Shown piece by piece: positions 1 to 64,000 of a stretch of 64,000 nucleotides of DNA. The position numbers and the translations under genes are program-made. The notes under the pieces were generated by a model, which searched no databases, was not told the DNA's origin, and saw nothing but the letters and a program-made list of their open reading frames with translations. The DNA comes from Geovibrio thiophilus (GTDB lineage Bacteria; Chrysiogenota; Deferribacteres; Deferribacterales; Geovibrionaceae), in NCBI RefSeq assembly GCF_004087915.1, contig NZ_CP035108.1:372001-436000 (forward strand), in the 5' to 3' direction. Each line of letters begins with the position of its first letter. Positions within the stretch are counted from its first letter, which is position 1.

Positions 1-118
1 TACCTCTTTCGGTTACGAAACCTCTGAGGAGTTTAGCGTCTTTGTAGTCTATATCGATTTTTTCCGCGCAGAATCTGCATACTTTCTTTTTCTGAAATTT
101 TCTTCTTAAAACAGCCAT
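1..118 (-). CDS. rpsR: 30S ribosomal protein S18 (partial, 3' end outside window)
   Basis: The reverse complement from 118 starts ATG and reads [20 protein letters not shown] and then [19 protein letters not shown], which is the N-terminal half of ribosomal protein S18: a basic start, the CRFC pair, and the conserved [10 protein letters not shown] block. The reading frame is open to base 1, so the C-terminus lies outside the window. It follows ssb by 28 bases in the usual rpsF-ssb-rpsR order. A GGAGGA-type ribosome binding site lies just upstream of the ATG. S18 binds the small subunit next to S6, the product of the first gene of this operon. Confidence 0.95.
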
Positions 119-146
119 TTTATATTGTCCTCCGTTTGTTCAGCGC

Positions 147-563
147 CTAAAACGGTATATCGTCTTCGCTGAAATCGTCGCTGCTGCCGCTGCCGCCTGA
201 AGAGAAGCCGCCGTCACTGCCTGATGAATAGTCCCCGCCTTTGTCTCTTCTTGAAGACACAAGCTGGATATTTTCGGCGATCACTTCATGCTTGCTGCGT
301 TTTTGTCCTTCCTGCTCCCACACGTTTTGAGAGAGGCGTCCTTCCACCAGCACAGGGCTTCCTTTCGTGAGGTATTCCCCGCAGATTTCGCCGAGTTTTC
401 CGAAGGCGACAATGTCAATGAACATTGTTTCTTCTTTGTCTTTCTGTTTTCGGTTAACGGCAAGACCAAACTTTGCCACTGCGAGATCCCTTCCGGGAAC
501 ATATCTTACTTCGGGGTTGCGGGTACAGTTGCCAAGCAATACTACCTTATTGAAAAAGCCCAT
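147..563 (-). CDS. ssb: Single-stranded DNA-binding protein
   Basis: This 138-residue protein has an OB fold in residues 1-105 (start MGFFNKVVLLGNCTRNPEVR), followed by a Gly/Ser-rich disordered linker (about 108-130) and the acidic tip DDIPF. That tip is the docking site for replication and repair partners in bacterial SSBs. It lies between rpsF and rpsR, the classical arrangement, and would share their transcript. It binds ssDNA as a tetramer during replication, repair and recombination. Length and layout are normal for the family, though the linker is short. The start at 563 gives the canonical N-terminus. Confidence 0.97.
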   Translation of the reverse strand: MGFFNKVVLLGNCTRNPEVRYVPGRDLAVAKFGLAVNRKQKDKEETMFIDIVAFGKLGEICGEYLTKGSPVLVEGRLSQNVWEQEGQKRSKHEVIAENIQLVSSRRDKGGDYSSGSDGGFSSGGSGSSDDFSEDDIPF

Positions 564-596
564 GGTAAATTCCTTATCCGGTGGATATTTATGTTG

Positions 597-1040
597 TTAT
601 TCGGAAATCTCTTCCGCGTCAGTCTCAGGTGCCGCCTCGTCCCCTTCTTCAAAGGGAGTCCTGCTGTCCTCTCTGGGTCTTCTGGGGTTAACCTTCTTGC
701 CCTTTCTGTCGGGTCTGGGAGCGGGATCTTTTCTGGGTTTCAGTTTGAATTTCTTCTCGTCGATTTTAACGATGCAGAATCTGAGAACGTCTTCGCTGTA
801 GCGGTAGCGTTTTTCAAGCTCTTCGTTGTAGTTGCCGCCGGCTTTGTACTGAATGAGGAAGTAGTAGCCGTCACGGTAGTCCTCAACTTCGTAGGCGAAA
901 GAAAGTTTGCCCCAAGGCTCGACTTTAAGAATTTCGCCGCCGTTCTGCTCGATGTTCCCCTTGAAAAATTCAAGGTTTGTGTCAATCTCTTCCTGCGTGA
1001 GGTCGGGACGGACGATAAAAATAGTTTCGTAAGTAACCAA
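597..1040 (-). CDS. rpsF: 30S ribosomal protein S6
   Basis: The first about 95 residues are the S6 ferredoxin-like fold (YETIFIVRPDLTQEEI near the start, then a YRDGYYFLIQYKAGG segment). An unusual highly charged tail of about 50 residues follows, first Lys/Arg/Pro-rich and then Glu-rich, making the protein 147 residues rather than the common 95-135. Such C-terminal extensions of S6 are known and in some species are glutamylated. The start codon is TTG at 1040-1038, chosen because AGGAGG lies about five bases upstream and the encoded VTYETIF matches the family start. It is the first gene of the rpsF-ssb-rpsR operon. Confidence 0.95.
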   Translation of the reverse strand: MVTYETIFIVRPDLTQEEIDTNLEFFKGNIEQNGGEILKVEPWGKLSFAYEVEDYRDGYYFLIQYKAGGNYNEELEKRYRYSEDVLRFCIVKIDEKKFKLKPRKDPAPRPDRKGKKVNPRRPREDSRTPFEEGDEAAPETDAEEISE

Positions 1041-1099
1041 TTTGTCCTCCTTTTGGTTAAAGCCGCAGATTCATTCGCTCTACAGCAAGGCAGAAGATC

Positions 1100-1128
1100 T
1101 TTTTATCAATACATATGCGTTAAGTCAA
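1100..1128 (-). promoter_or_regulatory. Candidate sigma-70 promoter for rpsF-ssb-rpsR
   Basis: On the minus strand TTGACT (1128-1123) is followed, after exactly 17 bases, by TAAAAA (1105-1100). This lies about 60 bases upstream of the rpsF start. The -35 box matches at five of six positions; the -10 box is weaker. Confidence 0.5.
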
Positions 1129-1239
1129 CCGAAAAGATCCTTTTTTATGGTGGATTCTCCGCATCCGCCCAATATTGATTGTTAACCCCGTGCACCGATG
1201 TGTATTATGGGGTTGGGCAGGATTAACAGGAGGTTTCTC

Positions 1240-1968
1240 ATGAAGTACTTACTGGCAGTGATTATGTTTCTGATGACCGCTTCGGCTTATGCGGGGGATT
1301 ATGTCGTGTATAAGTCAGGAAGCGTCGAATATGAAGGGTTTTACTCGCCCGTTTCCGGCAAGGCTCCTCTGGTGCTTATCGTTCATGACTGGGACGGGTT
1401 GGGAGACTATGAGGTTGAAAGAGTCGAAATGCTTAACAAATTAGGTTATTCTGCATTTGCCGTGGATATGTTCGGCAAGGGTGTCCGCCCCGCTGAGACT
1501 GCCGAGAAACAGCGCCTGACCGGTGAGCTCTACGCGGACAGAGACAGGATGAGAAGAATCCTTCAGGCGGGTGTAGACAAGGCTAAAGCTCTGGGCGCCG
1601 ACACGGGCAATGCTGTGATCATCGGCTACTGCTTCGGGGGAGCCGTGGTTCTTGAATACGCGAGAAGCGGAGCTCCGCTGAAATCGTTCATCTCTTTCCA
1701 CGGCGGACTTGACACTCCGCAGGGGCAGGACTACTCAGGGGCAAAGGGTGAGGTGGCGGTCTTCCACGGAACAGCGGACGCGGCAGTCAGTATGGCAAGC
1801 TTCGCGAAGCTTGCCGCGGATCTCGAAAAAGCCGGAGTGAAGCACGAGATGCACACCTACAGCGGCGCTCCCCATGCCTTCACTGTTTTCGGCTCGCAGA
1901 GCTATCGCAGGGACGCGGATGAAAAATCGTGGAAACGCTTTACGGAATATCTGAAAGAAATTTTTTAA
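1240..1968 (+). CDS. Exported dienelactone hydrolase family protein (alpha/beta hydrolase)
   Basis: The protein starts at ATG 1240, six bases after AGGAGG, giving a signal peptide (MKYLLAVIMFLMTASAYA, cleavage after about residue 18). An upstream in-frame start would disrupt this. The mature part is a dienelactone-hydrolase-type alpha/beta hydrolase. The nucleophile Cys131 lies in GYCFGG, Asp180 in HGTAD and His212 in GAPHAF, the Cys-Asp-His triad of the family. At 242 residues it is normal length. The signal peptide implies a periplasmic or cell-surface site, unlike the classical cytosolic enzyme of chloroaromatic degradation, so the substrate is unknown and the family name should not be taken as function. 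It is followed by rluD after nine bases. Confidence 0.85.
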   Translation: MKYLLAVIMFLMTASAYAGDYVVYKSGSVEYEGFYSPVSGKAPLVLIVHDWDGLGDYEVERVEMLNKLGYSAFAVDMFGKGVRPAETAEKQRLTGELYADRDRMRRILQAGVDKAKALGADTGNAVIIGYCFGGAVVLEYARSGAPLKSFISFHGGLDTPQGQDYSGAKGEVAVFHGTADAAVSMASFAKLAADLEKAGVKHEMHTYSGAPHAFTVFGSQSYRRDADEKSWKRFTEYLKEIF

Positions 1969-1977
1969 GAAGGATCA

Positions 1978-2901
1978 ATGAGATTTACAGACGAAACAGC
2001 AGAAGTGATTGAATTTACCGCTGAGGAGGCGGGGGGAAGGCTTGATGTTCTCCTCGCCTCAAAATCCGGCAGGAGCAGGAGCTTCGCCGCAGAGGTCATA
2101 GAAGAAGGGCTGGTTGAGGTCAACGGACGCATCCCCGCCAAATCCCTTAAGGTGAAGAAGGGGGACATCATCCGCATGGAGATTCCCGTGGAAGAGGTTC
2201 CGAGCCTTGAACCGCAGCCAGTTGACTTCGATGTGATATTTGAGGACGAAAACATGATAGTGGTGAACAAGCCCGCCGGAGTTACTGTGCACCCCGCCCC
2301 GGGCTCGCCGGACGGAACACTGGTCAACGGGCTTCTTTACCGCTACCGCATAGAGGATCACAACGACTTCCGCCCGGGCATCGTCCACAGGCTGGACAGG
2401 GACACCTCGGGGCTTATTCTTGTGGCGAAAAACAGGGACGCACGGGAGAAGCTCTCGTCCCTGTTTCTGAACCGCATCGTGGACAAACGCTATCTCGCTT
2501 TCTGCTGGGGCGCTCCCAAATTCGACAGCTTAATTGTAGATGAACCCATAGGCAGGCATCCCGCAGACCGTAAAAGAATGGCTGTCAGAGAGGACGGAAG
2601 AGCGGCGAAGAGTCTTTTTACCGTAAAAGAACGTTATAAAAACGCCTTTCTCGCTGAGGTGAAGATATACACCGGACGCACTCACCAGATACGTGTGCAT
2701 GCTTCTCATATTGGACATCCGATACTTGACGATTCACTCTACGGCGGAAAACATAACAGGGGTTACAAAATTGAAAGGCAGGCTTTACACTCGTGGAAAC
2801 TTACTTTCAAAAGCCCTTTTGTTCAAAAAGAAATGGATTTTTGCGCCCCTTTGCCTCATGAAATGGAGCTTCTGAGGGAGAGGCTCCTGTCAGCGAAATA
2901 G
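1978..2901 (+). CDS. rluD: Ribosomal large subunit pseudouridine synthase, RluD type
   Basis: This 307-residue protein has an N-terminal S4 RNA-binding domain (about residues 17-75) and a pseudouridine synthase domain with the signature HRLDRDTSGL at 137-146. Asp140 is the expected catalytic residue. Later motifs GRTHQIRVH and HPILDDSLYGG are those of the RluA/RluC/RluD family. It isomerises uridines in 23S rRNA; the RluD assignment (helix 69) rests on overall layout, and an RluC-like specificity cannot be excluded. It lies nine bases after the hydrolase gene. A weak inverted repeat (AGTATAG/CTATACT) follows the stop codon. Confidence 0.88.
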   Translation: MRFTDETAEVIEFTAEEAGGRLDVLLASKSGRSRSFAAEVIEEGLVEVNGRIPAKSLKVKKGDIIRMEIPVEEVPSLEPQPVDFDVIFEDENMIVVNKPAGVTVHPAPGSPDGTLVNGLLYRYRIEDHNDFRPGIVHRLDRDTSGLILVAKNRDAREKLSSLFLNRIVDKRYLAFCWGAPKFDSLIVDEPIGRHPADRKRMAVREDGRAAKSLFTVKERYKNAFLAEVKIYTGRTHQIRVHASHIGHPILDDSLYGGKHNRGYKIERQALHSWKLTFKSPFVQKEMDFCAPLPHEMELLRERLLSAK

Positions 2902-2983
2902 TATAGAGAAAACCTATACTTTCTATTGGTTTATACTACCCCTGAAACGGCAAATCCTCTGATCTGTAAAACGATGTTTCTTG

Positions 2984-3012
2984 TTGACAGTGAAGATGCG
3001 GTATGATAGACA
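2984..3012 (+). promoter_or_regulatory. Candidate promoter of the nuo operon
   Basis: TTGACA (2984-2989) is followed by 17 bases and TAGACA (3007-3012), with TG at 3004-3005 giving an extended -10. An overlapping TATGAT (3002-3007) is an alternative -10. The 5' leader to nuoA would be short (about 27 bases). Between 2900 and 2940 TATACT-type half-sites recur, and CTGTATACAAAATACAG-like symmetry lies just before the ribosome binding site, so a regulator could act here. Confidence 0.5.
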
Positions 3013-3045
3013 TTGCATACTGTATACAAAATACAGAGGTGTAGT

Positions 3046-3399
3046 ATGAATGAGTATTTGCCAGTCGCAATCCTTATGCTGATTGCGGGCGCGGTAGGCG
3101 CCATCATGATGTTTATGGGCGGTCTTATACGTCCGAAAAAGTACGATAAGGTCAAAAACTCCGTTTATGAATGCGGTATGCCGGAGTTCTCCGATGCCAG
3201 AAAAAGGTACAACGTCAGGTTCTACATAGTCGCCCTGCTTTTTGTTCTCTTCGATGTAGAAATAGTGTTTCTTTATCCGTGGGCTGTGGCTTTCGGGGAT
3301 ATAGGGCTTTACGGGCTTGTCGCTATGTTCATGTTCCTGATAATTCTTGTCGTCGGTTTTCTGTATGAATGGAAAAAAGGAGCACTGGAATGGGTGTAA
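3046..3399 (+). CDS. nuoA: NADH-quinone oxidoreductase subunit A
   Basis: NuoA is a small membrane subunit of complex I; it has 117 residues with three membrane helices (about 4-24, 60-82, 86-108). The conserved loop [12 protein letters not shown] and the [21 protein letters not shown] segment carry the acidic residues typical of the quinone-proximal region. The start at 3046 follows AGAGGTG; an upstream ATG at 3013 would add a non-conserved leader. It is the first gene of a 14-gene nuo operon in standard A-to-N order, and the stop codon overlaps the region of the nuoB start. Confidence 0.97.
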
Positions 3400-3866
3400 T
3401 GACGAATAAGCTGCCGGACAATGTTATCACCACAACGGTGGACAATGTCATCAACTGGGGAAGAAAATCCTCCCTCTGGCCGGTTACTTTCGGTCTGGCC
3501 TGTTGCGCCATTGAGATGATGGCTACAGGCGCCGCCAAGCACGACCTTGACAGGCTCGGAATAATCTTCCGCGCCACACCCCGTCAGGCAGACGTGATGA
3601 TAGTCGCCGGTACCGTTACCCGTAAAATGGCTCCCATCGTCCGCAAAGTATGGGATCAGATGCCTGAGCCCAAATGGTGTATAGCAATGGGAAGCTGCGC
3701 TACAAGCGGCGGTATTTATGATACATACTCCACGGTTCAGGGTGTCGATGAGATTCTCCCCGTGGATTTTTACGTTCCCGGATGCCCTCCCAGACCTGAA
3801 GCTCTTCTTGACGCTATTGTCGCGCTTCAGAAAAAAATCATGACCGAAAAAGTGGTAAGGAAATAG
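3390..3866 (+). CDS. nuoB: NADH-quinone oxidoreductase subunit B
   Basis: NuoB carries the terminal [4Fe-4S] cluster N2, which reduces quinone. The ligands are visible as Cys38-Cys39 ([10 protein letters not shown]), Cys103 (GSCATSGG) and Cys132 ([11 protein letters not shown]). The start at 3390 is preferred because AAAGGAG ends seven bases upstream; ATG 3399, overlapping the nuoA stop, is an alternative three codons downstream. It overlaps the end of nuoA by ten bases, so the two are probably translationally coupled. The 158-residue length is normal. Confidence 0.96.
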
Positions 3867-3875
3867 GGGGCGGCA

Positions 3876-4373
3876 ATGAATTTTACCGAATTAACCACAC
3901 AGCTTGAGCAGCTTTTTCCCGGCAGGCTGAACTGTTATACGCAGTTCGGCTGTAATTTTGTCAGGGTTAAGGATCATGCGGTTTATAAAGACGTTCTCCG
4001 CGCGCTGAAAGAGAAGTTCTCCTTCAAATACATGGTGGATGTCGTGGCTACACACTGGCCTAAAAAAACCGACAAGTTTGAAATCACGAACAACCTTTTC
4101 TCAATCGAAAACAAGCTCAGGGTGTTTGTGAAGCTTTCAAGACCCGACCACGTCTTCCCCACTATTACCGATATATGGAAAGGCGCCAACTTCATGGAGA
4201 GGGAAGAGTACGACCTTATGGGAATCGTTTTTGAAGGTCACCCCGATCTGAGAAGAGTGCTTCTCCCCGACTTCTTTGAAGGTCACCCGCTCAGGAAGGA
4301 CTTCCCGCTTAAAGAGAGGAAGTGGTTCAACAAGACGGACGAGCAGCGTCTCGGTATCAAGTTCACCAAATAA
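3876..4373 (+). CDS. nuoC: NADH-quinone oxidoreductase subunit C (30 kDa subunit)
   Basis: This 165-residue peripheral-arm subunit ends with the 30-kDa-subunit signature ([20 protein letters not shown], then [17 protein letters not shown]). It contacts NuoD and NuoB near cluster N2. It is encoded separately from nuoD, unlike the fused NuoCD of enterobacteria. It is separated from nuoB by nine bases and from nuoD by 16 bases, with G-rich ribosome binding sites at both. Confidence 0.96.
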
Positions 4374-4389
4374 GGGGTTGGAGACGGTT

Positions 4390-5577
4390 ATGCAGAACAT
4401 CAACAATAACGTAGCCGAAGTAGTTACGGTCAACATGGGACCCCAGCACCCCAGCACACACGGGGTTCTGAGACTTGTTGTCGATCTTGACGGCGAAACA
4501 ATAGTAAACGTGACCCCCGATGTGGGTTACCTTCACAGGGGAACTGAAAAGCTTGCGGAAAACAGGACTTATCATCAGTTTATCCCCCTCACGGACAGGC
4601 TGGATTATCTCTCGCCTCTGTCAAACAACCTTGCCTACTGCCTCGCCGTAGAGAAGTTCTTCGGAGTGAAAATCCCCGAAAGAGCAGACTACATGAGGGT
4701 TATATACGCCGAGCTTTCCCGTGTAGCCAGCCACCTTGTCTGGATCGCGACACACGCTCTGGATATAGGCGCCATGACTGTTTTCCTCTATGCCTTCCGT
4801 GAAAGGGAGCGTGTGCTTGACATGTTCGAGTGCGCCACAGGTCAGAGGATGACAAGCTCATGGATCAGAATAGGCGGCGTGCGTGATGACGCGCCGGAGG
4901 AGTTCTTCAGACTTGCCAAATCCTTCGTCGATGAGTTTGACGGATTCGTTGATCTTTACGAAAACCTTCTCACCAACAACAGGATATGGAAAATGAGAAC
5001 TATCGGCATCGGTGTCCTCAACGCAGATGACGCTCAGGATTACGGTACAAGCGGTCCTCTTATGAGAGGCGCAGGCATCGATTTTGACCTGAGACGTGAT
5101 GAACCGTACTGCTGTTATGACAAATTCAAATTCGAGGTTCCCACTCAGCCGGAGGGGGACACCTATGCACGTTATAAAGTGAGAATGAAGGAGCTTCGCG
5201 AGGCTAATAAAATAGTCGCTCAGGCTCTTGAAAATCTTCCCGAAGGTCCCGTTATGACTGACGACCCCAGAGTGGCTATGCCCTCTCATGAGGACGTTTA
5301 CGAAAGAATGGAGTCCCTCATCAGAAGATTCTACCTTATCTCCAAAGGCTTCCGTCCTCCCAAGGGCGAAACCTATCAGGGGATTGAGGCTCCCAAGGGC
5401 GAACTCGGCTTCTACATAGTGAGTGAAGGCGAGGAAAGACCCTACAGGCTTAAAATCCGTGCTCCTTCCTATGTGAATCTCGGCGTTCTTAATCACATGG
5501 CTCAGGGACACATGCTTGCGGATCTTGTCGCGATCATCGGTACTAACGATGTTGTTCTCGGCGAGATAGACAGGTAA
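4390..5577 (+). CDS. nuoD: NADH-quinone oxidoreductase subunit D (49 kDa subunit)
   Basis: The protein has 395 residues from ATG 4390, which follows AAGGGGTTGGAG. Longer in-frame starts inside nuoC would add a low-complexity leader that is not family sequence. The motif MGPQHPSTHG at 16-25 carries the quinone-site histidine, and the C-terminus ends near DVVLGEIDR as expected. NuoD is homologous to the large subunit of NiFe hydrogenases but lacks the metal-ligand cysteines. It forms the quinone-binding pocket with NuoB. Confidence 0.97.
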   Translation: MQNINNNVAEVVTVNMGPQHPSTHGVLRLVVDLDGETIVNVTPDVGYLHRGTEKLAENRTYHQFIPLTDRLDYLSPLSNNLAYCLAVEKFFGVKIPERADYMRVIYAELSRVASHLVWIATHALDIGAMTVFLYAFRERERVLDMFECATGQRMTSSWIRIGGVRDDAPEEFFRLAKSFVDEFDGFVDLYENLLTNNRIWKMRTIGIGVLNADDAQDYGTSGPLMRGAGIDFDLRRDEPYCCYDKFKFEVPTQPEGDTYARYKVRMKELREANKIVAQALENLPEGPVMTDDPRVAMPSHEDVYERMESLIRRFYLISKGFRPPKGETYQGIEAPKGELGFYIVSEGEERPYRLKIRAPSYVNLGVLNHMAQGHMLADLVAIIGTNDVVLGEIDR

Positions 5578-5588
5578 GGGGGCGCGAT

Positions 5589-6113
5589 ATGGCGGAAGTT
5601 AAAGCGGTTGTCGAAGAGGTTCAGGAAAGAACCCCCGAGGAGCTTGACTGGACGAAGTGCGATGCTATCTGCGCTCAGTACGCAGGTTTCAAAGGCGCTA
5701 CCATCCCTGTGCTCCAGAAGGTTCAGGATGCCTACGGCTACCTTTATAAGGAACTGGTGGAGAGAGTCAGTGAAAATCTCAACCTCTCCTCCCACACCCT
5801 GTACGGCGTAATCACTTTTTACGCCCAGTTCTACACCAAGCCCAGAGGCAAGCATGTCATAAGGGTTTGCAGGGGTACGGCGTGCCACGTTAAGGGTTCA
5901 GGAAGGATCTCCGAAGTTGTTTTCGAGGAATTCGGAATCAGAAACGGAGAAACCGATGAAAACAAGCTCTTCACGCTTGAAGAGGTTTCCTGCATCGGAG
6001 CCTGCGGAATGGCGCCAGTTATTATGGTGGATGATAAAACTCACGGTAACCTCACACCCGAGGAATCCAGAAAGATATTCAGGGATTACGCCTCCGGTAA
6101 GATGGATGAGTAG
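5589..6113 (+). CDS. nuoE: NADH-quinone oxidoreductase subunit E (24 kDa subunit, [2Fe-2S])
   Basis: NuoE is a thioredoxin-like ferredoxin that binds cluster N1a. All four ligands are present: Cys94 and Cys99 (VCRGTACHVKG) and Cys135 and Cys139 (SCIGACGMAP). The 174-residue length is usual. It pairs with NuoF in the NADH-oxidising module. It starts 11 bases after nuoD behind an AAGGGGG-like ribosome binding site, and nuoF follows after nine bases. Confidence 0.96.
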   Translation: MAEVKAVVEEVQERTPEELDWTKCDAICAQYAGFKGATIPVLQKVQDAYGYLYKELVERVSENLNLSSHTLYGVITFYAQFYTKPRGKHVIRVCRGTACHVKGSGRISEVVFEEFGIRNGETDENKLFTLEEVSCIGACGMAPVIMVDDKTHGNLTPEESRKIFRDYASGKMDE

Positions 6114-6122
6114 GGACAGGCT

Positions 6123-7913
6123 ATGAGCGAGTATAAAGTCGAACAGATAGAAGTGCACGTATGTATGGGAACCGCGGGAGTCGCCTCCGGCGGTGATGCC
6201 GTTATGGCAGCCCTTACCGGCGAGTTTGAGAAACGCGGCCTGACAAATACCGGCGTTAAAGAGCGCAACTGCAAAACCAAACAGACAGGCTGCAGGGGTC
6301 TCTGTGCCAGAGATGTTCTTATTGATGTGTATATCCCCGGTCAGGGACCCATCACTTATGAACATGTAACAGCGGAAATGGTTCCGACAATAGTTGAGGA
6401 GCACATAGTAGGCGGCGAAATCGTTGCTAAATGGGCTGCTAAAAAGGACTATTTTGAATTTTACGATAAACAGAAGCGTTATGTTCTCAATGACTGCGGA
6501 AAAGTCGACCCCGACAGCCTTGAGGACTACATAGCCCACGGCGGCTATGACGCTCTCAAAAAGTCTCTGAAAATGACCTCCGAAGAGGTCATTGACGAAG
6601 TCAAAAAATCCGGTCTCAGAGGCAGAGGGGGCGGCGGTTTCCCCACGGGACTTAAATGGACATTCTGCCGCAACTCCCCGGGAGATCTCAAATATCTTAT
6701 CTGCAACGCGGATGAGGGTGACCCCGGCGCATTCATGGACAGATCAATAATTGAAGGGAACCCCCACGCGGTTATAGAAGGCATGCTTATAGCAGCTTAC
6801 GCAATAGGCTGCAAAGAAGGCTACATATACTGCCGCGCTGAGTATCCCCTTGCGATCAAAAGGGTTAAAAAAGCCCTTGTAGACGCTGAAAAAGCCGGTT
6901 ATCTCGGCGACAACGTTCTCGGAAGCGGTTTTGAGTTCCACCTCAAGCTGAAAGAGGGAGCGGGCGCCTTTGTCTGCGGCGAGGAAACGGCTCTCATAGC
7001 CTCCATCGAAGGCGAAAGAGGAATGCCCAGATCCAGACCTCCGTTCCCCGCTGTGAAGGGGCTCTGGCAGAAGCCTTCAAACGTTAACAACGTTGAGACT
7101 TTCGCCAACCTTCCCGTAATCATCCTCAACGGGGCGGAATGGTACGCTAACATAGGAACAGAGAAGTCCAAGGGAACAAAAATCTTCGCCCTATCCGGCA
7201 AGGTTAAGTCCACCGGACTTATAGAGGTTCCTATGGGAATCTCCGTCCGTGAGCTGATCTTTGAGGTCGGCGGGGGCATTCCCAAGAAAAGGAAATTCAA
7301 GGCCGTTCAGCTCGGCGGTCCCTCCGGCGGCTGTCTGACAGAAGCGCACCTTGATACAAGGATCGACTACGACTCGCTCATCGCGGCAGGCGCCATGATG
7401 GGTTCGGGCGGTGTGGTTGTTCTTGACGAAACCAACTGTATGGTGAACGTGGCTCAGTTCTTCCTTACCTTCACACAGAGGGAATCATGCGGAAAGTGCA
7501 TACCCTGCCGTGTGGGTACAAAAACCATGCTGGACATCCTTGACAGAATAACATCCGGCAAGGGAAGGGAAGGCGATATAGAAAGGCTGGAATCTCTGGC
7601 TACTGACATTAAGATCTCTTCGCTCTGCGGTCTCGGACAGACTGCGCCGAACCCGATTCTGACCACCATCAGGTATTTCAGGGACGAGTATGAGGCGCAT
7701 ATCTTCAAACAGAAGTGTCCCGCGAGGGAATGCCCCGAACTCATAGAGTTTGTGGTTGTGGATGAAAGATGCAAGAAATGCGGCATCTGCAAAAAGGTCT
7801 GCCCCGTTGACGCTATCACGTGGGAGAAGGGACAGTTCGCATTCATCGATAAGTCCAAGTGCGTAAAGTGCCGTGAGTGCATAGTGAACTGTCCGTTCAA
7901 CTCAATAGATTAA
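6123..7913 (+). CDS. nuoF: NADH-quinone oxidoreductase subunit F with extra ferredoxin domains
   Basis: At 596 residues this is longer than the 420-450 of a standard NuoF. Residues 1-120 are a thioredoxin-like [2Fe-2S] domain; the core contains the FMN/NADH site (GRGGGGFPTG near 165, GDPGAFMDR) and the N3 cluster (SCGKCIPCR near 455). The last 50 residues hold two [4Fe-4S] motifs (CKKCGICKKVCP and CVKCRECIVNCP). This layout is that of HndC/HydB-type subunits of NADP-reducing and electron-bifurcating hydrogenases. In the N-terminal domain Cys14, Cys50, Cys57 and Cys61 are present, but the residue five after Cys14 (cysteine in NuoE) is Gly19, so that cluster may be altered or absent. It oxidises NADH, or exchanges electrons with ferredoxin through the tail. 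Confidence 0.95.
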   Translation: MSEYKVEQIEVHVCMGTAGVASGGDAVMAALTGEFEKRGLTNTGVKERNCKTKQTGCRGLCARDVLIDVYIPGQGPITYEHVTAEMVPTIVEEHIVGGEIVAKWAAKKDYFEFYDKQKRYVLNDCGKVDPDSLEDYIAHGGYDALKKSLKMTSEEVIDEVKKSGLRGRGGGGFPTGLKWTFCRNSPGDLKYLICNADEGDPGAFMDRSIIEGNPHAVIEGMLIAAYAIGCKEGYIYCRAEYPLAIKRVKKALVDAEKAGYLGDNVLGSGFEFHLKLKEGAGAFVCGEETALIASIEGERGMPRSRPPFPAVKGLWQKPSNVNNVETFANLPVIILNGAEWYANIGTEKSKGTKIFALSGKVKSTGLIEVPMGISVRELIFEVGGGIPKKRKFKAVQLGGPSGGCLTEAHLDTRIDYDSLIAAGAMMGSGGVVVLDETNCMVNVAQFFLTFTQRESCGKCIPCRVGTKTMLDILDRITSGKGREGDIERLESLATDIKISSLCGLGQTAPNPILTTIRYFRDEYEAHIFKQKCPARECPELIEFVVVDERCKKCGICKKVCPVDAITWEKGQFAFIDKSKCVKCRECIVNCPFNSID

Positions 7914-7924
7914 GGGATAAGGAT

Positions 7925-10174
7925 ATGCAGATGGTAACCTTGAAAATAGACGGAATACAGGTTGAGGTACCGAAGGATTATACAATCCTTCAGGCGGCGG
8001 AAAAGGCCGGGGTGCATATTCCCGTTCTCTGCCACGATTCGCGCCTGAACCCCTTCGGTGCATGCAGAGTGTGTCTTATCGAGGCTGTGGGCAACCCCAG
8101 AATGATGACGGCGTGCACAACGCCCGTTGCCCCCGATATGGACATACTCACCAATACCGAAAAGCTCCAGAGGATCAGGAAAACGGTGATTGAGCTTCTG
8201 CTCGTGAACCACCCCCTTGAGTGCCCCGTGTGCGATAAGGGCGGTGAATGTACGCTTCAGGATCTCACCTACGAAGTCGGACTCACCAAGGTCCGCTTTG
8301 ACGCCAAACCCGCCGACACACCGGTTGACCACACCAACCCTTTTATTGAGAGGGACGTGGACAGATGTGTGCTCTGCGGACGCTGCGTAAGAATCTGTGA
8401 CGAAGTGGTAAATATACAGGCGATAAGCTTCATAAACCGCGGCATGGAAACAATGATCGGAACAGCTTTCGATCAGCCGTGGAACTGCGAATTCTGCGGA
8501 CAGTGCATAAGCGTCTGCCCCGTGGGTTCGCTTAACAACAGAGTTTATCTCTTCAAAAACAGACCGTGGAACCTTGAAAAAACGGATTCCGTATGCGGTC
8601 TCTGCGGATGCGGCTGCTACATAGAGCTTGAAACCGAAGGCAGTGAGCTTTACAGAATGGGCGAGCTTCCCGAAAAGGGCGCAAACCACGGCAATCTCTG
8701 CGCGAAGGGCAGATTCGGCTTTGAATTTGTAAACAGCGTGAAGCGGGAAACCTCTGCGAAAGTCAGAGCCGCAGGGGAACTTGCCGATGCGGACTTCGAT
8801 CAGGCTGTGGTGACTGTTGCTGAAAAAGTTAAAAGCATCAGGGCTCAGCACGGAGCGGAAGCTGTCGCGGTTCTCGTTTCGCCGAGGCTCACCAACGAAG
8901 AGGCGTTCCTTGCGAATAAGCTTGCCAAGGAAGTGATAGGAACAGGCGGCATGTATGCCCTTGAGCCGCATTCATCACTCCCCGAAGCCACTTACGCCGA
9001 CATAGAAAAAAGTGACGCTGTAGCGGTGCTCAATATAGATGTAACTGAAGCCAATCCCATTCTCGGTCTTGCGGTCAGAGCCGCTGCCAGAATGAACGAG
9101 GCTCCGCTTTATGTCTTCTACCCTTCGGAAACAGCCCTGAAAAGACTCGCTGAAAAGCAGTTCACCGGAACCCCCGATGAGGTGTACGCGAGCATGACAA
9201 GGCTGGTTGAAGGACAGGGCGCTGAGGCTGCCGTGCTTGAAGTTCTCAAAAAAGCAGAGAAGCCGGTAGCGGTTTACAACCCATACAATACGGCGGATCT
9301 CTGGTTCGTTTCAGAGCTGAAAAAACAGGTTCCGGCACTTAAACTCGCGGCGGCAAGAGCCAAGGCAAACTCTCAGGGTATTGTTGACATGGGTGCTCTG
9401 GACGCGGCGAAGCTGAAAGAAGGAATACAGAACAAAACGATAAAAGCTCTTCTTTGCTTCGGTGAAAACCCTGCGGTGAGAACAGGCTGGGCGGATCTTT
9501 CACTGGATTCTCTCGAACTGCTCGCTGTTACGGATCCTTTCATGAGCGAAACGGCTAAAAAAGCCTCCGTTTATATCCCTGTGGCAACATACGCAGAGAA
9601 GGACGGTAGCTTCACAAGCCTTGAGGGAAGAGTGCAGACGGTAAACAGGGCTCTCTGCAAAGGGCTTAAAACCGATGCCGAAGTCGTGGCTGCTCTTGCG
9701 GCAAGGCTCGGCGGCAGTCTGCCTTCCTGCTCATGCGAAGTGAGAGAGCTGATACGCAAAGAGGTTCCCCTTTACAAAGAAGCCGACTTTGACGGCGGAG
9801 TAATAAGCTACCCCTATGCGGTGAAAGGCGAATTTGAAAAGCCTGCGAAAGCGGCTGCGGGAGAGGGCGCTTACTTCCTCTACCCCTCATCACTCAGACT
9901 TCATTCAGGCTCATACACCAGATGGTCTCCGGATCTCGCCAAGGTTTACGGCGAGCCTAAGCTTGAGATTTCCCCCGCTGACGCGGAGGCTCTCGGACTC
10001 GGTGACGGAGACGCTGTGAGCGTGAGCGCTGCGGGGATCACTAAGGTCTTCAAGGTTCATGTGGAAAAACACATGACGAAAGGCTGTGCGGCTCTGCCGG
10101 AAGACTACGTCGACACGGCGCAGATCTTCAGCAAAGGCAGATACCACAAAGTGTCTCTGGGTAAAAAAGGTTGA
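7925..10174 (+). CDS. nuoG: NADH-quinone oxidoreductase subunit G
   Basis: This 749-residue iron-sulfur subunit has, in order, a plant-type [2Fe-2S] domain (FGACRVCLIE), the His-Cys [4Fe-4S] motif (HPLECPVCDKGGECTLQD), two ferredoxin-like clusters (CVLCGRCVRIC, CEFCGQCISVCP) and a molybdopterin-oxidoreductase-like domain. That domain opens with an additional CGLCGCGC...GNLCAKGR cluster motif. It carries electrons from NuoF toward NuoI and NuoB. The start is ATG 7925 with AAGGG eight bases upstream; ATG 7931 (MVTLKIDG), with AAGGA seven bases upstream, is equally plausible. It follows nuoF after 11 bases. Confidence 0.95.
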   Translation: MQMVTLKIDGIQVEVPKDYTILQAAEKAGVHIPVLCHDSRLNPFGACRVCLIEAVGNPRMMTACTTPVAPDMDILTNTEKLQRIRKTVIELLLVNHPLECPVCDKGGECTLQDLTYEVGLTKVRFDAKPADTPVDHTNPFIERDVDRCVLCGRCVRICDEVVNIQAISFINRGMETMIGTAFDQPWNCEFCGQCISVCPVGSLNNRVYLFKNRPWNLEKTDSVCGLCGCGCYIELETEGSELYRMGELPEKGANHGNLCAKGRFGFEFVNSVKRETSAKVRAAGELADADFDQAVVTVAEKVKSIRAQHGAEAVAVLVSPRLTNEEAFLANKLAKEVIGTGGMYALEPHSSLPEATYADIEKSDAVAVLNIDVTEANPILGLAVRAAARMNEAPLYVFYPSETALKRLAEKQFTGTPDEVYASMTRLVEGQGAEAAVLEVLKKAEKPVAVYNPYNTADLWFVSELKKQVPALKLAAARAKANSQGIVDMGALDAAKLKEGIQNKTIKALLCFGENPAVRTGWADLSLDSLELLAVTDPFMSETAKKASVYIPVATYAEKDGSFTSLEGRVQTVNRALCKGLKTDAEVVAALAARLGGSLPSCSCEVRELIRKEVPLYKEADFDGGVISYPYAVKGEFEKPAKAAAGEGAYFLYPSSLRLHSGSYTRWSPDLAKVYGEPKLEISPADAEALGLGDGDAVSVSAAGITKVFKVHVEKHMTKGCAALPEDYVDTAQIFSKGRYHKVSLGKKG

Positions 10175-10203
10175 AAGACATTAAAGATATATGAGGTAGA
10201 GGA

Positions 10204-11187
10204 ATGTTGCTCCCTATAGTTTTCACAATAATCAAGATACTGATCATTGTAACTGTAATCCTCCTCGCGGTGGCATACATGACGTATGCCGAGCGTAAGG
10301 TTATAGGCGCAATGCAGGTACGTCTGGGGCCGATGCATACCGGACCTTACGGTCTTCTTCAGCCCATCGCGGACGCGGTGAAGCTGATCGCAAAGGAAGA
10401 CCTTACGCCCGATATGGTTGACAGACCGGTTTTCATCTTAGCTCCTTTGCTTACGATGGTTCCGGCGCTGGCAGGGTTTGCCGTGATTCCCTTCGCCGAC
10501 AATTTCACTGTGTTCGGCATGGAGATAAAGCCCTATATAACTGATCTTAACATTGGTCTTCTTTATGTTCTGGCGATTTCGTCCGTGGGTACTTACGGCG
10601 TTATCATGTCAGGCTGGGCTTCAAACTCAAAATACGCCCTTCTGGGCAGCCTGCGTTCTTCGGCTCAGGTGCTGAGCTACGAAACGGCTATGGGGCTTGC
10701 CCTTGTCGCGCCTGTTCTGCTGGCGGGTTCACTCTCTCTGAGAGAGATCACCCTCGCTCAGTCGGGGATGTGGTTTGTTGTTCCGCAGATAGTGGCTTTC
10801 ATGGTTTACCTTATAGCCGCCATCGCAGAAACAAACAGAGCGCCCTTCGACCTTGCGGAAGCTGAGACCGAAATCGTTGCGGGCTTCCATGTGGAATACT
10901 CCTCAATGAAATTCGCCCTCTTCTTCCTTGGCGAATACGCAAATATGTACCTTGTTTCCACAATCGCCGTTGTTATGTTCCTCGGCGGATGGAACGGACC
11001 CTTTCTGCCTCCCTTGGTATGGTTCGTCCTCAAGGTTCTGTTCATTATGTTTATCTTCCTCTGGCTGAGAGCCACTCTCCCCAGACTCCGCTTCGACCAG
11101 CTTATGAGTCTCGGCTGGAAGGTACTTATACCGATCGCACTTGCCAATCTTATGATAACGGCAATCGTGGTCCACATTGTCAGGTAG
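10204..11187 (+). CDS. nuoH: NADH-quinone oxidoreductase subunit H
   Basis: NuoH is a 327-residue membrane subunit with about eight helices that forms the quinone chamber and links the peripheral and membrane arms. Visible signatures are AERKVIGAMQVRLGP near residue 30 and the acidic loop AETNRAPFDLAEAETEIVAG near residue 205, both standard for ND1/NuoH. The start follows GAGGTAGAGG. It is 29 bases after nuoG, the largest gap within the peripheral-arm genes, and nuoI follows after nine bases. Confidence 0.97.
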   Translation: MLLPIVFTIIKILIIVTVILLAVAYMTYAERKVIGAMQVRLGPMHTGPYGLLQPIADAVKLIAKEDLTPDMVDRPVFILAPLLTMVPALAGFAVIPFADNFTVFGMEIKPYITDLNIGLLYVLAISSVGTYGVIMSGWASNSKYALLGSLRSSAQVLSYETAMGLALVAPVLLAGSLSLREITLAQSGMWFVVPQIVAFMVYLIAAIAETNRAPFDLAEAETEIVAGFHVEYSSMKFALFFLGEYANMYLVSTIAVVMFLGGWNGPFLPPLVWFVLKVLFIMFIFLWLRATLPRLRFDQLMSLGWKVLIPIALANLMITAIVVHIVR

Positions 11188-11196
11188 GGGTGAAGC

Positions 11197-11664
11197 ATGA
11201 AAAATATATTCGATACTCTGCTCTTAACTGAAATTTTTCAGGGTCTGGGAATTACTCTGAAACATTTGTTCAAGAAAAAGGTTACGTACAAATACCCCTT
11301 TGAGGATACCCCGATTTTCCCGAGGTTCAGAGGGGTGCAGTATATCAAAACCCACGAGAACGGCGCTACGAAATGTGTGGGCTGCTATCTCTGTCAGAAG
11401 GTATGCCCTTCCGAGTGCATACACATAGTGACAGACTGCGGTCCTAACGGCGAAAGACTGATCCGCAAATACGAGCTTGATCTTTCCCGCTGCATTTACT
11501 GCGGTTTCTGCGAAGAGGCATGCCCTGTCGACGCTGTTCACATGGGACGCAACTATCACACGACAGACTCAACAAGAGACCATTATGTGATAAACATGAA
11601 AACTCTTTCTGAAAACTACAAAAAGGAACTGGCTGACGCACAGGCTAAAGGAGAGCAGTTATGA
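11197..11664 (+). CDS. nuoI: NADH-quinone oxidoreductase subunit I (2 x [4Fe-4S])
   Basis: NuoI is a ferredoxin-like subunit carrying clusters N6a and N6b. Both motifs are complete: Cys60/63/66/70 (CVGCYLCQKVC) and Cys99/102/105/109 (CIYCGFCEEAC). The N-terminal about 30 residues form the amphipathic membrane-surface segment. The 155-residue length is normal. Its stop codon overlaps the nuoJ start as ATGA, indicating translational coupling. Confidence 0.96.
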   Translation: MKNIFDTLLLTEIFQGLGITLKHLFKKKVTYKYPFEDTPIFPRFRGVQYIKTHENGATKCVGCYLCQKVCPSECIHIVTDCGPNGERLIRKYELDLSRCIYCGFCEEACPVDAVHMGRNYHTTDSTRDHYVINMKTLSENYKKELADAQAKGEQL

Positions 11665-12164
11665 TGGCGCAGGTTGCATTTTACATTCTTGCGGGTTTGG
11701 CTGTGGTATCAGCTCTCGGTGTTATCACCCGTGAGAACCCCGTTCACTCGGCTCTATGGATGCTCCTCACGTTTTTCAGCGTTGCGGGAATCTTTGTTCA
11801 GCTCGGTGCGGAATTCGTCGCGGCGATTCAGGTTCTCGTCTACGCAGGCGCGATTCTGGTTCTGTATCTCTTCGTGGTCATGCTGCTTAACCCCCGTTCG
11901 GGCGGTTTCATAAGGATGCCCGCTAAATACATAATCGGATCGGCTGTTTCGATTGTGGTCTTCTTTCAGATAGCTATAACCATCTGGAGCTCCGGCATTC
12001 TCAAAACCGGCGCTATCGGACCGCTCCCCTACGCCGAAGGCATGAACAACGTCAGAGCATACGGAAACGTACTGTTCACTAAGTATCTGGTACCCTTTGA
12101 AATCGCTTCCATACTTCTTCTTGTTGCGATGATCGGTGCCATCGTAATAGCAAGAAAGGACTAG
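11661..12164 (+). CDS. nuoJ: NADH-quinone oxidoreductase subunit J
   Basis: NuoJ is a 167-residue membrane subunit with five predicted helices. It contains the conserved NPVHSALWMLLTFFSVAGIF and FVAAIQVLVYAGAILVLYLF segments typical of ND6/NuoJ. It sits in the membrane arm next to NuoK and NuoA. The first ATG at 11661 overlaps the nuoI stop; the second ATG at 11664 is also possible. Confidence 0.95.
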   Translation: MMAQVAFYILAGLAVVSALGVITRENPVHSALWMLLTFFSVAGIFVQLGAEFVAAIQVLVYAGAILVLYLFVVMLLNPRSGGFIRMPAKYIIGSAVSIVVFFQIAITIWSSGILKTGAIGPLPYAEGMNNVRAYGNVLFTKYLVPFEIASILLLVAMIGAIVIARKD

Positions 12165-12173
12165 GAGGGGATT

Positions 12174-12479
12174 ATGGAATTGACGCTGGCTCATTACCTT
12201 ATACTCAGCGCGGTTATATTCGCCCTTGGAATGACAGGGGTACTGATAAGGAAAAACCTCATCGTTATGTTTATGTCGCTGGAGCTTATGCTCAATGCGG
12301 TGAACATCAATCTGGCTGCTTTTTCCAACTATCTGCAGGATATGACCGGACAGATTTTCATAGTCTTCGTCATGGCGGTTGCCGCTGCGGAGGCCGCAGT
12401 GGGACTCGCGCTCATTATCAGTCTGTTTCGGAACAAGCAGACTATTAATGCCGAAGAACTTAATATTATGAGAGGATAG
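12174..12479 (+). CDS. nuoK: NADH-quinone oxidoreductase subunit K
   Basis: NuoK (ND4L) has 101 residues and three membrane helices. The conserved glutamates of the proton path lie in [12 protein letters not shown] and in [13 protein letters not shown]. It starts seven bases after a strong AGGAGGGG ribosome binding site, and nuoL follows after nine bases. Confidence 0.96.
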
Positions 12480-12488
12480 GGGTAGGAT

Positions 12489-14402
12489 ATGCATTTGGAG
12501 GTCTTGATACTTCTCGGGCCGTTGGTTGCTTTTCTTATCAACGGTCTGTTCGGAAGGCTCTACATCAAAAATAACGCGCATTTTGTCGCGATTGCGGGTG
12601 TCGGTCTTTCATGGATTGTGTCCATCATCACTTTTTTCAGAGTGATGGGCGGTCACAGTGTGGATGCCACCCTATATAACTGGGTTGCCGCGGGCAAGTT
12701 CAGTGTTCCCTTCGGAATACTTGTCGACCCGCTTACAGCAATAATGCTCATAGTGGTTACCACCGTCAGCACTATGGTGCACATCTACTCAATGGGATAT
12801 ATGCACGATGACGAAGGCTACTGGAGATTCTTCACTTATCTCTCTGTGTTCACCTTCTCAATGCTCATACTCGTTATGGGCAACAACTTCCTCATGCTTT
12901 TCGTGGGCTGGGAGCTTGTGGGTCTTTCATCCTACCTGCTTATCGGTTTCTGGTTCTATAAAAAGAGTGCTGCGGACGCATGTAAGAAAGCTTTCGTAAT
13001 GAACAGGGTAGGTGACTTCGGTTTCTACATTGGTCTTCTGCTCGTTATAATCACCTTTAAAGGTCTTAACTACAGCGATGCTTTCCAGTATGAGTCCATT
13101 CAGGCGATAAAAGCCAGCACTTACACAGTGTTCGGCATGCAGTTCAGCCTGATCGACCTCATGACGCTCGGTCTCTTCTGCGGCGCCATGGGTAAATCAG
13201 CTCAGTTTCCGCTGCATACTTGGCTGCCCGACGCGATGGAAGGTCCCACACCGGTTTCGGCTCTTATCCACGCCGCGACGATGGTTACGGCAGGGGTCTA
13301 CATGGTTGCGCGCTGCAACGCTCTGTTCGCTGAGGCGCACATCACCAGCATGCTTGTTGTGTATGTCGGTATGTTCACCGCTTTACTCGGCGCTACCATA
13401 GGTCTTACACAGTACGACCTTAAGCGCATACTCGCATACTCAACAGTTTCCCAGCTCGGCTACATGATAATGGCTACCGGCGTGGGCGCTTATGTTGCGG
13501 GTATATTCCACCTGTTTACACACGCTTTCTTCAAGGGTCTTCTTTTCCTCTGCTCAGGTTCTGTTATGCACGCTATGCACGGCGACCTTGATGTGAGAAA
13601 GATGGGCGGACTTAAAAAGAAAATGCCGATTACATACTGGACATACCTCATAGGCTGTATAGCCATTGCCGGTATCCCACCCCTTGCGGGCTTCTGGTCA
13701 AAGGACGAAATCCTCGCCATGACCTTCGCGAACGGTCACATGTTCCCTTGGTTCGTGGCGACTGTGGTTGCGGGCATGACGGCTTTCTATATGTTCCGTT
13801 CCTTCTTCCTCGTGTTTGAGGGAACTCCCAGAGACCAGCATATGCACGACCATGCCCACGAATCACCCGCTTCAATGACCGCTCCGCTGGTCTTCCTCGC
13901 CATTCTTTCTGTTCTGGCGGGCGCAGTGTTCGGTTATCCGCTGGAAAACGGCTTCATACACCACTTCCTCGGACCGGTACTCACCCCTGAAGGAGCGCAC
14001 CCGCACCATCTTGAGCACTCGACAGCTCTGATGCTGATGGTACTCTCCATAGTGGTTGCCTCTGCGGGCATATTCGTAAGCTGGCTGTATTACATCAAGG
14101 TTCCCTCACTGCCGGGAAAAACCGTCAAGGCTTTCAAGCCCGTCCATACCTTCTTTTACAACAAGTGGTTCTTCGACGAGCTTTATGACGCGATTATCGT
14201 TTTCCCCATAGTGACTATCTCCAAGTTCCTTTGGAGAGGCTTTGACGTAAACGTGATAGACTTCACCGTAAACGCATTCGGCAAAGTGCCCATGTTCATC
14301 GGCGGAGTGGCAAGACACCTTCAGACAGGGCGCATGCAGACATACATCTTTACGATGGTTGTCGGCGTGATCGTGCTGTTCACAATATTTTACACGGTAT
14401 AA
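12489..14402 (+). CDS. nuoL: NADH-quinone oxidoreductase subunit L (antiporter-like)
   Basis: This 637-residue proton-pumping subunit has about 16 helices. It contains the antiporter-family signatures: GWELVGLSSYLLIGFW, the HTWLPDAMEGPTPVSALIHAATMV segment with its lysine and histidines, and a long amphipathic C-terminal helix with terminal membrane anchor (last about 80 residues). A His-rich cytoplasmic or periplasmic loop (RDQHMHDHAHESP, HPHHLEH) lies around 440-520; such loops vary between species. It is the distal pump of complex I. Confidence 0.96.
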   Translation: MHLEVLILLGPLVAFLINGLFGRLYIKNNAHFVAIAGVGLSWIVSIITFFRVMGGHSVDATLYNWVAAGKFSVPFGILVDPLTAIMLIVVTTVSTMVHIYSMGYMHDDEGYWRFFTYLSVFTFSMLILVMGNNFLMLFVGWELVGLSSYLLIGFWFYKKSAADACKKAFVMNRVGDFGFYIGLLLVIITFKGLNYSDAFQYESIQAIKASTYTVFGMQFSLIDLMTLGLFCGAMGKSAQFPLHTWLPDAMEGPTPVSALIHAATMVTAGVYMVARCNALFAEAHITSMLVVYVGMFTALLGATIGLTQYDLKRILAYSTVSQLGYMIMATGVGAYVAGIFHLFTHAFFKGLLFLCSGSVMHAMHGDLDVRKMGGLKKKMPITYWTYLIGCIAIAGIPPLAGFWSKDEILAMTFANGHMFPWFVATVVAGMTAFYMFRSFFLVFEGTPRDQHMHDHAHESPASMTAPLVFLAILSVLAGAVFGYPLENGFIHHFLGPVLTPEGAHPHHLEHSTALMLMVLSIVVASAGIFVSWLYYIKVPSLPGKTVKAFKPVHTFFYNKWFFDELYDAIIVFPIVTISKFLWRGFDVNVIDFTVNAFGKVPMFIGGVARHLQTGRMQTYIFTMVVGVIVLFTIFYTV

Positions 14403-14416
14403 GGGGGAGTTAAGAG

Positions 14417-15916
14417 ATGATGGAAAACATCCTTTCAATACTGATTTTCTTCCCGCTGGTTGCCGCTTTTGTCATTTTCCTGTTCCTCCGGGGCGGAAAA
14501 ACTACGATGTGGGCGACTTTCATCGCAACCATTATTGAGCTCATCCTCACTATACCGCTGATGACCTCATTTGATAAGACAACAGCAGCAATGCAGTTCG
14601 TCGAAAAGGCTGACTGGATCCCCGCTCTGGGAGTTCAGTATTATGTAGGAGTTGATGGAATATCAATTCTCATGATTTTCCTTACGACTCTGCTCACGGC
14701 GATTGCGGTTCTCGGTTCCTTCACCTACATCCAGAAGCGCCAGAGAGAGTTCTATCTCGCTCTGCTCGTGCTGGAAACAGGAATGGTCGGCGTATTCCTC
14801 GCCCTTGACTTCTTCCTTTTCTACATCTTCTGGGAGGCTATGCTCATACCCATGTACCTTATAATAGGCGTATGGGGCGGCAAAAGAAGGATATACGCAG
14901 CGGTTAAGTTCTTCCTTTTCACCCTTGCGGGTTCAGTGCTTATGATGCTTGCAATCATAGCCCTGTTCTTCAAGCACGGCGAAATTACGGGAGTATACAC
15001 ATTCGATATAATGGCTATCACCGCTCAGGCTGTTAAATACACAGCGGGATTCCAGACTATCATATTCCTCGCCTTCTTCCTCGGCTTCGCCATCAAGGTT
15101 CCCATGTTTCCGGTTCATACATGGCTTCCTGATGCGCACGTTGAGGCGCCCACGGCAGGTTCGGTTATACTTGCGGGCGTACTGCTTAAAATGGGCACAT
15201 ACGGATTTTTAAGATTCTGCCTTCCCATAACTCCGGCGGCTTCCATAAGCTTCATGCCTTTTGTCGCGATCCTTTCCGTGATAGCGATTGTTTACGGCGC
15301 GCTGGTGGCTATGGTGCAGAGTGATGTTAAAAAGCTTGTTGCCTACTCCTCTGTGAGCCATATGGGCTTTGTGACTCTCGGTATCTACGCCATAAATCAG
15401 GCAGGGATCGAGGGCGGCATCCTCCAGATGTTCAACCACGGTATAATAACAGGCGCGCTGTTCCTTCTGATCGGCGCAATATATGAAAGAACCCACACAA
15501 GGGAGATTTCCGAGTACGGCGGTATAGCGGCAAGCGTGCCGATGTTCGCCACAATCTTCCTTATATTCACCATGGGTTCCATAGGTCTTCCGGGCATGGG
15601 CGCATTCATAGGTGAGTTTCTTGTCCTTGTGGGTGCGTTTGAAGCTTTCAGTGACTATGCGATAATAGCCGCCAGCGGCGTTATCTTCGCGGCTGTGTAC
15701 ATGCTCTGGATGTACCAGAGAGTGCTTTACGAAAGCCTCAACAAACGCTGGGAAAACCTGAAAGACATGAACCTCAGAGAGATAATCTACATTATGCCTC
15801 TCTTGATCATTGTTTTCTGGGTCGGTATTTACCCTGAAACATTCACATCCTATATGCACGAAAGCGTGAGACACCTTGTTGAGCAAGTGTTTAGCGCCGG
15901 CGTGGCGATGAAATAA
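14417..15916 (+). CDS. nuoM: NADH-quinone oxidoreductase subunit M (antiporter-like)
   Basis: NuoM is a 499-residue antiporter-like pump with about 14 helices. Recognisable segments are FWEAMLIPMYLIIGVWGG near 135 and HTWLPDAHVEAPTAGSVILAGVLLKMG near 235, both hallmark ND4/NuoM sequences. The ATG pair at 14417 and 14420 leaves the exact start uncertain by one codon. Gene order L-M-N and short gaps support co-transcription. Confidence 0.96.
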   Translation: MMENILSILIFFPLVAAFVIFLFLRGGKTTMWATFIATIIELILTIPLMTSFDKTTAAMQFVEKADWIPALGVQYYVGVDGISILMIFLTTLLTAIAVLGSFTYIQKRQREFYLALLVLETGMVGVFLALDFFLFYIFWEAMLIPMYLIIGVWGGKRRIYAAVKFFLFTLAGSVLMMLAIIALFFKHGEITGVYTFDIMAITAQAVKYTAGFQTIIFLAFFLGFAIKVPMFPVHTWLPDAHVEAPTAGSVILAGVLLKMGTYGFLRFCLPITPAASISFMPFVAILSVIAIVYGALVAMVQSDVKKLVAYSSVSHMGFVTLGIYAINQAGIEGGILQMFNHGIITGALFLLIGAIYERTHTREISEYGGIAASVPMFATIFLIFTMGSIGLPGMGAFIGEFLVLVGAFEAFSDYAIIAASGVIFAAVYMLWMYQRVLYESLNKRWENLKDMNLREIIYIMPLLIIVFWVGIYPETFTSYMHESVRHLVEQVFSAGVAMK

Positions 15917-15924
15917 GGAGGCTG

Positions 15925-17358
15925 ATGATGACACCGCAGTTATTTAATGACATCATCACGGTTTACCCCGAAATTCTGATGACGATATTCGCGCTTACGC
16001 TTATCGTTATTGATGTTGTGGCGGGGGATAAAATGAAGGCAAGCGTGGGCTACTTCGGCATAGCATTCGTCGTTCTTGTGGCTCTTCTCTGTCCTGCCGG
16101 ACCTTTTATCGGCTTCAGCAATATGCTTATATGGGACAACTTCAGCTATGTGTTCTTCCTGATATTCGCAATGGCGTACACACTGACCACACTCGGTTCC
16201 ATAGAGTATCTGAAAGACAGAAACATACTGAAAGGCGAAATCTACATAGTTATGTTCTTCAGCCTCATCGGCATGATGTTTATGGTCAGTGCAAATGACC
16301 TCACTATCTTCTATGTGGGTCTTGAGACCATGGCGATTTCAATGTATGTTCTCGCCGGCTTCAACAAACACTGCCTCAAGTCAAACGAAGCAGGCGTTAA
16401 GTATTTCCTTATGGGCGCTTTCTCCTCAGGTCTTTTCCTGTACGGGCTGTCGTTCATATACGGACTTACCGGAAGCCTCACCTACACAGACATAGCCGCC
16501 GCTCTTCAGGGGCACGGCAGTGATTCTCTGGGCATTAAGTTCGGTCTTCTGCTTATGCTTGTGGGCTTTGCGTTCAAAATATCCGCAGTCCCCTTCCATA
16601 TGTGGGCTCCGGATGTTTACACCGGTTCTCCCACACCTATAGCGGGCTTTATGACTGTCGCTCCCAAGGCGGCTGCGTTCGGCGCGCTTATACGCTTTAC
16701 ATGGGTTGCCGTGGCTCCCGCTTCCGAGCAGTGGACACTCTTCTTCACCATCCTTGCCGTTCTTACAATGACATACGGCAACCTTGTGGCTCTCGCTCAG
16801 GAAAATGTGAAGAGGATGCTTGCCTACTCAGCAATAGCCCATGCGGGTTATATGCTCATAGGTCTCGTGACCATGACTCCGGAAGGGTTCAGAGCGATCA
16901 CAATCTATCTGCTGATTTACAGCTTCATGAATATCGGCGCTTTTACAGTCATCGGACTGCTTAAAAACAAGGGCATGATAGATGATGAGAGAATAGAAAG
17001 CTTCGCGGGACTCTCCAAAAAGAATCCTCTCGTTGCTCTTGCCATGCTGCTTTTCATGTTCTCTCTGGCGGGCATTCCTCCGCTTGCGGGATTCGTGGGC
17101 AAGTTCTATATCTTTGTCGCCGCTATCAAGGCAGAAATGTACTGGCTTGCCGTAGTGGGTGTCCTCAACAGCGCCCTTGCGTGCTACTACTATATGCGAG
17201 TTACAATATTCATGTACTTCAGAGAGTCGGAATACGAAACCGAGCTTACGCTTAAAGCTCCCGCCTTTGTGGCAACTTTTATAGCTGCTGTGCTGGTGGT
17301 GCTTGTGGGTTTCTTCCCCTCTTTCTTCGTAAACCTTGTAAGCTCGCTTACGGTATAA
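15925..17358 (+). CDS. nuoN: NADH-quinone oxidoreductase subunit N (antiporter-like)
   Basis: NuoN (ND2) has 477 residues and about 14 helices, with FYVGLETMAISMYVLAGF and FHMWAPDVYTGSPTPIAGFM as the family signatures. It is the third antiporter-like pump and the last complex I gene here. The ATG at 15925 or 15928 follows AAGGAGG. Nine bases downstream begins a ferritin-like gene that probably shares the transcript. Confidence 0.96.
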   Translation: MMTPQLFNDIITVYPEILMTIFALTLIVIDVVAGDKMKASVGYFGIAFVVLVALLCPAGPFIGFSNMLIWDNFSYVFFLIFAMAYTLTTLGSIEYLKDRNILKGEIYIVMFFSLIGMMFMVSANDLTIFYVGLETMAISMYVLAGFNKHCLKSNEAGVKYFLMGAFSSGLFLYGLSFIYGLTGSLTYTDIAAALQGHGSDSLGIKFGLLLMLVGFAFKISAVPFHMWAPDVYTGSPTPIAGFMTVAPKAAAFGALIRFTWVAVAPASEQWTLFFTILAVLTMTYGNLVALAQENVKRMLAYSAIAHAGYMLIGLVTMTPEGFRAITIYLLIYSFMNIGAFTVIGLLKNKGMIDDERIESFAGLSKKNPLVALAMLLFMFSLAGIPPLAGFVGKFYIFVAAIKAEMYWLAVVGVLNSALACYYYMRVTIFMYFRESEYETELTLKAPAFVATFIAAVLVVLVGFFPSFFVNLVSSLTV

Positions 17359-17367
17359 CGGGGTAAA

Positions 17368-17832
17368 ATGATGGAAGCATCTGTAAGGAAAGCACTCGAA
17401 GAGGCAAGAGAGAAAAAAGCACTGTCGTATGAGTTTTATAACAAACTGCTTAAGGTCGTGAGTGATCTCAGCACCAAGGAGCTTATTAAGGATCTTATGG
17501 AGCAGAAGAAAAAGCATCAAGAGATCATTGAGCAGGCGCTTGAGACAGGTTCTCTTGATAACCTCGGGCTGGATGTGAGCTGCCGCTGGAAAGGGCTCGG
17601 GATAGGCAAAGGTGTCAAACCCGAAGTCGTAACCGGTGAGCTCACTGTTCAGGATGTGCTTCTGATAGCCATCAGATACGAAGATAACTCAGTGAAGTAC
17701 TATGAAGAACTGTCTGAAAAGTTTAAGGGAACTCCCGCAGGGGAAGTTTTCTTCAAGCTGGCAAGCGATGAGGCATGCCATAGGAACGATGTTCAGCGCA
17801 TGTATGACGACATAGTAAATCTTGAGAATTAA
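17368..17832 (+). CDS. Ferritin-like / rubrerythrin-type diiron protein
   Basis: This 154-residue all-helical protein matches the ferritin-like (rubrerythrin erythrin) fold without a rubredoxin domain. Candidate diiron ligands are Glu22 (SYEFYNKLL), Glu45 with His50 (EQKKKH), Glu105 (RYEDNS), and Glu135 with His138 (DEACH), arranged as two E/ExxH-like pairs. Proteins of this type often handle peroxide or bind iron in anaerobes. The gene lies nine bases behind nuoN and before a strong terminator, so it is probably the last gene of the nuo transcript. A role in protecting iron-sulfur-rich complex I is inference; the substrate is unknown. The region 57-88 between helix pairs is a longer insertion. 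Confidence 0.75.
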   Translation: MMEASVRKALEEAREKKALSYEFYNKLLKVVSDLSTKELIKDLMEQKKKHQEIIEQALETGSLDNLGLDVSCRWKGLGIGKGVKPEVVTGELTVQDVLLIAIRYEDNSVKYYEELSEKFKGTPAGEVFFKLASDEACHRNDVQRMYDDIVNLEN

Positions 17833-17863
17833 AAAGGCGGCTGTACTGTTGTCTTTATACCTA

Positions 17864-17890
17864 GGCGGGGGCTGATGCTCCCGCCTTTTT
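17864..17890 (+). terminator. Intrinsic terminator after nuo operon
   Basis: GGCGGGGGC (17864-17872) pairs with GCTCCCGCC (17876-17884), with a single G-T pair and a TGAT loop, and is followed by six T. It ends the nuo and ferritin-like transcript. Confidence 0.9.
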
Positions 17891-17894
17891 TATT

Positions 17895-18083
17895 TTACGG
17901 TAAAAATTTACCGTCCATGGAAATTTTTATACACGCTCACGCCGTGGTGAACACGGCTTCACTTCGCACGGCGCATTATCTGTCTTGCCGCTCCAAAAAC
18001 TACATCCTGTGTTTTTTCCGCACACGCTCGCGCCGAAACAGGTTCGGCTTCGCTTCGCACGGCGCAGTTCCATCCATGGAACT
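17895..18083. repeat. Mosaic hairpin repeat, two inverted-orientation copies
   Basis: Two copies of the dispersed mosaic repeat lie here, both in the orientation CACACGCTCGC ... TTCGCACGGCGCA. Copy one has hairpin TAAAAATTT/AAATTTTTA (17901-17929), frame ACACGCTCACG, and inner hairpin GCCGTG/CACGGC (17941-17957). Copy two has hairpin arms AAAAAC/GTTTTT, frame GCACACGCTCGC, inner hairpin GCCGAA/TTCGGC (18032-18048) and outer hairpin AGTTCC/GGAACT (18066-18083). No gene is evident. It fills the convergent gap between nuo and the nickel transporter. Confidence 0.8.
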
Positions 18084-18118
18084 GTTTGCGTCCCGAGGAA
18101 AGAAGAGGACATTAATAA

Positions 18119-18769
18119 TTACCCTTCAACAAGCCCCTTTTCTGTGAGGAACATTTTGCGGGCGCCGATTTTTTCGATGAAGTTGAGGTCATGGGAGACG
18201 ATCAGCATTGTTTTGTCTATGTCCCTGAGTATTTCAGCGAGTTTATCTTCGCTTTTTTTGTCCAGAGCGGCGGACGGCTCATCAAGTAAAAGTATCTCAG
18301 GCTTCATCACGAGAACGGACGCGAGGGCTACCATCTTCTTTTCCCCGCCTGAGAGGTTCAGGGTGACACGGTCACGGAGATGACGTATATGCAGCTCGCT
18401 GAGCATGGCTTCCGCCTTCGCCACAGCCTCAGGCTGCTTCATGCCGTCATTCAGGAGACCGAACGCAACCTCTTCTATCACTGTAGGGGCGATTATCTGA
18501 TCATCCGGATCCTGAAAAAGGAAGCCGATCTCCCGCCTTGCCTGAGTGAAGTCTTTTTCCGTCACTAATTTTCTGTGATGTATCTCAACATGTCCGCCGC
18601 ATACAGCGCCGAGACCGACAATTGCCTTAAGCAGAGTGGTTTTGCCTGCCCCATTGGGACCGAGAACGGCGATTTTGTCTTTATGAGTGAGGTTGATGCT
18701 TACGTTTTCAAAGAGAATCTTGTCCGCTGTGCGGCATGAGATGCTGTTCAGGGAAAGTGTGCAGCTCAT
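18119..18769 (-). CDS. cbiO: Nickel/cobalt ECF transporter ATPase
   Basis: This ABC ATPase has 216 residues, short for CbiO/NikO proteins (commonly 240-280). Walker A is GPNGAGKTT (37-45), the Q-loop lies in FLFQDPDDQI, the signature is LSGGEKKM and Walker B is ILLLDEPSA. The QDPDDQ sequence is typical of energy-coupling-factor ATPases. It would energise the CbiM/CbiQ transporter and overlaps the upstream cbiQ gene by four bases. No second ATPase gene is present, so it probably works as a homodimer. Confidence 0.9.
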   Translation of the reverse strand: MSCTLSLNSISCRTADKILFENVSINLTHKDKIAVLGPNGAGKTTLLKAIVGLGAVCGGHVEIHHRKLVTEKDFTQARREIGFLFQDPDDQIIAPTVIEEVAFGLLNDGMKQPEAVAKAEAMLSELHIRHLRDRVTLNLSGGEKKMVALASVLVMKPEILLLDEPSAALDKKSEDKLAEILRDIDKTMLIVSHDLNFIEKIGARKMFLTEKGLVEG

Positions 18770-19422
18770 ATAAGCTGCCCGATTGTAAGCGCTGTCTGAA
18801 TAAGGAGCACAAACACCAGAGCCGCATCGGATGCGGTCAGAGAGTGAGTATTGAAGGGATAAAGCTTTCCTTTAAATCCTCTGAGAATCATTGCGTGATG
18901 AAGCGATTTTGCCTTTTCCATGCTTTTTACGAACAGCATACCCACCAGATACCCGAATGTTTTGTAAGTGAACAGGTTAGTTTTCGGATTAAAGCACCGT
19001 ATCCGCAGAGAGTCACGCATTTTTTTGTACTCAGCGCCGAGAATCTCAATGTATTTTATAACAAAGAATAAAAGTACTGTAAACCTGTCGGGAAATTTCA
19101 GCCCGCAGAAGCCGTAGTAAATCCCCATTGCTCCGTGGGGAGCGAAAAGGAGCAAATTTGCGCTGAGAATCAGGTTTGCCCTGAGAAAAATCAGAAGAGC
19201 GTATGATGTGTCACGATGGAAAATGAGAACTGTGGCACATATGAAAAGTATCACAAGATTAAGCCTAAGCAGGCGGAGGAAGGGACGGAAAGCAGATTTG
19301 AAAGACACGGCAGCCAGAAACAGGGCGAATACAGCGTCATACGCTGTTATTTCTGTCCTGAACGCGATCAGCAGAGAGTAAACCACGGCAGCGGCTATGG
19401 CGACAGCGGGAGAGAACTTCAT
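18766..19422 (-). CDS. cbiQ: Nickel/cobalt ECF transporter transmembrane protein CbiQ/NikQ
   Basis: This 218-residue membrane protein has about five helices and matches CbiQ-type T components, which couple the ATPase to the substrate-binding protein. The C-terminal cytoplasmic part contains the expected RIRCF and ARGxxR-like coupling helices in weakened form (KSLHHAMILRGFKGKLYP). It overlaps both neighbours by four bases (ATGA-type). It is part of the five-gene transporter operon read leftwards from 21298. Confidence 0.88.
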   Translation of the reverse strand: MKFSPAVAIAAAVVYSLLIAFRTEITAYDAVFALFLAAVSFKSAFRPFLRLLRLNLVILFICATVLIFHRDTSYALLIFLRANLILSANLLLFAPHGAMGIYYGFCGLKFPDRFTVLLFFVIKYIEILGAEYKKMRDSLRIRCFNPKTNLFTYKTFGYLVGMLFVKSMEKAKSLHHAMILRGFKGKLYPFNTHSLTASDAALVFVLLIQTALTIGQLI

Positions 19423-19937
19423 TTCTTCCTGAAAAGCATGAAAAGACCGAAGATTCCGAAGAGGTAGCCTATCCCCGCGATAATCTTATCTGTATTTGTG
19501 CGTCCCTTGTCTATCGCTGCCTGTATTTCAACAGTCTGCTTGCCCAGCTCCTGACGGATCATAGAACGCAAAGCATCTTCATCAACAGTCGGCAGAGTTT
19601 CTGTTTTTTCGGAGGTCTCACTGTTTTCCGTCAGCGGTTCAGCCGTTACCTCCGCCTTGGCGAAGTGCCCCATGCCTGCGTCAACATTAACGAAGAATGA
19701 AGAGGGCAGCTCTCCGCTGAGCACAGCTTCTCCGTTTTCACTGAGGGTTCCTTTGAACAGAACATGCCCGTCTGTTCCTGTGACCGTATAAGCGCAGCTT
19801 TTGCAGTAGGTTCCGTCGCCGAAGTAGGATGTTATGTTCAGGGTGCCGCCTTCATAGACGGCAAGCACATTGAGTCTGTGAGCATGAGCGGCTGAAAATG
19901 CTGAAAAAAGCAGAAAGAGTGTAAGAAGTTTTTTCAT
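19419..19937 (-). CDS. NikL-type accessory protein of nickel ECF transporter
   Basis: From ATG 19937 the protein has 172 residues: a signal peptide (MKKLLTLFLLFSAFSAAHA), a mature N-terminus beginning HRLNVLAVYEGGTLNITSYF, a beta-rich carboxypeptidase-regulatory-like region with SYFGDGTYCKSC, and a C-terminal membrane helix (GIGYLFGIFGLFMLF). This layout is that of the small NikL component found in NikKMLQO nickel importers. The His at the mature N-terminus and the CKSC pair are possible metal ligands. It lies between cbiM and cbiQ and overlaps cbiQ by four bases. Confidence 0.75.
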   Translation of the reverse strand: MKKLLTLFLLFSAFSAAHAHRLNVLAVYEGGTLNITSYFGDGTYCKSCAYTVTGTDGHVLFKGTLSENGEAVLSGELPSSFFVNVDAGMGHFAKAEVTAEPLTENSETSEKTETLPTVDEDALRSMIRQELGKQTVEIQAAIDKGRTNTDKIIAGIGYLFGIFGLFMLFRKK

Positions 19938-19944
19938 TTTATCC

Positions 19945-20541
19945 TCATTTCTCAAGGAGAGAAGGGTAAACCTTCATGATGAATCTTAATATGAATACTG
20001 TGGCTGTGCCCTCAATCAGCATTACCGGAACATGTGCGAGAAATATCGCCTGAGCCGCCTGAAAGAGTTTGCCGCCGCTGAGAAACAGCATTAATGCGAC
20101 CAGAAGGCTTGAAAGAGCCACGGGCACGAAGCCCGTAAGGAAAAACAAAACCGTTCTGAGGATACCTTCAGCCGATGCAGCTTTTCTGAAAATGAAGAAA
20201 GCGCATACAGCGGGAAACGCAGCGTCAAACGTATTTACTCCCAGTGTCGTTATGCCGCCGAACTGAAAGAGAAGCCCCTGAAGCAGAAGCGCCATGAATA
20301 TTGCGGGAAACGCCGCGAAGCCGAGCACAGCGCCTACCAGCCCGTTCAGAAGCAGATGTACGCTTGACGGACCTAAGGGCACGTGTATGAAGGAACCGAC
20401 AAAAAACAGGCTGGACATCAGCGCTGTTTTCGTCAGCAGTTCGTCCTTCATTTCGCGAAAGCCGTAAACGAGAAATCCAATCGAGGCGGCAGCCCCCGCG
20501 CCGAGCACAGAGGCTGAAAGAACGCCTTCGGAAATGTGCAT
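19945..20541 (-). CDS. cbiM: Nickel/cobalt ECF substrate-binding membrane protein CbiM/NikM
   Basis: CbiM/NikM is the S component that binds the metal ion. The essential N-terminus is present: Met1-His2 begins MHISEGVLS, in which the N-terminal amine and His2 coordinate Ni(II) or Co(II) in characterised members. A second conserved histidine region lies in FVGSFIHVPLGPSSVHLLLNG. The 198-residue protein has about six helices. The start at 20541 is fixed by the need for His2. It follows the DUF4198 gene by one base. Confidence 0.92.
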   Translation of the reverse strand: MHISEGVLSASVLGAGAAASIGFLVYGFREMKDELLTKTALMSSLFFVGSFIHVPLGPSSVHLLLNGLVGAVLGFAAFPAIFMALLLQGLLFQFGGITTLGVNTFDAAFPAVCAFFIFRKAASAEGILRTVLFFLTGFVPVALSSLLVALMLFLSGGKLFQAAQAIFLAHVPVMLIEGTATVFILRFIMKVYPSLLEK

Positions 20542-20542
20542 A

Positions 20543-21298
20543 TTATTCCGCTCCGTATGTTTTCACCCAGAAAACCGCACCGAGCTCAACCGGATAATCC
20601 TTTCCTTCGTGTTTGAGCGTTACATCGTCCTCAATGAGGGCGGCGAATGCCCACCAGCCTGCGAAAGGCATTGAATAGCTGAAAACACCGTTGGCGTCAG
20701 CCTTAATAACCTGAGTTATGTGAGCGTCTGTGGGGTGTTTAATCTTACTGCCTTTGTTATAAAATTCAACCTCAATCTCAGCGTTGGGAACTGCTTTGCC
20801 TTTATAGATGACCTTGCCTGTGAAGGTGTTGCCCTTCCAGAGTCCGTAAGGACGTGTGAGGGGCACTATCTCTGCCTTGAGTCCTGCCGGAGTGTCCCAG
20901 CCTTCCTCCATTCCGAATGCGTTGACAACGGTTTTTGTGATGTGCTGAATGAATACGCCCTCAGCTGGCTCGAAATAGTAGTCGGGAGTGACAGTGAAGA
21001 TATAGTCGCCGGGCTTAGTGAAGGAATATTTGAAATCCCAAGCTGTTTTGCCCTGAACAGAAGTCTTTGTGACGGATTTTGTCAGATCGGTCTTTTTGCC
21101 GTCAAAGTATACTGAAACATCCTTGGGCTTAACCATCTCCATAACAGGTCCCTGTTCAAAGGGGTGAGTGAATTCCATGCGGAATGAAGCGGTTTTGGAA
21201 GCTGGCGTCACAACGTCAGTGGAGGGGATAATTGTCTGAAAGTGGGCAAACGACGCTGAGGCGCAAAGTAAAAGAAGAGCGGTAAAAAGTTTTTTCAT
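20543..21298 (-). CDS. DUF4198 periplasmic protein, NikK-type component of nickel transporter
   Basis: From ATG 21298 the protein has 251 residues with a signal peptide (MKKLFTALLLLCASASFAHF). The mature part is a DUF4198 domain: HFQTIIPSTDVV at the start, FTHPFEQGPVMEM, and a KPGDYIFTVTPDYYFEP segment. DUF4198 proteins encoded beside cbiM correspond to NikK, an extra periplasmic component of NikKMLQO nickel importers. The His just after cleavage and His in FTHPFE are candidate ligands. It is the first gene of the operon; GTGTTA repeats lie directly upstream. A leader further upstream in frame lacks signal-peptide character and was not used. Confidence 0.8.
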   Translation of the reverse strand: MKKLFTALLLLCASASFAHFQTIIPSTDVVTPASKTASFRMEFTHPFEQGPVMEMVKPKDVSVYFDGKKTDLTKSVTKTSVQGKTAWDFKYSFTKPGDYIFTVTPDYYFEPAEGVFIQHITKTVVNAFGMEEGWDTPAGLKAEIVPLTRPYGLWKGNTFTGKVIYKGKAVPNAEIEVEFYNKGSKIKHPTDAHITQVIKADANGVFSYSMPFAGWWAFAALIEDDVTLKHEGKDYPVELGAVFWVKTYGAE

Positions 21299-21308
21299 GT
21301 CAATCTCC

Positions 21309-21395
21309 GTGTTACATATTATGTATGATGTGTTATCATCATGACATGAAAAAGTCAATACGTGTTATTGTGATGATTAATGATTTTTGTGTTAC
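21309..21395 (-). promoter_or_regulatory. Candidate metal-regulator sites before nickel transporter operon
   Basis: The element GTGTTA(C/T) occurs four times in the same orientation: 21309, 21330, 21362 and 21389. The first pair is spaced GTGTTAC-N14-GTGTTAT. Between them an ATGATG/CATCAT inverted repeat flanks TGTTAT. NikR sites reported for some groups are GTGTTAC-N13/14-GTAACAC; here spacing and half-site agree but the second half-site is direct, not inverted. A NikR-like operator is inference. Confidence 0.4.
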
Positions 21396-21407
21396 GGGAA
21401 TTATGGA

Positions 21408-21809
21408 GTTGCGCCGCGCGAAGCGAAGCCGTGTTCACCACGTCGCGAGCGTGTATCCGAAATTTCCAAGGATGGTAAATTTTGGATTATCAAGAGAGAG
21501 ATTGCTTCACCCTTTCAGGGTTCGCAGTGACGCCTTAGAGCTTAACAACTCCATGGATGGAGTTGCGCCGTGCGAAGCGAAGCCGTGTTCACCACGGCGC
21601 GAGCGTGTATCCGAAATTTCCAAGGATGGTAAATTTTGGATTATCAAGATAAGACGTTGCGCCGTGCGAAGCGAAGCCGTGTTCACCACGGCGCGAGCGT
21701 GTATCCGAAATTTCCAAGGATGGTAAATTTTGGATTATCAAGAGAGAGATTGCTTCACCTTTTCAGGGTTCGCAGTGACGCCTCAGAGCTTAACAACTCC
21801 ATGGATGGA
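21408..21809. repeat. Composite mosaic repeat array (A-B-A-A-B)
   Basis: An 88-base unit A occurs three times (21408-21495, 21562-21649, 21656-21743) and a 66-base unit B twice (21496-21561, 21744-21809), nearly identical. Unit A contains frame GCGCCGTGCGAAGCGAAG, inner hairpin GCCGTG/CACGGC, frame GCGAGCGTGTATCC and hairpin AAATTT..AAATTT around CCAAGGATGG. Unit B holds the ATTGCTTCACCC...TTCGCAGTGACG family and hairpin AACTCC/GGAGTT. Copy 1 carries one mismatch in the inner hairpin (CACGTC). Open frames across it on either strand are repeat-derived and not credible genes. Confidence 0.85.
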
Positions 21810-21852
21810 GTTGCAGCGAACAGGATGTCCGGATTAACGCTATTACATAAAG

Positions 21853-21885
21853 AAAAAGGCTTGCTCTTTATAGAAGCAAGCCTTT
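21853..21885 (-). terminator. Terminator of the initiator tRNA
   Basis: AAAGGCTTGCT (21855-21865) pairs with AGCAAGCCTTT (21875-21885), an 11-base perfect stem. Read on the minus strand it is followed by a T run, ending the tRNA transcript 14 bases after its 3' end. Confidence 0.85.
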
Positions 21886-21898
21886 AAACTATTTGAAA

Positions 21899-21972
<74 letters not shown>

Positions 21973-21983
21973 TCAAGTTTGCT

Positions 21984-22012
21984 AACATACACGCCAGCTC
22001 TTTTGTTGTCAA
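21984..22012 (-). promoter_or_regulatory. Promoter of the initiator tRNA
   Basis: On the minus strand TTGACA (22012-22007) is separated by 17 bases from TATGTT (21989-21984), placed 11 bases before the mature tRNA 5' end. A perfect -35 and correct spacing make this one of the clearest promoters in the window. Confidence 0.85.
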
Positions 22013-22133
22013 GAATAAATAAAAAATTATTTTCAAATCTGCCGATGTTGAAAAATAACGAAGATTATCATAGGATTATTTATACAGTAATTACAGCCGG
22101 AGATTCTTATTTTACGCTCGGAAAAGTGCCTCC

Positions 22134-22226
22134 GGTTCCATGGCAGGAACCGCACAGAGCTCGCTAAAGAGCGGTTAACCAGACCGTGAGCGTGTACCTC
22201 AATCCGGCAGGATGTACGGATTGAGG
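22134..22226. repeat. Divergent mosaic hairpin repeat in the leader of the kinase-like/glnE operon
   Basis: The layout repeats that of the mosaic family with different sequences: outer hairpin GGTTCC/GGAACC (22134-22151), a GCACAGAGCTCGC frame, frame GTGAGCGTGTA, then hairpin CCTCAATCCG/CGGATTGAGG (22197-22226, ten perfect pairs, loop GCAGGATGTA). It ends 18 bases before the ribosome binding site of the next gene and is followed by TTATTT, so it could act as an attenuator. Confidence 0.6.
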
Positions 22227-22260
22227 TTATTTAGTGGTCATTTAAAGGAAGGTGAATCAT

Positions 22261-23109
22261 ATGAATGCTATTTATATATCCGCAGTTCTGTTTATCTCAA
22301 CAGCCGCTGCCGCGTACATTTTGCCACAGCTGCCCGGAAGAAACGCACCGTTTATGCTCACTCTCCTTGTGTGCGCTACGGCATGTGCCACCGCATTTGC
22401 CTTCTGGAGAGCGAAGAAAAACCGTGAGCGGGAAGAGGAACTAAGCGGAATGATCCTGAAAGAGGAAAAACGCACAGTGGGCAGGTTTCTCATTCATGAA
22501 TGGCGCGGGCTGATACAGAGCATAGGCATTCAGGCGGAGATGATGGAGCGTGCGGACAATGTGGAAGGCGTGCGGATAAACTGCGGAGTAATCCGCAAAA
22601 TTCTCAGGGAGGAAGCCGAGAAAACCGACAGGGCTGAATTTTACTTCCGCAAGGACGGGCAGAACATAAGGAAATCCTCAAAAGCTGTTCAGAAAGCCGT
22701 TGCCGACGCGGAGATTTTTCACGGCAAAAAGCGCGTTAAAGTAGTGTACAATACAGGGAAGAAGGATATGAAGTCCGATTTCGACAAGCTTCATCCCTGC
22801 GTATTCTTCGCCCTGATGAACGCCTTCGCCGCCATAAAGGATAAAAGCGGAGCAGTAACGCTCACTGTTGCAGACAGGGTGCTGGGGTTTACGGAGTTCC
22901 TTGAGATCTCTGTTGAGGGCGGAGACATGCTGTTTGACAAGGAGATCGAGGATCTCTTCCATCCTTTCAATGTTTCGCCTGAGAAGTTCAGGGGATATTT
23001 CGGGCTTGCGACGGTGCGGAGGATAGCCTCCGATATGGGCGGCTTTGCCGAAGCTGAAAGAGGCATAGACAAAACATGCGTATATATTGTTATTCCGGTG
23101 GCTAAATGA
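22261..23109 (+). CDS. Membrane-anchored histidine-kinase-like protein, degenerate ATPase
   Basis: The 282-residue protein starts at ATG 22261, six bases after AAAGGAAGGTG. Two membrane helices (about 4-22 and 30-49) precede a charged linker, then a phosphoacceptor-like helix with His79 in LIHEWRGLIQSIGIQ and a GHKL ATPase-like domain. The N box (ALMNAFAAI) and G2 box (GYFGLATVRRIASDMGG) are recognisable, but the G1 box expected as DxGxG is VEGGD, so ATP binding may be weak or lost. No sensor domain or paired response regulator is present. Its stop overlaps the glnE start (ATGA). Whether it is an active kinase is unknown. Confidence 0.7.
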   Translation: MNAIYISAVLFISTAAAAYILPQLPGRNAPFMLTLLVCATACATAFAFWRAKKNREREEELSGMILKEEKRTVGRFLIHEWRGLIQSIGIQAEMMERADNVEGVRINCGVIRKILREEAEKTDRAEFYFRKDGQNIRKSSKAVQKAVADAEIFHGKKRVKVVYNTGKKDMKSDFDKLHPCVFFALMNAFAAIKDKSGAVTLTVADRVLGFTEFLEISVEGGDMLFDKEIEDLFHPFNVSPEKFRGYFGLATVRRIASDMGGFAEAERGIDKTCVYIVIPVAK

Positions 23110-25946
23110 CGGATATATTTAATAAAAATGTTCAGGAGATTCGGCATCCGGACAGAAATGATCTGGAAAAGGTGTTCAGACACTCCAGATTCATCGCCGA
23201 CTGGCTTGAGAAGCATCCTGAATATGCTGCAAAAGCTCTGGAATTGGCGAAAAAAGAGCGGAATGTGGACACGATTCTGGATGATATTCTCACGCCTGAT
23301 TTCCATGAGCTTGATGAAGACGGGCTGCTGAGACATCTGCGTGCAACAAAAATGACCGAGTACACCGCAATTGCGCTGAAAGACCTTGTTTACGGGGCGG
23401 ATGTGAAAAATATCACAGCGCATATATCCTCCTTCGCCTCTGCTTCCCTTGAGGCGGCATATAAATATGCTTATTTCAGGCTCAGCCGTGAGCTGGGCAG
23501 ACCGCAGGACGCAGAAGGTTCAAGAGTGGGCATGACTGTGATCGGTCTCGGCAAGCTCGGCGGCTGGGAGCTTAATTTCAGCTCTGATATAGACATAATG
23601 TACGTTTACGGAACCGAGGTCGGCAGAACGGACAACAGCGGCGTGAAACCGTCAGTTGAGAACCATGTGTTCTTTACCCGTGTTGCGGAAAAGATAACTC
23701 ATTACATAGGCACAAGAACCGAGGACGGTATTGTTTTCCGTGTGGATCTCCGTTTACGTCCCGATGGCGACAGGGGAGCAATAGCGCTGCCCATACGAAG
23801 CTGCGAGATATATTACGAGTCATACGGTCAGGGCTGGGAGCGGATGATGCTTCTCAAGGCGAGACCTGTAGCGGGAGACAAGCGCACCGGAGCGGAGTTT
23901 CTCCGCTCCGTGAGACCTTTTGTTTTCCGGCGGAGTCTGGACTATAAACTGCTGGATGAACTGAAAAATATAAAACAGAAGATAGACCGCAGGGAGGAGA
24001 TCAGGGGCAACAGAAATGTTAAGCTCGGCTATGGCGGCATAAGAGAGATAGAGTTTGTGGTACAGGCTTTTCAGATACTCTATTACCCCAAGCATCCTGA
24101 TATTTATCATCCCTCCACCCTTGAAGGGATAGATCTGCTTGCCCGGTTCGGTCAGCTTGAGGCAGAAACGGCGGAAAGACTGAAATCGGAATACCGTTTT
24201 CTGCGTAAGCTTGAGCATATGGCGCAGATAGAGAACGAGAAGCAGACTCACGTGATTCCCGAGGACAGCGAAACCTTCCCTCTTTATCTTGAACGCTGCG
24301 GATTTGACTGCATCGATAAATTCAATGAAGAATTCTCCGCAGCTACCAGATTTGTGCATAAGGTTTTTTCCGGCATTTTCCGTGATCACGAGGGCTCGGA
24401 TGTATCTTCCCTGATATTCGATAAGGAACTGAATCAGGAGGAGGTGGCGAGGATTATTCAGGACAAGGGCATAAAAGACGCCGTAAGGTGCGCCTCCATA
24501 ATAAAAGAGATTCTCCACGGGCGCAAAAACACTATCCGTACACCGGAGGAGATCCGCATAATTGAAATGGTGCTCACCCGTGTCCTTGAACATCTCCCCG
24601 AGAGAACAGACCCTGCGGGCACTCTCCTTAACTTCGAGAAGCTTCTCTCCCACCCGACCACGGTTTACCTGCTTCAGGATATAATCACCGGGGCGCCCGC
24701 CATTCTGGACAAGCTGGAGAATATTTTCTCGTTCAGCCGCTACATGTCCGACCAGATAATAAGCGACCGCACCCTGCTTGATTATATTTACGATCCGAAG
24801 GACCCTGAGTTCAAAAGCGGCTTCATCCGCCTTGACTATCATGAGCGCACAAGAAAATACACCGGTGACACGGAATACATAATGGAGATAGCCCGTCAGC
24901 GGCACAAGGCATATATATTCAACGCCGGTTATGCCTTCCTTAACGGCACTCTGAATGTTATCCGCACCATGAAGGCGCTTACGGAGCTGGCTAAAGGTAC
25001 GATACAGTTCGCCGTGGACACTGTTTACGAACAGGTTACGGAGAGATACGGCAAACCGCTGACTGCGGACGGCAGAATATGCGATTTCCTCGTGGTGGGT
25101 ATGGGCAAGCTGGGCAGCTATGAGATGAGCTTCGGTTCAGACCTTGACATCATTTTTCTATATGAGGAAAACGGCAGGACAGACGGCAAAAACTCCGTCA
25201 CAAATATGGAATTTTTTACTAAGGTTCTTCAAAGGACTATCTCCTTCCTCAGCTCATACACCACGAACGGCATACTCTATAAAATAGACACCAGACTCCG
25301 CCCCAGCGGTTCCAGCGGAACACTTGTGACAAGTCTGCCAGCCTTCAGGGAGTATCAGCTCAAAGAGGCAATGACGTGGGAAAAGCAGGCGCTGGGACGC
25401 TCCAGCGTGGTGAATACCGACTCAACCCTGAATGACAGGTTTAATGAAATTAAGATTCAGTGTCTTTTCAGTTCCCCTTTGGCGAAAGAAGGAATAAAAG
25501 AGATAAAAGAGATGCGCGCCCGAATCGAGATGGAGAAAGGCTCTCCCCCCGAGAAAAACGACATCAAGGCTGGCTACGGCGGCATGCTGGACATTGAGTT
25601 CACAGTGCAGATGCTCCAGCTTCTGACGGGGCATGAGGATGAAAGCGTCCGCAACCCCAACACTCATGATGTGATGGTTCATCTGAAGGACAAAGGATTT
25701 ATAAAAGACAGAGACTATTATGCCCTGCATGACAGTTACCATTTCTACAGGACACTGGAAAATGTTCTGAGGATTTATGAAAATACATCCACCTCAAGGC
25801 TTCCCGCCAATGAGGAGGTTCTGGGAAAGGCGGGTATGTTTTTCTGTTTTGAGAAGAACCCCGCAGAGTGCTTAAGCGAAAAGTACGCGTGGGTGCGCAA
25901 AAGCGTACGTGCCGCATACAACAGGGTTTTTGAGAGGTATATGTAA
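23106..25946 (+). CDS. glnE: Bifunctional glutamine synthetase adenylyltransferase/adenylyl-removing enzyme
   Basis: This 946-residue protein has the two nucleotidyltransferase domains of GlnE. The N-terminal one has GLGKLGGWELNFSSDIDI near residue 142 (adenylyl removal in characterised enzymes) and the C-terminal one has GMGKLGSYEMSFGSDLDI near 663 (adenylylation), each followed by a helical domain. Both G-G...SD-x-D motifs are intact. It sets glutamine synthetase activity in response to nitrogen via PII. It is unusual in being translationally coupled to an upstream membrane kinase-like gene. A ThiE-like gene follows directly. Confidence 0.96.
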   Translation: MTDIFNKNVQEIRHPDRNDLEKVFRHSRFIADWLEKHPEYAAKALELAKKERNVDTILDDILTPDFHELDEDGLLRHLRATKMTEYTAIALKDLVYGADVKNITAHISSFASASLEAAYKYAYFRLSRELGRPQDAEGSRVGMTVIGLGKLGGWELNFSSDIDIMYVYGTEVGRTDNSGVKPSVENHVFFTRVAEKITHYIGTRTEDGIVFRVDLRLRPDGDRGAIALPIRSCEIYYESYGQGWERMMLLKARPVAGDKRTGAEFLRSVRPFVFRRSLDYKLLDELKNIKQKIDRREEIRGNRNVKLGYGGIREIEFVVQAFQILYYPKHPDIYHPSTLEGIDLLARFGQLEAETAERLKSEYRFLRKLEHMAQIENEKQTHVIPEDSETFPLYLERCGFDCIDKFNEEFSAATRFVHKVFSGIFRDHEGSDVSSLIFDKELNQEEVARIIQDKGIKDAVRCASIIKEILHGRKNTIRTPEEIRIIEMVLTRVLEHLPERTDPAGTLLNFEKLLSHPTTVYLLQDIITGAPAILDKLENIFSFSRYMSDQIISDRTLLDYIYDPKDPEFKSGFIRLDYHERTRKYTGDTEYIMEIARQRHKAYIFNAGYAFLNGTLNVIRTMKALTELAKGTIQFAVDTVYEQVTERYGKPLTADGRICDFLVVGMGKLGSYEMSFGSDLDIIFLYEENGRTDGKNSVTNMEFFTKVLQRTISFLSSYTTNGILYKIDTRLRPSGSSGTLVTSLPAFREYQLKEAMTWEKQALGRSSVVNTDSTLNDRFNEIKIQCLFSSPLAKEGIKEIKEMRARIEMEKGSPPEKNDIKAGYGGMLDIEFTVQMLQLLTGHEDESVRNPNTHDVMVHLKDKGFIKDRDYYALHDSYHFYRTLENVLRIYENTSTSRLPANEEVLGKAGMFFCFEKNPAECLSEKYAWVRKSVRAAYNRVFERYM

Positions 25947-25947
25947 A

Positions 25948-26478
25948 GTGCTGAAATTTTTGGCAGTTATAGACTATGAAACCTTCGGGGACGATTATCT
26001 GAAAGTCGCCGAACGTGTGGCGGACAGGGCGGAGATGATATGGTTCCGCGCGAAGGCTCTCACCGCCGCGGAGACGTTCCGAAAGGCGGAGAAGATGCGC
26101 AGGCTCCTGCCGCACGCTTTTCTTATTCTGTCCGAAAGACCGGATATAGCAGTTGCGGCAGGCTTTGACGGAGTTCAGCTTAATGAGCGCTCCCTCTCGC
26201 CGGAAACGGTTGAGGAGGTTTTTCCGGAGCTGGTAACGGGCTATTCTGCCCACTCTCTTGAGGAGATTGAGCAAATTCAGGCGGATTTCTTCACGCTGAG
26301 CCCGATATTTATGACAGATAAGCCGTATGAGGTGAACCCCATAGGCGCTTTGGACGTGACGGATACGGGGAAAAAGGTCTATGCTCTGGGGGGCATCACC
26401 GTGAGCTCGCTCACCCTGCTGAACGACAAGGGATATTACGGCTATGCGGGGATCGGGATAATCAAGGGGATGATTTAA
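25948..26478 (+). CDS. Thiamine phosphate synthase / TenI family protein
   Basis: The 176-residue protein starts at GTG 25948, nine bases after GAGAGGT and one base past the glnE stop. It is a short TIM-barrel protein with ThiE/TenI features: GFDGVQLNE, GYSAHSLEEIEQ, ADFFTLSPIFMTDKPYEVNPIG (in two parts) and YALGGI. It is shorter than most ThiE (about 210), and the residues binding HMP-pyrophosphate are not all obvious, so it could be a TenI-like enzyme without synthase activity. It appears to be the third gene of the kinase-like/glnE operon. Confidence 0.75.
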   Translation: MLKFLAVIDYETFGDDYLKVAERVADRAEMIWFRAKALTAAETFRKAEKMRRLLPHAFLILSERPDIAVAAGFDGVQLNERSLSPETVEEVFPELVTGYSAHSLEEIEQIQADFFTLSPIFMTDKPYEVNPIGALDVTDTGKKVYALGGITVSSLTLLNDKGYYGYAGIGIIKGMI

Positions 26479-26514
26479 TAACACTAAACAGTACATTCCG
26501 TCAGCTTCATGTAT

Positions 26515-26632
26515 ATGCTTGCGGTTTGTCAGACAAATCTTCGCTATATTTAAACACTGCTTCACCGCTGCGCTTCCGGCGGTGACATAAATTACTGCCA
26601 TTGCGAACTTTGAAAGGGTGAAGCAATCTCTC
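26515..26632. repeat. Degenerate mosaic hairpin plus GAAGCAATCT-family repeat
   Basis: At 26519-26545 the frame GCTTGCG..TTCGC encloses hairpin GTTTG/CAAAT, a decayed copy of the inner hairpin. An inverted element (CTGCTTCACCG...CGGTGAC, about 26559-26586) and a forward CATTGCGAACTTTGAAAGGGTGAAGCAATCTCTC copy (26599-26632, here written in two overlapping family motifs) follow. The block lies between the ThiE-like gene and the zur promoter. Confidence 0.6.
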
Positions 26633-26641
26633 ATTTTTTAT

Positions 26642-26673
26642 TATACTAAATCAAGCTTGCAAATCATTTGCAA
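26642..26673 (+). promoter_or_regulatory. zur-znuACB promoter -10 and palindromic operator
   Basis: TATACT (26642-26647) is a -10 box. Ten bases on, TTGCAAATCATTTGCAA (26657-26673) is a perfect 17-base palindrome (8-base arms around C) covering the likely transcription start. It is the kind of site expected for a Fur-family repressor, and zur is the next gene, so autoregulation of the zinc uptake operon is strongly suggested. Confidence 0.75.
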
Positions 26674-26691
26674 AAGTCATATGGTTTGATC

Positions 26692-27120
26692 ATGTCAGTA
26701 TGTGTTGCGTCTGACCTTCTCAGGTCAAAAAAACTTAAAATTACTGAAAGACGGGAGCTTATCCTTTCTCTGATTCTCGCTTCGGAGCGCCCTGTAAGTG
26801 CAAAAGATTTGCATGAGCTGGCGACAGAGAAAGGGAATGTTGATCTCGTGACGGTGTACCGTGTGATTTCCCTTCTCCTTGAGAAGGGGCTAATCAGGGA
26901 AATTACCGGCGATTCGGGCACATCCTTCTATGAAAAAGCGTGCGAGCACAATCCTGTGCATCCGCATTTTCACTGCTGTGAATGCGGACAGGTCTACTGT
27001 CTTGAGCCGCTTACATTTGAAGAGGGGCTGATTCTCGGACGTGTAGGGAAAGGCTTCCGTATCTCTTCCGTTTCGCTGGACATTAAAGGAGTATGTGAAA
27101 AATGCGCATCATTGCAGTGA
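26692..27120 (+). CDS. zur: Fur-family metalloregulator, probably Zur
   Basis: The 142-residue protein has an N-terminal winged helix (recognition region LVTVYRVISLLLEKGLI) and a C-terminal metal domain. That domain includes HFHCCECGQVYC and the end CEKC, giving the two CxxC pairs of the structural zinc site, and HxH residues for regulatory metal. The start ATG 26692 lacks a strong ribosome binding site; a TTG at 26668 would lie inside the operator. Because it overlaps znuA by 19 bases and heads a zinc uptake operon, it is called Zur rather than Fur, by context. It probably represses through the palindrome at 26657-26673. Confidence 0.87.
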   Translation: MSVCVASDLLRSKKLKITERRELILSLILASERPVSAKDLHELATEKGNVDLVTVYRVISLLLEKGLIREITGDSGTSFYEKACEHNPVHPHFHCCECGQVYCLEPLTFEEGLILGRVGKGFRISSVSLDIKGVCEKCASLQ

Positions 27121-28043
27121 TTACCGGACTTTTTATGATTTTGTCGGCATCGGCGTACGCCGCGGACTTAAAGGCGGCAGTGAGCATCATTCCTCAGAAA
27201 TACCTTGCGGATAAGATAAGCGGCGGGCGTTTTGAAACAATGGCGGTGGTGGGCAAAGGCTCAAACCCGCACAACTACGAACCGAAGCCGCAGCAGATGG
27301 TCTTCATTTCAAAGGCTCAGGTATATTTTTCCATTGATCTCTCCTTCGAGGATGTATGGCTTGAGAAGCTTCTATCAGCCAATAAAAATATAAGACATGT
27401 GGACTGCGCGGATCCAATCCCAAGATTCCCCGTTCCGGGTGAAATAATTGAGGATGAGGACGGGCACGAAGAAGAGCATGACCACGAGCACGGCGAAGAA
27501 CACGGGCATGACCACGAGCAAGGTGAGGACGAGCACCACCATGACCACAGCGGGCTTGACCCGCATATATGGCTTTCTCCCATGAACATGAAAATAATGG
27601 CAAAGCTTATTGCCGGAACCTTCTCCGAGATAGATCCTGCGGGCAAAAGCGTTTATGATAAAAATCTTGCCGCTCTTCTCAGGGAGATAGACGGCACGGA
27701 CGCCAAAATACGCGCAAACCTGAAAAATGTTCCGAAGGATGCGCCTTTCATGGTTTTTCATCCGTCATGGGGATATTTCGCCCGTGAATACAGCCTCCGT
27801 CAGGTGGCTGTCGAGGTAGAAGGCAAGGAGCCCAAGCCCGCTCAGCTCAAGAGGCTCATAGGCTATGCTAAAGCCCGCGGAATAAAGGTTGTTTTCGTGC
27901 AGCCGCAGTTCTCCAAAAAAAGCGCACAATCCATAGCGTCTTCAATCGGCGGGGAAGTGGCTGAGATAGATCCTCTTGCATACGAATGGAGCAGCAACCT
28001 TATATATGTTTCCGAAGTTATGGCAAAGGTGCTGAAAAAATAA
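27102..28043 (+). CDS. znuA: Zinc ABC transporter substrate-binding protein
   Basis: The 313-residue protein has a signal peptide (MRIIAVITGLFMILSASAYA) and a cluster 9 (A-I) metal-binding fold. Metal ligands are the expected histidines, including NPHNYEP near 52 and GLDPHIWLSP near 150. Between them, residues 122-148 form a His/Asp/Glu-rich loop (repeated HDHEHGEEHGHDH pattern), a hallmark of zinc rather than manganese binding members. It delivers zinc to ZnuBC from the periplasm. Its start overlaps the zur stop and znuC begins immediately after its stop codon. Confidence 0.94.
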   Translation: MRIIAVITGLFMILSASAYAADLKAAVSIIPQKYLADKISGGRFETMAVVGKGSNPHNYEPKPQQMVFISKAQVYFSIDLSFEDVWLEKLLSANKNIRHVDCADPIPRFPVPGEIIEDEDGHEEEHDHEHGEEHGHDHEQGEDEHHHDHSGLDPHIWLSPMNMKIMAKLIAGTFSEIDPAGKSVYDKNLAALLREIDGTDAKIRANLKNVPKDAPFMVFHPSWGYFAREYSLRQVAVEVEGKEPKPAQLKRLIGYAKARGIKVVFVQPQFSKKSAQSIASSIGGEVAEIDPLAYEWSSNLIYVSEVMAKVLKK

Positions 28044-28805
28044 ATGAACGCAATAGAAATAACTGATTTGGGGTTCTCCTACGGTGAGAACCCGATTCTC
28101 ACCGATGTCAGTCTCACTCTTCCGGAGAGAGAGTTTCTGGCTGTCATAGGTCCCAACGGCGGGGGTAAGTCCACGCTGCTCAAAATCATCCTCGGCATTC
28201 TCCGTCAGGACAGAGGCGCAGTGCGGGTATTCGGGAAAACAATCCCCGAAGCCGCAGGGCTCATAGGCTATGTTCCGCAGGATGTCACATCCGCCAGAGG
28301 CTTTCCCATAACCGCCTTTCAGGTTGCTATGATGGGAAGAATGAGGCTTAAAGGGCGTTTCGCCAGCGCTGCTCAGGCGGATACGGATAAGGTGCGCTCA
28401 GTTATGGAATATCTGGAGGTTGCGCATCTGGCTGATTCCACGGTTGACACCCTCTCCGGCGGACAGAAGCAGAGGGTTTATATAGCCCGTGCCCTTGCCA
28501 TGGAGCCCAGAATGCTCTTTCTGGACGAACCCACCTCAAGCGTTGACACCAAGGGGCAGAAAGATCTCTTCGACAGGCTCAGGGAGCTTAACAAAACAAT
28601 GACGATCGTGGTGGTAAGCCATGACTTGAGCATAATCCCCAGATACGCAACCAGTGTTGCGTGTATAAACAATAAGCTTCATTTTCACGGATTGCCCGAA
28701 ATAACCCCAGAGATGCTCCGCATGGCTTACGGCGGCACAGGTTGCGATGAATGCGATTCTCTCGGCATTCCGCAAGGCTTACACGGAGGACACATTCATG
28801 CTTGA
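28044..28805 (+). CDS. znuC: Zinc ABC transporter ATP-binding protein
   Basis: The 253-residue ABC ATPase has Walker A GPNGGGKST near 36, signature LSGGQKQRV and Walker B MLFLDEPTS. The C-terminus carries extra potential metal residues (GCDECDS and a final GGHIHA), seen in some metal-transport ATPases and possibly sensory. The start codon directly abuts the znuA stop, and the 3' end overlaps znuB by eight bases. Confidence 0.94.
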   Translation: MNAIEITDLGFSYGENPILTDVSLTLPEREFLAVIGPNGGGKSTLLKIILGILRQDRGAVRVFGKTIPEAAGLIGYVPQDVTSARGFPITAFQVAMMGRMRLKGRFASAAQADTDKVRSVMEYLEVAHLADSTVDTLSGGQKQRVYIARALAMEPRMLFLDEPTSSVDTKGQKDLFDRLRELNKTMTIVVVSHDLSIIPRYATSVACINNKLHFHGLPEITPEMLRMAYGGTGCDECDSLGIPQGLHGGHIHA

Positions 28806-29604
28806 CGCTCTCTCCTTCGGGTTCATGCAGAACGCTCTCTTGGCGGGGTTATTTGCCTGCGTTGCCTGCGGCGTTATAGGTACGCTGGTTGTGGTGAACC
28901 GTATTGTTTTTATATCGGGCGGTATAGCTCACGCCGCTTACGGCGGTATAGGCATAGCCTTTTTTCTTGGCATTTCGCCCCTTTTGGGCGCTTTGGGGTT
29001 TTCCGTTGCGGTGGGGCTGCTTGTCGCGTTTATCTCCATGAACAATAAAAAGCGTGCGGATACTGTTATAGGCGTTGTCTGGTCACTGGGCATGGCGATC
29101 GGGATCATTCTTACTGATCTTACCCCGGGCTACAATGTCGACCTTATGAGCTACCTTTTCGGAAGCATACTGGCAGTGCCGCAGTCGGATATTATGCTGA
29201 TGGCTGTTCTGGATCTGGCGGTGGTGGTGTTTATCGTCTTCTTTTTCAGGGATCTTCAGGCTATGAGCTTCGACGAGGATTTCGCAATCTCCATAGGCGT
29301 TCCGGTGAAGCCGCTGTATTACCTGCTTATAGTGATGGTTGCGCTCACCGTGGTGCTGGTAATACGTGTTGTCGGGCTTATTCTGGTTATAGCGATGATA
29401 AGCATTCCGCCGTACATTGCGGAGCGTTATGTGAAGGACCTCCGGCTGATGATGCTCTCTTCAGTGGGGCTGAACCTAGCGTTCACCGTTACGGGGCTGT
29501 GGCTGTCCTATACGTTTAATCTCACCTCCGGCGCGGCGATAATTATGGTTGCTTCGGCGGCGTTTTTCCTTTCGGAGTTTTTTGCGAGGGTTGTGAGAAA
29601 GTGA
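28798..29604 (+). CDS. znuB: Zinc ABC transporter permease
   Basis: The 268-residue membrane protein has eight or nine helices of the ABC-3 family, with the conserved GGIAHAAYGGIGIAFFLG segment near 40 and VRVVGLILVIAMISIPPYIA near 190. The start ATG 28798 is chosen because GGAGGA ends seven bases upstream; an earlier in-frame start would add 17 residues encoded by the znuC tail. It is the last gene of the zur-znuACB operon. Confidence 0.94.
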   Translation: MLDALSFGFMQNALLAGLFACVACGVIGTLVVVNRIVFISGGIAHAAYGGIGIAFFLGISPLLGALGFSVAVGLLVAFISMNNKKRADTVIGVVWSLGMAIGIILTDLTPGYNVDLMSYLFGSILAVPQSDIMLMAVLDLAVVVFIVFFFRDLQAMSFDEDFAISIGVPVKPLYYLLIVMVALTVVLVIRVVGLILVIAMISIPPYIAERYVKDLRLMMLSSVGLNLAFTVTGLWLSYTFNLTSGAAIIMVASAAFFLSEFFARVVRK

Positions 29605-29630
29605 GCATAGTTCCTAAACGCTGCTCTTAG

Positions 29631-29661
29631 CCCGAAAGCCTTAAAAGGAAGGTGATTCGGG
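29631..29661. terminator. Possible bidirectional hairpin between znuB and rsmB
   Basis: CCCGAA (29631-29636) pairs with TTCGGG (29656-29661) with an inner CCTT/AAGG stem. No long T run follows on either strand. It lies in a 75-base convergent gap, where a terminator is expected. Confidence 0.35.
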
Positions 29662-29679
29662 AAAACAGAGCGGACAGTT

Positions 29680-30834
29680 TTACTTCATTTTCTCCATCAC
29701 GGCGGCGAAGAAGCCGTCGCAGTTTGACTTGGAAGGGTCAGATACGAAGTAGTCTCCCCTGATGAACTCCTCCGGACAGGCCGGCTTAACCGCTCTGAAG
29801 TTTGGGTTTTCCGTCAGGAAGGCGTTAACTATATCAGTGGTTTCCTCCGGCTCGGTGGTGCACACGCTGTATATCAGCCTACCCTTCTTCGCCAGAAGAG
29901 CACCTGTTTTTATCAGCATCTTTCTCTGAACCGACGCCTTTTCCCTTATCTGTCTCTCTGTGCGTATCCAGCGGATTTCGGGGTGCTTGCGCATGGTGCC
30001 TATGGCTGTGCAGGGGGCGTCAAGGAGTATAAGATCGAACGCCTCATCCCCTTCCAGCTTCATTATATCGTTATTGACAGGCTGAACGTTTTCAAGCCCG
30101 AAGCGCTCCACGGTTTTTTCAAGCACTTCAAATCTTTGCGGGCTTATCTCAACGGCGAAAATCATCGCCTCAGGATACCTTTTGCCTAAAATAAGCGTTT
30201 TACCGCCCGGAGCAGCGCAGCAGTCCAGAACGGCTGCGGGGTCTGTCTTCCCTGCCAGTGTGGGAACCATTGCGGAAGCCTTGTCCATATAATAAAGGTT
30301 TTCCGCTTCCTCGTCATATTCCTCAACCTCGGCAACAGAAAGGTCGTCCGTGTTCAGGGCGTAAAGCGGCGGAGCCTGATTGTACGCCGCCATAATTTTT
30401 TCCGCGGCGATATTTCCGTAGCGCCTGCGCCATCTCTCCGCAAGCCAGCCGGGGAAATTGTCCCGCTCAACGGAGGCGGACAGTATCTCGTCTCTGTTTG
30501 CTATTATCTTGCGGAGGATTGCGTTTATGAAGCCTCTTTTATTTTTGCCAACAAGGTTCACGGATTCGTTCACCGCAGCATAGTCGGGTACATCGTTCAT
30601 GTACAGAAGCTGAGCCGTGCCCATCACAAGCGCCGCCATCTGCTCCGGCGCGGGGCGGAACTCAGTGAACCGCCCGATCGCCTTCTCTATAGTCCCCAGA
30701 TTGCGGAATATCTCGAAATACAGCTTGCGGTAAAATCTGCGCATAACCGCATCCTGAAAATAGTCTTCCCTGTACTTCTTTGAATAATAATCTGTCAGCA
30801 GACTGTTAAGCCTGCCCCGCATCTTATCGGACAT
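29680..30834 (-). CDS. rsmB: 16S rRNA (cytosine-C5) methyltransferase, RsmB/Sun type
   Basis: The 384-residue protein has an N-terminal NusB-like RNA-binding domain (about 1-125) and a SAM-dependent methyltransferase domain. SAM motif I is LDCCAAPGGKTL, motif IV is DAPCTAIGTMRKHPE, and motif VI contains the catalytic cysteine in YSVCTTEPEE. This two-domain layout is RsmB, which methylates C967 of 16S rRNA in E. coli. It lies downstream of fmt, DUF116 and htpX on the same strand, an arrangement seen in related phyla. It is somewhat shorter than E. coli RsmB (429). Confidence 0.9.
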   Translation of the reverse strand: MSDKMRGRLNSLLTDYYSKKYREDYFQDAVMRRFYRKLYFEIFRNLGTIEKAIGRFTEFRPAPEQMAALVMGTAQLLYMNDVPDYAAVNESVNLVGKNKRGFINAILRKIIANRDEILSASVERDNFPGWLAERWRRRYGNIAAEKIMAAYNQAPPLYALNTDDLSVAEVEEYDEEAENLYYMDKASAMVPTLAGKTDPAAVLDCCAAPGGKTLILGKRYPEAMIFAVEISPQRFEVLEKTVERFGLENVQPVNNDIMKLEGDEAFDLILLDAPCTAIGTMRKHPEIRWIRTERQIREKASVQRKMLIKTGALLAKKGRLIYSVCTTEPEETTDIVNAFLTENPNFRAVKPACPEEFIRGDYFVSDPSKSNCDGFFAAVMEKMK

Positions 30835-30893
30835 GTGTTTTCCTTGCTGTTTGATTTCAAATTTTAAGACAGGGTAATAAATTATTTAAACTT

Positions 30894-30929
30894 GAGAAAC
30901 CCTTTTTTAACGAAAAAAAAGGGTTTCTC
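30894..30929 (-). terminator. Hairpin after htpX
   Basis: GAGAAACCCTTTTTT pairs with AAAAAAAAGGGTTTCTC (30894-30929), a long stem with a four-base loop and A/T inner part. It sits between htpX and rsmB on the minus strand and probably terminates or attenuates the htpX transcript, although only a short T tract follows. Confidence 0.45.
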
Positions 30930-30992
30930 ATACTCTTCCCAAAAAACTGCTTTTGTTTTTTTAACTATCCCTGCATTGCTTCTGATTTGATG

Positions 30993-31086
30993 ATGCCGCA
31001 TTTGTCATCCTGAAAATTCGGCATACACGCTCGCGGTTTGCAGAGCAAACCTTCGCTGCGCACGGCGCATCTCCATCCGTGGAGCT
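30993..31086. repeat. Mosaic hairpin repeat at the 3' end of htpX
   Basis: The copy has outer hairpin ATGCCG/CGGCAT (30993-31024) whose loop holds CATCCTG, frame ACACGCTCGC, inner hairpin GGTTTG/CAAACC (31035-31051), frame TTCGCTGCGCACGGCGCA and hairpin CTCCA/TGGAG around TCCG. It ends two bases from the htpX stop codon. The bases flanking it (CCTGCATTGCTTCTGATTTG at 30969 and CCTGCATTGCCTCTAATCTG at 31092) are an imperfect duplication of the htpX 3' end. Confidence 0.75.
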
Positions 31087-31087
31087 G

Positions 31088-31936
31088 TTACCCCTGCATT
31101 GCCTCTAATCTGGCTATGCGCTCCTCCACAGGGGGGTGTGTGGAGAAAAGATTCATTGCCTGACGCCCGGAGAACGGGTTCATAATGAACATGTGCGCCG
31201 TGGCGGGCTGAGCGTCGTCCATGGGGGCGGCTGCCACTCCGCCGGATATTTTGCGCAGTGCGTTTGCCAGCGCTTTCGGTTTTCCGCAGAGCTTCGCGCC
31301 GCGGGCATCGGCTATGTACTCCCTTGATCTGGAGATAGCCATCTGTATCATCATCGCGGCTATAGGTGCTATTATCATCGCCGCGATCGCCGCAACAGGG
31401 TTGCTGTTTTCACCGTCACTGTTTCTTGAACCGCCGAAGATCATAGCCCACTTAGCAGTATTGGCTATCATCATTATAGCGCCCGCAAAAGTTGCCGCTA
31501 TCGTGCCGATAAGTATGTCACGTCCGTAGATATGCGCCAGCTCGTGGGCAAGAACGCCTTCAAGCTCATCATCACTGAGCAGGTCAACAATACCTGTTGT
31601 CACAGCCACTGCGGCGTTTTCGGGGTTTCTTCCCGTGGCGAAAGCGTTGGGAGCCGGATTGTGGATAACGTAAACCTTGGGCATGGGTATGCCTCCTTTA
31701 GCGGTGAGACCGCGCACTATGCGGTGGATGCCGGGGGCTTCCGTTTCGTCCACTTCAACAGCCTTGTACATCTTCAGCACTATCTTGTCGCTGAACCAGT
31801 AGGAGAAGAAGTTCATTCCTACCGCAAAGATAAAGGCGAACATCATTCCGCCTCTTCCGCCTATGAGACCTCCCACAAACATGAAAAGCACAGTGAGAAG
31901 CGTCATGAAGAATGCCGTTTTCATTGAATTGCTCAT
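31088..31936 (-). CDS. htpX: Zinc metalloprotease HtpX (M48 family)
   Basis: The 282-residue membrane protease has two N-terminal helices (about 8-24 and 30-47), the HELAH zinc motif at 131-135, two further hydrophobic segments (about 146-165 and 188-203) and the third-ligand region SREYIADARGAKL. The C-terminal FSTHPPVEERIARLEAMQG is the usual M48B end. It degrades damaged inner-membrane proteins. It is on the same strand as fmt, DUF116 and rsmB. Its 3' end is partly duplicated on the far side of a mosaic repeat. Confidence 0.94.
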   Translation of the reverse strand: MSNSMKTAFFMTLLTVLFMFVGGLIGGRGGMMFAFIFAVGMNFFSYWFSDKIVLKMYKAVEVDETEAPGIHRIVRGLTAKGGIPMPKVYVIHNPAPNAFATGRNPENAAVAVTTGIVDLLSDDELEGVLAHELAHIYGRDILIGTIAATFAGAIMMIANTAKWAMIFGGSRNSDGENSNPVAAIAAMIIAPIAAMMIQMAISRSREYIADARGAKLCGKPKALANALRKISGGVAAAPMDDAQPATAHMFIMNPFSGRQAMNLFSTHPPVEERIARLEAMQG

Positions 31937-32037
31937 TTTTTTATTACCTCGATTTTTATTATATACATTTTAATTTCCTCTCCCGTAAGGGAATAGAGGA
32001 GGCTTTGCGTTTGTGCGAATTGCCGCTTTATGCGGTC

Positions 32038-32583
32038 TCACATCCCGCCGAGCTGCCTTAACACATCCTCAACATCGCCGGCGTCCACACGGGTATTGCG
32101 GCAGGGACCGTCAGGGCGGCGGTTGCATATTCCTATTACCGGTATGGGGTATATATCTCTGATGCCGCTTATCAAATCCCGCTCACAGGCAACGGCTGCA
32201 ATAATCTGAGGTTTAGCTTCCTCAATAAGCCTTAAAGCGGACGAGCCGCCTGTGGCTATGTTTATTGATAAATTATATCTTTCTCCGGCGGATGCAAGCT
32301 TTTCTATGTCGCACCTGCCACACCGCTCACATTTATAGATACCGGAGGTTATTTTCAGTTCACAGTTTTCGTTCTGGAGACAGTGAGGCAGGAGAATTAT
32401 AGCCCGTTCCGGCTTCCTTGCCTTCACAATACGCATTACAATGCGGTTGTTCAGTTCGATCAGTCTCGCAGAAATCGTATCTCTGTCCGTTTTGAGCAGC
32501 CTTCCCGCAGCGAGAACCAGAGGGAAGACGGCTTTTATCAAAAAAAGTCTTGTCAGCTTCAGAACTCGGGAGGAATCAGCCAA
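32038..32583 (-). CDS. DUF116 domain-containing protein
   Basis: The 181-residue protein begins with a hydrophobic segment (about 10-27) and then carries the DUF116 cysteine pattern: LPHCLQNENC, YKCERCGRCDI and, near the end, ICNRRPDGPCRNT. These cysteines probably bind an iron-sulfur cluster or zinc; the function of DUF116 is not established. The start is TTG 32583, seven bases after AAGGA, and it overlaps the fmt 3' end by eight bases. DUF116 genes are often found beside fmt, which suggests but does not prove a link to translation initiation. Confidence 0.8.
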   Translation of the reverse strand: MADSSRVLKLTRLFLIKAVFPLVLAAGRLLKTDRDTISARLIELNNRIVMRIVKARKPERAIILLPHCLQNENCELKITSGIYKCERCGRCDIEKLASAGERYNLSINIATGGSSALRLIEEAKPQIIAAVACERDLISGIRDIYPIPVIGICNRRPDGPCRNTRVDAGDVEDVLRQLGGM

Positions 32584-33496
32584 ACGCTTTTCCTTCTTCC
32601 AGCTTAAACCCGCTGAGGAAGCTGGCTGCGGGCATACGCTTTTTCCCTTCCGCCTGAAGCTCTTTCACGATAAGGGCGTCCCTGCCGCAGGCAACGGAGA
32701 AGCTCTTCTTGGTTATGTCAAATATTGTGCCCGCCGGCTTATCGCAGTTTTCGGCAATATCCGCGGCGAAGAGCTTAAACATCTGTCCGTCCAGCATGGA
32801 GTAAGCCACAGGCCAAGGCTGAAAGCCCCGAATCATTCTCTCTATCTCTTCCGCGCTTTTGCTCCAGTCTATGAGCCCGTCCTCTTTTTTAATCATCGGC
32901 GCGTAGGTGTGTTCGGCATCGTTCTGCTTTTCAGGCGTGATCGTGTCAAACGTATCTATGGTTTCGATAAGCAGTTCAGCGCCTGTTACGGCGAGTTCCG
33001 CCAGAAGATCCTCAGTGGTTTTGCGCTTAATCGGGGTAACCGCCTTCATCAGCATATCACCCGTGTCGAGCCCAACATCCATGAGCATTGTGGTTACGCC
33101 TGTATCCGCTTCCCCGTTTACTATAGCCCAGTTAACGGGTGCAGCGCCCCTGTATTTGGGCAGGAGAGAGAAGTGGACGTTGATCGGCGCCTTTTTCGGT
33201 GATTTCAGGACACGCTCGGAGAGTATTCTGCCGTATGCCACGACCACGAGGAAATCAGCCTCAAGGCTTTCCAGCAGGCTCATGAACTCTTCGTTATTTT
33301 TGAGCTTTTCCGGCTGGGTTACTCTTAAGCCTGCGCTCAGTGCGTATTCCTTGACAGGTGTGGGCATAGGGGCGGAGCTTCTGCCCTTGGGCTTATCGGG
33401 CTGAGTTACCACGAGGAGCACTTCATGCCCTTTCTCAACTATAGCTTTAAGGGTAGGCACGGCTGTTTCCGGCGTTCCCATGAATATTATTTTCAT
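32576..33496 (-). CDS. fmt: Methionyl-tRNA formyltransferase
   Basis: The protein formylates initiator Met-tRNA. Motifs present are MKIIFMGTPE at the start, INVHFSLLPKYRGAAPVNWAI with the catalytic Asn and His, and the conserved Asp in GVTTMLMDVGLDTGDM, followed by the C-terminal tRNA-binding beta barrel. The start ATG 33496 gives the canonical N-terminus with AAAGG nine bases upstream; an ATG three codons earlier (33505) has no usable ribosome binding site. The length of 306 is normal. It is the first gene of the fmt-DUF116 pair. Confidence 0.94.
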   Translation of the reverse strand: MKIIFMGTPETAVPTLKAIVEKGHEVLLVVTQPDKPKGRSSAPMPTPVKEYALSAGLRVTQPEKLKNNEEFMSLLESLEADFLVVVAYGRILSERVLKSPKKAPINVHFSLLPKYRGAAPVNWAIVNGEADTGVTTMLMDVGLDTGDMLMKAVTPIKRKTTEDLLAELAVTGAELLIETIDTFDTITPEKQNDAEHTYAPMIKKEDGLIDWSKSAEEIERMIRGFQPWPVAYSMLDGQMFKLFAADIAENCDKPAGTIFDITKKSFSVACGRDALIVKELQAEGKKRMPAASFLSGFKLEEGKAFG

Positions 33497-33654
33497 CTTC
33501 CTCATCCTTTAATAATGTCTCAAAGGCTTAATTTATCCGTTTTATGCTTCTGTTGTAAAGACCAATCCTCAGAAAAAAGTTCGTTTCGGTTTGTAAAGAA
33601 AAATTAAAGCAGTTGCGTTTATAGAAAAGAGGAGTAATATTTTTTTCTCATATT

Positions 33655-33672
33655 TGACTGAGTACTCAGTCA
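33655..33672 (+). promoter_or_regulatory. Perfect palindromic operator before tetR-type gene
   Basis: TGACTGAGTACTCAGTCA is an uninterrupted 18-base perfect palindrome whose last base overlaps the AGGAGG ribosome binding site of the regulator gene ten bases before its start. TetR-family operators of this TGACTGA-type form are common, so binding by the encoded regulator would block its own operon. Confidence 0.85.
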
Positions 33673-33681
33673 GGAGGACTG

Positions 33682-34266
33682 GTGACAAAAAAAGCGAAGA
33701 TACTCAAATCAGCGGCAAAGCTTTTTGCCGAAAAAGGGTTTAACGATACCAGCACGTGCGAGGTGGCGGAAGCTGCGGGAGTGGCGCACGGCACTGTGTT
33801 TTATCATTTCAAGAGTAAGGAAGGTCTGCTTTCCGCCATGTATGAGAGCCTGATAGACGAATACATGACAGGGCTGAAAAGTGTTTCCGCATTCGCTGAA
33901 AACGGGCTGAAGGGTGTGGAATCAATGCTCTTCTTCCATTCGGTCTTTGCGGATAAATACAGGTCGGAGTTCACTGTAATGCACAGGGACATGCCCTCCT
34001 TCCTCTGCGAAAAGACCTGCGGCTGGTACAAAAAAATGACTGACAACAGCAAAAAATCCATAAGCATCATAGCGGACGCAATCAGGCGCGGACAGGCTGA
34101 CGGCAGCATATCAAATGAGCTTGAGCCGGAAACGTCCGCCCTCACGCTCAAGGCGCTTCTCACGGGGATGACAAGGATGAAGTACCTGAGCATGGTTGAC
34201 ACTGCGTATGATTTCAAGGGAGCGGCGGAGTTCTGTCTCTCCGCTTTGAGGAACAGGGAGGAATAA
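33682..34266 (+). CDS. TetR/AcrR family transcriptional regulator
   Basis: The 194-residue protein has an N-terminal TetR helix-turn-helix (TCEVAEAAGVAHGTVFYHF, residues about 24-42) and a C-terminal ligand domain (FCLSAL near the end). It starts with GTG at 33682, four bases after AGGAGG. It is the first gene of an efflux operon with TolC-, EmrA- and EmrB-type proteins and is preceded by an 18-base palindrome. It is therefore probably a local repressor relieved by a substrate of the pump; the inducer is unknown. Confidence 0.92.
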   Translation: MTKKAKILKSAAKLFAEKGFNDTSTCEVAEAAGVAHGTVFYHFKSKEGLLSAMYESLIDEYMTGLKSVSAFAENGLKGVESMLFFHSVFADKYRSEFTVMHRDMPSFLCEKTCGWYKKMTDNSKKSISIIADAIRRGQADGSISNELEPETSALTLKALLTGMTRMKYLSMVDTAYDFKGAAEFCLSALRNREE

Positions 34267-34268
34267 AG

Positions 34269-35768
34269 TTGCGAAGAATAATACTGACGGCAGCGTGTGT
34301 GCTGGCATTCGGCATCGGAGCTAACGCGGAGACCTTCAGCCTGACGGATGCCATAAAGGCGGGGCTTGAAAACGGTCTTGGAATAAAGGCGGCGGGCTTA
34401 AGCGCCGATGCCGCAAAGGAAACCGTGCAGACATACAGGGCTGAGTTTGACCCCTATGTTTCAGCTTCAGCGGGCGTGGAGGATTATAAAGATCCGAACT
34501 CATACTCGGTATACGATACGGATTTCCGCACAAAGAGAGATTTCACAGGCGGAATCAGTATAACCAAGAAGCATGAAGCCGGTTTCACCGCTGAAGTAAG
34601 CGCTGATTCGGCACGCCTCAGAAACAATGATGAGAGAGAAGAGCTGAATCCCGCCTACAGAACAGGTGTGGAGTTTCGCCTCTCCTTTCCTCTTCTGAAA
34701 AACTACGGACGTGATACGGGCACGGCAGGCATAAGGACGGCGGAGAACACATCCGCTGCTTACGGGCTGGATTACTTCGCCTCCGCCCTCGACACTGCCT
34801 ATTCCGCTGAAACCGCTTACTACGCTTATCAGCGCGCCCTCGGCGTTCTGGCATACAGAGAGGAATCCGGCAGGCTGGCGGCGAAGCTTCTTGAGGCGAA
34901 CAGGAAGAAGCTGGAATCCGGCGTTATCCCCGTGACAGAGGTTCAGGAGGCTGAAACGGCGCTTGCTTCAAGGGATGAGCAGATAATCGCAGCAAGGCAG
35001 GAAGTGAGGCGCACCAAGAACATTCTTGAAAACATCATAAACGCAGACCTTGCGAACGGGGCGGAGATCCCTGCTCTTAGAGGCATGGATGACGGACTGC
35101 CTGTTTCCGCGGTGTTTCTTGAACACGCAAGGGAGAAAAGACCGGACATGCTTAAACAGAAGCTGGCGCTGGCGAGCAGCGACATAAAAATACAATACCT
35201 GAGAAATCAGGAGCTGCCGGAGCTGGATTTCAAGGGCTCATTAGGCATCAACGGGCTTTCGGGGCATGAGGCGTCGGAAAACCGCTTTGACGGAAGCTAC
35301 CTAGGTTCGCTCCCCTATGCCTCCGATTCCGGCGGTTATTCATGGTATGCGGGCGTGAACTTCCGCTATCCGCTGGGCAACCGGGCCGCAAGGGCGGAAA
35401 GCGCGGCGGCGGGCTCTGAAAAACTCAGAGAGCTCATAATAATGAAGAAGCTTGATGCTGACACAGTGACCGAGATACGCAACGCCTTTGTGCTCATAGA
35501 AGGCAGCCGTGAACGCCACGGGGTGGCGGGAAGGTTCAGGGCGCTGGCTGAGAAGTCCCTCGCGCAGGAGACAAGACGCATGGAGGAGGGACTCAGCGAC
35601 ACTTTCAGAATACTGGACTTTCAGGATGATGTGATAGAGGCGAAGATCAGGGAGCTTGACGCGCTTTATGATTACAACACAGGGCTTGCGAAGCTTTACA
35701 GGGCTTCCGGTGAAAACCTGAGCAGGTACGGAATAGCCTTCCGCTATTCAGACGGAAAAGTAATGTAA
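34269..35768 (+). CDS. TolC family outer membrane efflux protein
   Basis: The 499-residue protein begins at TTG 34269, seven bases after GGGAGG, giving the signal peptide MRRIILTAACVLAFGIGANA. The rest has the duplicated TolC/OEP helical hairpin layout (long heptad-rich helices around 190-250 and 380-470). It forms the outer membrane channel of a tripartite exporter. It lies two bases after the regulator gene and is followed by the adaptor and inner-membrane pump genes. Confidence 0.88.
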   Translation: MRRIILTAACVLAFGIGANAETFSLTDAIKAGLENGLGIKAAGLSADAAKETVQTYRAEFDPYVSASAGVEDYKDPNSYSVYDTDFRTKRDFTGGISITKKHEAGFTAEVSADSARLRNNDEREELNPAYRTGVEFRLSFPLLKNYGRDTGTAGIRTAENTSAAYGLDYFASALDTAYSAETAYYAYQRALGVLAYREESGRLAAKLLEANRKKLESGVIPVTEVQEAETALASRDEQIIAARQEVRRTKNILENIINADLANGAEIPALRGMDDGLPVSAVFLEHAREKRPDMLKQKLALASSDIKIQYLRNQELPELDFKGSLGINGLSGHEASENRFDGSYLGSLPYASDSGGYSWYAGVNFRYPLGNRAARAESAAAGSEKLRELIIMKKLDADTVTEIRNAFVLIEGSRERHGVAGRFRALAEKSLAQETRRMEEGLSDTFRILDFQDDVIEAKIRELDALYDYNTGLAKLYRASGENLSRYGIAFRYSDGKVM

Positions 35769-35783
35769 CAGGGGAGAGCATCA

Positions 35784-36860
35784 ATGAATGACGCGGATAA
35801 AATTACCGAACAGCGTGAAAAGAATCTGAACAGCAGGATAAAGTTGAGAAAGGCGGGCTTCTACGGAGCCGTTATCATAATAACCGCGGCGGCGGTTTTC
35901 TACGGCATGCCGAAATTTCTGTACGCCATGCACCATGAGAGCACTGACAACGCATACATCAAGGGAACCATAATTCCTGTATCTGCTGAGGTGAAGGGGC
36001 GCATAAAGGCTGTGCATGTCAGCGACAACATGCGGGTGAAAAAAGGGGATGTTCTCTTTGAGATAGATCAGGATGACTATCTTCTCGTTCTCAGCCGTGT
36101 GAAGCAGGACTATGAGGCAGCGCTGGCTGAAGAGATTAAGGCTGATTCCGCCGTGACTCAGGCGGAGAAAAATATCAGACAGGCGCAGGCAGCTCTCGGC
36201 AAGGCTCAGACCGAGGCTTCGTTTACAGGCAGAGAAGCGGAGCGCTACGGAAAACTTGAGAAGGAAAGCCTTATTTCCAAAAACGCATACGACAGTATGG
36301 TTTCGGGAGCTCAGGAGGCGTTTTCGACAGTTAAAGTCGCTGAGGCCTCCCTTGAGATGGCACACGCCGCATACAGCACAGCCGAGGCTGACAGAACCGT
36401 GAAAAAATACAAAACCGCCTCTGTTGCCGAGATGGTGAAGGAAGCGGAGCTTAATCTTGAAAAAACAAGGGTGAAAGCCCCCGCAGACGGCTACATAGGT
36501 CAGAACAACGCCAAAACCGGCAGATATGTTCAGCCCGGTCAGGCTGTCCTTGCCGTGGTGGACGGGGATGATGTGTGGATTGAGGCGAACTACAAAGAAA
36601 CCCAGATGAAGCGCATAATAAAGGGTCAGGAGGTTGAGATCAAGGTCGATGCCTTCCCCGGCACGGTGTTCAAAGGGCATGTGGACAGCTTCCAGCCCGG
36701 AACGGGAGCGGCGTTCAGCCTTCTTCCTCCCGAGAACGCCTCAGGCAACTTCGTCAAGGTTGTGCAGAGGGTTCCGATTAAGATCACCCTCGATGAACAG
36801 CCCGGTCTGGACAGGCTTGTGGTGGGTCTTTCCGTGGTTCCCAGCGTAAACATAAAATAA
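35784..36860 (+). CDS. HlyD/EmrA family membrane fusion protein
   Basis: The 358-residue protein has one N-terminal membrane helix (about 25-45), the lipoyl-like half motif (HESTDNAYIKGTIIPVSAEV), a long coiled-coil hairpin (about 95-225) and the second lipoyl half (TRVKAPADGYIGQNNAKTGRYV in part). It bridges the inner-membrane pump and outer-membrane channel. Family match is to EmrA-type adaptors, in keeping with the DHA2 pump encoded next. The downstream ATG starts two bases after its stop codon. Confidence 0.9.
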   Translation: MNDADKITEQREKNLNSRIKLRKAGFYGAVIIITAAAVFYGMPKFLYAMHHESTDNAYIKGTIIPVSAEVKGRIKAVHVSDNMRVKKGDVLFEIDQDDYLLVLSRVKQDYEAALAEEIKADSAVTQAEKNIRQAQAALGKAQTEASFTGREAERYGKLEKESLISKNAYDSMVSGAQEAFSTVKVAEASLEMAHAAYSTAEADRTVKKYKTASVAEMVKEAELNLEKTRVKAPADGYIGQNNAKTGRYVQPGQAVLAVVDGDDVWIEANYKETQMKRIIKGQEVEIKVDAFPGTVFKGHVDSFQPGTGAAFSLLPPENASGNFVKVVQRVPIKITLDEQPGLDRLVVGLSVVPSVNIK

Positions 36861-36861
36861 T

Positions 36862-38391
36862 ATGACAGACACATTCAGACCCAATAAGGCAATGATCACC
36901 ATCACGGTAATGACCGGAGCGGTGCTCAGCGCCCTTGACACGAGCATAGTCAACGTTGCTCTGCCGTATATGAGAGGGAATCTCGGAGCCTCAGTTGAGG
37001 AGATAGCGTGGGTTTCAACCTCATATATACTCTGCAACGTTATAATAATGCCGATAATCGGCTTCCTCAGCAGCAGGTTCGGGCGTAGGAACTTCTATCT
37101 CGCCAGCGTGGTAATGTTCACTGTTACCTCCATGCTCTGCGGGCTGGCGTGGGATCTCAACTCGATGATTTTCTTCCGCTGCCTTCAGGGAATAGGGGGC
37201 GGCGCACTGATCCCCATATCGCAGGCGATACTGCGTGAGAACTATCCGCCGGAGCAGCAGGGCTTCGCCATGGGGATATTCGGTCTCGGTGTCGTTATGG
37301 GTCCGGCTCTGGGACCGACATTGGGCGGCTGGCTCACTGATAACTACTCATGGCCGTGGATATTCTATATCAACGTTCCGGTCGGTATTGTGAACATACT
37401 GCTCACCATGAAGTTTATAAAGGATCCGGAGTTTCTTTCCCGTTCAAAGGGCAAGGTGGACGCCCTCGGTCTCGGGCTGATGGTGGTCGGGCTCGGAGCG
37501 CTGCAGATAATGCTTGAGGAAGGTCAGCAGAAGGACTGGTTCCAGTCTGATTTTATAACAACACTTGCAGTCACCGCAGCGGTTGGGCTCACATTGTTTG
37601 TTATAAGGGAGCTCAGTGCGGACAAGCCTGCGGTGAACCTGCGGCTTCTGAAAGACAGGACATTCACCTCCGGCACTCTGATAGGGGGTGTTCTGGGTAT
37701 AAGTCTGTTCGCCAGCCTTTTTCTTTTACCTATGTTTTTGCAGCAGCTTCTCGGGTATCCGGCGTTTGACTCGGGGCTTGCCCTCATGCCCCGAAGCGTG
37801 GCGATGGCAATATTCATGCCCATTGTCGGGAGGCTGTACACTGTTGTGGGCGCACGGGCGCTTATAGGCGCGGGACTTTTGGTAAACGGGGTGAGCTTCT
37901 GGCAGCTTTCAAGGCTTTCTCTGGATGTTGGCTACTGGGACATCTTTTTCCCTCAGGTGTGGCAGGGGCTCGGCTTCGGACTGATATTCGTGGCTCTCAG
38001 CACAGTGACGCTTTCCACTGTGGAAAAGAAGGATATTACCGATGCCTCCGGTCTGTACAACGTTGTGCGTCAGGTCTTCGGCAGTGTGGGGATCGCCCTT
38101 TCCGCAACATTTGTGACAAGGTACGAAACCATATACCACAGCACGCTCACGGAGCACATAACCGAATACTCGTTTACCGCGTTATCATGGCTTGACAGCC
38201 TCGGCGGAATGTTCTTCTCCGCGGGGAGCGACGGCGCGGCGGCAGAGACCAAGGGGCTGAGGATGATAGAACTCCTTGTGATGAGGCAGGGAGCGATGAT
38301 GGCTTATAATCAGGTGTTCTTTATGGTTGCTGTTCTGTTTTTTATGAGCTTCCCGCTTATATTTCTTCTTAAGGACGAGAAAAAAGCTTAG
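36862..38391 (+). CDS. DHA2 family MFS efflux pump, EmrB/QacA type
   Basis: The 509-residue protein has 14 predicted membrane helices. Diagnostic sequences are ALDTSIVNVALPYMRGNLG (motif D1-like, residues 22-40), SSRFGRRNFYLAS (motif A) and GLGVVMGPALGPTLGGWL (motif C, antiporter). It is a proton-driven drug or metabolite exporter working with the adaptor and TolC-like protein encoded upstream. Substrate cannot be read from sequence. A GNRA-loop terminator follows immediately. Confidence 0.9.
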   Translation: MTDTFRPNKAMITITVMTGAVLSALDTSIVNVALPYMRGNLGASVEEIAWVSTSYILCNVIIMPIIGFLSSRFGRRNFYLASVVMFTVTSMLCGLAWDLNSMIFFRCLQGIGGGALIPISQAILRENYPPEQQGFAMGIFGLGVVMGPALGPTLGGWLTDNYSWPWIFYINVPVGIVNILLTMKFIKDPEFLSRSKGKVDALGLGLMVVGLGALQIMLEEGQQKDWFQSDFITTLAVTAAVGLTLFVIRELSADKPAVNLRLLKDRTFTSGTLIGGVLGISLFASLFLLPMFLQQLLGYPAFDSGLALMPRSVAMAIFMPIVGRLYTVVGARALIGAGLLVNGVSFWQLSRLSLDVGYWDIFFPQVWQGLGFGLIFVALSTVTLSTVEKKDITDASGLYNVVRQVFGSVGIALSATFVTRYETIYHSTLTEHITEYSFTALSWLDSLGGMFFSAGSDGAAAETKGLRMIELLVMRQGAMMAYNQVFFMVAVLFFMSFPLIFLLKDEKKA

Positions 38392-38392
38392 C

Positions 38393-38415
38393 GAGCCCTG
38401 AAAAGGGCTCTTTTA
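38393..38415 (+). terminator. Terminator of the efflux operon
   Basis: GAGCCCT (38393-38399) and AGGGCTC (38404-38410) form a perfect stem with a GAAA tetraloop, followed by TTTT. It begins two bases after the pump stop codon. Confidence 0.88.
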
Positions 38416-38417
38416 AG

Positions 38418-38445
38418 TTGCATTATGTTTTTTTTCCATTAAAAT
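38418..38445 (+). promoter_or_regulatory. Candidate promoter of the 2-oxoacid:ferredoxin oxidoreductase operon
   Basis: TTGCAT (38418-38423), 16 bases, then TAAAAT (38440-38445), located 27 bases before the first start codon and right after the preceding terminator. Confidence 0.5.
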
Positions 38446-38471
38446 TTTCCATTCACCTCGGAGGAAAAACT

Positions 38472-38693
38472 ATGATTAAGGTTCTAATTAACGGGGAAAA
38501 GTGCAAAGGGTGCGGTCTGTGCATTCAGGTCTGTCCGAAGAGGATTCTCCGTTTTTCCGAAAATATAAACTCCATGGGCTACAATATTATTATGTGTACG
38601 GATCAGGATGCGTGTATTCTCTGCAAAAGCTGCGCGCTTGTCTGTCCCGATGTGGTTTTCACCCTTCAGAAACAGGATTCAGGCGGTAAATAA
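38472..38693 (+). CDS. 2-oxoacid:ferredoxin oxidoreductase delta (ferredoxin) subunit
   Basis: The 73-residue protein carries two [4Fe-4S] motifs, CKGCGLCIQVCPK and CILCKSCALVCPD, and nothing else, as expected of the ferredoxin-type delta subunit of four-subunit 2-oxoacid oxidoreductases. ATG 38472 follows GGAGG by seven bases. Its stop codon overlaps the start of the alpha subunit gene (TAATG), so the four genes are probably translated in step. Confidence 0.9.
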   Translation: MIKVLINGEKCKGCGLCIQVCPKRILRFSENINSMGYNIIMCTDQDACILCKSCALVCPDVVFTLQKQDSGGK

Positions 38694-39742
38694 TGAATAA
38701 AAAAGTGCTGATGAAGGGGAACGAAGCCATAGCCGAAGCGTCCGTAAGAGCGGGGCTGGCTGGCTATTTCGGTTATCCCATCACCCCCCAGAACGAATTT
38801 ACGGCATATATGTCATACCACATGCCCGCAAAGGGCAGAGCCTTCGTGCAGGCGGAAAGCGAAGTGGCGGCGATCAACATGGTCTACGGAGCGGCGGCTA
38901 CCGGATGCAGGGTAATGACCTCCTCCTCAAGTCCGGGAATCGCTCTTATGCAGGAAGCGATCTCATACATGTGCGGAGCGGAAGTGCCCGCAGTCATAGT
39001 GAACATAATGCGCGGCGGTCCCGGTCTCGGCAATATAGGTCCCAGTCAGGGTGACTATAATCAGGCGACAAGAGGCGGCGGCAACGGCGATTACAAAATG
39101 ATCGTATACGCTCCCTCCACTGTTCAGGAAGCGGTTGACCTCACGTATAACGCCTTTGACGTGGCTGACAAATATAAAATACCCGTGTTCATCCTAGGCG
39201 ACGGTGCACTGGGACAAATGGCGGAACCTGTTCTCCTCCCCGAGGAAAAGCCTGTGATGAAAGGCGATCAGGGCTGGGGATTAAGCGGCGCAAAGGGCAG
39301 AGAACCCAGAGCGGTTATGTCGCTGAGGCTTGCGGAAGGCGAGCTGAGGAAGCATAACTGGAATCTGGCGGCGAAATTTGAGAGAATAGCCGAAGCCGAA
39401 ACAAAATATGAGCTTACAGATACAGACTACGATGTGCTTGTCACAGCTTTCGGAACGGCGGCAAGGGTTGCGAAAACCGCTGTCCGCCAGCTCAGGGAGC
39501 AGGGGATAAAGGCTGCCCTGTTCCGTCCAGTTACCATATGCCCCTTCCCCTATGCCGCGCTCGCGGATGCGGCGAAACAGGCTAAGAAGGTTCTCGTGGC
39601 GGAGATGAACACAGGGCAGATGCTCTTTGACGTGAAGGTTGCCGTTGAGGGCGCTGCTCCCGTTGAGTTCATGGGCTGCCCGGGCGGGGAGTCCTTCTCA
39701 CCGGAAGAGATTGCCGCCAAAATTAAAGAGATGCAGGGGTAG
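38693..39742 (+). CDS. vorB: 2-oxoacid:ferredoxin oxidoreductase alpha subunit, VorB type
   Basis: The 349-residue alpha subunit starts [21 protein letters not shown] and contains [30 protein letters not shown] and [18 protein letters not shown], which match the VorB/KorA family. This subgroup is usually named 3-methyl-2-oxobutanoate (2-ketoisovalerate) oxidoreductase subunit VorB; 2-oxoglutarate is an alternative substrate for related KorA enzymes. It converts a 2-oxoacid and CoA to acyl-CoA and CO2 while reducing ferredoxin. Substrate choice is not certain from sequence. Confidence 0.88.
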
Positions 39743-39746
39743 GCGG

Positions 39747-40496
39747 ATGAGCATAGTTTTTCAGAAACCGGAAAGCTTAACCGATAAAACAACGATCTTC
39801 TGCCCCGGATGCAGTCACGGTATAATCCACAGGCTGGTGGGCGAGGCTCTGGACGAGCTTGAGCTTCGTGAAACCACAGTGGGCGTCGCCCCTGTGGGGT
39901 GCGGAGTTCTTCTGTATGAATATTTCAGAACAGATATAGTCGAGGCTCCCCACGGCAGGGCTCCAGCTCTTGCCACAGGGATAAAAAGGGTAAGACCCGA
40001 CCTCACAGTGTTCAGCTATCAGGGCGACGGCGACCTTGCCTCCATAGGCATGGCGGAGATTATGCACGCCGCCAACAGGGGTGAGATGATCACCGTTATC
40101 TTCGTGAACAACGCCAATTACGGTATGACAGGCGGACAGATGGCTCCCACCACCCTGCCCGGACAGAAAACAACCACGACTCCCACAGGCAGAGACTGCG
40201 CGACCCACGGCTCCCCTTTCAGAATGGCGGAGATTATGGGCGCTCTTGACCCTGTGGTTTACAGCGCGAGAGTGAGCGCCGCGACTCCGGCTAAGATAAT
40301 GAAGGCTAAAAGAGCTGTGAAAAAAGCCTTTCAGAACCAGAAGGAGAACAGGGGCTTCTCATTCGTTGAGGTTCTTTCCACCTGCCCCACAAACTGGGGA
40401 ATGACTCCGGTTGACGCCGTTCAGTTTGTGGAGAAGGATATGGAGGCTTACTACCCTTTGGGCGTGTTCAGGGATGCCTGCGGGGGTGAGAAATGA
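39747..40496 (+). CDS. 2-oxoacid:ferredoxin oxidoreductase beta subunit (TPP-binding)
   Basis: The 249-residue protein starts at ATG 39747 ([14 protein letters not shown]); a longer open frame inside the alpha gene was rejected. It carries the thiamine pyrophosphate motif from [11 protein letters not shown] to [11 protein letters not shown]. Cysteines in [15 protein letters not shown] and STCPTNWG are in the places of the [4Fe-4S] ligands of pyruvate and 2-oxoglutarate oxidoreductase beta subunits. Its stop overlaps the gamma subunit start (ATGA). Confidence 0.9.
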
Positions 40497-41041
40497 TTTT
40501 TGAAAGCGTAATGGCGGGCTTCGGCGGGCAGGGCATCCTCAGCGCCGGAATGATGCTCGCCCATATCGCCTCCCACAAGGGGCTTAATGTCACATGGTTC
40601 CCATCCTACGGAGCGGAGCAGAGAGGCGGAACGGCGAACTGCACCGTTGTCATATCCGACCTTGAGATAGGCTCTCCCATTGTCACTGCTCCTGCTTACG
40701 GGCTGATAATGAACATGCCTTCTTTCAACAAGTTCCAGCCCCGTTTCCGCAAAGGCGCTAAAGCGGTGCTTGACACGTCGCTTATTGACCCCTCCGCAGT
40801 AACAAGGACTGATGTGGGTTTTTTCGGGCTGAATGCCGGAGACATAGCGAGGGATCTCGGAAATGTAAAGGTTGCCAATATGGTTATGATAGGCGGTCTT
40901 CTGGCGGTTTCCGGTCTGTTCAGTCTTCAGGAGGCTGTGGCTGAACTTCCCAATGCTCTTTCAAAGAAGCATCATGATCTGATACCTCTGAATGAACGGG
41001 CGCTGTCCAAAGGGTTCAGTGAGATTAAAAAATTAAATTAA
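40493..41041 (+). CDS. 2-oxoacid:ferredoxin oxidoreductase gamma subunit
   Basis: The 182-residue gamma subunit has the family start [20 protein letters not shown] and the [19 protein letters not shown] motif. It completes the delta-alpha-beta-gamma set. It overlaps the beta gene by four bases and is followed by a strong terminator, so the operon has four genes. Confidence 0.92.
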
Positions 41042-41046
41042 TGGTT

Positions 41047-41079
41047 AAACAGGGCGTCCTTCGGGACGCCCTGTTTGTT
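41047..41079 (+). terminator. Terminator of the oxidoreductase operon
   Basis: AAACAGGGCGTCC and GGACGCCCTGTTT form a 13-base perfect stem with a TTCG tetraloop (41047-41076), followed by GTTT. This is a very stable intrinsic terminator. Confidence 0.95.
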
Positions 41080-41172
41080 TCCGGAGCTTAAAAACAGGCA
41101 TACTGCAAAACCCTATACAGCAAAGGTTTACGGGCTTGTTCAATGGTTGTATAAGATTCATAAACTTTTCTA

Positions 41173-41201
41173 TTGAGTTTTTTAATGTAATCCACTAAAA
41201 C
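41173..41201 (+). promoter_or_regulatory. Candidate promoter of pta-ackA
   Basis: TTGAGT (41173-41178), 17 bases, TAAAAC (41196-41201), 32 bases before the pta start. Both boxes are imperfect but spacing is ideal. Confidence 0.4.
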
Positions 41202-41232
41202 AAAATACTTTTCTATTTTCGGAGGTTCTGAT

Positions 41233-42222
41233 ATGTCGCTTATGAATAAGTTCTGGGACATCGCCAAGTCCAGAAACAAGACAATTGTTTTGCCGGAAGG
41301 AACTGATGAAAGGACAATAGACGCCGCCAACGCCATAGTTGAAAACGGACTCGCCAAGGTCATAGTTCTGGGGGACGAGAAGGAAGTAAGGGGGCTCTTC
41401 GCACAGAAGGGCTACGCAGTGAAATGCGAAATTATCGACCCGAAGACCAGCAAATACCTTGAGACGTTCACAGACGAATATTATGAAAAAAGAAAATCCA
41501 AAGGCATGACAAAAGAGGAAGCCGCAGAAAGCATGAAGGATGTGCTTTACTTCGGTTCCATGCTTGTGGAGAAAGGCATAGCCGACGGCGCCGTGACAGG
41601 AGCCTGTCACACCACCGGTGACGTTCTGAGGGCGGCCATCCGTGTTATCGGCACCAAAAAAGGGATGAGGACTGTTTCAAGCTGCTTCATCATGGTCACT
41701 CCCAAGCCCGAGTTCGGTAAGGACGGAGCAGTGCTTTTCGCCGACTGTGCGGTCATACCCAACCCCGATTCAAGGACACTGGCGGAGATCGCCCTCGCCA
41801 CAGCGGACAGTTGCAGGGCATTTCTTGAGGTTGAGCCGAAGGTGGCTCTGCTCTCTTTCTCCACAAAGGGGAGCGCTCAGCATGAGGATGTGGACAAGGT
41901 GACTGAGGCTCTCAGAATAGCCAAGGAGCTTGCTCCGGAACTTGCCATAGACGGCGAGCTTCAGGCGGACGCTGCGCTGCTTGCCGCCGTGGGCGCGAAA
42001 AAAGCTCCGGGAAGCAATGTGGCAGGGCAGGCAAACGTGCTTGTTTTTCCCAATCTTGATTCAGGAAACATAGGCTACAAGCTTGTGGAAAGGATCGCAG
42101 GCGCCGAAGCCATCGGACCCGTTATTCAGGGGCTGGCAAAGCCTGTGAATGATCTTTCCCGCGGCTGCAAATATATGGATATAGTGAACGTCGCCGCAAT
42201 CACGGCTGTTCAGGCTGATTAA
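41233..42222 (+). CDS. pta: Phosphate acetyltransferase
   Basis: The 329-residue protein is the short, single-domain form of Pta (catalytic PTA_PTB domain without the DRTGG and ATPase-like N-terminal domains of E. coli Pta). Family segments include [16 protein letters not shown] near residue 18, [16 protein letters not shown], and [21 protein letters not shown] with the conserved DxGN. It interconverts acetyl-CoA and acetyl phosphate. It is followed after 13 bases by ackA, the standard pair. The start follows GGAGG. Confidence 0.94.
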
Positions 42223-42235
42223 GGAGGAAATGCCG

Positions 42236-43486
42236 ATGTTTATACTCGCTCTTAACTGCGGCAGTTCGTCCGCCAAGTACCAGCTTTATGACTGGGATAA
42301 CAAACGGGTTATCGCCAAAGGTGTTGTGGAGCGTGTCGGTATAGGCGACTCGTTCATCGTTCACGAAGTTGAAGGCAGACCCACTTACAGGGACGAATAC
42401 GAATGTCACGACCACGGAACTGCTGTGGAGCTGATCGTCAAGACGCTCACAGCGTCCGAGACGGGCGTTATCTCAAACATGAAGGAAATCTCCGCAGTGG
42501 GGCACAGGGTTGTCCACGGAGGAGATAAATTTAAAAGAAGCGTAAGGCTCGATGCCGATGTCATAAAAACAATTGAGGATGTCCAGCACCTCGCCCCTCT
42601 TCATAACCCCCCCAACCTCGCGGGGATAAGAGCAGCATATGAAGTCCTGCCGGATGTTCCGCAGGTGGCTATATTTGATACCGCCTTCCACCAGACAATG
42701 CCCGACTACGCATATATGTACGCTGTACCCTATGAGTGGCATGAGCATTACGGCGTAAGACGCTACGGTTTCCACGGCACAAGCCATCTTTACGTGTCCA
42801 AGCGGGCAGCGTCTCTCCTCGGCAAAAGCTCCAAGGAATGCAATATCATAACCATGCACATCGGCAACGGTGTTTCACATACGGCGATCAAAAACGGTGT
42901 GTCCGTTGACACTTCAATGGGGCTCACGCCTCTTGAAGGCGCCATAATGGGAACCAGATGCGGGGATATTGACCCAGCGATCCCGCTTTTTATGCAGGGG
43001 CAGCTTGATATAGACTACCGCAAGATGGACACGATTCTTAATAAAAAGTCCGGTATGCTGGGCATAAGCGGCAAATACACCGACAGAAGGGATATTCTCC
43101 AGTGCAACTTCCCCGACAGCAAGGACAGATGCCGCCTCGCCATAGATATGGAAGCCTACAGACTTAAGAAATACATAGGGACTTACTATGCTGTTCTCGG
43201 AAGGCTGGATGCCATAGTCTTTACCGCCGGCGTGGGCGAAAACGCAGGTATAATCCGTCAGAAGGCTCTGGAAGGGCTTGAGGATATGGGTATCATCGTT
43301 GATGAGCAGAAAAACCTCTCCACCTTTTCCAAGCACGGTGAGACAGAGATTTCAACGCCTGAGTCAAAGGTTAAAGTCTTCGTCATCCCCACCAACGAGG
43401 AACTCGTTTTCGTGGAGGATGTTGTGGCTATACTCAACGGAACCTACAAAGACCATACGGAGTATGAGTATTCGTTTCTTAAATAA
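42236..43486 (+). CDS. ackA: Acetate kinase
   Basis: The 416-residue enzyme starts MFILALNCGSSSAKY, with the phosphate-site motif NCGSSS, FHGTSHLYVS, MHIGNGVS and TAGVGENAG typical of acetate kinase. The start ATG 42236 is eight bases after AAGGAGG; the ATG at 42230 is only two bases from it and is unlikely. It makes ATP and acetate from acetyl phosphate, or runs in reverse for acetate use. Together with pta and the upstream 2-oxoacid oxidoreductase operon it could support substrate-level phosphorylation. A hairpin (CCGCACC..GGTGCGG) follows its stop and is duplicated 316 bases further on. Confidence 0.95.
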   Translation: MFILALNCGSSSAKYQLYDWDNKRVIAKGVVERVGIGDSFIVHEVEGRPTYRDEYECHDHGTAVELIVKTLTASETGVISNMKEISAVGHRVVHGGDKFKRSVRLDADVIKTIEDVQHLAPLHNPPNLAGIRAAYEVLPDVPQVAIFDTAFHQTMPDYAYMYAVPYEWHEHYGVRRYGFHGTSHLYVSKRAASLLGKSSKECNIITMHIGNGVSHTAIKNGVSVDTSMGLTPLEGAIMGTRCGDIDPAIPLFMQGQLDIDYRKMDTILNKKSGMLGISGKYTDRRDILQCNFPDSKDRCRLAIDMEAYRLKKYIGTYYAVLGRLDAIVFTAGVGENAGIIRQKALEGLEDMGIIVDEQKNLSTFSKHGETEISTPESKVKVFVIPTNEELVFVEDVVAILNGTYKDHTEYEYSFLK

Positions 43487-43838
43487 ATAATCGCCGCACC
43501 CGCGTCCTGCGGTGCGGCTGAAACCGCTCGCGGCTTGCAAAGCAAGCCTTCGCTCCGCACGGCGCAGCATCTTGTCTTTATATCCAAAATTTACCATCCT
43601 TGGAAATTTTGGACACACGCTCGCGGACGGCTTAGCCGTCCTTCGCTCCGCACGGCGCAGCATCTTGTCTTTATATCCAAAATTTACCATCCTTGGAAAT
43701 TTTGGACACACGCTCGCAGACGGCTTAGCCGTCCTTCGCTCCGCACGGCGCAGCCCCATCCATGGGGCTGTCAAGACAATGCGGAGTATAATAATGGTGA
43801 TAATAATCGCCGCACCTGCATCCTGCGGTGCGGTTTAA
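43486..43838. repeat. Mosaic hairpin repeat array with flanking duplication
   Basis: A 93-base unit is repeated in tandem (starts at 43547 and 43640, third partial at 43733). Each has frame TTCGCTCCGCACGGCGCAGC, hairpin TCCAAAATTT/AAATTTTGGA around ACCATCCTTGG, and frame ACACGCTCGC. Inner hairpins differ: GGCTTGC/GCAAGCC (43532-43548), GGACGGC/GCCGTCC (43625-43641) and GACGGC/GCCGTC in the third. A terminal hairpin GCCCC/GGGGC ends the array. The array is bracketed by a direct duplication of about 35 bases (AATAATCGCCGCACC at 43486 and 43802) containing a CCGCACC/GGTGCGG hairpin, the likely ackA terminator. Confidence 0.85.
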
Positions 43839-43854
43839 TTTCATAAAACGTTCT

Positions 43855-43892
43855 GACGTCATTGCGGACCCGAAGGGTGAAGCAATTTCTCC
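43855..43892 (+). repeat. GTCATTGCG...GAAGCAATCT-family repeat
   Basis: GACGTCATTGCGGACC followed by CGAAGGGTGAAGCAATTTCT. Related copies lie at 21496, 21744, 26599 and 48762 in this window. Short repeats with this pattern are widespread in bacterial genomes; no function is established. Confidence 0.7.
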
Positions 43893-44051
43893 GCTATCGC
43901 AGGAATCAGAGGCACCGGTAGAAACATCCTTCTTTTCCTTTAGTTTGCTAATAATAAAACTTTTCTAATTTCACTTGAATTTTATTTTTTCATGGCACAT
44001 CTTTTAAGCAGCACATATCAGAACCTGAAAACACAAAGATTGGGATTTTGA

Positions 44052-44083
44052 ATTTTTGATAAGGGGAGCGCAATATCAAAAAT
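44052..44083. other. Ten-base perfect inverted repeat in a gene-free stretch
   Basis: ATTTTTGATA (44052-44061) and TATCAAAAAT (44074-44083) are perfectly complementary around a 12-base G-rich loop. The surrounding 43893-44175 stretch is AT-rich with no credible gene, and I see nothing else in it. The element could be an operator or an RNA hairpin, since no T run follows. Confidence 0.4.
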
Positions 44084-44206
44084 CTCATAAAACCTGATTT
44101 CATCGGATCTTAGGAAAACCGCTTACGGAAATAGTTTAAATATTTCTCGTTAACCCTGCCGAATGAGCCGATAGGTATGGTATAATAAAATAAACTGGAG
44201 GGTGCG

Positions 44207-44584
44207 ATGATGAAACGCTTGGAAATTGCCCTGCAGGAGCAGGAAAAGTTAAGGGTCGAGGCTGTGATCGGCAAGCTTGCCGTGCATATAGAAGAACGCA
44301 GTGAAGCTATGCGCATAGTAGGCACCACCGAAGATCCTTATGTCGTGGAAAACGGCGGGCTGAAGCTTATAGCGGAGAAGCTGGATTTTCTTTTTGACGA
44401 TACCCTCTCCTTTGACTGGTTCATGGAAAATGTTCACGAAGGCTACGGTATTGGCTTAAGCCGTGAGAAAGACGAATATCTCAATCTTGATGATCTTTTC
44501 GATATTGAGTACATAGAAGATACAGAGGAAAACGGAGTGGACATACCCGAATATGTGGTGATGGCTGCCGCTGTGTCAAGATAG
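44207..44584 (+). CDS. Hypothetical acidic cytoplasmic protein
   Basis: I do not recognise this 125-residue protein. It has no signal peptide or membrane helix. The first 40 residues are predicted helical and charged (RLEIALQEQEKLRVEAVIGK); the second half is strongly acidic (DLFDIEYIEDTEENGVDIPEY). The start ATG 44207 (or 44210) follows GGAGGGTG, and an extended -10 (TGGTATAAT, 44178-44186) lies 20 bases further up, so it is very likely a real, singly transcribed gene. Its own terminator follows. It stands alone between ackA and a signalling cluster. Confidence 0.75.
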   Translation: MMKRLEIALQEQEKLRVEAVIGKLAVHIEERSEAMRIVGTTEDPYVVENGGLKLIAEKLDFLFDDTLSFDWFMENVHEGYGIGLSREKDEYLNLDDLFDIEYIEDTEENGVDIPEYVVMAAAVSR

Positions 44585-44590
44585 AACCGG

Positions 44591-44625
44591 AACCCTGCTT
44601 ATAAAAAAAGCGGGGTTTTCTTTTT
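44591..44625 (+). terminator. Terminator of the acidic hypothetical gene
   Basis: AACCCTGCTT (44591-44600) pairs with AAGCGGGGTT (44608-44617), with one G-T pair, then TTCTTTTT. The convergent diguanylate cyclase gene ends within it. Confidence 0.85.
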
Positions 44626-45517
44626 ATGAAACCGGATTTTTCCTTTTCTTCTTTTCAGCGTACATGACTTCGTCCGCCATGTTCAGCAGTTCTTCCAGCC
44701 CCGAGACTTTATCATTGCAGAATGCCCAGCCTATACTCGCAGAAAGCTTATACGAGCGTATTTCGGAGTCGTTAAGCCTGCTTATTTTTTCGCCGAGTCT
44801 GCTTCTCACCGTGCCTGCGTCTGTCTGTTCCTCAAGGATTACCGCCGCCGCGAACTCATCTCCGCCGAGGCGCGCAGTTATGTCGGATTCTCTGAAGGAC
44901 TTGCGCATTATGTCCGCCATGTCTATGAGAGCCTTGTCCCCTTCGGAGTGACCGAGATTGTCGTTAATGTGCTTCATCCCGTCCAGATCGATGAAATATA
45001 TGGTGAAAACACCCGTACCCCGCCTGCTGATTTTCAGCAGTTCATCGGCTTTGATCATGAAGCCCCGCCTGTTGTTGAGCCCTGTCAGCTCATCCTTGAA
45101 GGACATTTTATGCAGGTGCAGGACGGTCTTCTGGCGTTCGATGGCGTAGTTTATCGCCCGCACGAGCTGTTTTTCATCAAACTGACCCTTGACTATATAA
45201 TCCTGAGCGCCTTCACGCACGGCGGAGAGGGCTATGGTTTCATCATCATTTCCCGTCAGCACCACAATGGGCGTTTTCGGTGTGGACTCACGGGCTTTTA
45301 TGAAGGTTTCAAGTCCGAAACTGTCCGGCAGGGCAAGGTCAAGGAGTATCACATCAAAATGCGCGGCGGCGAGTATCTCAAGGGCATAGGAAAGCCTGTC
45401 CGTCTTCTTACAGCGGAAATCAAACTGCGGGGAGTCGTGGAGCATTATTTCGATAAGACGGGCATCCCCCGGGTTATCCTCCACTATCAGAACGTTCAAA
45501 TGCGTCTCTTTGTCCAT
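44624..45517 (-). CDS. Response regulator with diguanylate cyclase (GGDEF) output
   Basis: The 297-residue protein has a receiver domain (phosphoacceptor Asp60 in VILLDLALPDS, acidic pair in VEDN, Lys in IVKGQF) and a GGDEF domain. The active site GGDEF is intact near residue 217, and RESD five residues before it is the RxxD product-inhibition site. It should make cyclic-di-GMP when phosphorylated. It is the third gene of a histidine kinase, receiver, receiver-GGDEF cluster read leftwards, separated from the receiver gene by three bases. Confidence 0.93.
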   Translation of the reverse strand: MDKETHLNVLIVEDNPGDARLIEIMLHDSPQFDFRCKKTDRLSYALEILAAAHFDVILLDLALPDSFGLETFIKARESTPKTPIVVLTGNDDETIALSAVREGAQDYIVKGQFDEKQLVRAINYAIERQKTVLHLHKMSFKDELTGLNNRRGFMIKADELLKISRRGTGVFTIYFIDLDGMKHINDNLGHSEGDKALIDMADIMRKSFRESDITARLGGDEFAAAVILEEQTDAGTVRSRLGEKISRLNDSEIRSYKLSASIGWAFCNDKVSGLEELLNMADEVMYAEKKKRKNPVS

Positions 45518-45520
45518 AAA

Positions 45521-45964
45521 TCACCCTTCCGGCAGGAAAGCAAGCCTGAGCCAGAATTGCTCTATCGTTTTGACGACATGCTCAAATTCGTCCAGATCAA
45601 CCGGTTTTTTGATGTATGAGTTAGCGTGCAGCCCGTAAGCGGTCTGTATATCCTTATCGGATGAAGAAGTCGTAAGTACAATTACCGGAATACTTTTCAC
45701 ACTTTCGTTCTTTTTTATCTCTGCCAATACTTCCCTGCCATCCTTGCGGGGCAGGTTGAGATCGAGAAGAATAAGATCCGGTCTGGGTGAACTGAAAAAC
45801 TCATCCTGTCTGTAAAGGAAGCGCAGGGCATCCACCCCGTCCTTCACCACGCTTATGCCGCACGGGGTCTCAATATCCCTGAAGGCTTCCTTCAGAAGGC
45901 GGGCATCCCCTGCGTTGTCCTCCACAAGGAGTATCTCAAAAGGCACATTTCTTTGCAGCCCCAT
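45521..45964 (-). CDS. Single-domain response regulator (Rcp1-like)
   Basis: The 147-residue protein is a receiver domain only. Phosphoacceptor Asp68 lies in LILLDLNLPRKDG, the acidic pair is in VEDNAGDARLLKEAF, and the conserved Lys is in YIKKPVDLDEF. The ED-N-x-GD-x-R-L-x-x-E-A-F pattern is typical of Rcp1-like regulators paired with phytochrome-type histidine kinases. It overlaps the kinase stop by one base. It probably passes phosphate from the kinase to the GGDEF regulator or a flagellar target. Confidence 0.92.
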   Translation of the reverse strand: MGLQRNVPFEILLVEDNAGDARLLKEAFRDIETPCGISVVKDGVDALRFLYRQDEFFSSPRPDLILLDLNLPRKDGREVLAEIKKNESVKSIPVIVLTTSSSDKDIQTAYGLHANSYIKKPVDLDEFEHVVKTIEQFWLRLAFLPEG

Positions 45965-47745
45965 TATTCACGCCCTTTTCCCTGCAAAGTGAAGATAAAG
46001 TCGGAGCCCTTGCCCTCGGCTGATTCCACGGAGATTTCACCGCCGTGGCGTTCGACTATCTTTTTGCATATGGCAAGCCCAATGCCTGTTCCGGGGAATT
46101 CCTCTTTAGTGTGAAGTCTCTGGAATATTACAAAAATTCTGTCCAGATATTTTTTATCTATGCCTATACCGTTATCTTTTACCATAAACCTGAACATATT
46201 GCCTTCTTTTTTGGCACTTATTTCAATTTCAGGTTTTACTCCTTCCCTGCGGAACTTGATTGCGTTTCCGGTCAGGTTCTGGAAAAGCTGGAGCATCTGC
46301 GAATTGTCCGCCAGAACAGTGGGAAGCTTACTGTATTTTATCACGGCTCCTGATTCTTCGATAACCCCTTTGAGGTTTGCCTTCACAATGTCGAGCACGC
46401 CGTTTAAATCAACATGGCTGAATTCTTCCCCTTTGGTTCCCACCCGGGAGTAGCTGAGCAGGTCATTAATCAGAACCTGCATGCGGTTTGCGCCGTCCAC
46501 GGCGTAGTTAATGAACTCTGTGGCGTCCTCGTCCAGCTTGTCCTTGTAGCGTTTGGCGAGAAGCTGGGTATAGCTTGAGATCATGCGCAGAGGCTCCTGA
46601 AGATCATGGCTCGCGATATACGCGAACTGCTCAAGCTCTTCGTTGGAGCGCTCCAGCTCCGCCGTTCTCGCCGCAAGTTCCCTGTCCCGCTCCTGCAAGG
46701 CTTCCGCCATGGAGTCGAAGGCTTTTGCGAGCTGTCCGAGTTCGCCTCTTCCGTATCTTATCCCGGTGCGGACGCTGAGGTCACCTGTACTGAGCTCCTT
46801 TGTCACATTGGCGAGACGGTTTATCTTGCTCAGGGCAAACAGACTGCCCGCGACCCAAGCAGTGATCAGCACTATGGTGCTGAAAACAATCCACACGCCT
46901 ATATAAAAGAATACCTTTTTTACGGGCTCCATGGCGAGCTTTTCCGGTATACCCACCATGAGACGGAGGTTTGTTCCCTGCCCTGTCATTGTTGTGAAGC
47001 CGAACAGGCGCTTTTCGCCGTCAAGCCCGACTGCGCGGAACATGCCGTCATTGTTGCTCTGCATCAGCTCCACGGCTTTTGATCTTCCTATGCTCCGTCC
47101 TATCCAGTCACCCGCATCGGGGTACATGGCGAGGATTTTTCCGGAGTTATCAAGAACAGTCAGTGTCGTGCCTTCGGGAAGCTGGGAACCGGCGGCTATG
47201 GAACGGAACCATGAGAGGTTGAATGTCGCGGAGAGAACCCCCGTGATTGCTCCGTCTGTTTCGACGGGGTAGGATAGGCTGAATTCCGTGGCTCCGGTCA
47301 CGAGCCCGAGCCTGTATGAACCGAAGTAGAATGAACCGTCCGAGACGGATTTAGTGAACCACTCGGTGTTTGTGGGAATGCGGGTTATGGTGAGCGGTCT
47401 GCCGGAACAGATGATTGAACCGCTTCTGTCCACAAGCAGAAGGTTTTCGTATGAGGGGTACACGTCTATAAGATCGGTGAAGATCCTCTCGCAGGAGGGC
47501 GCGTCCATATCCCTTATCTGGGGAATGCGGGAGAGCCCGAGAAGAAGATGCTTCGTCCCGTTCATGGCGCTGTTATTGTGCTCCGCAGCGTATTTAGCGA
47601 AGCGGTGGGCATCCTTAAGCGCTCTGTCCATTTCGTAGCGGATCTCTGAAAATGCCGTAAACAGCAGAACACCGAGAGCCGGAATTACCGCGAAGAGCAC
47701 CAGAAGAAGCAGTCTGCCCCGCAGTCCTGAAATACCTATTGCCAT
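45964..47745 (-). CDS. Sensor histidine kinase (dCache, HAMP, HisKA, HATPase)
   Basis: From ATG 47745 the protein has 593 residues: membrane helix 1 (about 10-34), a periplasmic dCache-like sensor domain (about 35-275), membrane helix 2 (about 280-305), HAMP, a coiled coil, the phosphorylation site in IASHDLQEPLRMISSY (His near 380) and the ATPase domain with N box (LFQNLTGNAIKF), DNGIGIDKKY and GTGIGLAICKKIVERHGG. All catalytic boxes are intact. A longer frame upstream adds 18 non-conserved residues and lacks a site. It probably phosphorylates the two response regulators encoded next. The periplasmic ligand is unknown. Confidence 0.92.
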   Translation of the reverse strand: MAIGISGLRGRLLLLVLFAVIPALGVLLFTAFSEIRYEMDRALKDAHRFAKYAAEHNNSAMNGTKHLLLGLSRIPQIRDMDAPSCERIFTDLIDVYPSYENLLLVDRSGSIICSGRPLTITRIPTNTEWFTKSVSDGSFYFGSYRLGLVTGATEFSLSYPVETDGAITGVLSATFNLSWFRSIAAGSQLPEGTTLTVLDNSGKILAMYPDAGDWIGRSIGRSKAVELMQSNNDGMFRAVGLDGEKRLFGFTTMTGQGTNLRLMVGIPEKLAMEPVKKVFFYIGVWIVFSTIVLITAWVAGSLFALSKINRLANVTKELSTGDLSVRTGIRYGRGELGQLAKAFDSMAEALQERDRELAARTAELERSNEELEQFAYIASHDLQEPLRMISSYTQLLAKRYKDKLDEDATEFINYAVDGANRMQVLINDLLSYSRVGTKGEEFSHVDLNGVLDIVKANLKGVIEESGAVIKYSKLPTVLADNSQMLQLFQNLTGNAIKFRREGVKPEIEISAKKEGNMFRFMVKDNGIGIDKKYLDRIFVIFQRLHTKEEFPGTGIGLAICKKIVERHGGEISVESAEGKGSDFIFTLQGKGRE

Positions 47746-47863
47746 ATGCGGTAATTCCCTCCTTTCACTGGCTGAATCTAGCACAGAAGGGCGCAACAAT
47801 TCAACTCCCTTGACAGCTTATGCCTCGGGGATTAAACTCGTAAGCTATACATACGGAGTGTAA

Positions 47864-48337
47864 ATGAGCAGAATTGACGAGAGCGGATATTTCCACAAGG
47901 CTATGATGATAACCAAGGCGATGTTTCCGGGCGTGTTTATTTATCTTGTTTTCGCCGGACTCTCCAAAGTTTTTGACTGGAATATTTTTCTTTATCTTTC
48001 TCCCGATACGGTCAGACAGACCGGTTTTGTTTTTGTCGCCCTGTCGGTTGTTTCGTTTCCCCTTGCGAGAGAGGTTGAAAAACACGCTGTAAAGAACGCG
48101 AAAACCGGAGACGGTCTTCTGAAAAGACTGTACTTCTCAACACTGATCAATCTCGGAATAGGGGAGATTTCGGCTTTTTTCGGCGTGATAATCTATGTAA
48201 TGTCAGGCGATATAAGATATTTCTTTTTGTTTTTCAACATCTGCCTCCTGCATATTATCCTGAACAGACCGACATATGCTAAGTGGAAAAAGCACATGAG
48301 AGAACGCTTTACATCTCTGCCGGATGAGGATGACTGA
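47864..48337 (+). CDS. Hypothetical membrane protein (four helices)
   Basis: I cannot assign a function. The 157-residue protein has four predicted membrane helices (about 20-38, 48-65, 92-110, 118-136) with a basic cytoplasmic tail (YAKWKKHMRERFTSL). The length and helix pattern recall small AtpI-like proteins, but no motif supports that. It is followed at once by an RseC-family gene whose ATG overlaps its stop, so the two are probably co-expressed. It is transcribed divergently from the histidine kinase. Confidence 0.65.
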   Translation: MSRIDESGYFHKAMMITKAMFPGVFIYLVFAGLSKVFDWNIFLYLSPDTVRQTGFVFVALSVVSFPLAREVEKHAVKNAKTGDGLLKRLYFSTLINLGIGEISAFFGVIIYVMSGDIRYFFLFFNICLLHIILNRPTYAKWKKHMRERFTSLPDEDD

Positions 48338-48744
48338 TGCCGGCGCAGGGCATAACTCACAAGGGACTTGTCATTGAAGAGGATACGGGAAGCGGAGCTC
48401 TCATTGAGATAGCCAGAAGCGGAGCCTGCGGCGGCTGCAAGGAGAAGGGCGCCTGTGGCATGACCGAAAGCGGTTCCCTGCTGGTGCGCCTGAAAAGCCC
48501 CCGCAGACTGAAAAAAGGGGATGAGGTGACGGTGGAGATCTCCAGAAGCGAGTTTTACCGTTCCGTGGGGCTGGTGTATATCGCTCCCGTGGCGCTTATG
48601 CTTACTGCCGCTGTTGCTGCCGGTTCGATGGGTTTTTCGGAACTGCTTACAGCTGTTCTCACTCTTGCTGTGCCCGCTGTTTATTTCCCCGTGCTGCGTC
48701 TGTTTCTCAAAAACGGCAGCCGCACAAGGTACAAAATAAGGTAA
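48337..48744 (+). CDS. RseC/MucC family protein (SoxR-reducing system)
   Basis: The 135-residue protein has the RseC layout: an N-terminal soluble part with CGGCKEKGACG (four cysteine-like positions, three Cys present around 31-40), a short basic beta region, then two membrane helices (about 75-93 and 96-116). RseC proteins are linked to SoxR reduction and Rnf complexes in Proteobacteria; no rnf genes are seen nearby. The stop-start overlap with the upstream membrane protein suggests a joint role. GAAGCAATCT-family repeats follow. Confidence 0.82.
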   Translation: MPAQGITHKGLVIEEDTGSGALIEIARSGACGGCKEKGACGMTESGSLLVRLKSPRRLKKGDEVTVEISRSEFYRSVGLVYIAPVALMLTAAVAAGSMGFSELLTAVLTLAVPAVYFPVLRLFLKNGSRTRYKIR

Positions 48745-48761
48745 TTCTGCGGAGGCTGCTG

Positions 48762-48839
48762 AGTCATTGCGGACGAAGTGAAGCAATCTTCCTGTATATT
48801 CAGAGACTGCTTCACCGTTTTAACTCCCCGCAGTGGCGT
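48762..48839. repeat. GTCATTGCG...GAAGCAATCT inverted-pair repeat
   Basis: GTCATTGCGGACGAAGTGAAG and CAATCT (48762-48788) is followed by an inverted version (AGACTGCTTCACC ... CCGCAGTGGCG, 48804-48838). It is the most complete copy of this family here: two converging halves, forming a potential large hairpin. It fills the convergent gap between rseC-like and hisD genes. Confidence 0.7.
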
Positions 48840-48847
48840 AAACAGCC

Positions 48848-50119
48848 TTATCTTTTCTTCTGTCTCACGGAAGCTGAGTTCCGGTGCGCAATGAGCTCTT
48901 CGTGTTCGGCGAGAGTGATTATGTCTTCCATGTCTTCCTCAAGCTGTTTTTTGGAGTAATAGAGTATGCTTGAGCGTTTTATGAAGTCGTAAACGCCCAG
49001 CGGCGAGAAGAAGCGGGCTGTTCCTCCCGTGGGGAGCACGTGATTGGGTCCGGCTATATAATCGCCCACTGCTTCGGGGGTGTTTTCCCCGAGGAAGATA
49101 GCCCCTGCGTTTCTGATTTTAAGCATCATCTCCATCGGGCTTTCCACATAGAGTTCAAGGTGTTCAGGTGCTATTACGTTTGCGACTTCGCATGCCTCAT
49201 CCATATCTTTCACAAGAATGACCGCCCCGTAGTTATCCAGAGACTTCTTGGCAATATCTTTTTTTGGGAGCGCTTCAAGCTGTTTTTCAAGCTCTTCTTT
49301 TATCTTTTCAGCAAGCTTTTTATTGTCGGTGACGGCGACTGCGCTGGCAAGCTCATCGTGTTCCGCCTGTGAGAGCATATCTGCGGCTATGTATTTCGCC
49401 TTTGCGGATTTATCAGCGATTATAAGAACTTCGCTGGGTCCCGCTATCATGTCTATGTCTACCTGCCCGAAGACAAGCTTTTTGGCAAGCGCCACATAAA
49501 TATTGCCGGGACCGACGATCTTGTCGACCTTCGGCACTGTCGCTGTTCCGTAAGCGAGAGCCGCGATCGCCTGAGCGCCGCCTACTTTGAACCCTCTGTC
49601 AACACCGGCGATATATGCGGCGGCGAGAACAACAGGGTTAACCTCGCCTCCTGTGGCGGGTGTGGTCATTATTATCTCTTTCACTCCGGCAACCTTTGCG
49701 GGCAGCGTGTTCATCATAACACTGGTGGGGTAAACCGCCTTCCCGCCCGGAACATATACACCGACCCTTTCCAGCGGTGTAATTTTCTGACCTAGGAAGG
49801 TGCCTTCGCTTTTTTCGTAGATCCATGTTTTTTCAAGCTGCTTTTCGTGGAAGGAGACAATATTGTCTTTCGCTTTTTCCAGAGCCTTTTTCAGCTTCGG
49901 GTCAAGATTTTTGTACGCTTTTTCCATCTCTTTGCGGGTGATCTCCACCTTTTCGCAGTCAAAGCGGTCAAACTTTTTCGTGAGCTCAAAAAGAGCAGTG
50001 TCCCCTTCCTTTCTGATCCGGTTGATGATGGAAAGCACAGTGTCCATGTATTGTTCGTTGAAGGATTCGCCTCTTCCTAAAATTATTTTAAGTTTTTCGT
50101 CATTTCTTTTTATTATCAT
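48848..50119 (-). CDS. hisD: Histidinol dehydrogenase
   Basis: The 423-residue enzyme catalyses the last two steps of histidine synthesis. Clear signatures are VPGGKAVYPTSVMMNTLPAKVAG in part, GPGNIYVALAKKLVFGQVDIDMIAGPSEVL (core, glycine-rich and Asp site), SQAEHDELA with the zinc ligands Gln-His, and the C-terminal EHEELIAHRNSASVR. It is separated from any other his gene in this window. It overlaps the upstream diguanylate cyclase gene by four bases, so it is expressed as the third gene of a polA-GGDEF-hisD unit. Confidence 0.96.
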   Translation of the reverse strand: MIIKRNDEKLKIILGRGESFNEQYMDTVLSIINRIRKEGDTALFELTKKFDRFDCEKVEITRKEMEKAYKNLDPKLKKALEKAKDNIVSFHEKQLEKTWIYEKSEGTFLGQKITPLERVGVYVPGGKAVYPTSVMMNTLPAKVAGVKEIIMTTPATGGEVNPVVLAAAYIAGVDRGFKVGGAQAIAALAYGTATVPKVDKIVGPGNIYVALAKKLVFGQVDIDMIAGPSEVLIIADKSAKAKYIAADMLSQAEHDELASAVAVTDNKKLAEKIKEELEKQLEALPKKDIAKKSLDNYGAVILVKDMDEACEVANVIAPEHLELYVESPMEMMLKIRNAGAIFLGENTPEAVGDYIAGPNHVLPTGGTARFFSPLGVYDFIKRSSILYYSKKQLEEDMEDIITLAEHEELIAHRNSASVRQKKR

Positions 50120-51174
50120 GATTCTATTCCAGTAAATCTGTTTTTTCCGTTCTTTTTACTCTCATAAAGCCTTGAATCGGCAAGCTTTACTATGCCCACA
50201 CTCTCCGCGCCTTCGGGGAAATCCTTCGGAACCGCCACGACCCCGCCGCTTATCCCGGCGATTCCCGCATAGCCTGTCTTCTCAAAGACCTGAGAAGCCA
50301 CACCGGTCAGCTTGGCGCAGACCGCTTTTATGTCGACTTTGTCATCTTCGGGGATTATTATGAAGAACTCGTCCCCGCCGAAGCGCCCTAGAATGTCGCT
50401 GGCACGGAGCTTTTCCCTGAATCCTCTGCATAGATCCACAAGAAGGTTATCGCCCACAAGATGCCCTTCCTTATCATTCACTGCCTTGAAATTGTCTATA
50501 TCCGCCATGATGAAGTAAAAGCCTTTGCCGTATCTCTGATGTCGGTTAATCTGGGCGCCTATGAGCTCCGCCATCGCCATTTTATTGTAAACTCCGGTGA
50601 GGAAGTCCGTTCGTGCCTGCCTGTAGATTATTTCTGTGTTATGAAGCTTTTTCAGGGCAACCATCACAACGAAGGAAAGCTCCTTCACAAAGTCCATTGA
50701 GCCTGAATCCTCAAATCTTTCCGGATCTCTGCTGAAAAGCGCCAGAGCAGCGATTATTTTCCCGTTTTCAGTGATGGGGGCTATGAGGTAAGAGCCTATC
50801 TCTTCCTCAACTCTGAACTCGCTTATTATATTCATCGTGTCCTTGCCTGAGTAGGGGCGTTTTTCCAGAAAGAAGTATTTGAATATCTTCTCCGGATGAA
50901 AGAATATTTTATCCGCAAGGTTGTCCGTTTTGCGCTCAAAATCCAGAACATCCGAGTTGAGAAACAGCACGGCACGGTCAATATCAAAAATTTCAGAAAG
51001 ATATGAAAGCGGCTTTTCTGTGATCTCCGCCAGAGAGCTTGACAGAAGAAAGGCGTATTCCACTATCCTGAATCCGCCGTGCTTCGCCTCGTTTTCCCTC
51101 ACAATTGTAATGAGTTTTTCAAGTTCGTCCTTCAGGTCTCTGTTTTCCCTGATTACAGTGTCGAGTCTTCCCAT
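50116..51174 (-). CDS. Diguanylate cyclase with N-terminal GAF/DUF484-like domain
   Basis: The 352-residue soluble protein starts with a short coiled coil (VIRENRDLKDELEKLITIV), then a GAF-like domain of DUF484 type (about 40-170), and a GGDEF domain. GGDEF is intact in LGRFGGDEFFI (near residue 268), and RASD five residues before it is an RxxD inhibition site. It should make cyclic-di-GMP; the small-molecule input is unknown. It lies one base after polA and overlaps hisD by four bases. Confidence 0.9.
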   Translation of the reverse strand: MGRLDTVIRENRDLKDELEKLITIVRENEAKHGGFRIVEYAFLLSSSLAEITEKPLSYLSEIFDIDRAVLFLNSDVLDFERKTDNLADKIFFHPEKIFKYFFLEKRPYSGKDTMNIISEFRVEEEIGSYLIAPITENGKIIAALALFSRDPERFEDSGSMDFVKELSFVVMVALKKLHNTEIIYRQARTDFLTGVYNKMAMAELIGAQINRHQRYGKGFYFIMADIDNFKAVNDKEGHLVGDNLLVDLCRGFREKLRASDILGRFGGDEFFIIIPEDDKVDIKAVCAKLTGVASQVFEKTGYAGIAGISGGVVAVPKDFPEGAESVGIVKLADSRLYESKKNGKNRFTGIES

Positions 51175-51175
51175 C

Positions 51176-53578
51176 CTACTTAAGCTCCCCGAGATTTTTA
51201 CCGACAGAACCGTTCACTGAAAGCGGAACACGCAGAGAGGCGGCGCTTTCCATGATTCTTTTTACTTCCGGCGCGAAGCTTTCCGCTATTTCTTCCTTAA
51301 CCTCAAATACAAGCTCATCGTGAAGCTGAAGGATCAGATGCGCGTCCAGTCCGTTTTCCTTAATATATTTATCGCAGTTAAGCATCGCCACCTTGATTAT
51401 GTCCGCGGCGGAGCCCTGCATCTGGGTATTCACAGCCACACGCTCGCCCTTCATGGCTACGGTTCTGTTCCTGCTTTTTATGTCGGCTATAAATCTTTTT
51501 CGTCCGAAAATAGTTTTTGCGAAGCCGTTTTTCTTCGCTTCCTCAATGGTCTCGGCTATAAATTTTTTCACGCCGCTGTACGTGGCGAAGTATTTATCTA
51601 TGAAGATCTGCGCATCTTTGGGATTTACGCCCGTGTCACGTGAGAGCCCGTATGCGGATAGCCCGTAGATTATGCCGAAGTTTACAGCCTTCGCCATGCG
51701 GCGCATGCCTGAGTCCACTTCGCTCTCCGGCACGTCGAACACCTTCGAGGCGGTCTGGGTGTGGATGTCCAGCCCTTTGGAATAAGCGTCCACAAGGGCG
51801 GCATCCCCCGTGAGGTGGGCTAGGATGCGCAGCTCTATCTGAGAGTAGTCGAAGGAGACGAAAACATACCCGTCCTCCGTAATGAAGGCGGAGCGGATCG
51901 CCTTTGCGAATTCGCCCTTCTGGGGAATATTCTGCATGTTCGGCGCAGTGGAGGAGAGCCTTCCCGTTGCGGTTCCCGTCTGCTTGAACTCGGTGTGTAT
52001 GCGCTTGGTGCGCGGGTCTATGAAATTTATCAGGGTGTATGTGTATGTGGAGAGCAGCTTGCTCAGCTCTCTGTGGCGCAGAATGTTCAGTATCACTTCG
52101 GAGTGGTCGGGATTGAAAATCAGGAGATCCCGAAGCGCTTCTTCGGATGTGGAAAATCCGGTTTTGGTCTTCTTCACCGCTTTTATTCCAAGCTCATCAT
52201 AAAGAAAGGAGGAAAGCTGCTTGGGGGAGTTGAGATTAATGTCGTGCCCAACGGCGTTTATCAGCGAGTTCTGGAGCTGGATAAGCTCAGTCTCAAGGAT
52301 TTTCGCCACCTGACGGATTCGCTCGGGGTCAAGCTTAATGCCCTTTTTCTCCATCTCTGCGAGAGCGTAGGAGGTTTCGATCTCCATCTCTTCATAGAGC
52401 TTTTTCAGGTTGTTCTTTTCAAGGTTTTCAATCTCGTCCGCCGCCGACTGTCTCACACGGGTGATAAAATCCTCAGCCTGCTCATCCTTCATCCGGCGCA
52501 GACCGCCCTGATCAGGTTCATTCATCCAGCTTATCAGCATTATGTCTCTGGGGTTTTCGGGTTTGAGCCCCGTTTCCTTGTATATGTGCTTGAGGTCATA
52601 CAGAACAGCGTCCTGCGGTATTGCTTCGGGCTTTTTTACTTCCGGTTCCTGCCCGTTTTCCTGCATCCATATTTCGCCGTTTATGCTTGCGATTACTGTG
52701 AAGTCGCTGCCGAATGGCTGCTTTTCCGTGGCTGGGGCGGGGATGTTGGGCTTTGCCGAGCCTTCACCGAAGAGTCTGCGGAGAACGGAGTTCATCTCAA
52801 GGTCACGGAGCTTTTTCTCAAGGGCGTCGTCGTCCCTTTCCGGTGCGGACATGTCCAGATTATCTATGAACTGCAATGTGGCGAGCTCACGGCTGAAAAA
52901 CGCTTTTTCCTTGTCGGTTCCAAGTTTTTCCTTCAGCTTGCCCTTGACTTTGTCTATGTTTTCGTAAACGCCTTCGAGGGTTCCGAACTCCGCCAGAAGT
53001 TTCTGGGCGGTTTTCTCCCCCACTCCGGCGACTCCGGGTATGTTGTCCGACGCGTCGCCGCTGAGGGCGAGCATATCGAGTATTTTTTCAGGGGGCAGTC
53101 CGAATTTTTCGGTGACCTCCGCTGAGCCCATAGGAGTGTTCGTTGAGAGGTCGAGTATCTTCACCTTGCCGTTGACAAGCTGGTGGAGGTCTTTGTCCTT
53201 GGTGGCTATGTAAACTTCGCCTTCAAGGGTGAGAGCTAGGGTGTTTATGGTGTCGTCCGCCTCATAGCCGTTAATACAGAGGACAGGTATACCCATCAGC
53301 GGAATCATCCCTTTGAGAGCTTCAAGCTGGGGTATCATGTCCTCCGGCATGGATTCACGGGTTGCCTTATAATCCGCGTGCATTTCGTGCCGCTTGGTTT
53401 TTTCCTTGGAGTCAAACACAACGTATATTTCTTCGGGACCGAGTTTATCTTTCATTGACATGAGGAACTGGAAAAACCCGTGGATCACGGCAGTGGGGAA
53501 TCCCTTGCTGTTGGTCAGGGGGCGTGTGGCGTAAAACGCCCTGTATGCTATGTAGTTGCCGTCGATTACTAATTTCAT
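51176..53578 (-). CDS. polA: DNA polymerase I (5' nuclease and polymerase; inactive 3'-5' exonuclease region)
   Basis: The 800-residue protein has a 5'-3' exonuclease domain (MKLVIDGNYIAYRAFYA to about 280; GVAGVGEKTAQKLL helix-hairpin-helix near 180) and an A-family polymerase domain with motif A SFDYSQIELRILAHL, motif B RRMAKAVNFGIIYGLS and motif C LQLHDELVFEV. The middle region (about 285-440) corresponds to the 3'-5' exonuclease, but the DxE and NxxxD active-site residues are missing and the region is short, so proofreading is not expected. This is common outside Enterobacteria. It repairs gaps and removes RNA primers. Confidence 0.95.
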   Translation of the reverse strand: MKLVIDGNYIAYRAFYATRPLTNSKGFPTAVIHGFFQFLMSMKDKLGPEEIYVVFDSKEKTKRHEMHADYKATRESMPEDMIPQLEALKGMIPLMGIPVLCINGYEADDTINTLALTLEGEVYIATKDKDLHQLVNGKVKILDLSTNTPMGSAEVTEKFGLPPEKILDMLALSGDASDNIPGVAGVGEKTAQKLLAEFGTLEGVYENIDKVKGKLKEKLGTDKEKAFFSRELATLQFIDNLDMSAPERDDDALEKKLRDLEMNSVLRRLFGEGSAKPNIPAPATEKQPFGSDFTVIASINGEIWMQENGQEPEVKKPEAIPQDAVLYDLKHIYKETGLKPENPRDIMLISWMNEPDQGGLRRMKDEQAEDFITRVRQSAADEIENLEKNNLKKLYEEMEIETSYALAEMEKKGIKLDPERIRQVAKILETELIQLQNSLINAVGHDINLNSPKQLSSFLYDELGIKAVKKTKTGFSTSEEALRDLLIFNPDHSEVILNILRHRELSKLLSTYTYTLINFIDPRTKRIHTEFKQTGTATGRLSSTAPNMQNIPQKGEFAKAIRSAFITEDGYVFVSFDYSQIELRILAHLTGDAALVDAYSKGLDIHTQTASKVFDVPESEVDSGMRRMAKAVNFGIIYGLSAYGLSRDTGVNPKDAQIFIDKYFATYSGVKKFIAETIEEAKKNGFAKTIFGRKRFIADIKSRNRTVAMKGERVAVNTQMQGSAADIIKVAMLNCDKYIKENGLDAHLILQLHDELVFEVKEEIAESFAPEVKRIMESAASLRVPLSVNGSVGKNLGELK

Positions 53579-53653
53579 TCAATACCTGCGATTTTATATA
53601 CGTATTCAGTTATTTTATGATAAATTAGGTTTCTTGTATACGGTTTTATCCCC

Positions 53654-53682
53654 TTGACAGAGCTCACTTGTTCCGTTATTCT
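53654..53682 (+). promoter_or_regulatory. Promoter of ilvE
   Basis: TTGACA (53654-53659), 17 bases, TATTCT (53677-53682): a near-consensus sigma-70 promoter. It predicts an about 140-base untranslated leader before ilvE. Confidence 0.8.
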
Positions 53683-53701
53683 TAAATTAATCTAGGGTGG
53701 C

Positions 53702-53742
53702 TAAACTGTATAGCGGTTTTTATATGTAAACTGTACCGGTTT
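53702..53742 (+). promoter_or_regulatory. Tandem operator-like direct repeats in the ilvE leader
   Basis: TAAACTGTATAGCGGTTT (53702-53719) and TAAACTGTACCGGTTT (53727-53742) are repeated 25 bases apart, each with AAAC/GTTT ends. They lie just after the predicted transcription start, a position fitting a repressor. Confidence 0.5.
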
Positions 53743-53831
53743 GCGGGGCGTTTGTTTACGAAAAATTCGGAAACAGATGCTGAGCATGCCGATTCTGCCG
53801 TTTTTTCAGCGGCAATATAGAAGGTGTTAGG

Positions 53832-54917
53832 ATGAAAATCGAATTGAAACTGAAACCCCAATCGGAAAGACGTCAGGATGTTTTTAAGCCCGAAAAGCCG
53901 CTGCCTTTCGGACAGCTCCGCACAGACCATATGTTTGTGGTCGACTATGCGGACGGAGTCTGGAAAGAAGCAAGAATTGTTCCTTACGCCAACTTCAGCA
54001 TAGCCCCCGGCGCCACTGCGCTTCATTATTCACAGGAAATTTTTGAAGGCGCAAAAGCCTTCATGCACCCGGACGGGGAGATTTACTCCTTCCGCATAGA
54101 CAAAAACGCTAAGAGAATGAACATCTCCGCTGAAACGGTCTGCATGCCGAAAATAGACGAGGATCTTCAGATAGAAGGAATCCAGAGGCTTATCGATGTG
54201 GACAGGAAATGGTTTCCCATTCAGGAGGGGGCTTCTCTGTACATCCGCCCGTTTATGTTCGGTACGGAAGACATGCTCGGCGTTAAGCCCAGCAAAACCT
54301 TCACATACGCTGTTATCCTCTCCCCCAGCGGTCCGTATTATCCCAAAGGGATTACGGAGCCTGTGAAGCTGCTCATCAGTGACCGGTTCCACAGGGCAGC
54401 CCCCGGCGGAACCGGTTCATCCAAAACAGGCGGGAACTACGCAGCCTCCCTGAGAGCGGGCGAATACGCATATTCCAAGGGCGCGAGTCAGGTGCTTTAT
54501 CTCGACTGTACCAACACGTACATTGAGGAATGCGGCGCCATGAATCACTACCATGTCATGAAGGACGGCACTGTGGTTATCCCCGAGTTTACGGAATCCA
54601 TCCTCCGCGCCATAACCTCCGAATCGGTCATTGAGCTTGAGAAGGAGCTGGGGCGCAAGGTCATACAGCAGAGAATAAAGATAGACGACTTCATAAAAGG
54701 TATTGAAAACGGGGATATAACGGAAGCCGGAGGCTTCGGGACTGCCGCAGTTGTTTCTCCCGTGGGCACATACATTTTTGAGGACGGGCGTGAGCTTAAG
54801 GTCGGCGACGGCAGAATAGGCAGCGTCAGCAAATCAATTTACGAATACTACACAGGAATACAGACCGGCAGGGTAAAGGCTCCCGCCGGCTGGCTGAGAA
54901 AGGTTGAGAGATACTGA
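53832..54917 (+). CDS. ilvE: Branched-chain amino acid aminotransferase
   Basis: The 361-residue protein belongs to the PLP class IV aminotransferases of the long (BCAT II, about 360) form. The PLP lysine lies in GGTGSSKTGGNYAAS, and YLDCTNTYIEECGAMN, the FGTAAVVSPVG segment and YTGIQTGR at the C-terminus are typical. It carries out the last step of leucine, isoleucine and valine synthesis and the first of their breakdown, which could feed 2-oxoacids to the VorB-type oxidoreductase encoded about 14 kb away. The start ATG 53832 follows AGAAGGTG. Confidence 0.93.
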   Translation: MKIELKLKPQSERRQDVFKPEKPLPFGQLRTDHMFVVDYADGVWKEARIVPYANFSIAPGATALHYSQEIFEGAKAFMHPDGEIYSFRIDKNAKRMNISAETVCMPKIDEDLQIEGIQRLIDVDRKWFPIQEGASLYIRPFMFGTEDMLGVKPSKTFTYAVILSPSGPYYPKGITEPVKLLISDRFHRAAPGGTGSSKTGGNYAASLRAGEYAYSKGASQVLYLDCTNTYIEECGAMNHYHVMKDGTVVIPEFTESILRAITSESVIELEKELGRKVIQQRIKIDDFIKGIENGDITEAGGFGTAAVVSPVGTYIFEDGRELKVGDGRIGSVSKSIYEYYTGIQTGRVKAPAGWLRKVERY

Positions 54918-54973
54918 GAAAATCCCCTTTGTTAAATGGGGGAGATCATCGCTGTTAAAGACAAACAATAAAT

Positions 54974-55003
54974 AAGGCGGGGTTTAGACCCCCGCCTTTC
55001 TCA
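54974..55003. terminator. Bidirectional terminator between ilvE and a chemoreceptor gene
   Basis: AAGGCGGGG (54974-54982) and CCCCGCCTTT (54989-54998) form a strong stem, with TTCTC on the plus side and TTATTTATT on the minus side. A decayed GAAGCAATT-type repeat follows at about 55011-55042. Confidence 0.85.
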
Positions 55004-55053
55004 TAACTTACTGTCATTACAATCTTTAATGAAGCAATTCCCTGCTTTCTGTT

Positions 55054-56736
55054 TTATATTTTAAACTTATTCACCAGCATTTTCAGCTCGTCCGCCTGAA
55101 TCTGGAGGCTTGAGATGGTGGATGCCACTTCCTGAAGCGCTGATGAGCTTTCCTCAACACCTGAGGCGATCATCTGTGTGCTTTCATTAATGTTATGAAT
55201 CGCTCCAACCTGTTCTTCCACCGCAGACTGAATGATTCCGTTAACCCTGCTCATCGTATCCACTGCCAAAACAATGTTCTCAAAGGTTGATTTGGTGTCG
55301 TTGATGATTTCGACTCCGCCTTCGACCTTGTCCTTGGCGTTGTTCATTTCGGTGGAGGCGAGTTTGGCTTCCTTCTGGAGGTTCTTTATGATTGATGAGA
55401 TTTCCCCTGTTGATGTCTGGGTGCGTTCTGCCAGCTTGCGAACCTCGTCCGCGACCACAGCGAAGCCCCGTCCGTGTTCTCCGGCTCTGGCGGCTTCAAT
55501 AGCGGCGTTCAGTGCCAGAAGATTTGTCTGATCTGCTATATCTGTGATAACGTTGAGAATATCGCCGATTCTTGAGGATGATGCCAGAAGACCCTCAATG
55601 GTCTGTCCGAGAGCCTCAACATTGCCTTTTATCACAATCATTTCGTTAACAGCTTCCTGAAGCTTTTTATTCCCCTGCATGGTGAGGGCATTTGTATCCT
55701 CTATGTTGTTTCTGCCCTCGTTAATTGAGCCGGAAACCTCCGCAGCCGATGCCGTCATCTGCTCTGTGGCGCTTGCCACGCCGGAAATCTGCGATGCCTG
55801 ATCGTTCATTGTGGTGGAGAGTTCTTCTGTTGAGGCAGCGAGCTCCGTACTGCTTGAGGCGACTGAATCAGCGTTCAGCATCACTGTCTGAATAATATCC
55901 CGCAGTTTGCTGATGAATTGGTTGAAATAGCGGCTCAGCTCTCCGACTTCGTCTTCAGTGGTTACCTGTATAGCCTTTGTGAGATCGCCTTCGCCTTCGG
56001 CTATTTCCTTAAGCGATGCAGAGACGGAACGTATGTTATTCGAGATTCTTTTTGACACATAAATGGCGATAGCCGTTATTATGCCGATGCAGATGAGTGT
56101 TATCAGGATAAACTTGAAGACAACCGCGCCTATCTCCTTGGAGATTCCTTCTCTGATTTTGGCAACTTCCTTGTCAATATCATCAATGTAGAAGCCTGTT
56201 CCGAGCGCCCATCCCCAGTCAGCCATGGGAACAGAGTATGAGAGTTTTTTCGCCACTGTTTTTTCCGAAGGCTTATCCCACATATAAACAAGGTAGCCGC
56301 CGCCGTTCTGAGCCTGTTTCACGAGCTCACGGACAAGATAGAGCCCTTCCTTATCCTGCACATCCCACATGCTTGTTCCTTCCCTCTGCGGGCTGGGAGG
56401 CAGGAGCACGTTAATCCCTTCGTATGTATAGATGAAGTAGTAGCCGTCAGCGCCGTAGAAAAGCTGCCTGACGGTCTCTTTCGCCTGATTTTGGGCTTCC
56501 TCACGGGAAAGAGAGGAATCCTGAAGGATATGTTTTACTGATGTATTGGCAAGGTCGATATAATTGCTCAGTTCTGCTTTTTTAAGGTTCATCATTGTGG
56601 TTTCAATAAGTCTGATCTCTTCATTTCCCATTTTACGGATATTGCCGATGCTTATAACGGCAAGTATAACCGACAGCAGGATAACGGGAATCACCGCCGT
56701 AAACAGAATCTTTGAGCCGATCTTCAAATTAAACAT
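55054..56736 (-). CDS. Methyl-accepting chemotaxis protein (sCache sensor)
   Basis: The 560-residue receptor has membrane helix 1 (about 10-30), a periplasmic single Cache domain (about 40-190, with [15 protein letters not shown] and [18 protein letters not shown] as Cache_2 marks), membrane helix 2 (about 207-227), HAMP and a cytoplasmic signalling tip with [20 protein letters not shown] and [18 protein letters not shown]. No CheR-tethering pentapeptide is seen. It would signal via CheA/CheW; the ligand is unknown. It is a paralogue of the adjacent gene of identical length (560), whose cytoplasmic region is nearly the same. Confidence 0.94.
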
Positions 56737-56854
56737 TCACACACCGCCTGAATTGATAGTTAATAAGTCCTTGGATCTGGTACTTATAAGTAACTAATTT
56801 TAATATAAAATCGGCTATTAATCTACAAAACCGGAAGAAATATGTTTTAACATG

Positions 56855-56914
56855 AAAAAAAGAAGTGTTTCGGGCTGCTGACGCGTTCGGGAAACAGGGA
56901 GGCTGACGCCTCCC
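56855..56914 (-). terminator. Terminator after the second chemoreceptor gene
   Basis: GGGAGGC (56897-56903) pairs with GCCTCCC (56908-56914). Read on the minus strand it follows the stop of the upstream receptor by nine bases; a second weaker stem and a run of seven T (about 56858-56864) lie further along. Confidence 0.6.
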
Positions 56915-56922
56915 CGCAAGTA

Positions 56923-58605
56923 TTATACTTTAAATTTATTAACAAGCATTTTCAGCTCATCAGCCTGTACCTGAAGATTGGAGATAGTTGCCGAAACTTC
57001 CTGAAGCGCCGCGGAGCTCTGCTCCACACCGGAGGCTATCATCTGAGCGTTTCCGTTTATGTTAAGAACCGCCTTGGACTGCTCCTCCACAGCGGACTGA
57101 ATGATTCCGTTTACGGAGCTCAGCGTGTCCACGGAAGTCACTATCTGCTCAAATGTGTTTTTAGTGTCGTCAATGATTTTGACTCCGCTTTCCACTCTTT
57201 CCCTTGCGTTTGTCATTTCGTGGGAGGCGGTTCTGGCTTCGCTCTGGAGACTGCCGATGATTTTTGATATTTCTCCGGTTGAGGTCTGGGTGCGTTCCGC
57301 CAGCTTACGCACTTCGTCCGCCACAACCGCGAATCCGCGCCCGTGGTCACCCGCTCTGGCTGCTTCTATTGCGGCGTTAAGCGCCAGAAGGTTTGTTTGA
57401 TCTGCTATGTCTGTGATTACGTTGATGATTTCGCCTATGGTAGATGATGATTCCATAAGATTGGCGACAGTTGTGCCCAGCGCCTCCACATTCCCTTTGA
57501 TCAGCATCATCTCTTTTACAGCCTGCTGAAGCTTTTTGTTGCCTTCGATGGTGAGGCTGTGTGTTTCTTCAATATTTTTGCGTCCTTCGCCTACCGAGCT
57601 GTTGACCTCTCCGGCGGATACGCTCATCTCTTCTGTTGCTGTGGCGACACCCGAAACCTGAGCGGACTGATCGTTCATGGTGGTGGAAAGCTCCTCAACG
57701 GAGGCGGCGAGCTCCGTACTGCTGGAGGCGACAGTGTCGGCGTTCATTTTGACTATATTTATAATATCCCTGAGCTTGGCGAGGAAGGTGTTGAAGTAGC
57801 CCGCGAGCTGCCCTGCCTCATCCGCCGAGTTTATGGCTATCTGAACGGTGAGATCTCCTTCTCCTTCTGCTATCCCTTTCAGAGATTCCGAAACGGAGGA
57901 TACGCTTGAGGATATTTTTTTAGAAACAAAGTAGGCTATGACGGCAACAGCAACAAGACATGCTATGGAAAAAGTCATGAAGAGACCGACTATTCGTTTT
58001 ATCTCGGCGGATATATTCGCTTCGATTTTGGCTGTCTCCTCTTCAATATCGTCAATGTAGAATCCGGTGCCGACTACCCAGCCCCATTCGGGTATGGACA
58101 CCGAGTAGGAGAGCTTGTCCGCTTCTGCGTTCTTTGAAGCCTTGAACCATGAATACACAAGGTATCCGTCACCTGAAAGAGCGGTGTTTATAACCTCTCT
58201 GGTGACATAAACACCGGCGGTGTTTTTCACATCCCACTGGCTTGTGTTCTCAAGCTTCCGGTTTGAAGGCTGAACAAGGCACAGTCCCTGTCTGTCGTAA
58301 ACGAAGAAGTAGCCGTCCTCACCGTATGTCTGTCTGAGGAGTATTTTCTTCGCTTCCTCCTTCGCCTCTTCTGCGGTGAACTCAGAGCTGTTTACCAGAA
58401 ATGAAACCGAGTTGACTGCTATGTCGATATAATTTTTCAACTCCACCTTCTTCATGTCTGTCATATTGGTTGCGACCATTTCGACATCAGCCTGTCCCAT
58501 TTTGTTTACATTGCGCACAACGATCAAGGTCAAAACAGCGGAAAGAAATACAGCGGGAATTAGAGCCGAGAGAAGAATTTTTGTTCCGATCCTCATTTTA
58601 ATCAC
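56923..58605 (-). CDS. Methyl-accepting chemotaxis protein (sCache sensor), paralogue
   Basis: The 560-residue receptor has the same plan as its neighbour: helix 1 (about 10-30), single Cache domain (about 40-190, with [15 protein letters not shown] and [18 protein letters not shown]), helix 2, HAMP and a signalling tip nearly identical to the other copy ([19 protein letters not shown] then [19 protein letters not shown]). The sensor part has diverged more than the tip, consistent with tandem duplication followed by a change of ligand. It has a separate terminator, so the two genes are probably transcribed separately. Confidence 0.94.
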
Positions 58606-58835
58606 TTAGCACCACCTTTTCAGATATTTAATCAAATCCTAAACATATGTAACAACCGTTTAACTCAAAAAGCAAGAAATGATAGGTGAATAAAGTTTAA
58701 TGCTTGTATACTTTAATGACTAATAAAAGATTATGATGGTGAAAACGGCATTATTTACTGCGAGTGATGGATAAAAAATGACTGCAAATGCTTTATTGAC
58801 AGGTTTTTCAGAGGTTAAGCAGCACGGAACGGCTC

Positions 58836-58865
58836 AGAAAGCCTGCGGCGGATAATGCCGCAGGC
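58836..58865 (-). terminator. Terminator of gpsA
   Basis: GCCTGCGGC (58841-58849) and GCCGCAGGC (58857-58865) form a nine-base perfect stem; the minus strand continues TTTCT. It lies 11 bases after the gpsA stop. The remaining 58606-58835 gap toward the receptor gene is AT-rich and holds nothing I can name. Confidence 0.8.
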
Positions 58866-58875
58866 AGCGGAAGGT

Positions 58876-59862
58876 TTATTCTTTTTTTAAGGGGCGTTCC
58901 ATGAGAGCCATCACGGAATCCCGCGGATTTTTGTTTTCGTATATAACTTTATACACCTGTTCGGTGATGGGCATTTCGATTCCCGCTTTTTCGGCGTATG
59001 CGTAAGCGGCCTTCGCCGTGTAGACGCCTTCTGCGATCATGTTCATTTTTCCGGTTATTTCCTCAATGGCGAAACCTTCGGCAAGCTTAAGCCCGACCTG
59101 CCTGTTGCGGCTGAGGTCTCCCGTGCAGGTAAGCACAAGATCGCCCATGCCGGAGAGCCCCATGAAGGTTTCAGCCTTTGCGCCCATCGCCACACCGAGG
59201 CGGGTTATCTCCGCCAGTCCGCGGGTAATGAGCCCCGCCCTTGCGTTATGCCCGAAGCCCAGACCGTCGGATATTCCCGCTGCGACAGCGATTACGTTTT
59301 TGATTGCTCCGCCTATCTCCACCCCTGTCACATCTTCAGTGTAATAGCAGCGGAAAGCCGGAGCGGAGAAGGTGCACTGCCACCACTCGGCACGCTTTAT
59401 GTCCTTGGAGGCGACACTCACCGCTGTGGGCTTGCCCAGCGCCACTTCCTTGGCGAAGGAAGGACCCGAAATTATGGAATATTCGGCATCGGCGGACTCG
59501 GACAGCATTTCGATCACAAGCTTCCCTGTGGCTATCTCTATCCCCTTTGTGGCGATTATTATGTCTTTGCCCTTAAGCGCCTCTTTGTTGGCTTCCGCCA
59601 CTCTTCTGGAAAACTGGGTGGGCACAGCCCATACAATGTGCTTTTCCGTCATTGCGGAAATATCCCCGAAGCTTTTCGCGCTGACATTTGCGGAGAGCTT
59701 TATTCCCTGAAGGAAAAGAGGGTTCTCGTTGTTTTCGCTGACGCCTTTTATGACTTCGTCTTCAAATGCGTAGAGGGTAACTGCGTACCCTGATGAGCCG
59801 AGCAGGGACGCGAGTGCGGTTCCCCAGCTTCCGGCGCCGATTACGGCTATTTTATCTTGCAT
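58876..59862 (-). CDS. gpsA: Glycerol-3-phosphate dehydrogenase [NAD(P)+]
   Basis: The 328-residue enzyme reduces dihydroxyacetone phosphate to sn-glycerol 3-phosphate for phospholipids. The N-terminal Rossmann motif is GAGSWGTALASLL, the substrate region includes GPSFAKEVALGKPTAV and the conserved Lys in EIGGAIKNVIAVAAGISDGL (written in part), and GLSGMGDLVLTCTG is intact. It is transcribed alone, divergent from the ComFB gene, with a gap of 97 bases. Confidence 0.96.
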   Translation of the reverse strand: MQDKIAVIGAGSWGTALASLLGSSGYAVTLYAFEDEVIKGVSENNENPLFLQGIKLSANVSAKSFGDISAMTEKHIVWAVPTQFSRRVAEANKEALKGKDIIIATKGIEIATGKLVIEMLSESADAEYSIISGPSFAKEVALGKPTAVSVASKDIKRAEWWQCTFSAPAFRCYYTEDVTGVEIGGAIKNVIAVAAGISDGLGFGHNARAGLITRGLAEITRLGVAMGAKAETFMGLSGMGDLVLTCTGDLSRNRQVGLKLAEGFAIEEITGKMNMIAEGVYTAKAAYAYAEKAGIEMPITEQVYKVIYENKNPRDSVMALMERPLKKE

Positions 59863-59959
59863 GGGCAGACTCCGGATGTTATCTTTTAATGTATCGGTTC
59901 ATAAGTACACAACGTATAAAAAACCGCCCTGAAAAGGGTAGGGAATAGTAAGGCGATTT

Positions 59960-60241
59960 ATGGCTAAAATCAACTATTATGACGTTGACGCCCTGCGCAA
60001 CGTAAACGAGAAGCGAGTTTGGGACATGCTCCCCTTTTTTCTGGAAAGAAATCCGAATATCTGCGCCTGCGGAGGCTGCGCTCTTGATATTGTGGCTGTT
60101 ACGCTGAACAATATTCAGCCGTGCTATCAGGTTTATGAAGACGGTGTGGAGAGGGCGCGCGAGAAAGTGAGCGAGGAAGAGATCTACCGCCAGATGACCG
60201 CCGCCGCGAAGCTCGTCGGCTCCAATCCCCGACACGACTGA
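59960..60241 (+). CDS. ComFB family (late competence development) protein
   Basis: The 93-residue protein matches the ComFB family: an N-terminal NVNEKRVWDMLPFFLERNPN segment, the cysteine motif CACGGC (Cys35, 37, 40) followed by ALDIVAVTLNNIQPCYQV, where Cys55 may be a fourth ligand, probably for zinc. ComFB proteins have been linked to competence in Bacillus and more recently to cyclic dinucleotide binding in other bacteria. With two GGDEF proteins encoded in this window, a c-di-nucleotide link is possible but unproven. A lipid or exported protein gene follows after five bases. Confidence 0.85.
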   Translation: MAKINYYDVDALRNVNEKRVWDMLPFFLERNPNICACGGCALDIVAVTLNNIQPCYQVYEDGVERAREKVSEEEIYRQMTAAAKLVGSNPRHD

Positions 60242-60246
60242 GATTT

Positions 60247-60699
60247 ATGAACAGAGCCGCAGTTCTTCTCTGCGTTTTTCTTCTTTCTTTACCGGCGTAT
60301 GCGGATTTCCGGACGCTTCTGCATCTTTTACCTGAAATCAGCGGTTATTTCGCCTCCCCCGCGGAGGGCAGCTCCCTGAGACTGCCCGGAGGCAATGTGG
60401 ACACGGCTTCCAGAAAATACTCCTCACCTTCGGCAGAGCTCATACTCTCCGTTTACTCCGGCGCTGATATAAAAGCCCTTGGGGAGCACGGGATAAAAGC
60501 CGGCGGTGTCACAAGGTCAGAAAAAGGACAAGGCTATAATATATTATATACAGGAAGCGGTTATAAGAAAGGTTACATAATGCTGACCGCAGACGGATCG
60601 CCACTCACAGTTGTACTGGAGTACAAGGGGATAAATCCTGAGCAGGCGGCGGAAACCGTCCGCAGCCTCAGCGTTGGGAATTTTTTCAAACAGAATTAA
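60247..60699 (+). CDS. Hypothetical exported protein
   Basis: I do not recognise this 150-residue protein. It has a signal peptide (MNRAAVLLCVFLLSLPAYA) and a mature part with beta-rich features (SPSAELILSVYSGADIKAL, GYIMLTADGSPLTVVLEYKG) and no cysteine after cleavage, so it is probably periplasmic and not a lipoprotein. It starts five bases after the ComFB stop, probably in one operon, and its end overlaps the convergent ArsR gene by four bases. Confidence 0.7.
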   Translation: MNRAAVLLCVFLLSLPAYADFRTLLHLLPEISGYFASPAEGSSLRLPGGNVDTASRKYSSPSAELILSVYSGADIKALGEHGIKAGGVTRSEKGQGYNILYTGSGYKKGYIMLTADGSPLTVVLEYKGINPEQAAETVRSLSVGNFFKQN

Positions 60700-61043
60700 A
60701 CGCTCTGATACTTTGTGCAGACAGATTCGGGCAGGGTGGCAAGCTTGATTCTGTCTCCGCTCAGAATCACGTCTTCCGCCAGTTTCTTCTCGAAAATGTC
60801 AAGTATTTCCGTTACAAATCCGTTCTCTTCGTTGATGCTGTAAATGACCCAGCGTCCATCCTTTTTGTCCCTGATTATTCCGGACGTTTTAAGGATTTTC
60901 AGATGCGATGAAACAGTTGACAGAGCAATGTCCAGAACCGAATCAATTTCGCACACACACATAGGCCTTTCTCTGAGCATCATCGCAATGCGCACTCTGT
61001 TTTCGTCTCCGAGCGCTTTGAAGACCTCAATCTCGTTCCTCAC
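60696..61043 (-). CDS. ArsR/SmtB family transcriptional regulator
   Basis: The protein starts at GTG 61043, six bases after GGAGG, giving 115 residues (VRNEIEVFKALGDENRVRIAM). It is a winged-helix ArsR protein: the helix-turn-helix is IDSVLDIALSTVSSHLKILK and CVCEI at its start is the alpha-3 metal-binding motif of arsenic/antimony sensors. No ars genes are seen here, so the target may be elsewhere. A longer frame upstream (to 61133) has no ribosome binding site. It overlaps the convergent exported-protein gene by four bases. Confidence 0.88.
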   Translation of the reverse strand: MRNEIEVFKALGDENRVRIAMMLRERPMCVCEIDSVLDIALSTVSSHLKILKTSGIIRDKKDGRWVIYSINEENGFVTEILDIFEKKLAEDVILSGDRIKLATLPESVCTKYQSV

Positions 61044-61229
61044 GATAAGCCTCCGCAGAATATAAAAGCTGTGTATATGAATAATGAAATATTTGTTAAC
61101 GCTAATGATCAAGCCTTCATCGGAAAAAGTCAACGTTTTTCGGAAGTTATTAACAAAATTAACTATTCAAAATACAGATGGAATAATAAACGGCTATCGT
61201 CCGCACAGATAACCGTAAGCTGGCTGATC

Positions 61230-62684
61230 TTATACAGAGGTAACACTTTTGTAAAGATTTATGTAACGTGACGCTGAGTTTTCCCAGCCGAAATTTTCCT
61301 TCATGGCCGAAATGCGCATTTGCTCAATATGACGGGGTCTGTCATAGTATGTGCTGACAGCCCAGCCGATTGTATTGTACAGAGCTTCACCGTCAATGAG
61401 GTGAAACTTGAATCCTGTGCCTTCGCCGGTCAGCTCGTTGTAGTTTTTCACAGTATCGTCAAGACCGCCGGTAGCACGGACAATGGGAAGGGTTCCGTAG
61501 CCGAGGCTGTACATCTGGTTCAGTCCGCACGGTTCGTAGAGCGAGGGCATAACGAAGAAATCCGCGCCTGCTTCAAGGAGGTGCGCCGCCTCTTCACTGT
61601 AGCCTATGAATGAGCTTGCCCTCAGCGGGTATAATTCGGGCAGGCTGCCGAAGTACTTTTCGTATTCCGTTTCACCGCTGCCTATTATTATGAACTGGCA
61701 AACCATGCTGTTCAGCGCTTTTTCCGCAGCGTACTGAAGCAGGTGGAGACCTTTCTGTCCTGCGAATCTCCCCACAAAGCCGAAGAGGGCTGTATTTTCA
61801 TTCTCTTCCAGCATAAAGCGCTTCTGAAGAGCCAGTTTATTTATCTTTTTAAGATGGAGGGTTTCCGCGCTGAAATTCTGAGGAATGTATTTGTCTGTTT
61901 CGGGGTTCCACTCGTCCGTGTCTATGCCGTTGAGGATTCCTTCAAGGTCGTACCTGCGGTATGAAAGCAGGAGATGAAGCCCCCCTCCTCCGGTTTCGCC
62001 CTGAATCTCCTTTGCGTAGGAGGGGCTGACGGTGGTTATTTTATCCGCGTAGGCTATGCCGCCCTTGAGGAAGTTTATTCCGCCGAAGGATTCAAAGCTT
62101 TCCGCATGGAAGTCCGCAGGGTCTATTTTGGCATATTCCAGCACATCTGTTCCGAAAATGCCCTGATAGCCTATGTTGTGGATGGTTATAACGGTTTTTG
62201 TGCCGTTGAAGAAGAAGTCTTCCTCTTTGCGGATGTAGTAGGGAATAAGCCCCGTCTGCCAGTCGTTGCAGTGAATCACATCCGGCTTGAACCTGAGATC
62301 CTTGGCAGTCTGCATCGCCGCACGGCAGAAGAAGGCAAAGCGGTACGCATTGTCAGCGTATTCCCCCGCCTTGGTGTGGTAGATGCCTGTGCGGTCAAAG
62401 TATTTGGAAAACTCTATGAAATAGGTGTCAACTCCGCCGAGGGATGCCTTGTATACGCTGTACCACTCCTCACAGTTGCCCATATGGACACAGGAGGAGA
62501 GAAACACCTGAGCCAGTCCGTATTTAGCCCGGTCGACAGAGGAGTAAAGGGGCATGACGCTTATCACGTCCGCCCCTTGGGATTTCAATGCCTTAGGCAG
62601 GGAGGAACCGACGTCTGCCAGTCCGCCCGTTTTAGCGTAGGGAGCGATTTCGCTCGATACAAAAAGCACCTTCGGCATATTCAT
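61230..62684 (-). CDS. glgA: Glycogen synthase (ADP-glucose type)
   Basis: The 484-residue GT5 glycosyltransferase has the ADP-glucose binding motif KTGG with Lys18 near the N-terminus (YAKTGGLADV), DVIHCNDWQTGLIPYY, and the C-terminal EPCGLNQMYSLGYGTLPIVR with the conserved Glu. It extends alpha-1,4-glucan, so the organism probably stores glycogen. The start at 62684 follows GAGGGG; ATG 62678 is an alternative. It lies four bases after the Mrp-type ATPase gene and is probably co-transcribed. Confidence 0.95.
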   Translation of the reverse strand: MNMPKVLFVSSEIAPYAKTGGLADVGSSLPKALKSQGADVISVMPLYSSVDRAKYGLAQVFLSSCVHMGNCEEWYSVYKASLGGVDTYFIEFSKYFDRTGIYHTKAGEYADNAYRFAFFCRAAMQTAKDLRFKPDVIHCNDWQTGLIPYYIRKEEDFFFNGTKTVITIHNIGYQGIFGTDVLEYAKIDPADFHAESFESFGGINFLKGGIAYADKITTVSPSYAKEIQGETGGGGLHLLLSYRRYDLEGILNGIDTDEWNPETDKYIPQNFSAETLHLKKINKLALQKRFMLEENENTALFGFVGRFAGQKGLHLLQYAAEKALNSMVCQFIIIGSGETEYEKYFGSLPELYPLRASSFIGYSEEAAHLLEAGADFFVMPSLYEPCGLNQMYSLGYGTLPIVRATGGLDDTVKNYNELTGEGTGFKFHLIDGEALYNTIGWAVSTYYDRPRHIEQMRISAMKENFGWENSASRYINLYKSVTSV

Positions 62685-62688
62685 GGGG

Positions 62689-63573
62689 TTACCCCTCTTT
62701 TTTTATGGTCTGCTCAAGAACCTTTATGGTTACTTCCTTCATGGCTTTTGCGACAGATGAGCCCGGGTGCCCGATGACATGAGGTGTTCCTGAGTCACCG
62801 TCCTGCACAACCTGCGCCTCAATTGGGATTCTGCCGAGGAAGGTCACATCAAGCTCCAGAGCCGCCTTTTCGCCGCCGCCGGATTTGAAGAGATCAACCG
62901 TGCCGCCGCAGTGGGGACAGCAGAAGCCGCTCATATTTTCTATTATACCGAAAATCGGCACGCCCAGCTTCCTGCTGAAGGTGACAGACTTGCGGGAGTC
63001 AAGCAGGGCGACATCCTGCGGTGTGGTAACTATAACACTGCCGTCCACCTGTCCGATAATATGCGCAACGGAAAGTGGTTCATCGCCTGTTCCGGGGGGC
63101 AGGTCTATGATGAGGAAGTCAAGCTCGCCCCATGACACATCGCTTATAAACTGCTGTATCATGCTGTGCTTGAGTGCGGCGCGCCAGATTATGGCTTCGT
63201 CGTCATTCTCGATCAAAAAGCCCACGGACATAACCTTCAGCCCTTCAATGGGCTCAAAAGGGATTATGCCGTCATCGCTGTTGACAGCGCCCTTTTTTGT
63301 TATGCCCAGCATCTTGGGGATGTTGGGTCCGTGTATGTCAGCATCAAGGATACCCACGGTGTAGCCCATGGCGTTCAGCATTGAGGCGAGGCTGACGCTG
63401 ACAGTGGATTTTCCCACGCCGCCTTTGCCGCTCATTACCATTATTTTGTATTTGATGCTTGAGAGTCTCTTCTGAATCATCTCGTCCGTGTGTTTCTGTT
63501 TTTCGTCGGTACTGCATGCGCCGGCGGAGCCGCAACTGTTGCAGCTCGATTCGTCCTGTGAGCAACCGCCCAT
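62689..63573 (-). CDS. Mrp/NBP35 family iron-sulfur cluster carrier ATPase
   Basis: The 294-residue P-loop ATPase has the deviant Walker A GKGGVGKST (49-57), switch motif DADIHGPNIPKMLG, DLPPGTGDEPLSV and the cluster-binding CPHC in MSGFCCPHCGG near 225. The N-terminal 25 residues are Cys-rich (GGCSQDESSCNSCGSAGAC), as in some NBP35-like proteins. It is a candidate iron-sulfur assembly or transfer factor, which would suit a genome rich in ferredoxin-type proteins. The start ATG 63573 follows GGAGG. It is followed by glgA after four bases, so both may form an operon. Confidence 0.92.
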   Translation of the reverse strand: MGGCSQDESSCNSCGSAGACSTDEKQKHTDEMIQKRLSSIKYKIMVMSGKGGVGKSTVSVSLASMLNAMGYTVGILDADIHGPNIPKMLGITKKGAVNSDDGIIPFEPIEGLKVMSVGFLIENDDEAIIWRAALKHSMIQQFISDVSWGELDFLIIDLPPGTGDEPLSVAHIIGQVDGSVIVTTPQDVALLDSRKSVTFSRKLGVPIFGIIENMSGFCCPHCGGTVDLFKSGGGEKAALELDVTFLGRIPIEAQVVQDGDSGTPHVIGHPGSSVAKAMKEVTIKVLEQTIKKEG

Positions 63574-63626
63574 TTTTTATACCTCCGCATAGTTGAATAT
63601 GTCTGCGAATATATATAGAAAAGATT

Positions 63627-63706
63627 TATAATGCCAGAACAAATTTTATACACAGAGGCTGTTGATGAAACATCCGTAAGAGCATATGTTCATAAATGCT
63701 CTTTTT
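63627..63706 (+). ncRNA. Candidate small RNA with orphan terminator
   Basis: TATAAT (63627-63632) on the plus strand is followed, 45 bases downstream, by AAGAGCAT/ATGCTCTT (63678-63685 and 63696-63703) and a T run. No protein gene on this strand could use the terminator, because mrp reads leftwards from 63573. A short transcript of about 70 bases from about 63639 is the simplest explanation. The -35 is weak, so this is tentative. Confidence 0.35.
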
Positions 63707-63885
63707 AGGCTGAGAATGCCCGAATAAACACTGTTTTGGCAGTCATTAATTTATTTAATTTTTGTTGAAAAAAGATGTGGGCAGATTCTTTGTGGTTTGG
63801 TGAAAAAAAGGAGAGAAATTGAAGCTGTAAATTGGTATTTTGCAATTTTATACATATAAATAGTGATTTAATTTTTTAAAAATCC

Positions 63886-63984
63886 TTGACATTTTCTGTA
63901 TAAAACAGCATTTAATATTAGGATACAGGCGTAAGTCTTTTGAATGACTTATAAAAAAGTTAGCAGCATGCTAATTTAAGCGCC
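63886..63984 (+). promoter_or_regulatory. Promoter and possible structured leader of a gene beyond the window
   Basis: TTGACA (63886-63891) is 19 bases before TTTAAT (63911-63916). Directly after the expected start, GGCGT (63928-63932) can pair with GCGCC (63980-63984), enclosing AAGTC/GACTT (63933-63950) and TTAGCA/TGCTAA (63960-63974), a three-way junction. The leader belongs to a rightward gene outside the window. I cannot match it to a known riboswitch. Confidence 0.4.
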
Positions 63985-64000
63985 GGTGATTATCTGTTGG

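Follow-up and report, generated by a model that had tools for sequence, protein, structure and literature searches.

A dispersed three-hairpin element at the end of ackA in Geovibrio thiophilus and its probable insertion with target duplication

We analysed a stretch of 64,000 nucleotides of the Geovibrio thiophilus genome, hereafter the window, in which an array of short repeats follows the acetate kinase gene ackA. This array probably arose when a non-autonomous, dispersed element of three hairpins inserted beside the end of ackA and duplicated it, a reading to which we give a probability of about two in three. The element occurs at dispersed loci and has covarying stems. Some orthologous sites lack it, and direct repeats of host sequence accompany some of its copies. 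These repeats measure 17 to 31 bp relative to empty sites and reach about 56-60 bp within genomes.

Results

A duplicated stretch brackets the array next to ackA

A repeat search identified two direct copies of a 37-nt segment with a spacing of 316 (43486-43522 and 43802-43838; 33/37 positions identical, 89%). The stretch between them holds a tandem array (43547-43754) with a period of 93, 2.2 copies, and 99% matches. The stop codon of ackA, TAA, occupies 43484-43486, and the first copy begins on its last base. An earlier note on this DNA, which described a nearly identical segment starting in the ackA stop and bracketing the array, is confirmed on this point. The same note took the duplicated ~35 bp for the terminator region of the gene, which our results do not support: judged by its sequence, the 37-bp segment is mostly the first hairpin (HP1) of the repeat element itself. 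Elements at L057 (twice) and L059 start with hairpins of this kind, whose stems carry paired changes and which are followed by CTGAAACCGCTCGCG. A T-rich tail follows the right copy only, and the single terminator-like match (43816-43833) compares with 0.9 expected from shuffles. The hairpins that follow ackA in the congener G001 and in G003 are unrelated by eye.

The last ~13 codons of ackA are likely to be the target-derived portion of the duplication. Alignment of the left and right flanks of the site gives a score of 26 (empirical p 0.0057, 1406 control pairs from mismatched loci), and none of 500 shuffles scored as high as the whole border alignment. The part of this alignment outside the hairpin scores 13.5, which none of 2000 dinucleotide shuffles reached; the maximum was 9.0 among other ackA stretches (n=115) and 13.0 among other stretches of the window (n=1866), the 13.5-scoring stretch having been chosen post hoc, after inspection, and the control stretches excluding overlapping ackA windows. 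The putative diverged copy of the ackA end starts two bases past the hairpin that closes the array. Because the stretch was picked after being seen, we regard the upstream extension of the duplication, in which the right copy from 43773 would represent the diverged last codons of ackA, as likely rather than certain. A second dispersed repeat (GTCATTGCG...GAAGGGTGAAGCAAT) is found at 43858-43891, right after the right copy, and also adjoins several other arrays.

Table 1. Features of the ackA locus and other copies of the element in the window (R1, covariance model of the unit; G002, a congener).
Feature	Coordinates	Strand	Basis
ackA (acetate kinase) gene	42230..43486	+	ORF list; orthologues in two congeners (proteins 97% identical)
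Left copy of the duplication: 3' end of ackA and HP1	43449..43522	+	Alignment to right copy
Array unit 1	43489..43579	+	R1, 53.6 bits, E 1.3e-14
HP1 of unit 1, stem CGCCGCACC, TCC in the loop	43492..43517	+	Pattern search
Array unit 2	43581..43672	+	R1, 82.7 bits, E 5.2e-24
Array unit 3	43674..43775	+	R1, 107.8 bits; among the 36 sequences from which R1 was built
HP3 closing the ackA array, CAGCCCCA-TCCA-TGGGGCTG	43751..43770	+	Hairpin scan
Putative right copy of the duplication, diverged, with second HP1 at its end	43773..43838	+	Alignment; 37-bp core; hairpin and downstream sequence common to G002 (by eye)
Second HP1, right border, no unit after it	43808..43833	+	Pattern search
Other array of the family, 2 units	17898..18089	+	R1
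Other array of the family	21393..21876	-	R1
Single unit; duplication of 17 bp, empty site in G002	30992..31092	+	R1; block position A0:91026

The element consists of three covarying hairpins

We read 37 loci of the source genome (G000), among which L093 and L094 hold no unit and L058 is a chance match. The element is a non-coding unit of ~100 bp, in the order HP1, a linker ending in CGCTCGCG, HP2, the linker TTCGCTnCGCACGGCG, and HP3. HP1 and HP3 have variable stems and TCC loops, and the linkers are conserved. In an alignment of 36 chosen units (102 model positions, structure placed by hand from pairing frequencies), 90.4% of the stem cells are paired against 68.8% after shuffling, and the covariation score is 0.550 against 0.173 (0/500 shuffles as high). 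Pairing falls to 49-58% when the partner is shifted by one column. One covariation measure, the occurrence of further pair types, is unexceptional (38/500 shuffles). Swapping arms between units approximately halves the stem scores in all three hairpins (own/swapped arms: 8.03/3.34 for 65 HP1 stems, 5.02/2.34 for 51 HP2 stems, and 6.18/3.25 for 45 HP3 stems). In HP2 and HP3 taken together, 122 cells changed on both sides and none changed on one side while keeping the pair (no G-U), with mismatches in 9 of 467 cells; HP1 shows 5 one-sided paired changes. This pattern is unlike RNA selection acting via G-U intermediates.

Two further observations concern the hairpins. At the left array ends of L081, L069, and L071, an HP1 of one type breaks off at CATCC|TGTC and another type takes over, suggesting that joining is preferred at a point in the hairpin loop. 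Between orthologous copies, HP2 differs as a whole block with constant linkers, both for window 43489-43775 against L078 and for window 30992-31092 against L116:16173-16274, as if hairpins were swapped among units.

Distribution and genomic setting

In the source genome, which is one contig of 3.0 Mb, a DNA search gave 72 matches; across 59 genomes including the source, with up to 12 candidates being scored in each, matches occurred only in the source and two congeners. Using the covariance model R1 (E<=0.001), we found the element in 11 of the 12 genomes of the host family, with none in G005. There are at least 150 units in the source genome, at least 150 in G002, and 142 in G001; beyond these, we counted 98 weaker matches in G003, 8 in G007, and 2 to 7 in each of six other genomes. 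Three loci of G003 show, by eye, hairpins with CATCC loops and different linkers. GTDB genomes were also scanned with an exact pattern. The scan, which may leave out the source genome, returned at least 40 stretches, and two organisms are among the matches listed: Deferribacterales bacterium Deferri_01 (LUZY01) and Denitrovibrio sp. BM701 (PKTM01). Rfam at gathering threshold yielded one tRNA in the 64-kb window.

Arrays are rarer in divergent intergenic regions (3/47 against 107/408 gaps, p 0.0018) and commoner in convergent ones (14/47 against 57/408 gaps, p 0.009), in a count where 47 of 48 arrays were placed and orthologous arrays were counted separately.

Host sequence is duplicated at part of the insertion sites

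We compared arrays with orthologous sites judged array-free in two syntenic blocks (31 comparisons, some arrays being counted twice). Three of these comparisons revealed an insertion with a duplicated target, of 17, 22, and 31 bp, that is single in G002. The 31-bp duplication accompanies an insert of 100 bp, and upstream of it G000 has an additional HP3-like hairpin that is absent from G002; because of this hairpin, the site is not one simple insertion. Two other positives (B1:38470) have a negative insert and are spurious. The remaining 26 comparisons show a gap instead of an overlap and no duplicated target; flanks at sites where no duplication was detected may be too diverged. At least one supposedly empty site, that of A0:234493 in G001, holds a divergent element.

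A second test, made with the units masked, compared the left flank of 47 arrays with the sequence following them, using 1052 cross-block controls. Direct flank repeats were found at 12/47 arrays with p<=0.01 and at 15/47 with p<=0.05, and the other 35 arrays have no flank repeat at p<=0.01. The 12 arrays become 10 once two that involve repeat-family sequence are set aside: A0:151089 resembles the leader and a hairpin arm of the element, and A0:81411 resembles another dispersed repeat. Two of the 12 (B0:129597 and B2:130317) are one orthologous locus. The longest cases include B0:12923, where a 60-bp repeat with a hairpin arm follows the last unit, and B2:57899 of G002, where 56 bp of a gene end are repeated, stop codon included. 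In a flank test of 38 loci, 9 reached p<=0.01, and five of these include the element's own hairpin. In G007, flank repeats were recognised by eye at L133 (26 bp, 23 identical) and L019 (14 bp, 13 identical). The latter, in another genus, is a related element lying between pta and ackA, i.e. at the other end of ackA.

These results support the conclusion that the family inserts with target duplication. The suggestion of the earlier note that the repeats inserted with a target-site duplication is supported for the family, given the lengths found against the empty sites of a congener and the flank repeats of the 12 arrays, and is not supported for the 35-bp segment as it was put. Its remark that such a duplication would be unusually long agrees with what the family does.

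The ackA site in relatives

Orthologous sites offer no clean empty counterpart of the ackA array. By eye, G001 has neither an array nor a hairpin of the HP1 kind 3' of ackA, and its comparison with our site gives no overlap (-99). G002 has one unit against three here, yet possesses both HP1 hairpins and similar sequence beyond the right one (by eye), so the bracket is either older than the divergence of the two lineages or common to them through exchange, and the size of the array differs. In G002, TTAAATAG (the end of ackA, stop included) and then CTGACGTATAA come before the right copy; CTGACGTATAA resembles the leader found before HP1 elsewhere. Only TTAAATAG matches in the ackA-derived part of this copy, which is not significant (298/2000 shuffles), and neither are the cross-comparisons of the ackA-derived part (103/2000 and 893/2000 shuffles).

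An array-free relative with a single copy of the segment would have confirmed an insertion with duplication. The array-less G001 instead has one ackA end and zero copies of the hairpin segment, and G002 has its one-unit array and both hairpins. The opposite outcome, an array-less relative with both copies, which would have unlinked the duplication from the insertion, was not seen in the two congeners or in G003. The locus is best read as a succession of target, element, target, and, last, HP1 of a second unit.

Candidate enzymes and classes

We searched for enzymes that could move the element. The Y1 transposase domain (Y1_Tnp, PF01797) is absent from the four genomes G000-G003, with 5 of 14 control genomes positive, and DDE_Tnp_1 (PF01609) is absent from the source and both congeners. 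A reverse transcriptase (RVT_1) was found once in G001 and not in G000 or G002. Cas1 is present in G000 and G001 and absent from G002, even though the latter has at least 150 units; the match of G000 lies outside the window (G000:C1:1867116-1867823, L224). None of these four enzymes is thus common to the three genomes. Proteins with the rve domain (PF00665) occur in all three, and rve or other DDE enzymes are possible movers of the element.

Several known classes were considered. The arrays do not fit CRISPR arrays, because the spacers read in several of them are copies of the flank and because of the many units of G002 without Cas1. A REP/RAYT system is contradicted by the missing Y1 transposase and by the size of the unit, ~100 bp with three hairpins rather than a palindrome of 20-40 bp. 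An element of the IS1634/IS1549 type and a retro-element using target priming find no support in the distribution of DDE_Tnp_1 and of reverse transcriptase, respectively. As in MITE-like elements, the unit is short, non-coding (coding capacity being judged from unit size and stem variation), and dispersed; it shows target-site duplication, with the reservation that this concerns 3/31 comparisons and 12/47 arrays. No inverted ends were seen by eye.

Discussion

We propose that the element would enter at a staggered break, or a replicative equivalent of one, whose ends lie tens of bases apart. Fill-in of the staggered ends would duplicate the target, which at this locus would be the end of ackA. 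Tandem arrays may then form when units, or the duplicated flanks, recombine unequally. At ackA, a second unit would have been reduced to its first hairpin, leaving the near-identical pair of hairpins that brackets the array. We also considered a snap-back in which the right arm of HP1 is an inverted copy of the target, an idea prompted by L062, whose right copy runs as far as the left arm. It is ruled out at that locus by the G002 orthologue, whose right copy stops before the leader (by eye), so that a later deletion explains the state of G000. L095 and one locus of G001 look similar to L062.

Replication template switching could also yield host-element-host duplications, of any length and without a transposase, if a stalled polymerase copied the element elsewhere and rejoined behind its point of departure, rewriting stems in the process. 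The variable lengths of the duplications fit this account, as do the 122 two-sided changes of HP2 and HP3 with 0 one-sided paired changes, and passages of PMC8794818 argue that template switching makes and mends perfect stems. We nevertheless find it unlikely, since a single conserved family, built of defined modules and present in many copies, looks like something recognised by an enzyme. Moreover, one-sided states exist (9/467 mismatched cells in HP2 and HP3, and the 5 one-sided paired changes of HP1), and gene conversion between copies also explains the whole-block differences of HP2 seen by eye between orthologues. It is correspondingly doubtful that these hairpins spread and maintain themselves at the DNA level by template switching, with no dedicated transposase. 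If they did, both arms of a stem would be rewritten at once, and one-sided paired (G-U) intermediates would therefore hardly occur.

A history of tandem duplication only, in which slippage or recombination doubled the ackA end with a pre-existing hairpin and the array grew between the copies without any insertion, would account for the tandem units and for the whole HP1 of the right copy. We think it improbable, given that the same units stand at many unrelated loci, some of them empty in a congener with a single copy of the target, and that G001 lacks such a hairpin after ackA. The arrays might also act as decoy RNAs, a proposal that concerns their use and is compatible with mobility. Hairpins that bind CsrA typically display a GGA motif in the loop. 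The minus-strand loops of our element carry GGA (CAGGATG, CATGGATG), which recalls them, and the TCC loops are conserved on variable stems. HP2, however, has no GGA loop, and the changed cells in HP2 and HP3 include no G-U, a pair that RNA selection would tolerate. A search of the literature on CsrB/CAGGAUG found no paper. We hold the decoy proposal to be very improbable. Insertion of a mobile element with target duplication remains our preferred reading.

Modular hairpin arrays like those described here are also known from the BOX and NIME intergenic repeats. REP/BIME repeats, associated with RAYT, are likewise high-copy intergenic hairpins that are often clustered; REP are single palindromes of 20-40 bp with GTAG or CGTC tags, according to passages of PMC3733652, and members of IS200/IS605 make no larger target duplication, according to passages of PMC2817692. 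IS1634 and IS1549 also produce long and variable direct repeats upon insertion (8-514 bp, passages of PMC2266710) but are insertion sequences of 1.5-2 kb with a transposase. The nearest description, on the passages of PMC2229807 that characterise it, is YPAL/RU-2 of Yersinia, a non-coding repeat of 168 bp with internal inverted repeats, target duplications of 3-26 bp, and targets that span or adjoin dyad symmetry. By description, both elements are non-coding and palindromic, with target duplications of variable size; unlike YPAL, ours has three hairpins with conserved linkers, forms tandem arrays, and has the longer flank repeats reported above. Among the titles listed on Geovibrio repeats, Deferribacter palindromic repeats, and IS1549 or long or variable target site duplications, none describes the element. 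We file it as a variant of the small palindromic mobile repeats, with YPAL and REP/MITE types nearest, outside any named family.

As of 2008, no mechanistic model had been proposed for the long duplications of IS1549 and IS1634, as stated in passages of PMC2266710. The element described here offers a comparative system for the origin of long, variable target duplications. With many copies in three congeners, and with orthologous sites that are occupied in one genome and empty in another, it also makes testable whether paired changes in stems are made in a single step in the DNA itself.
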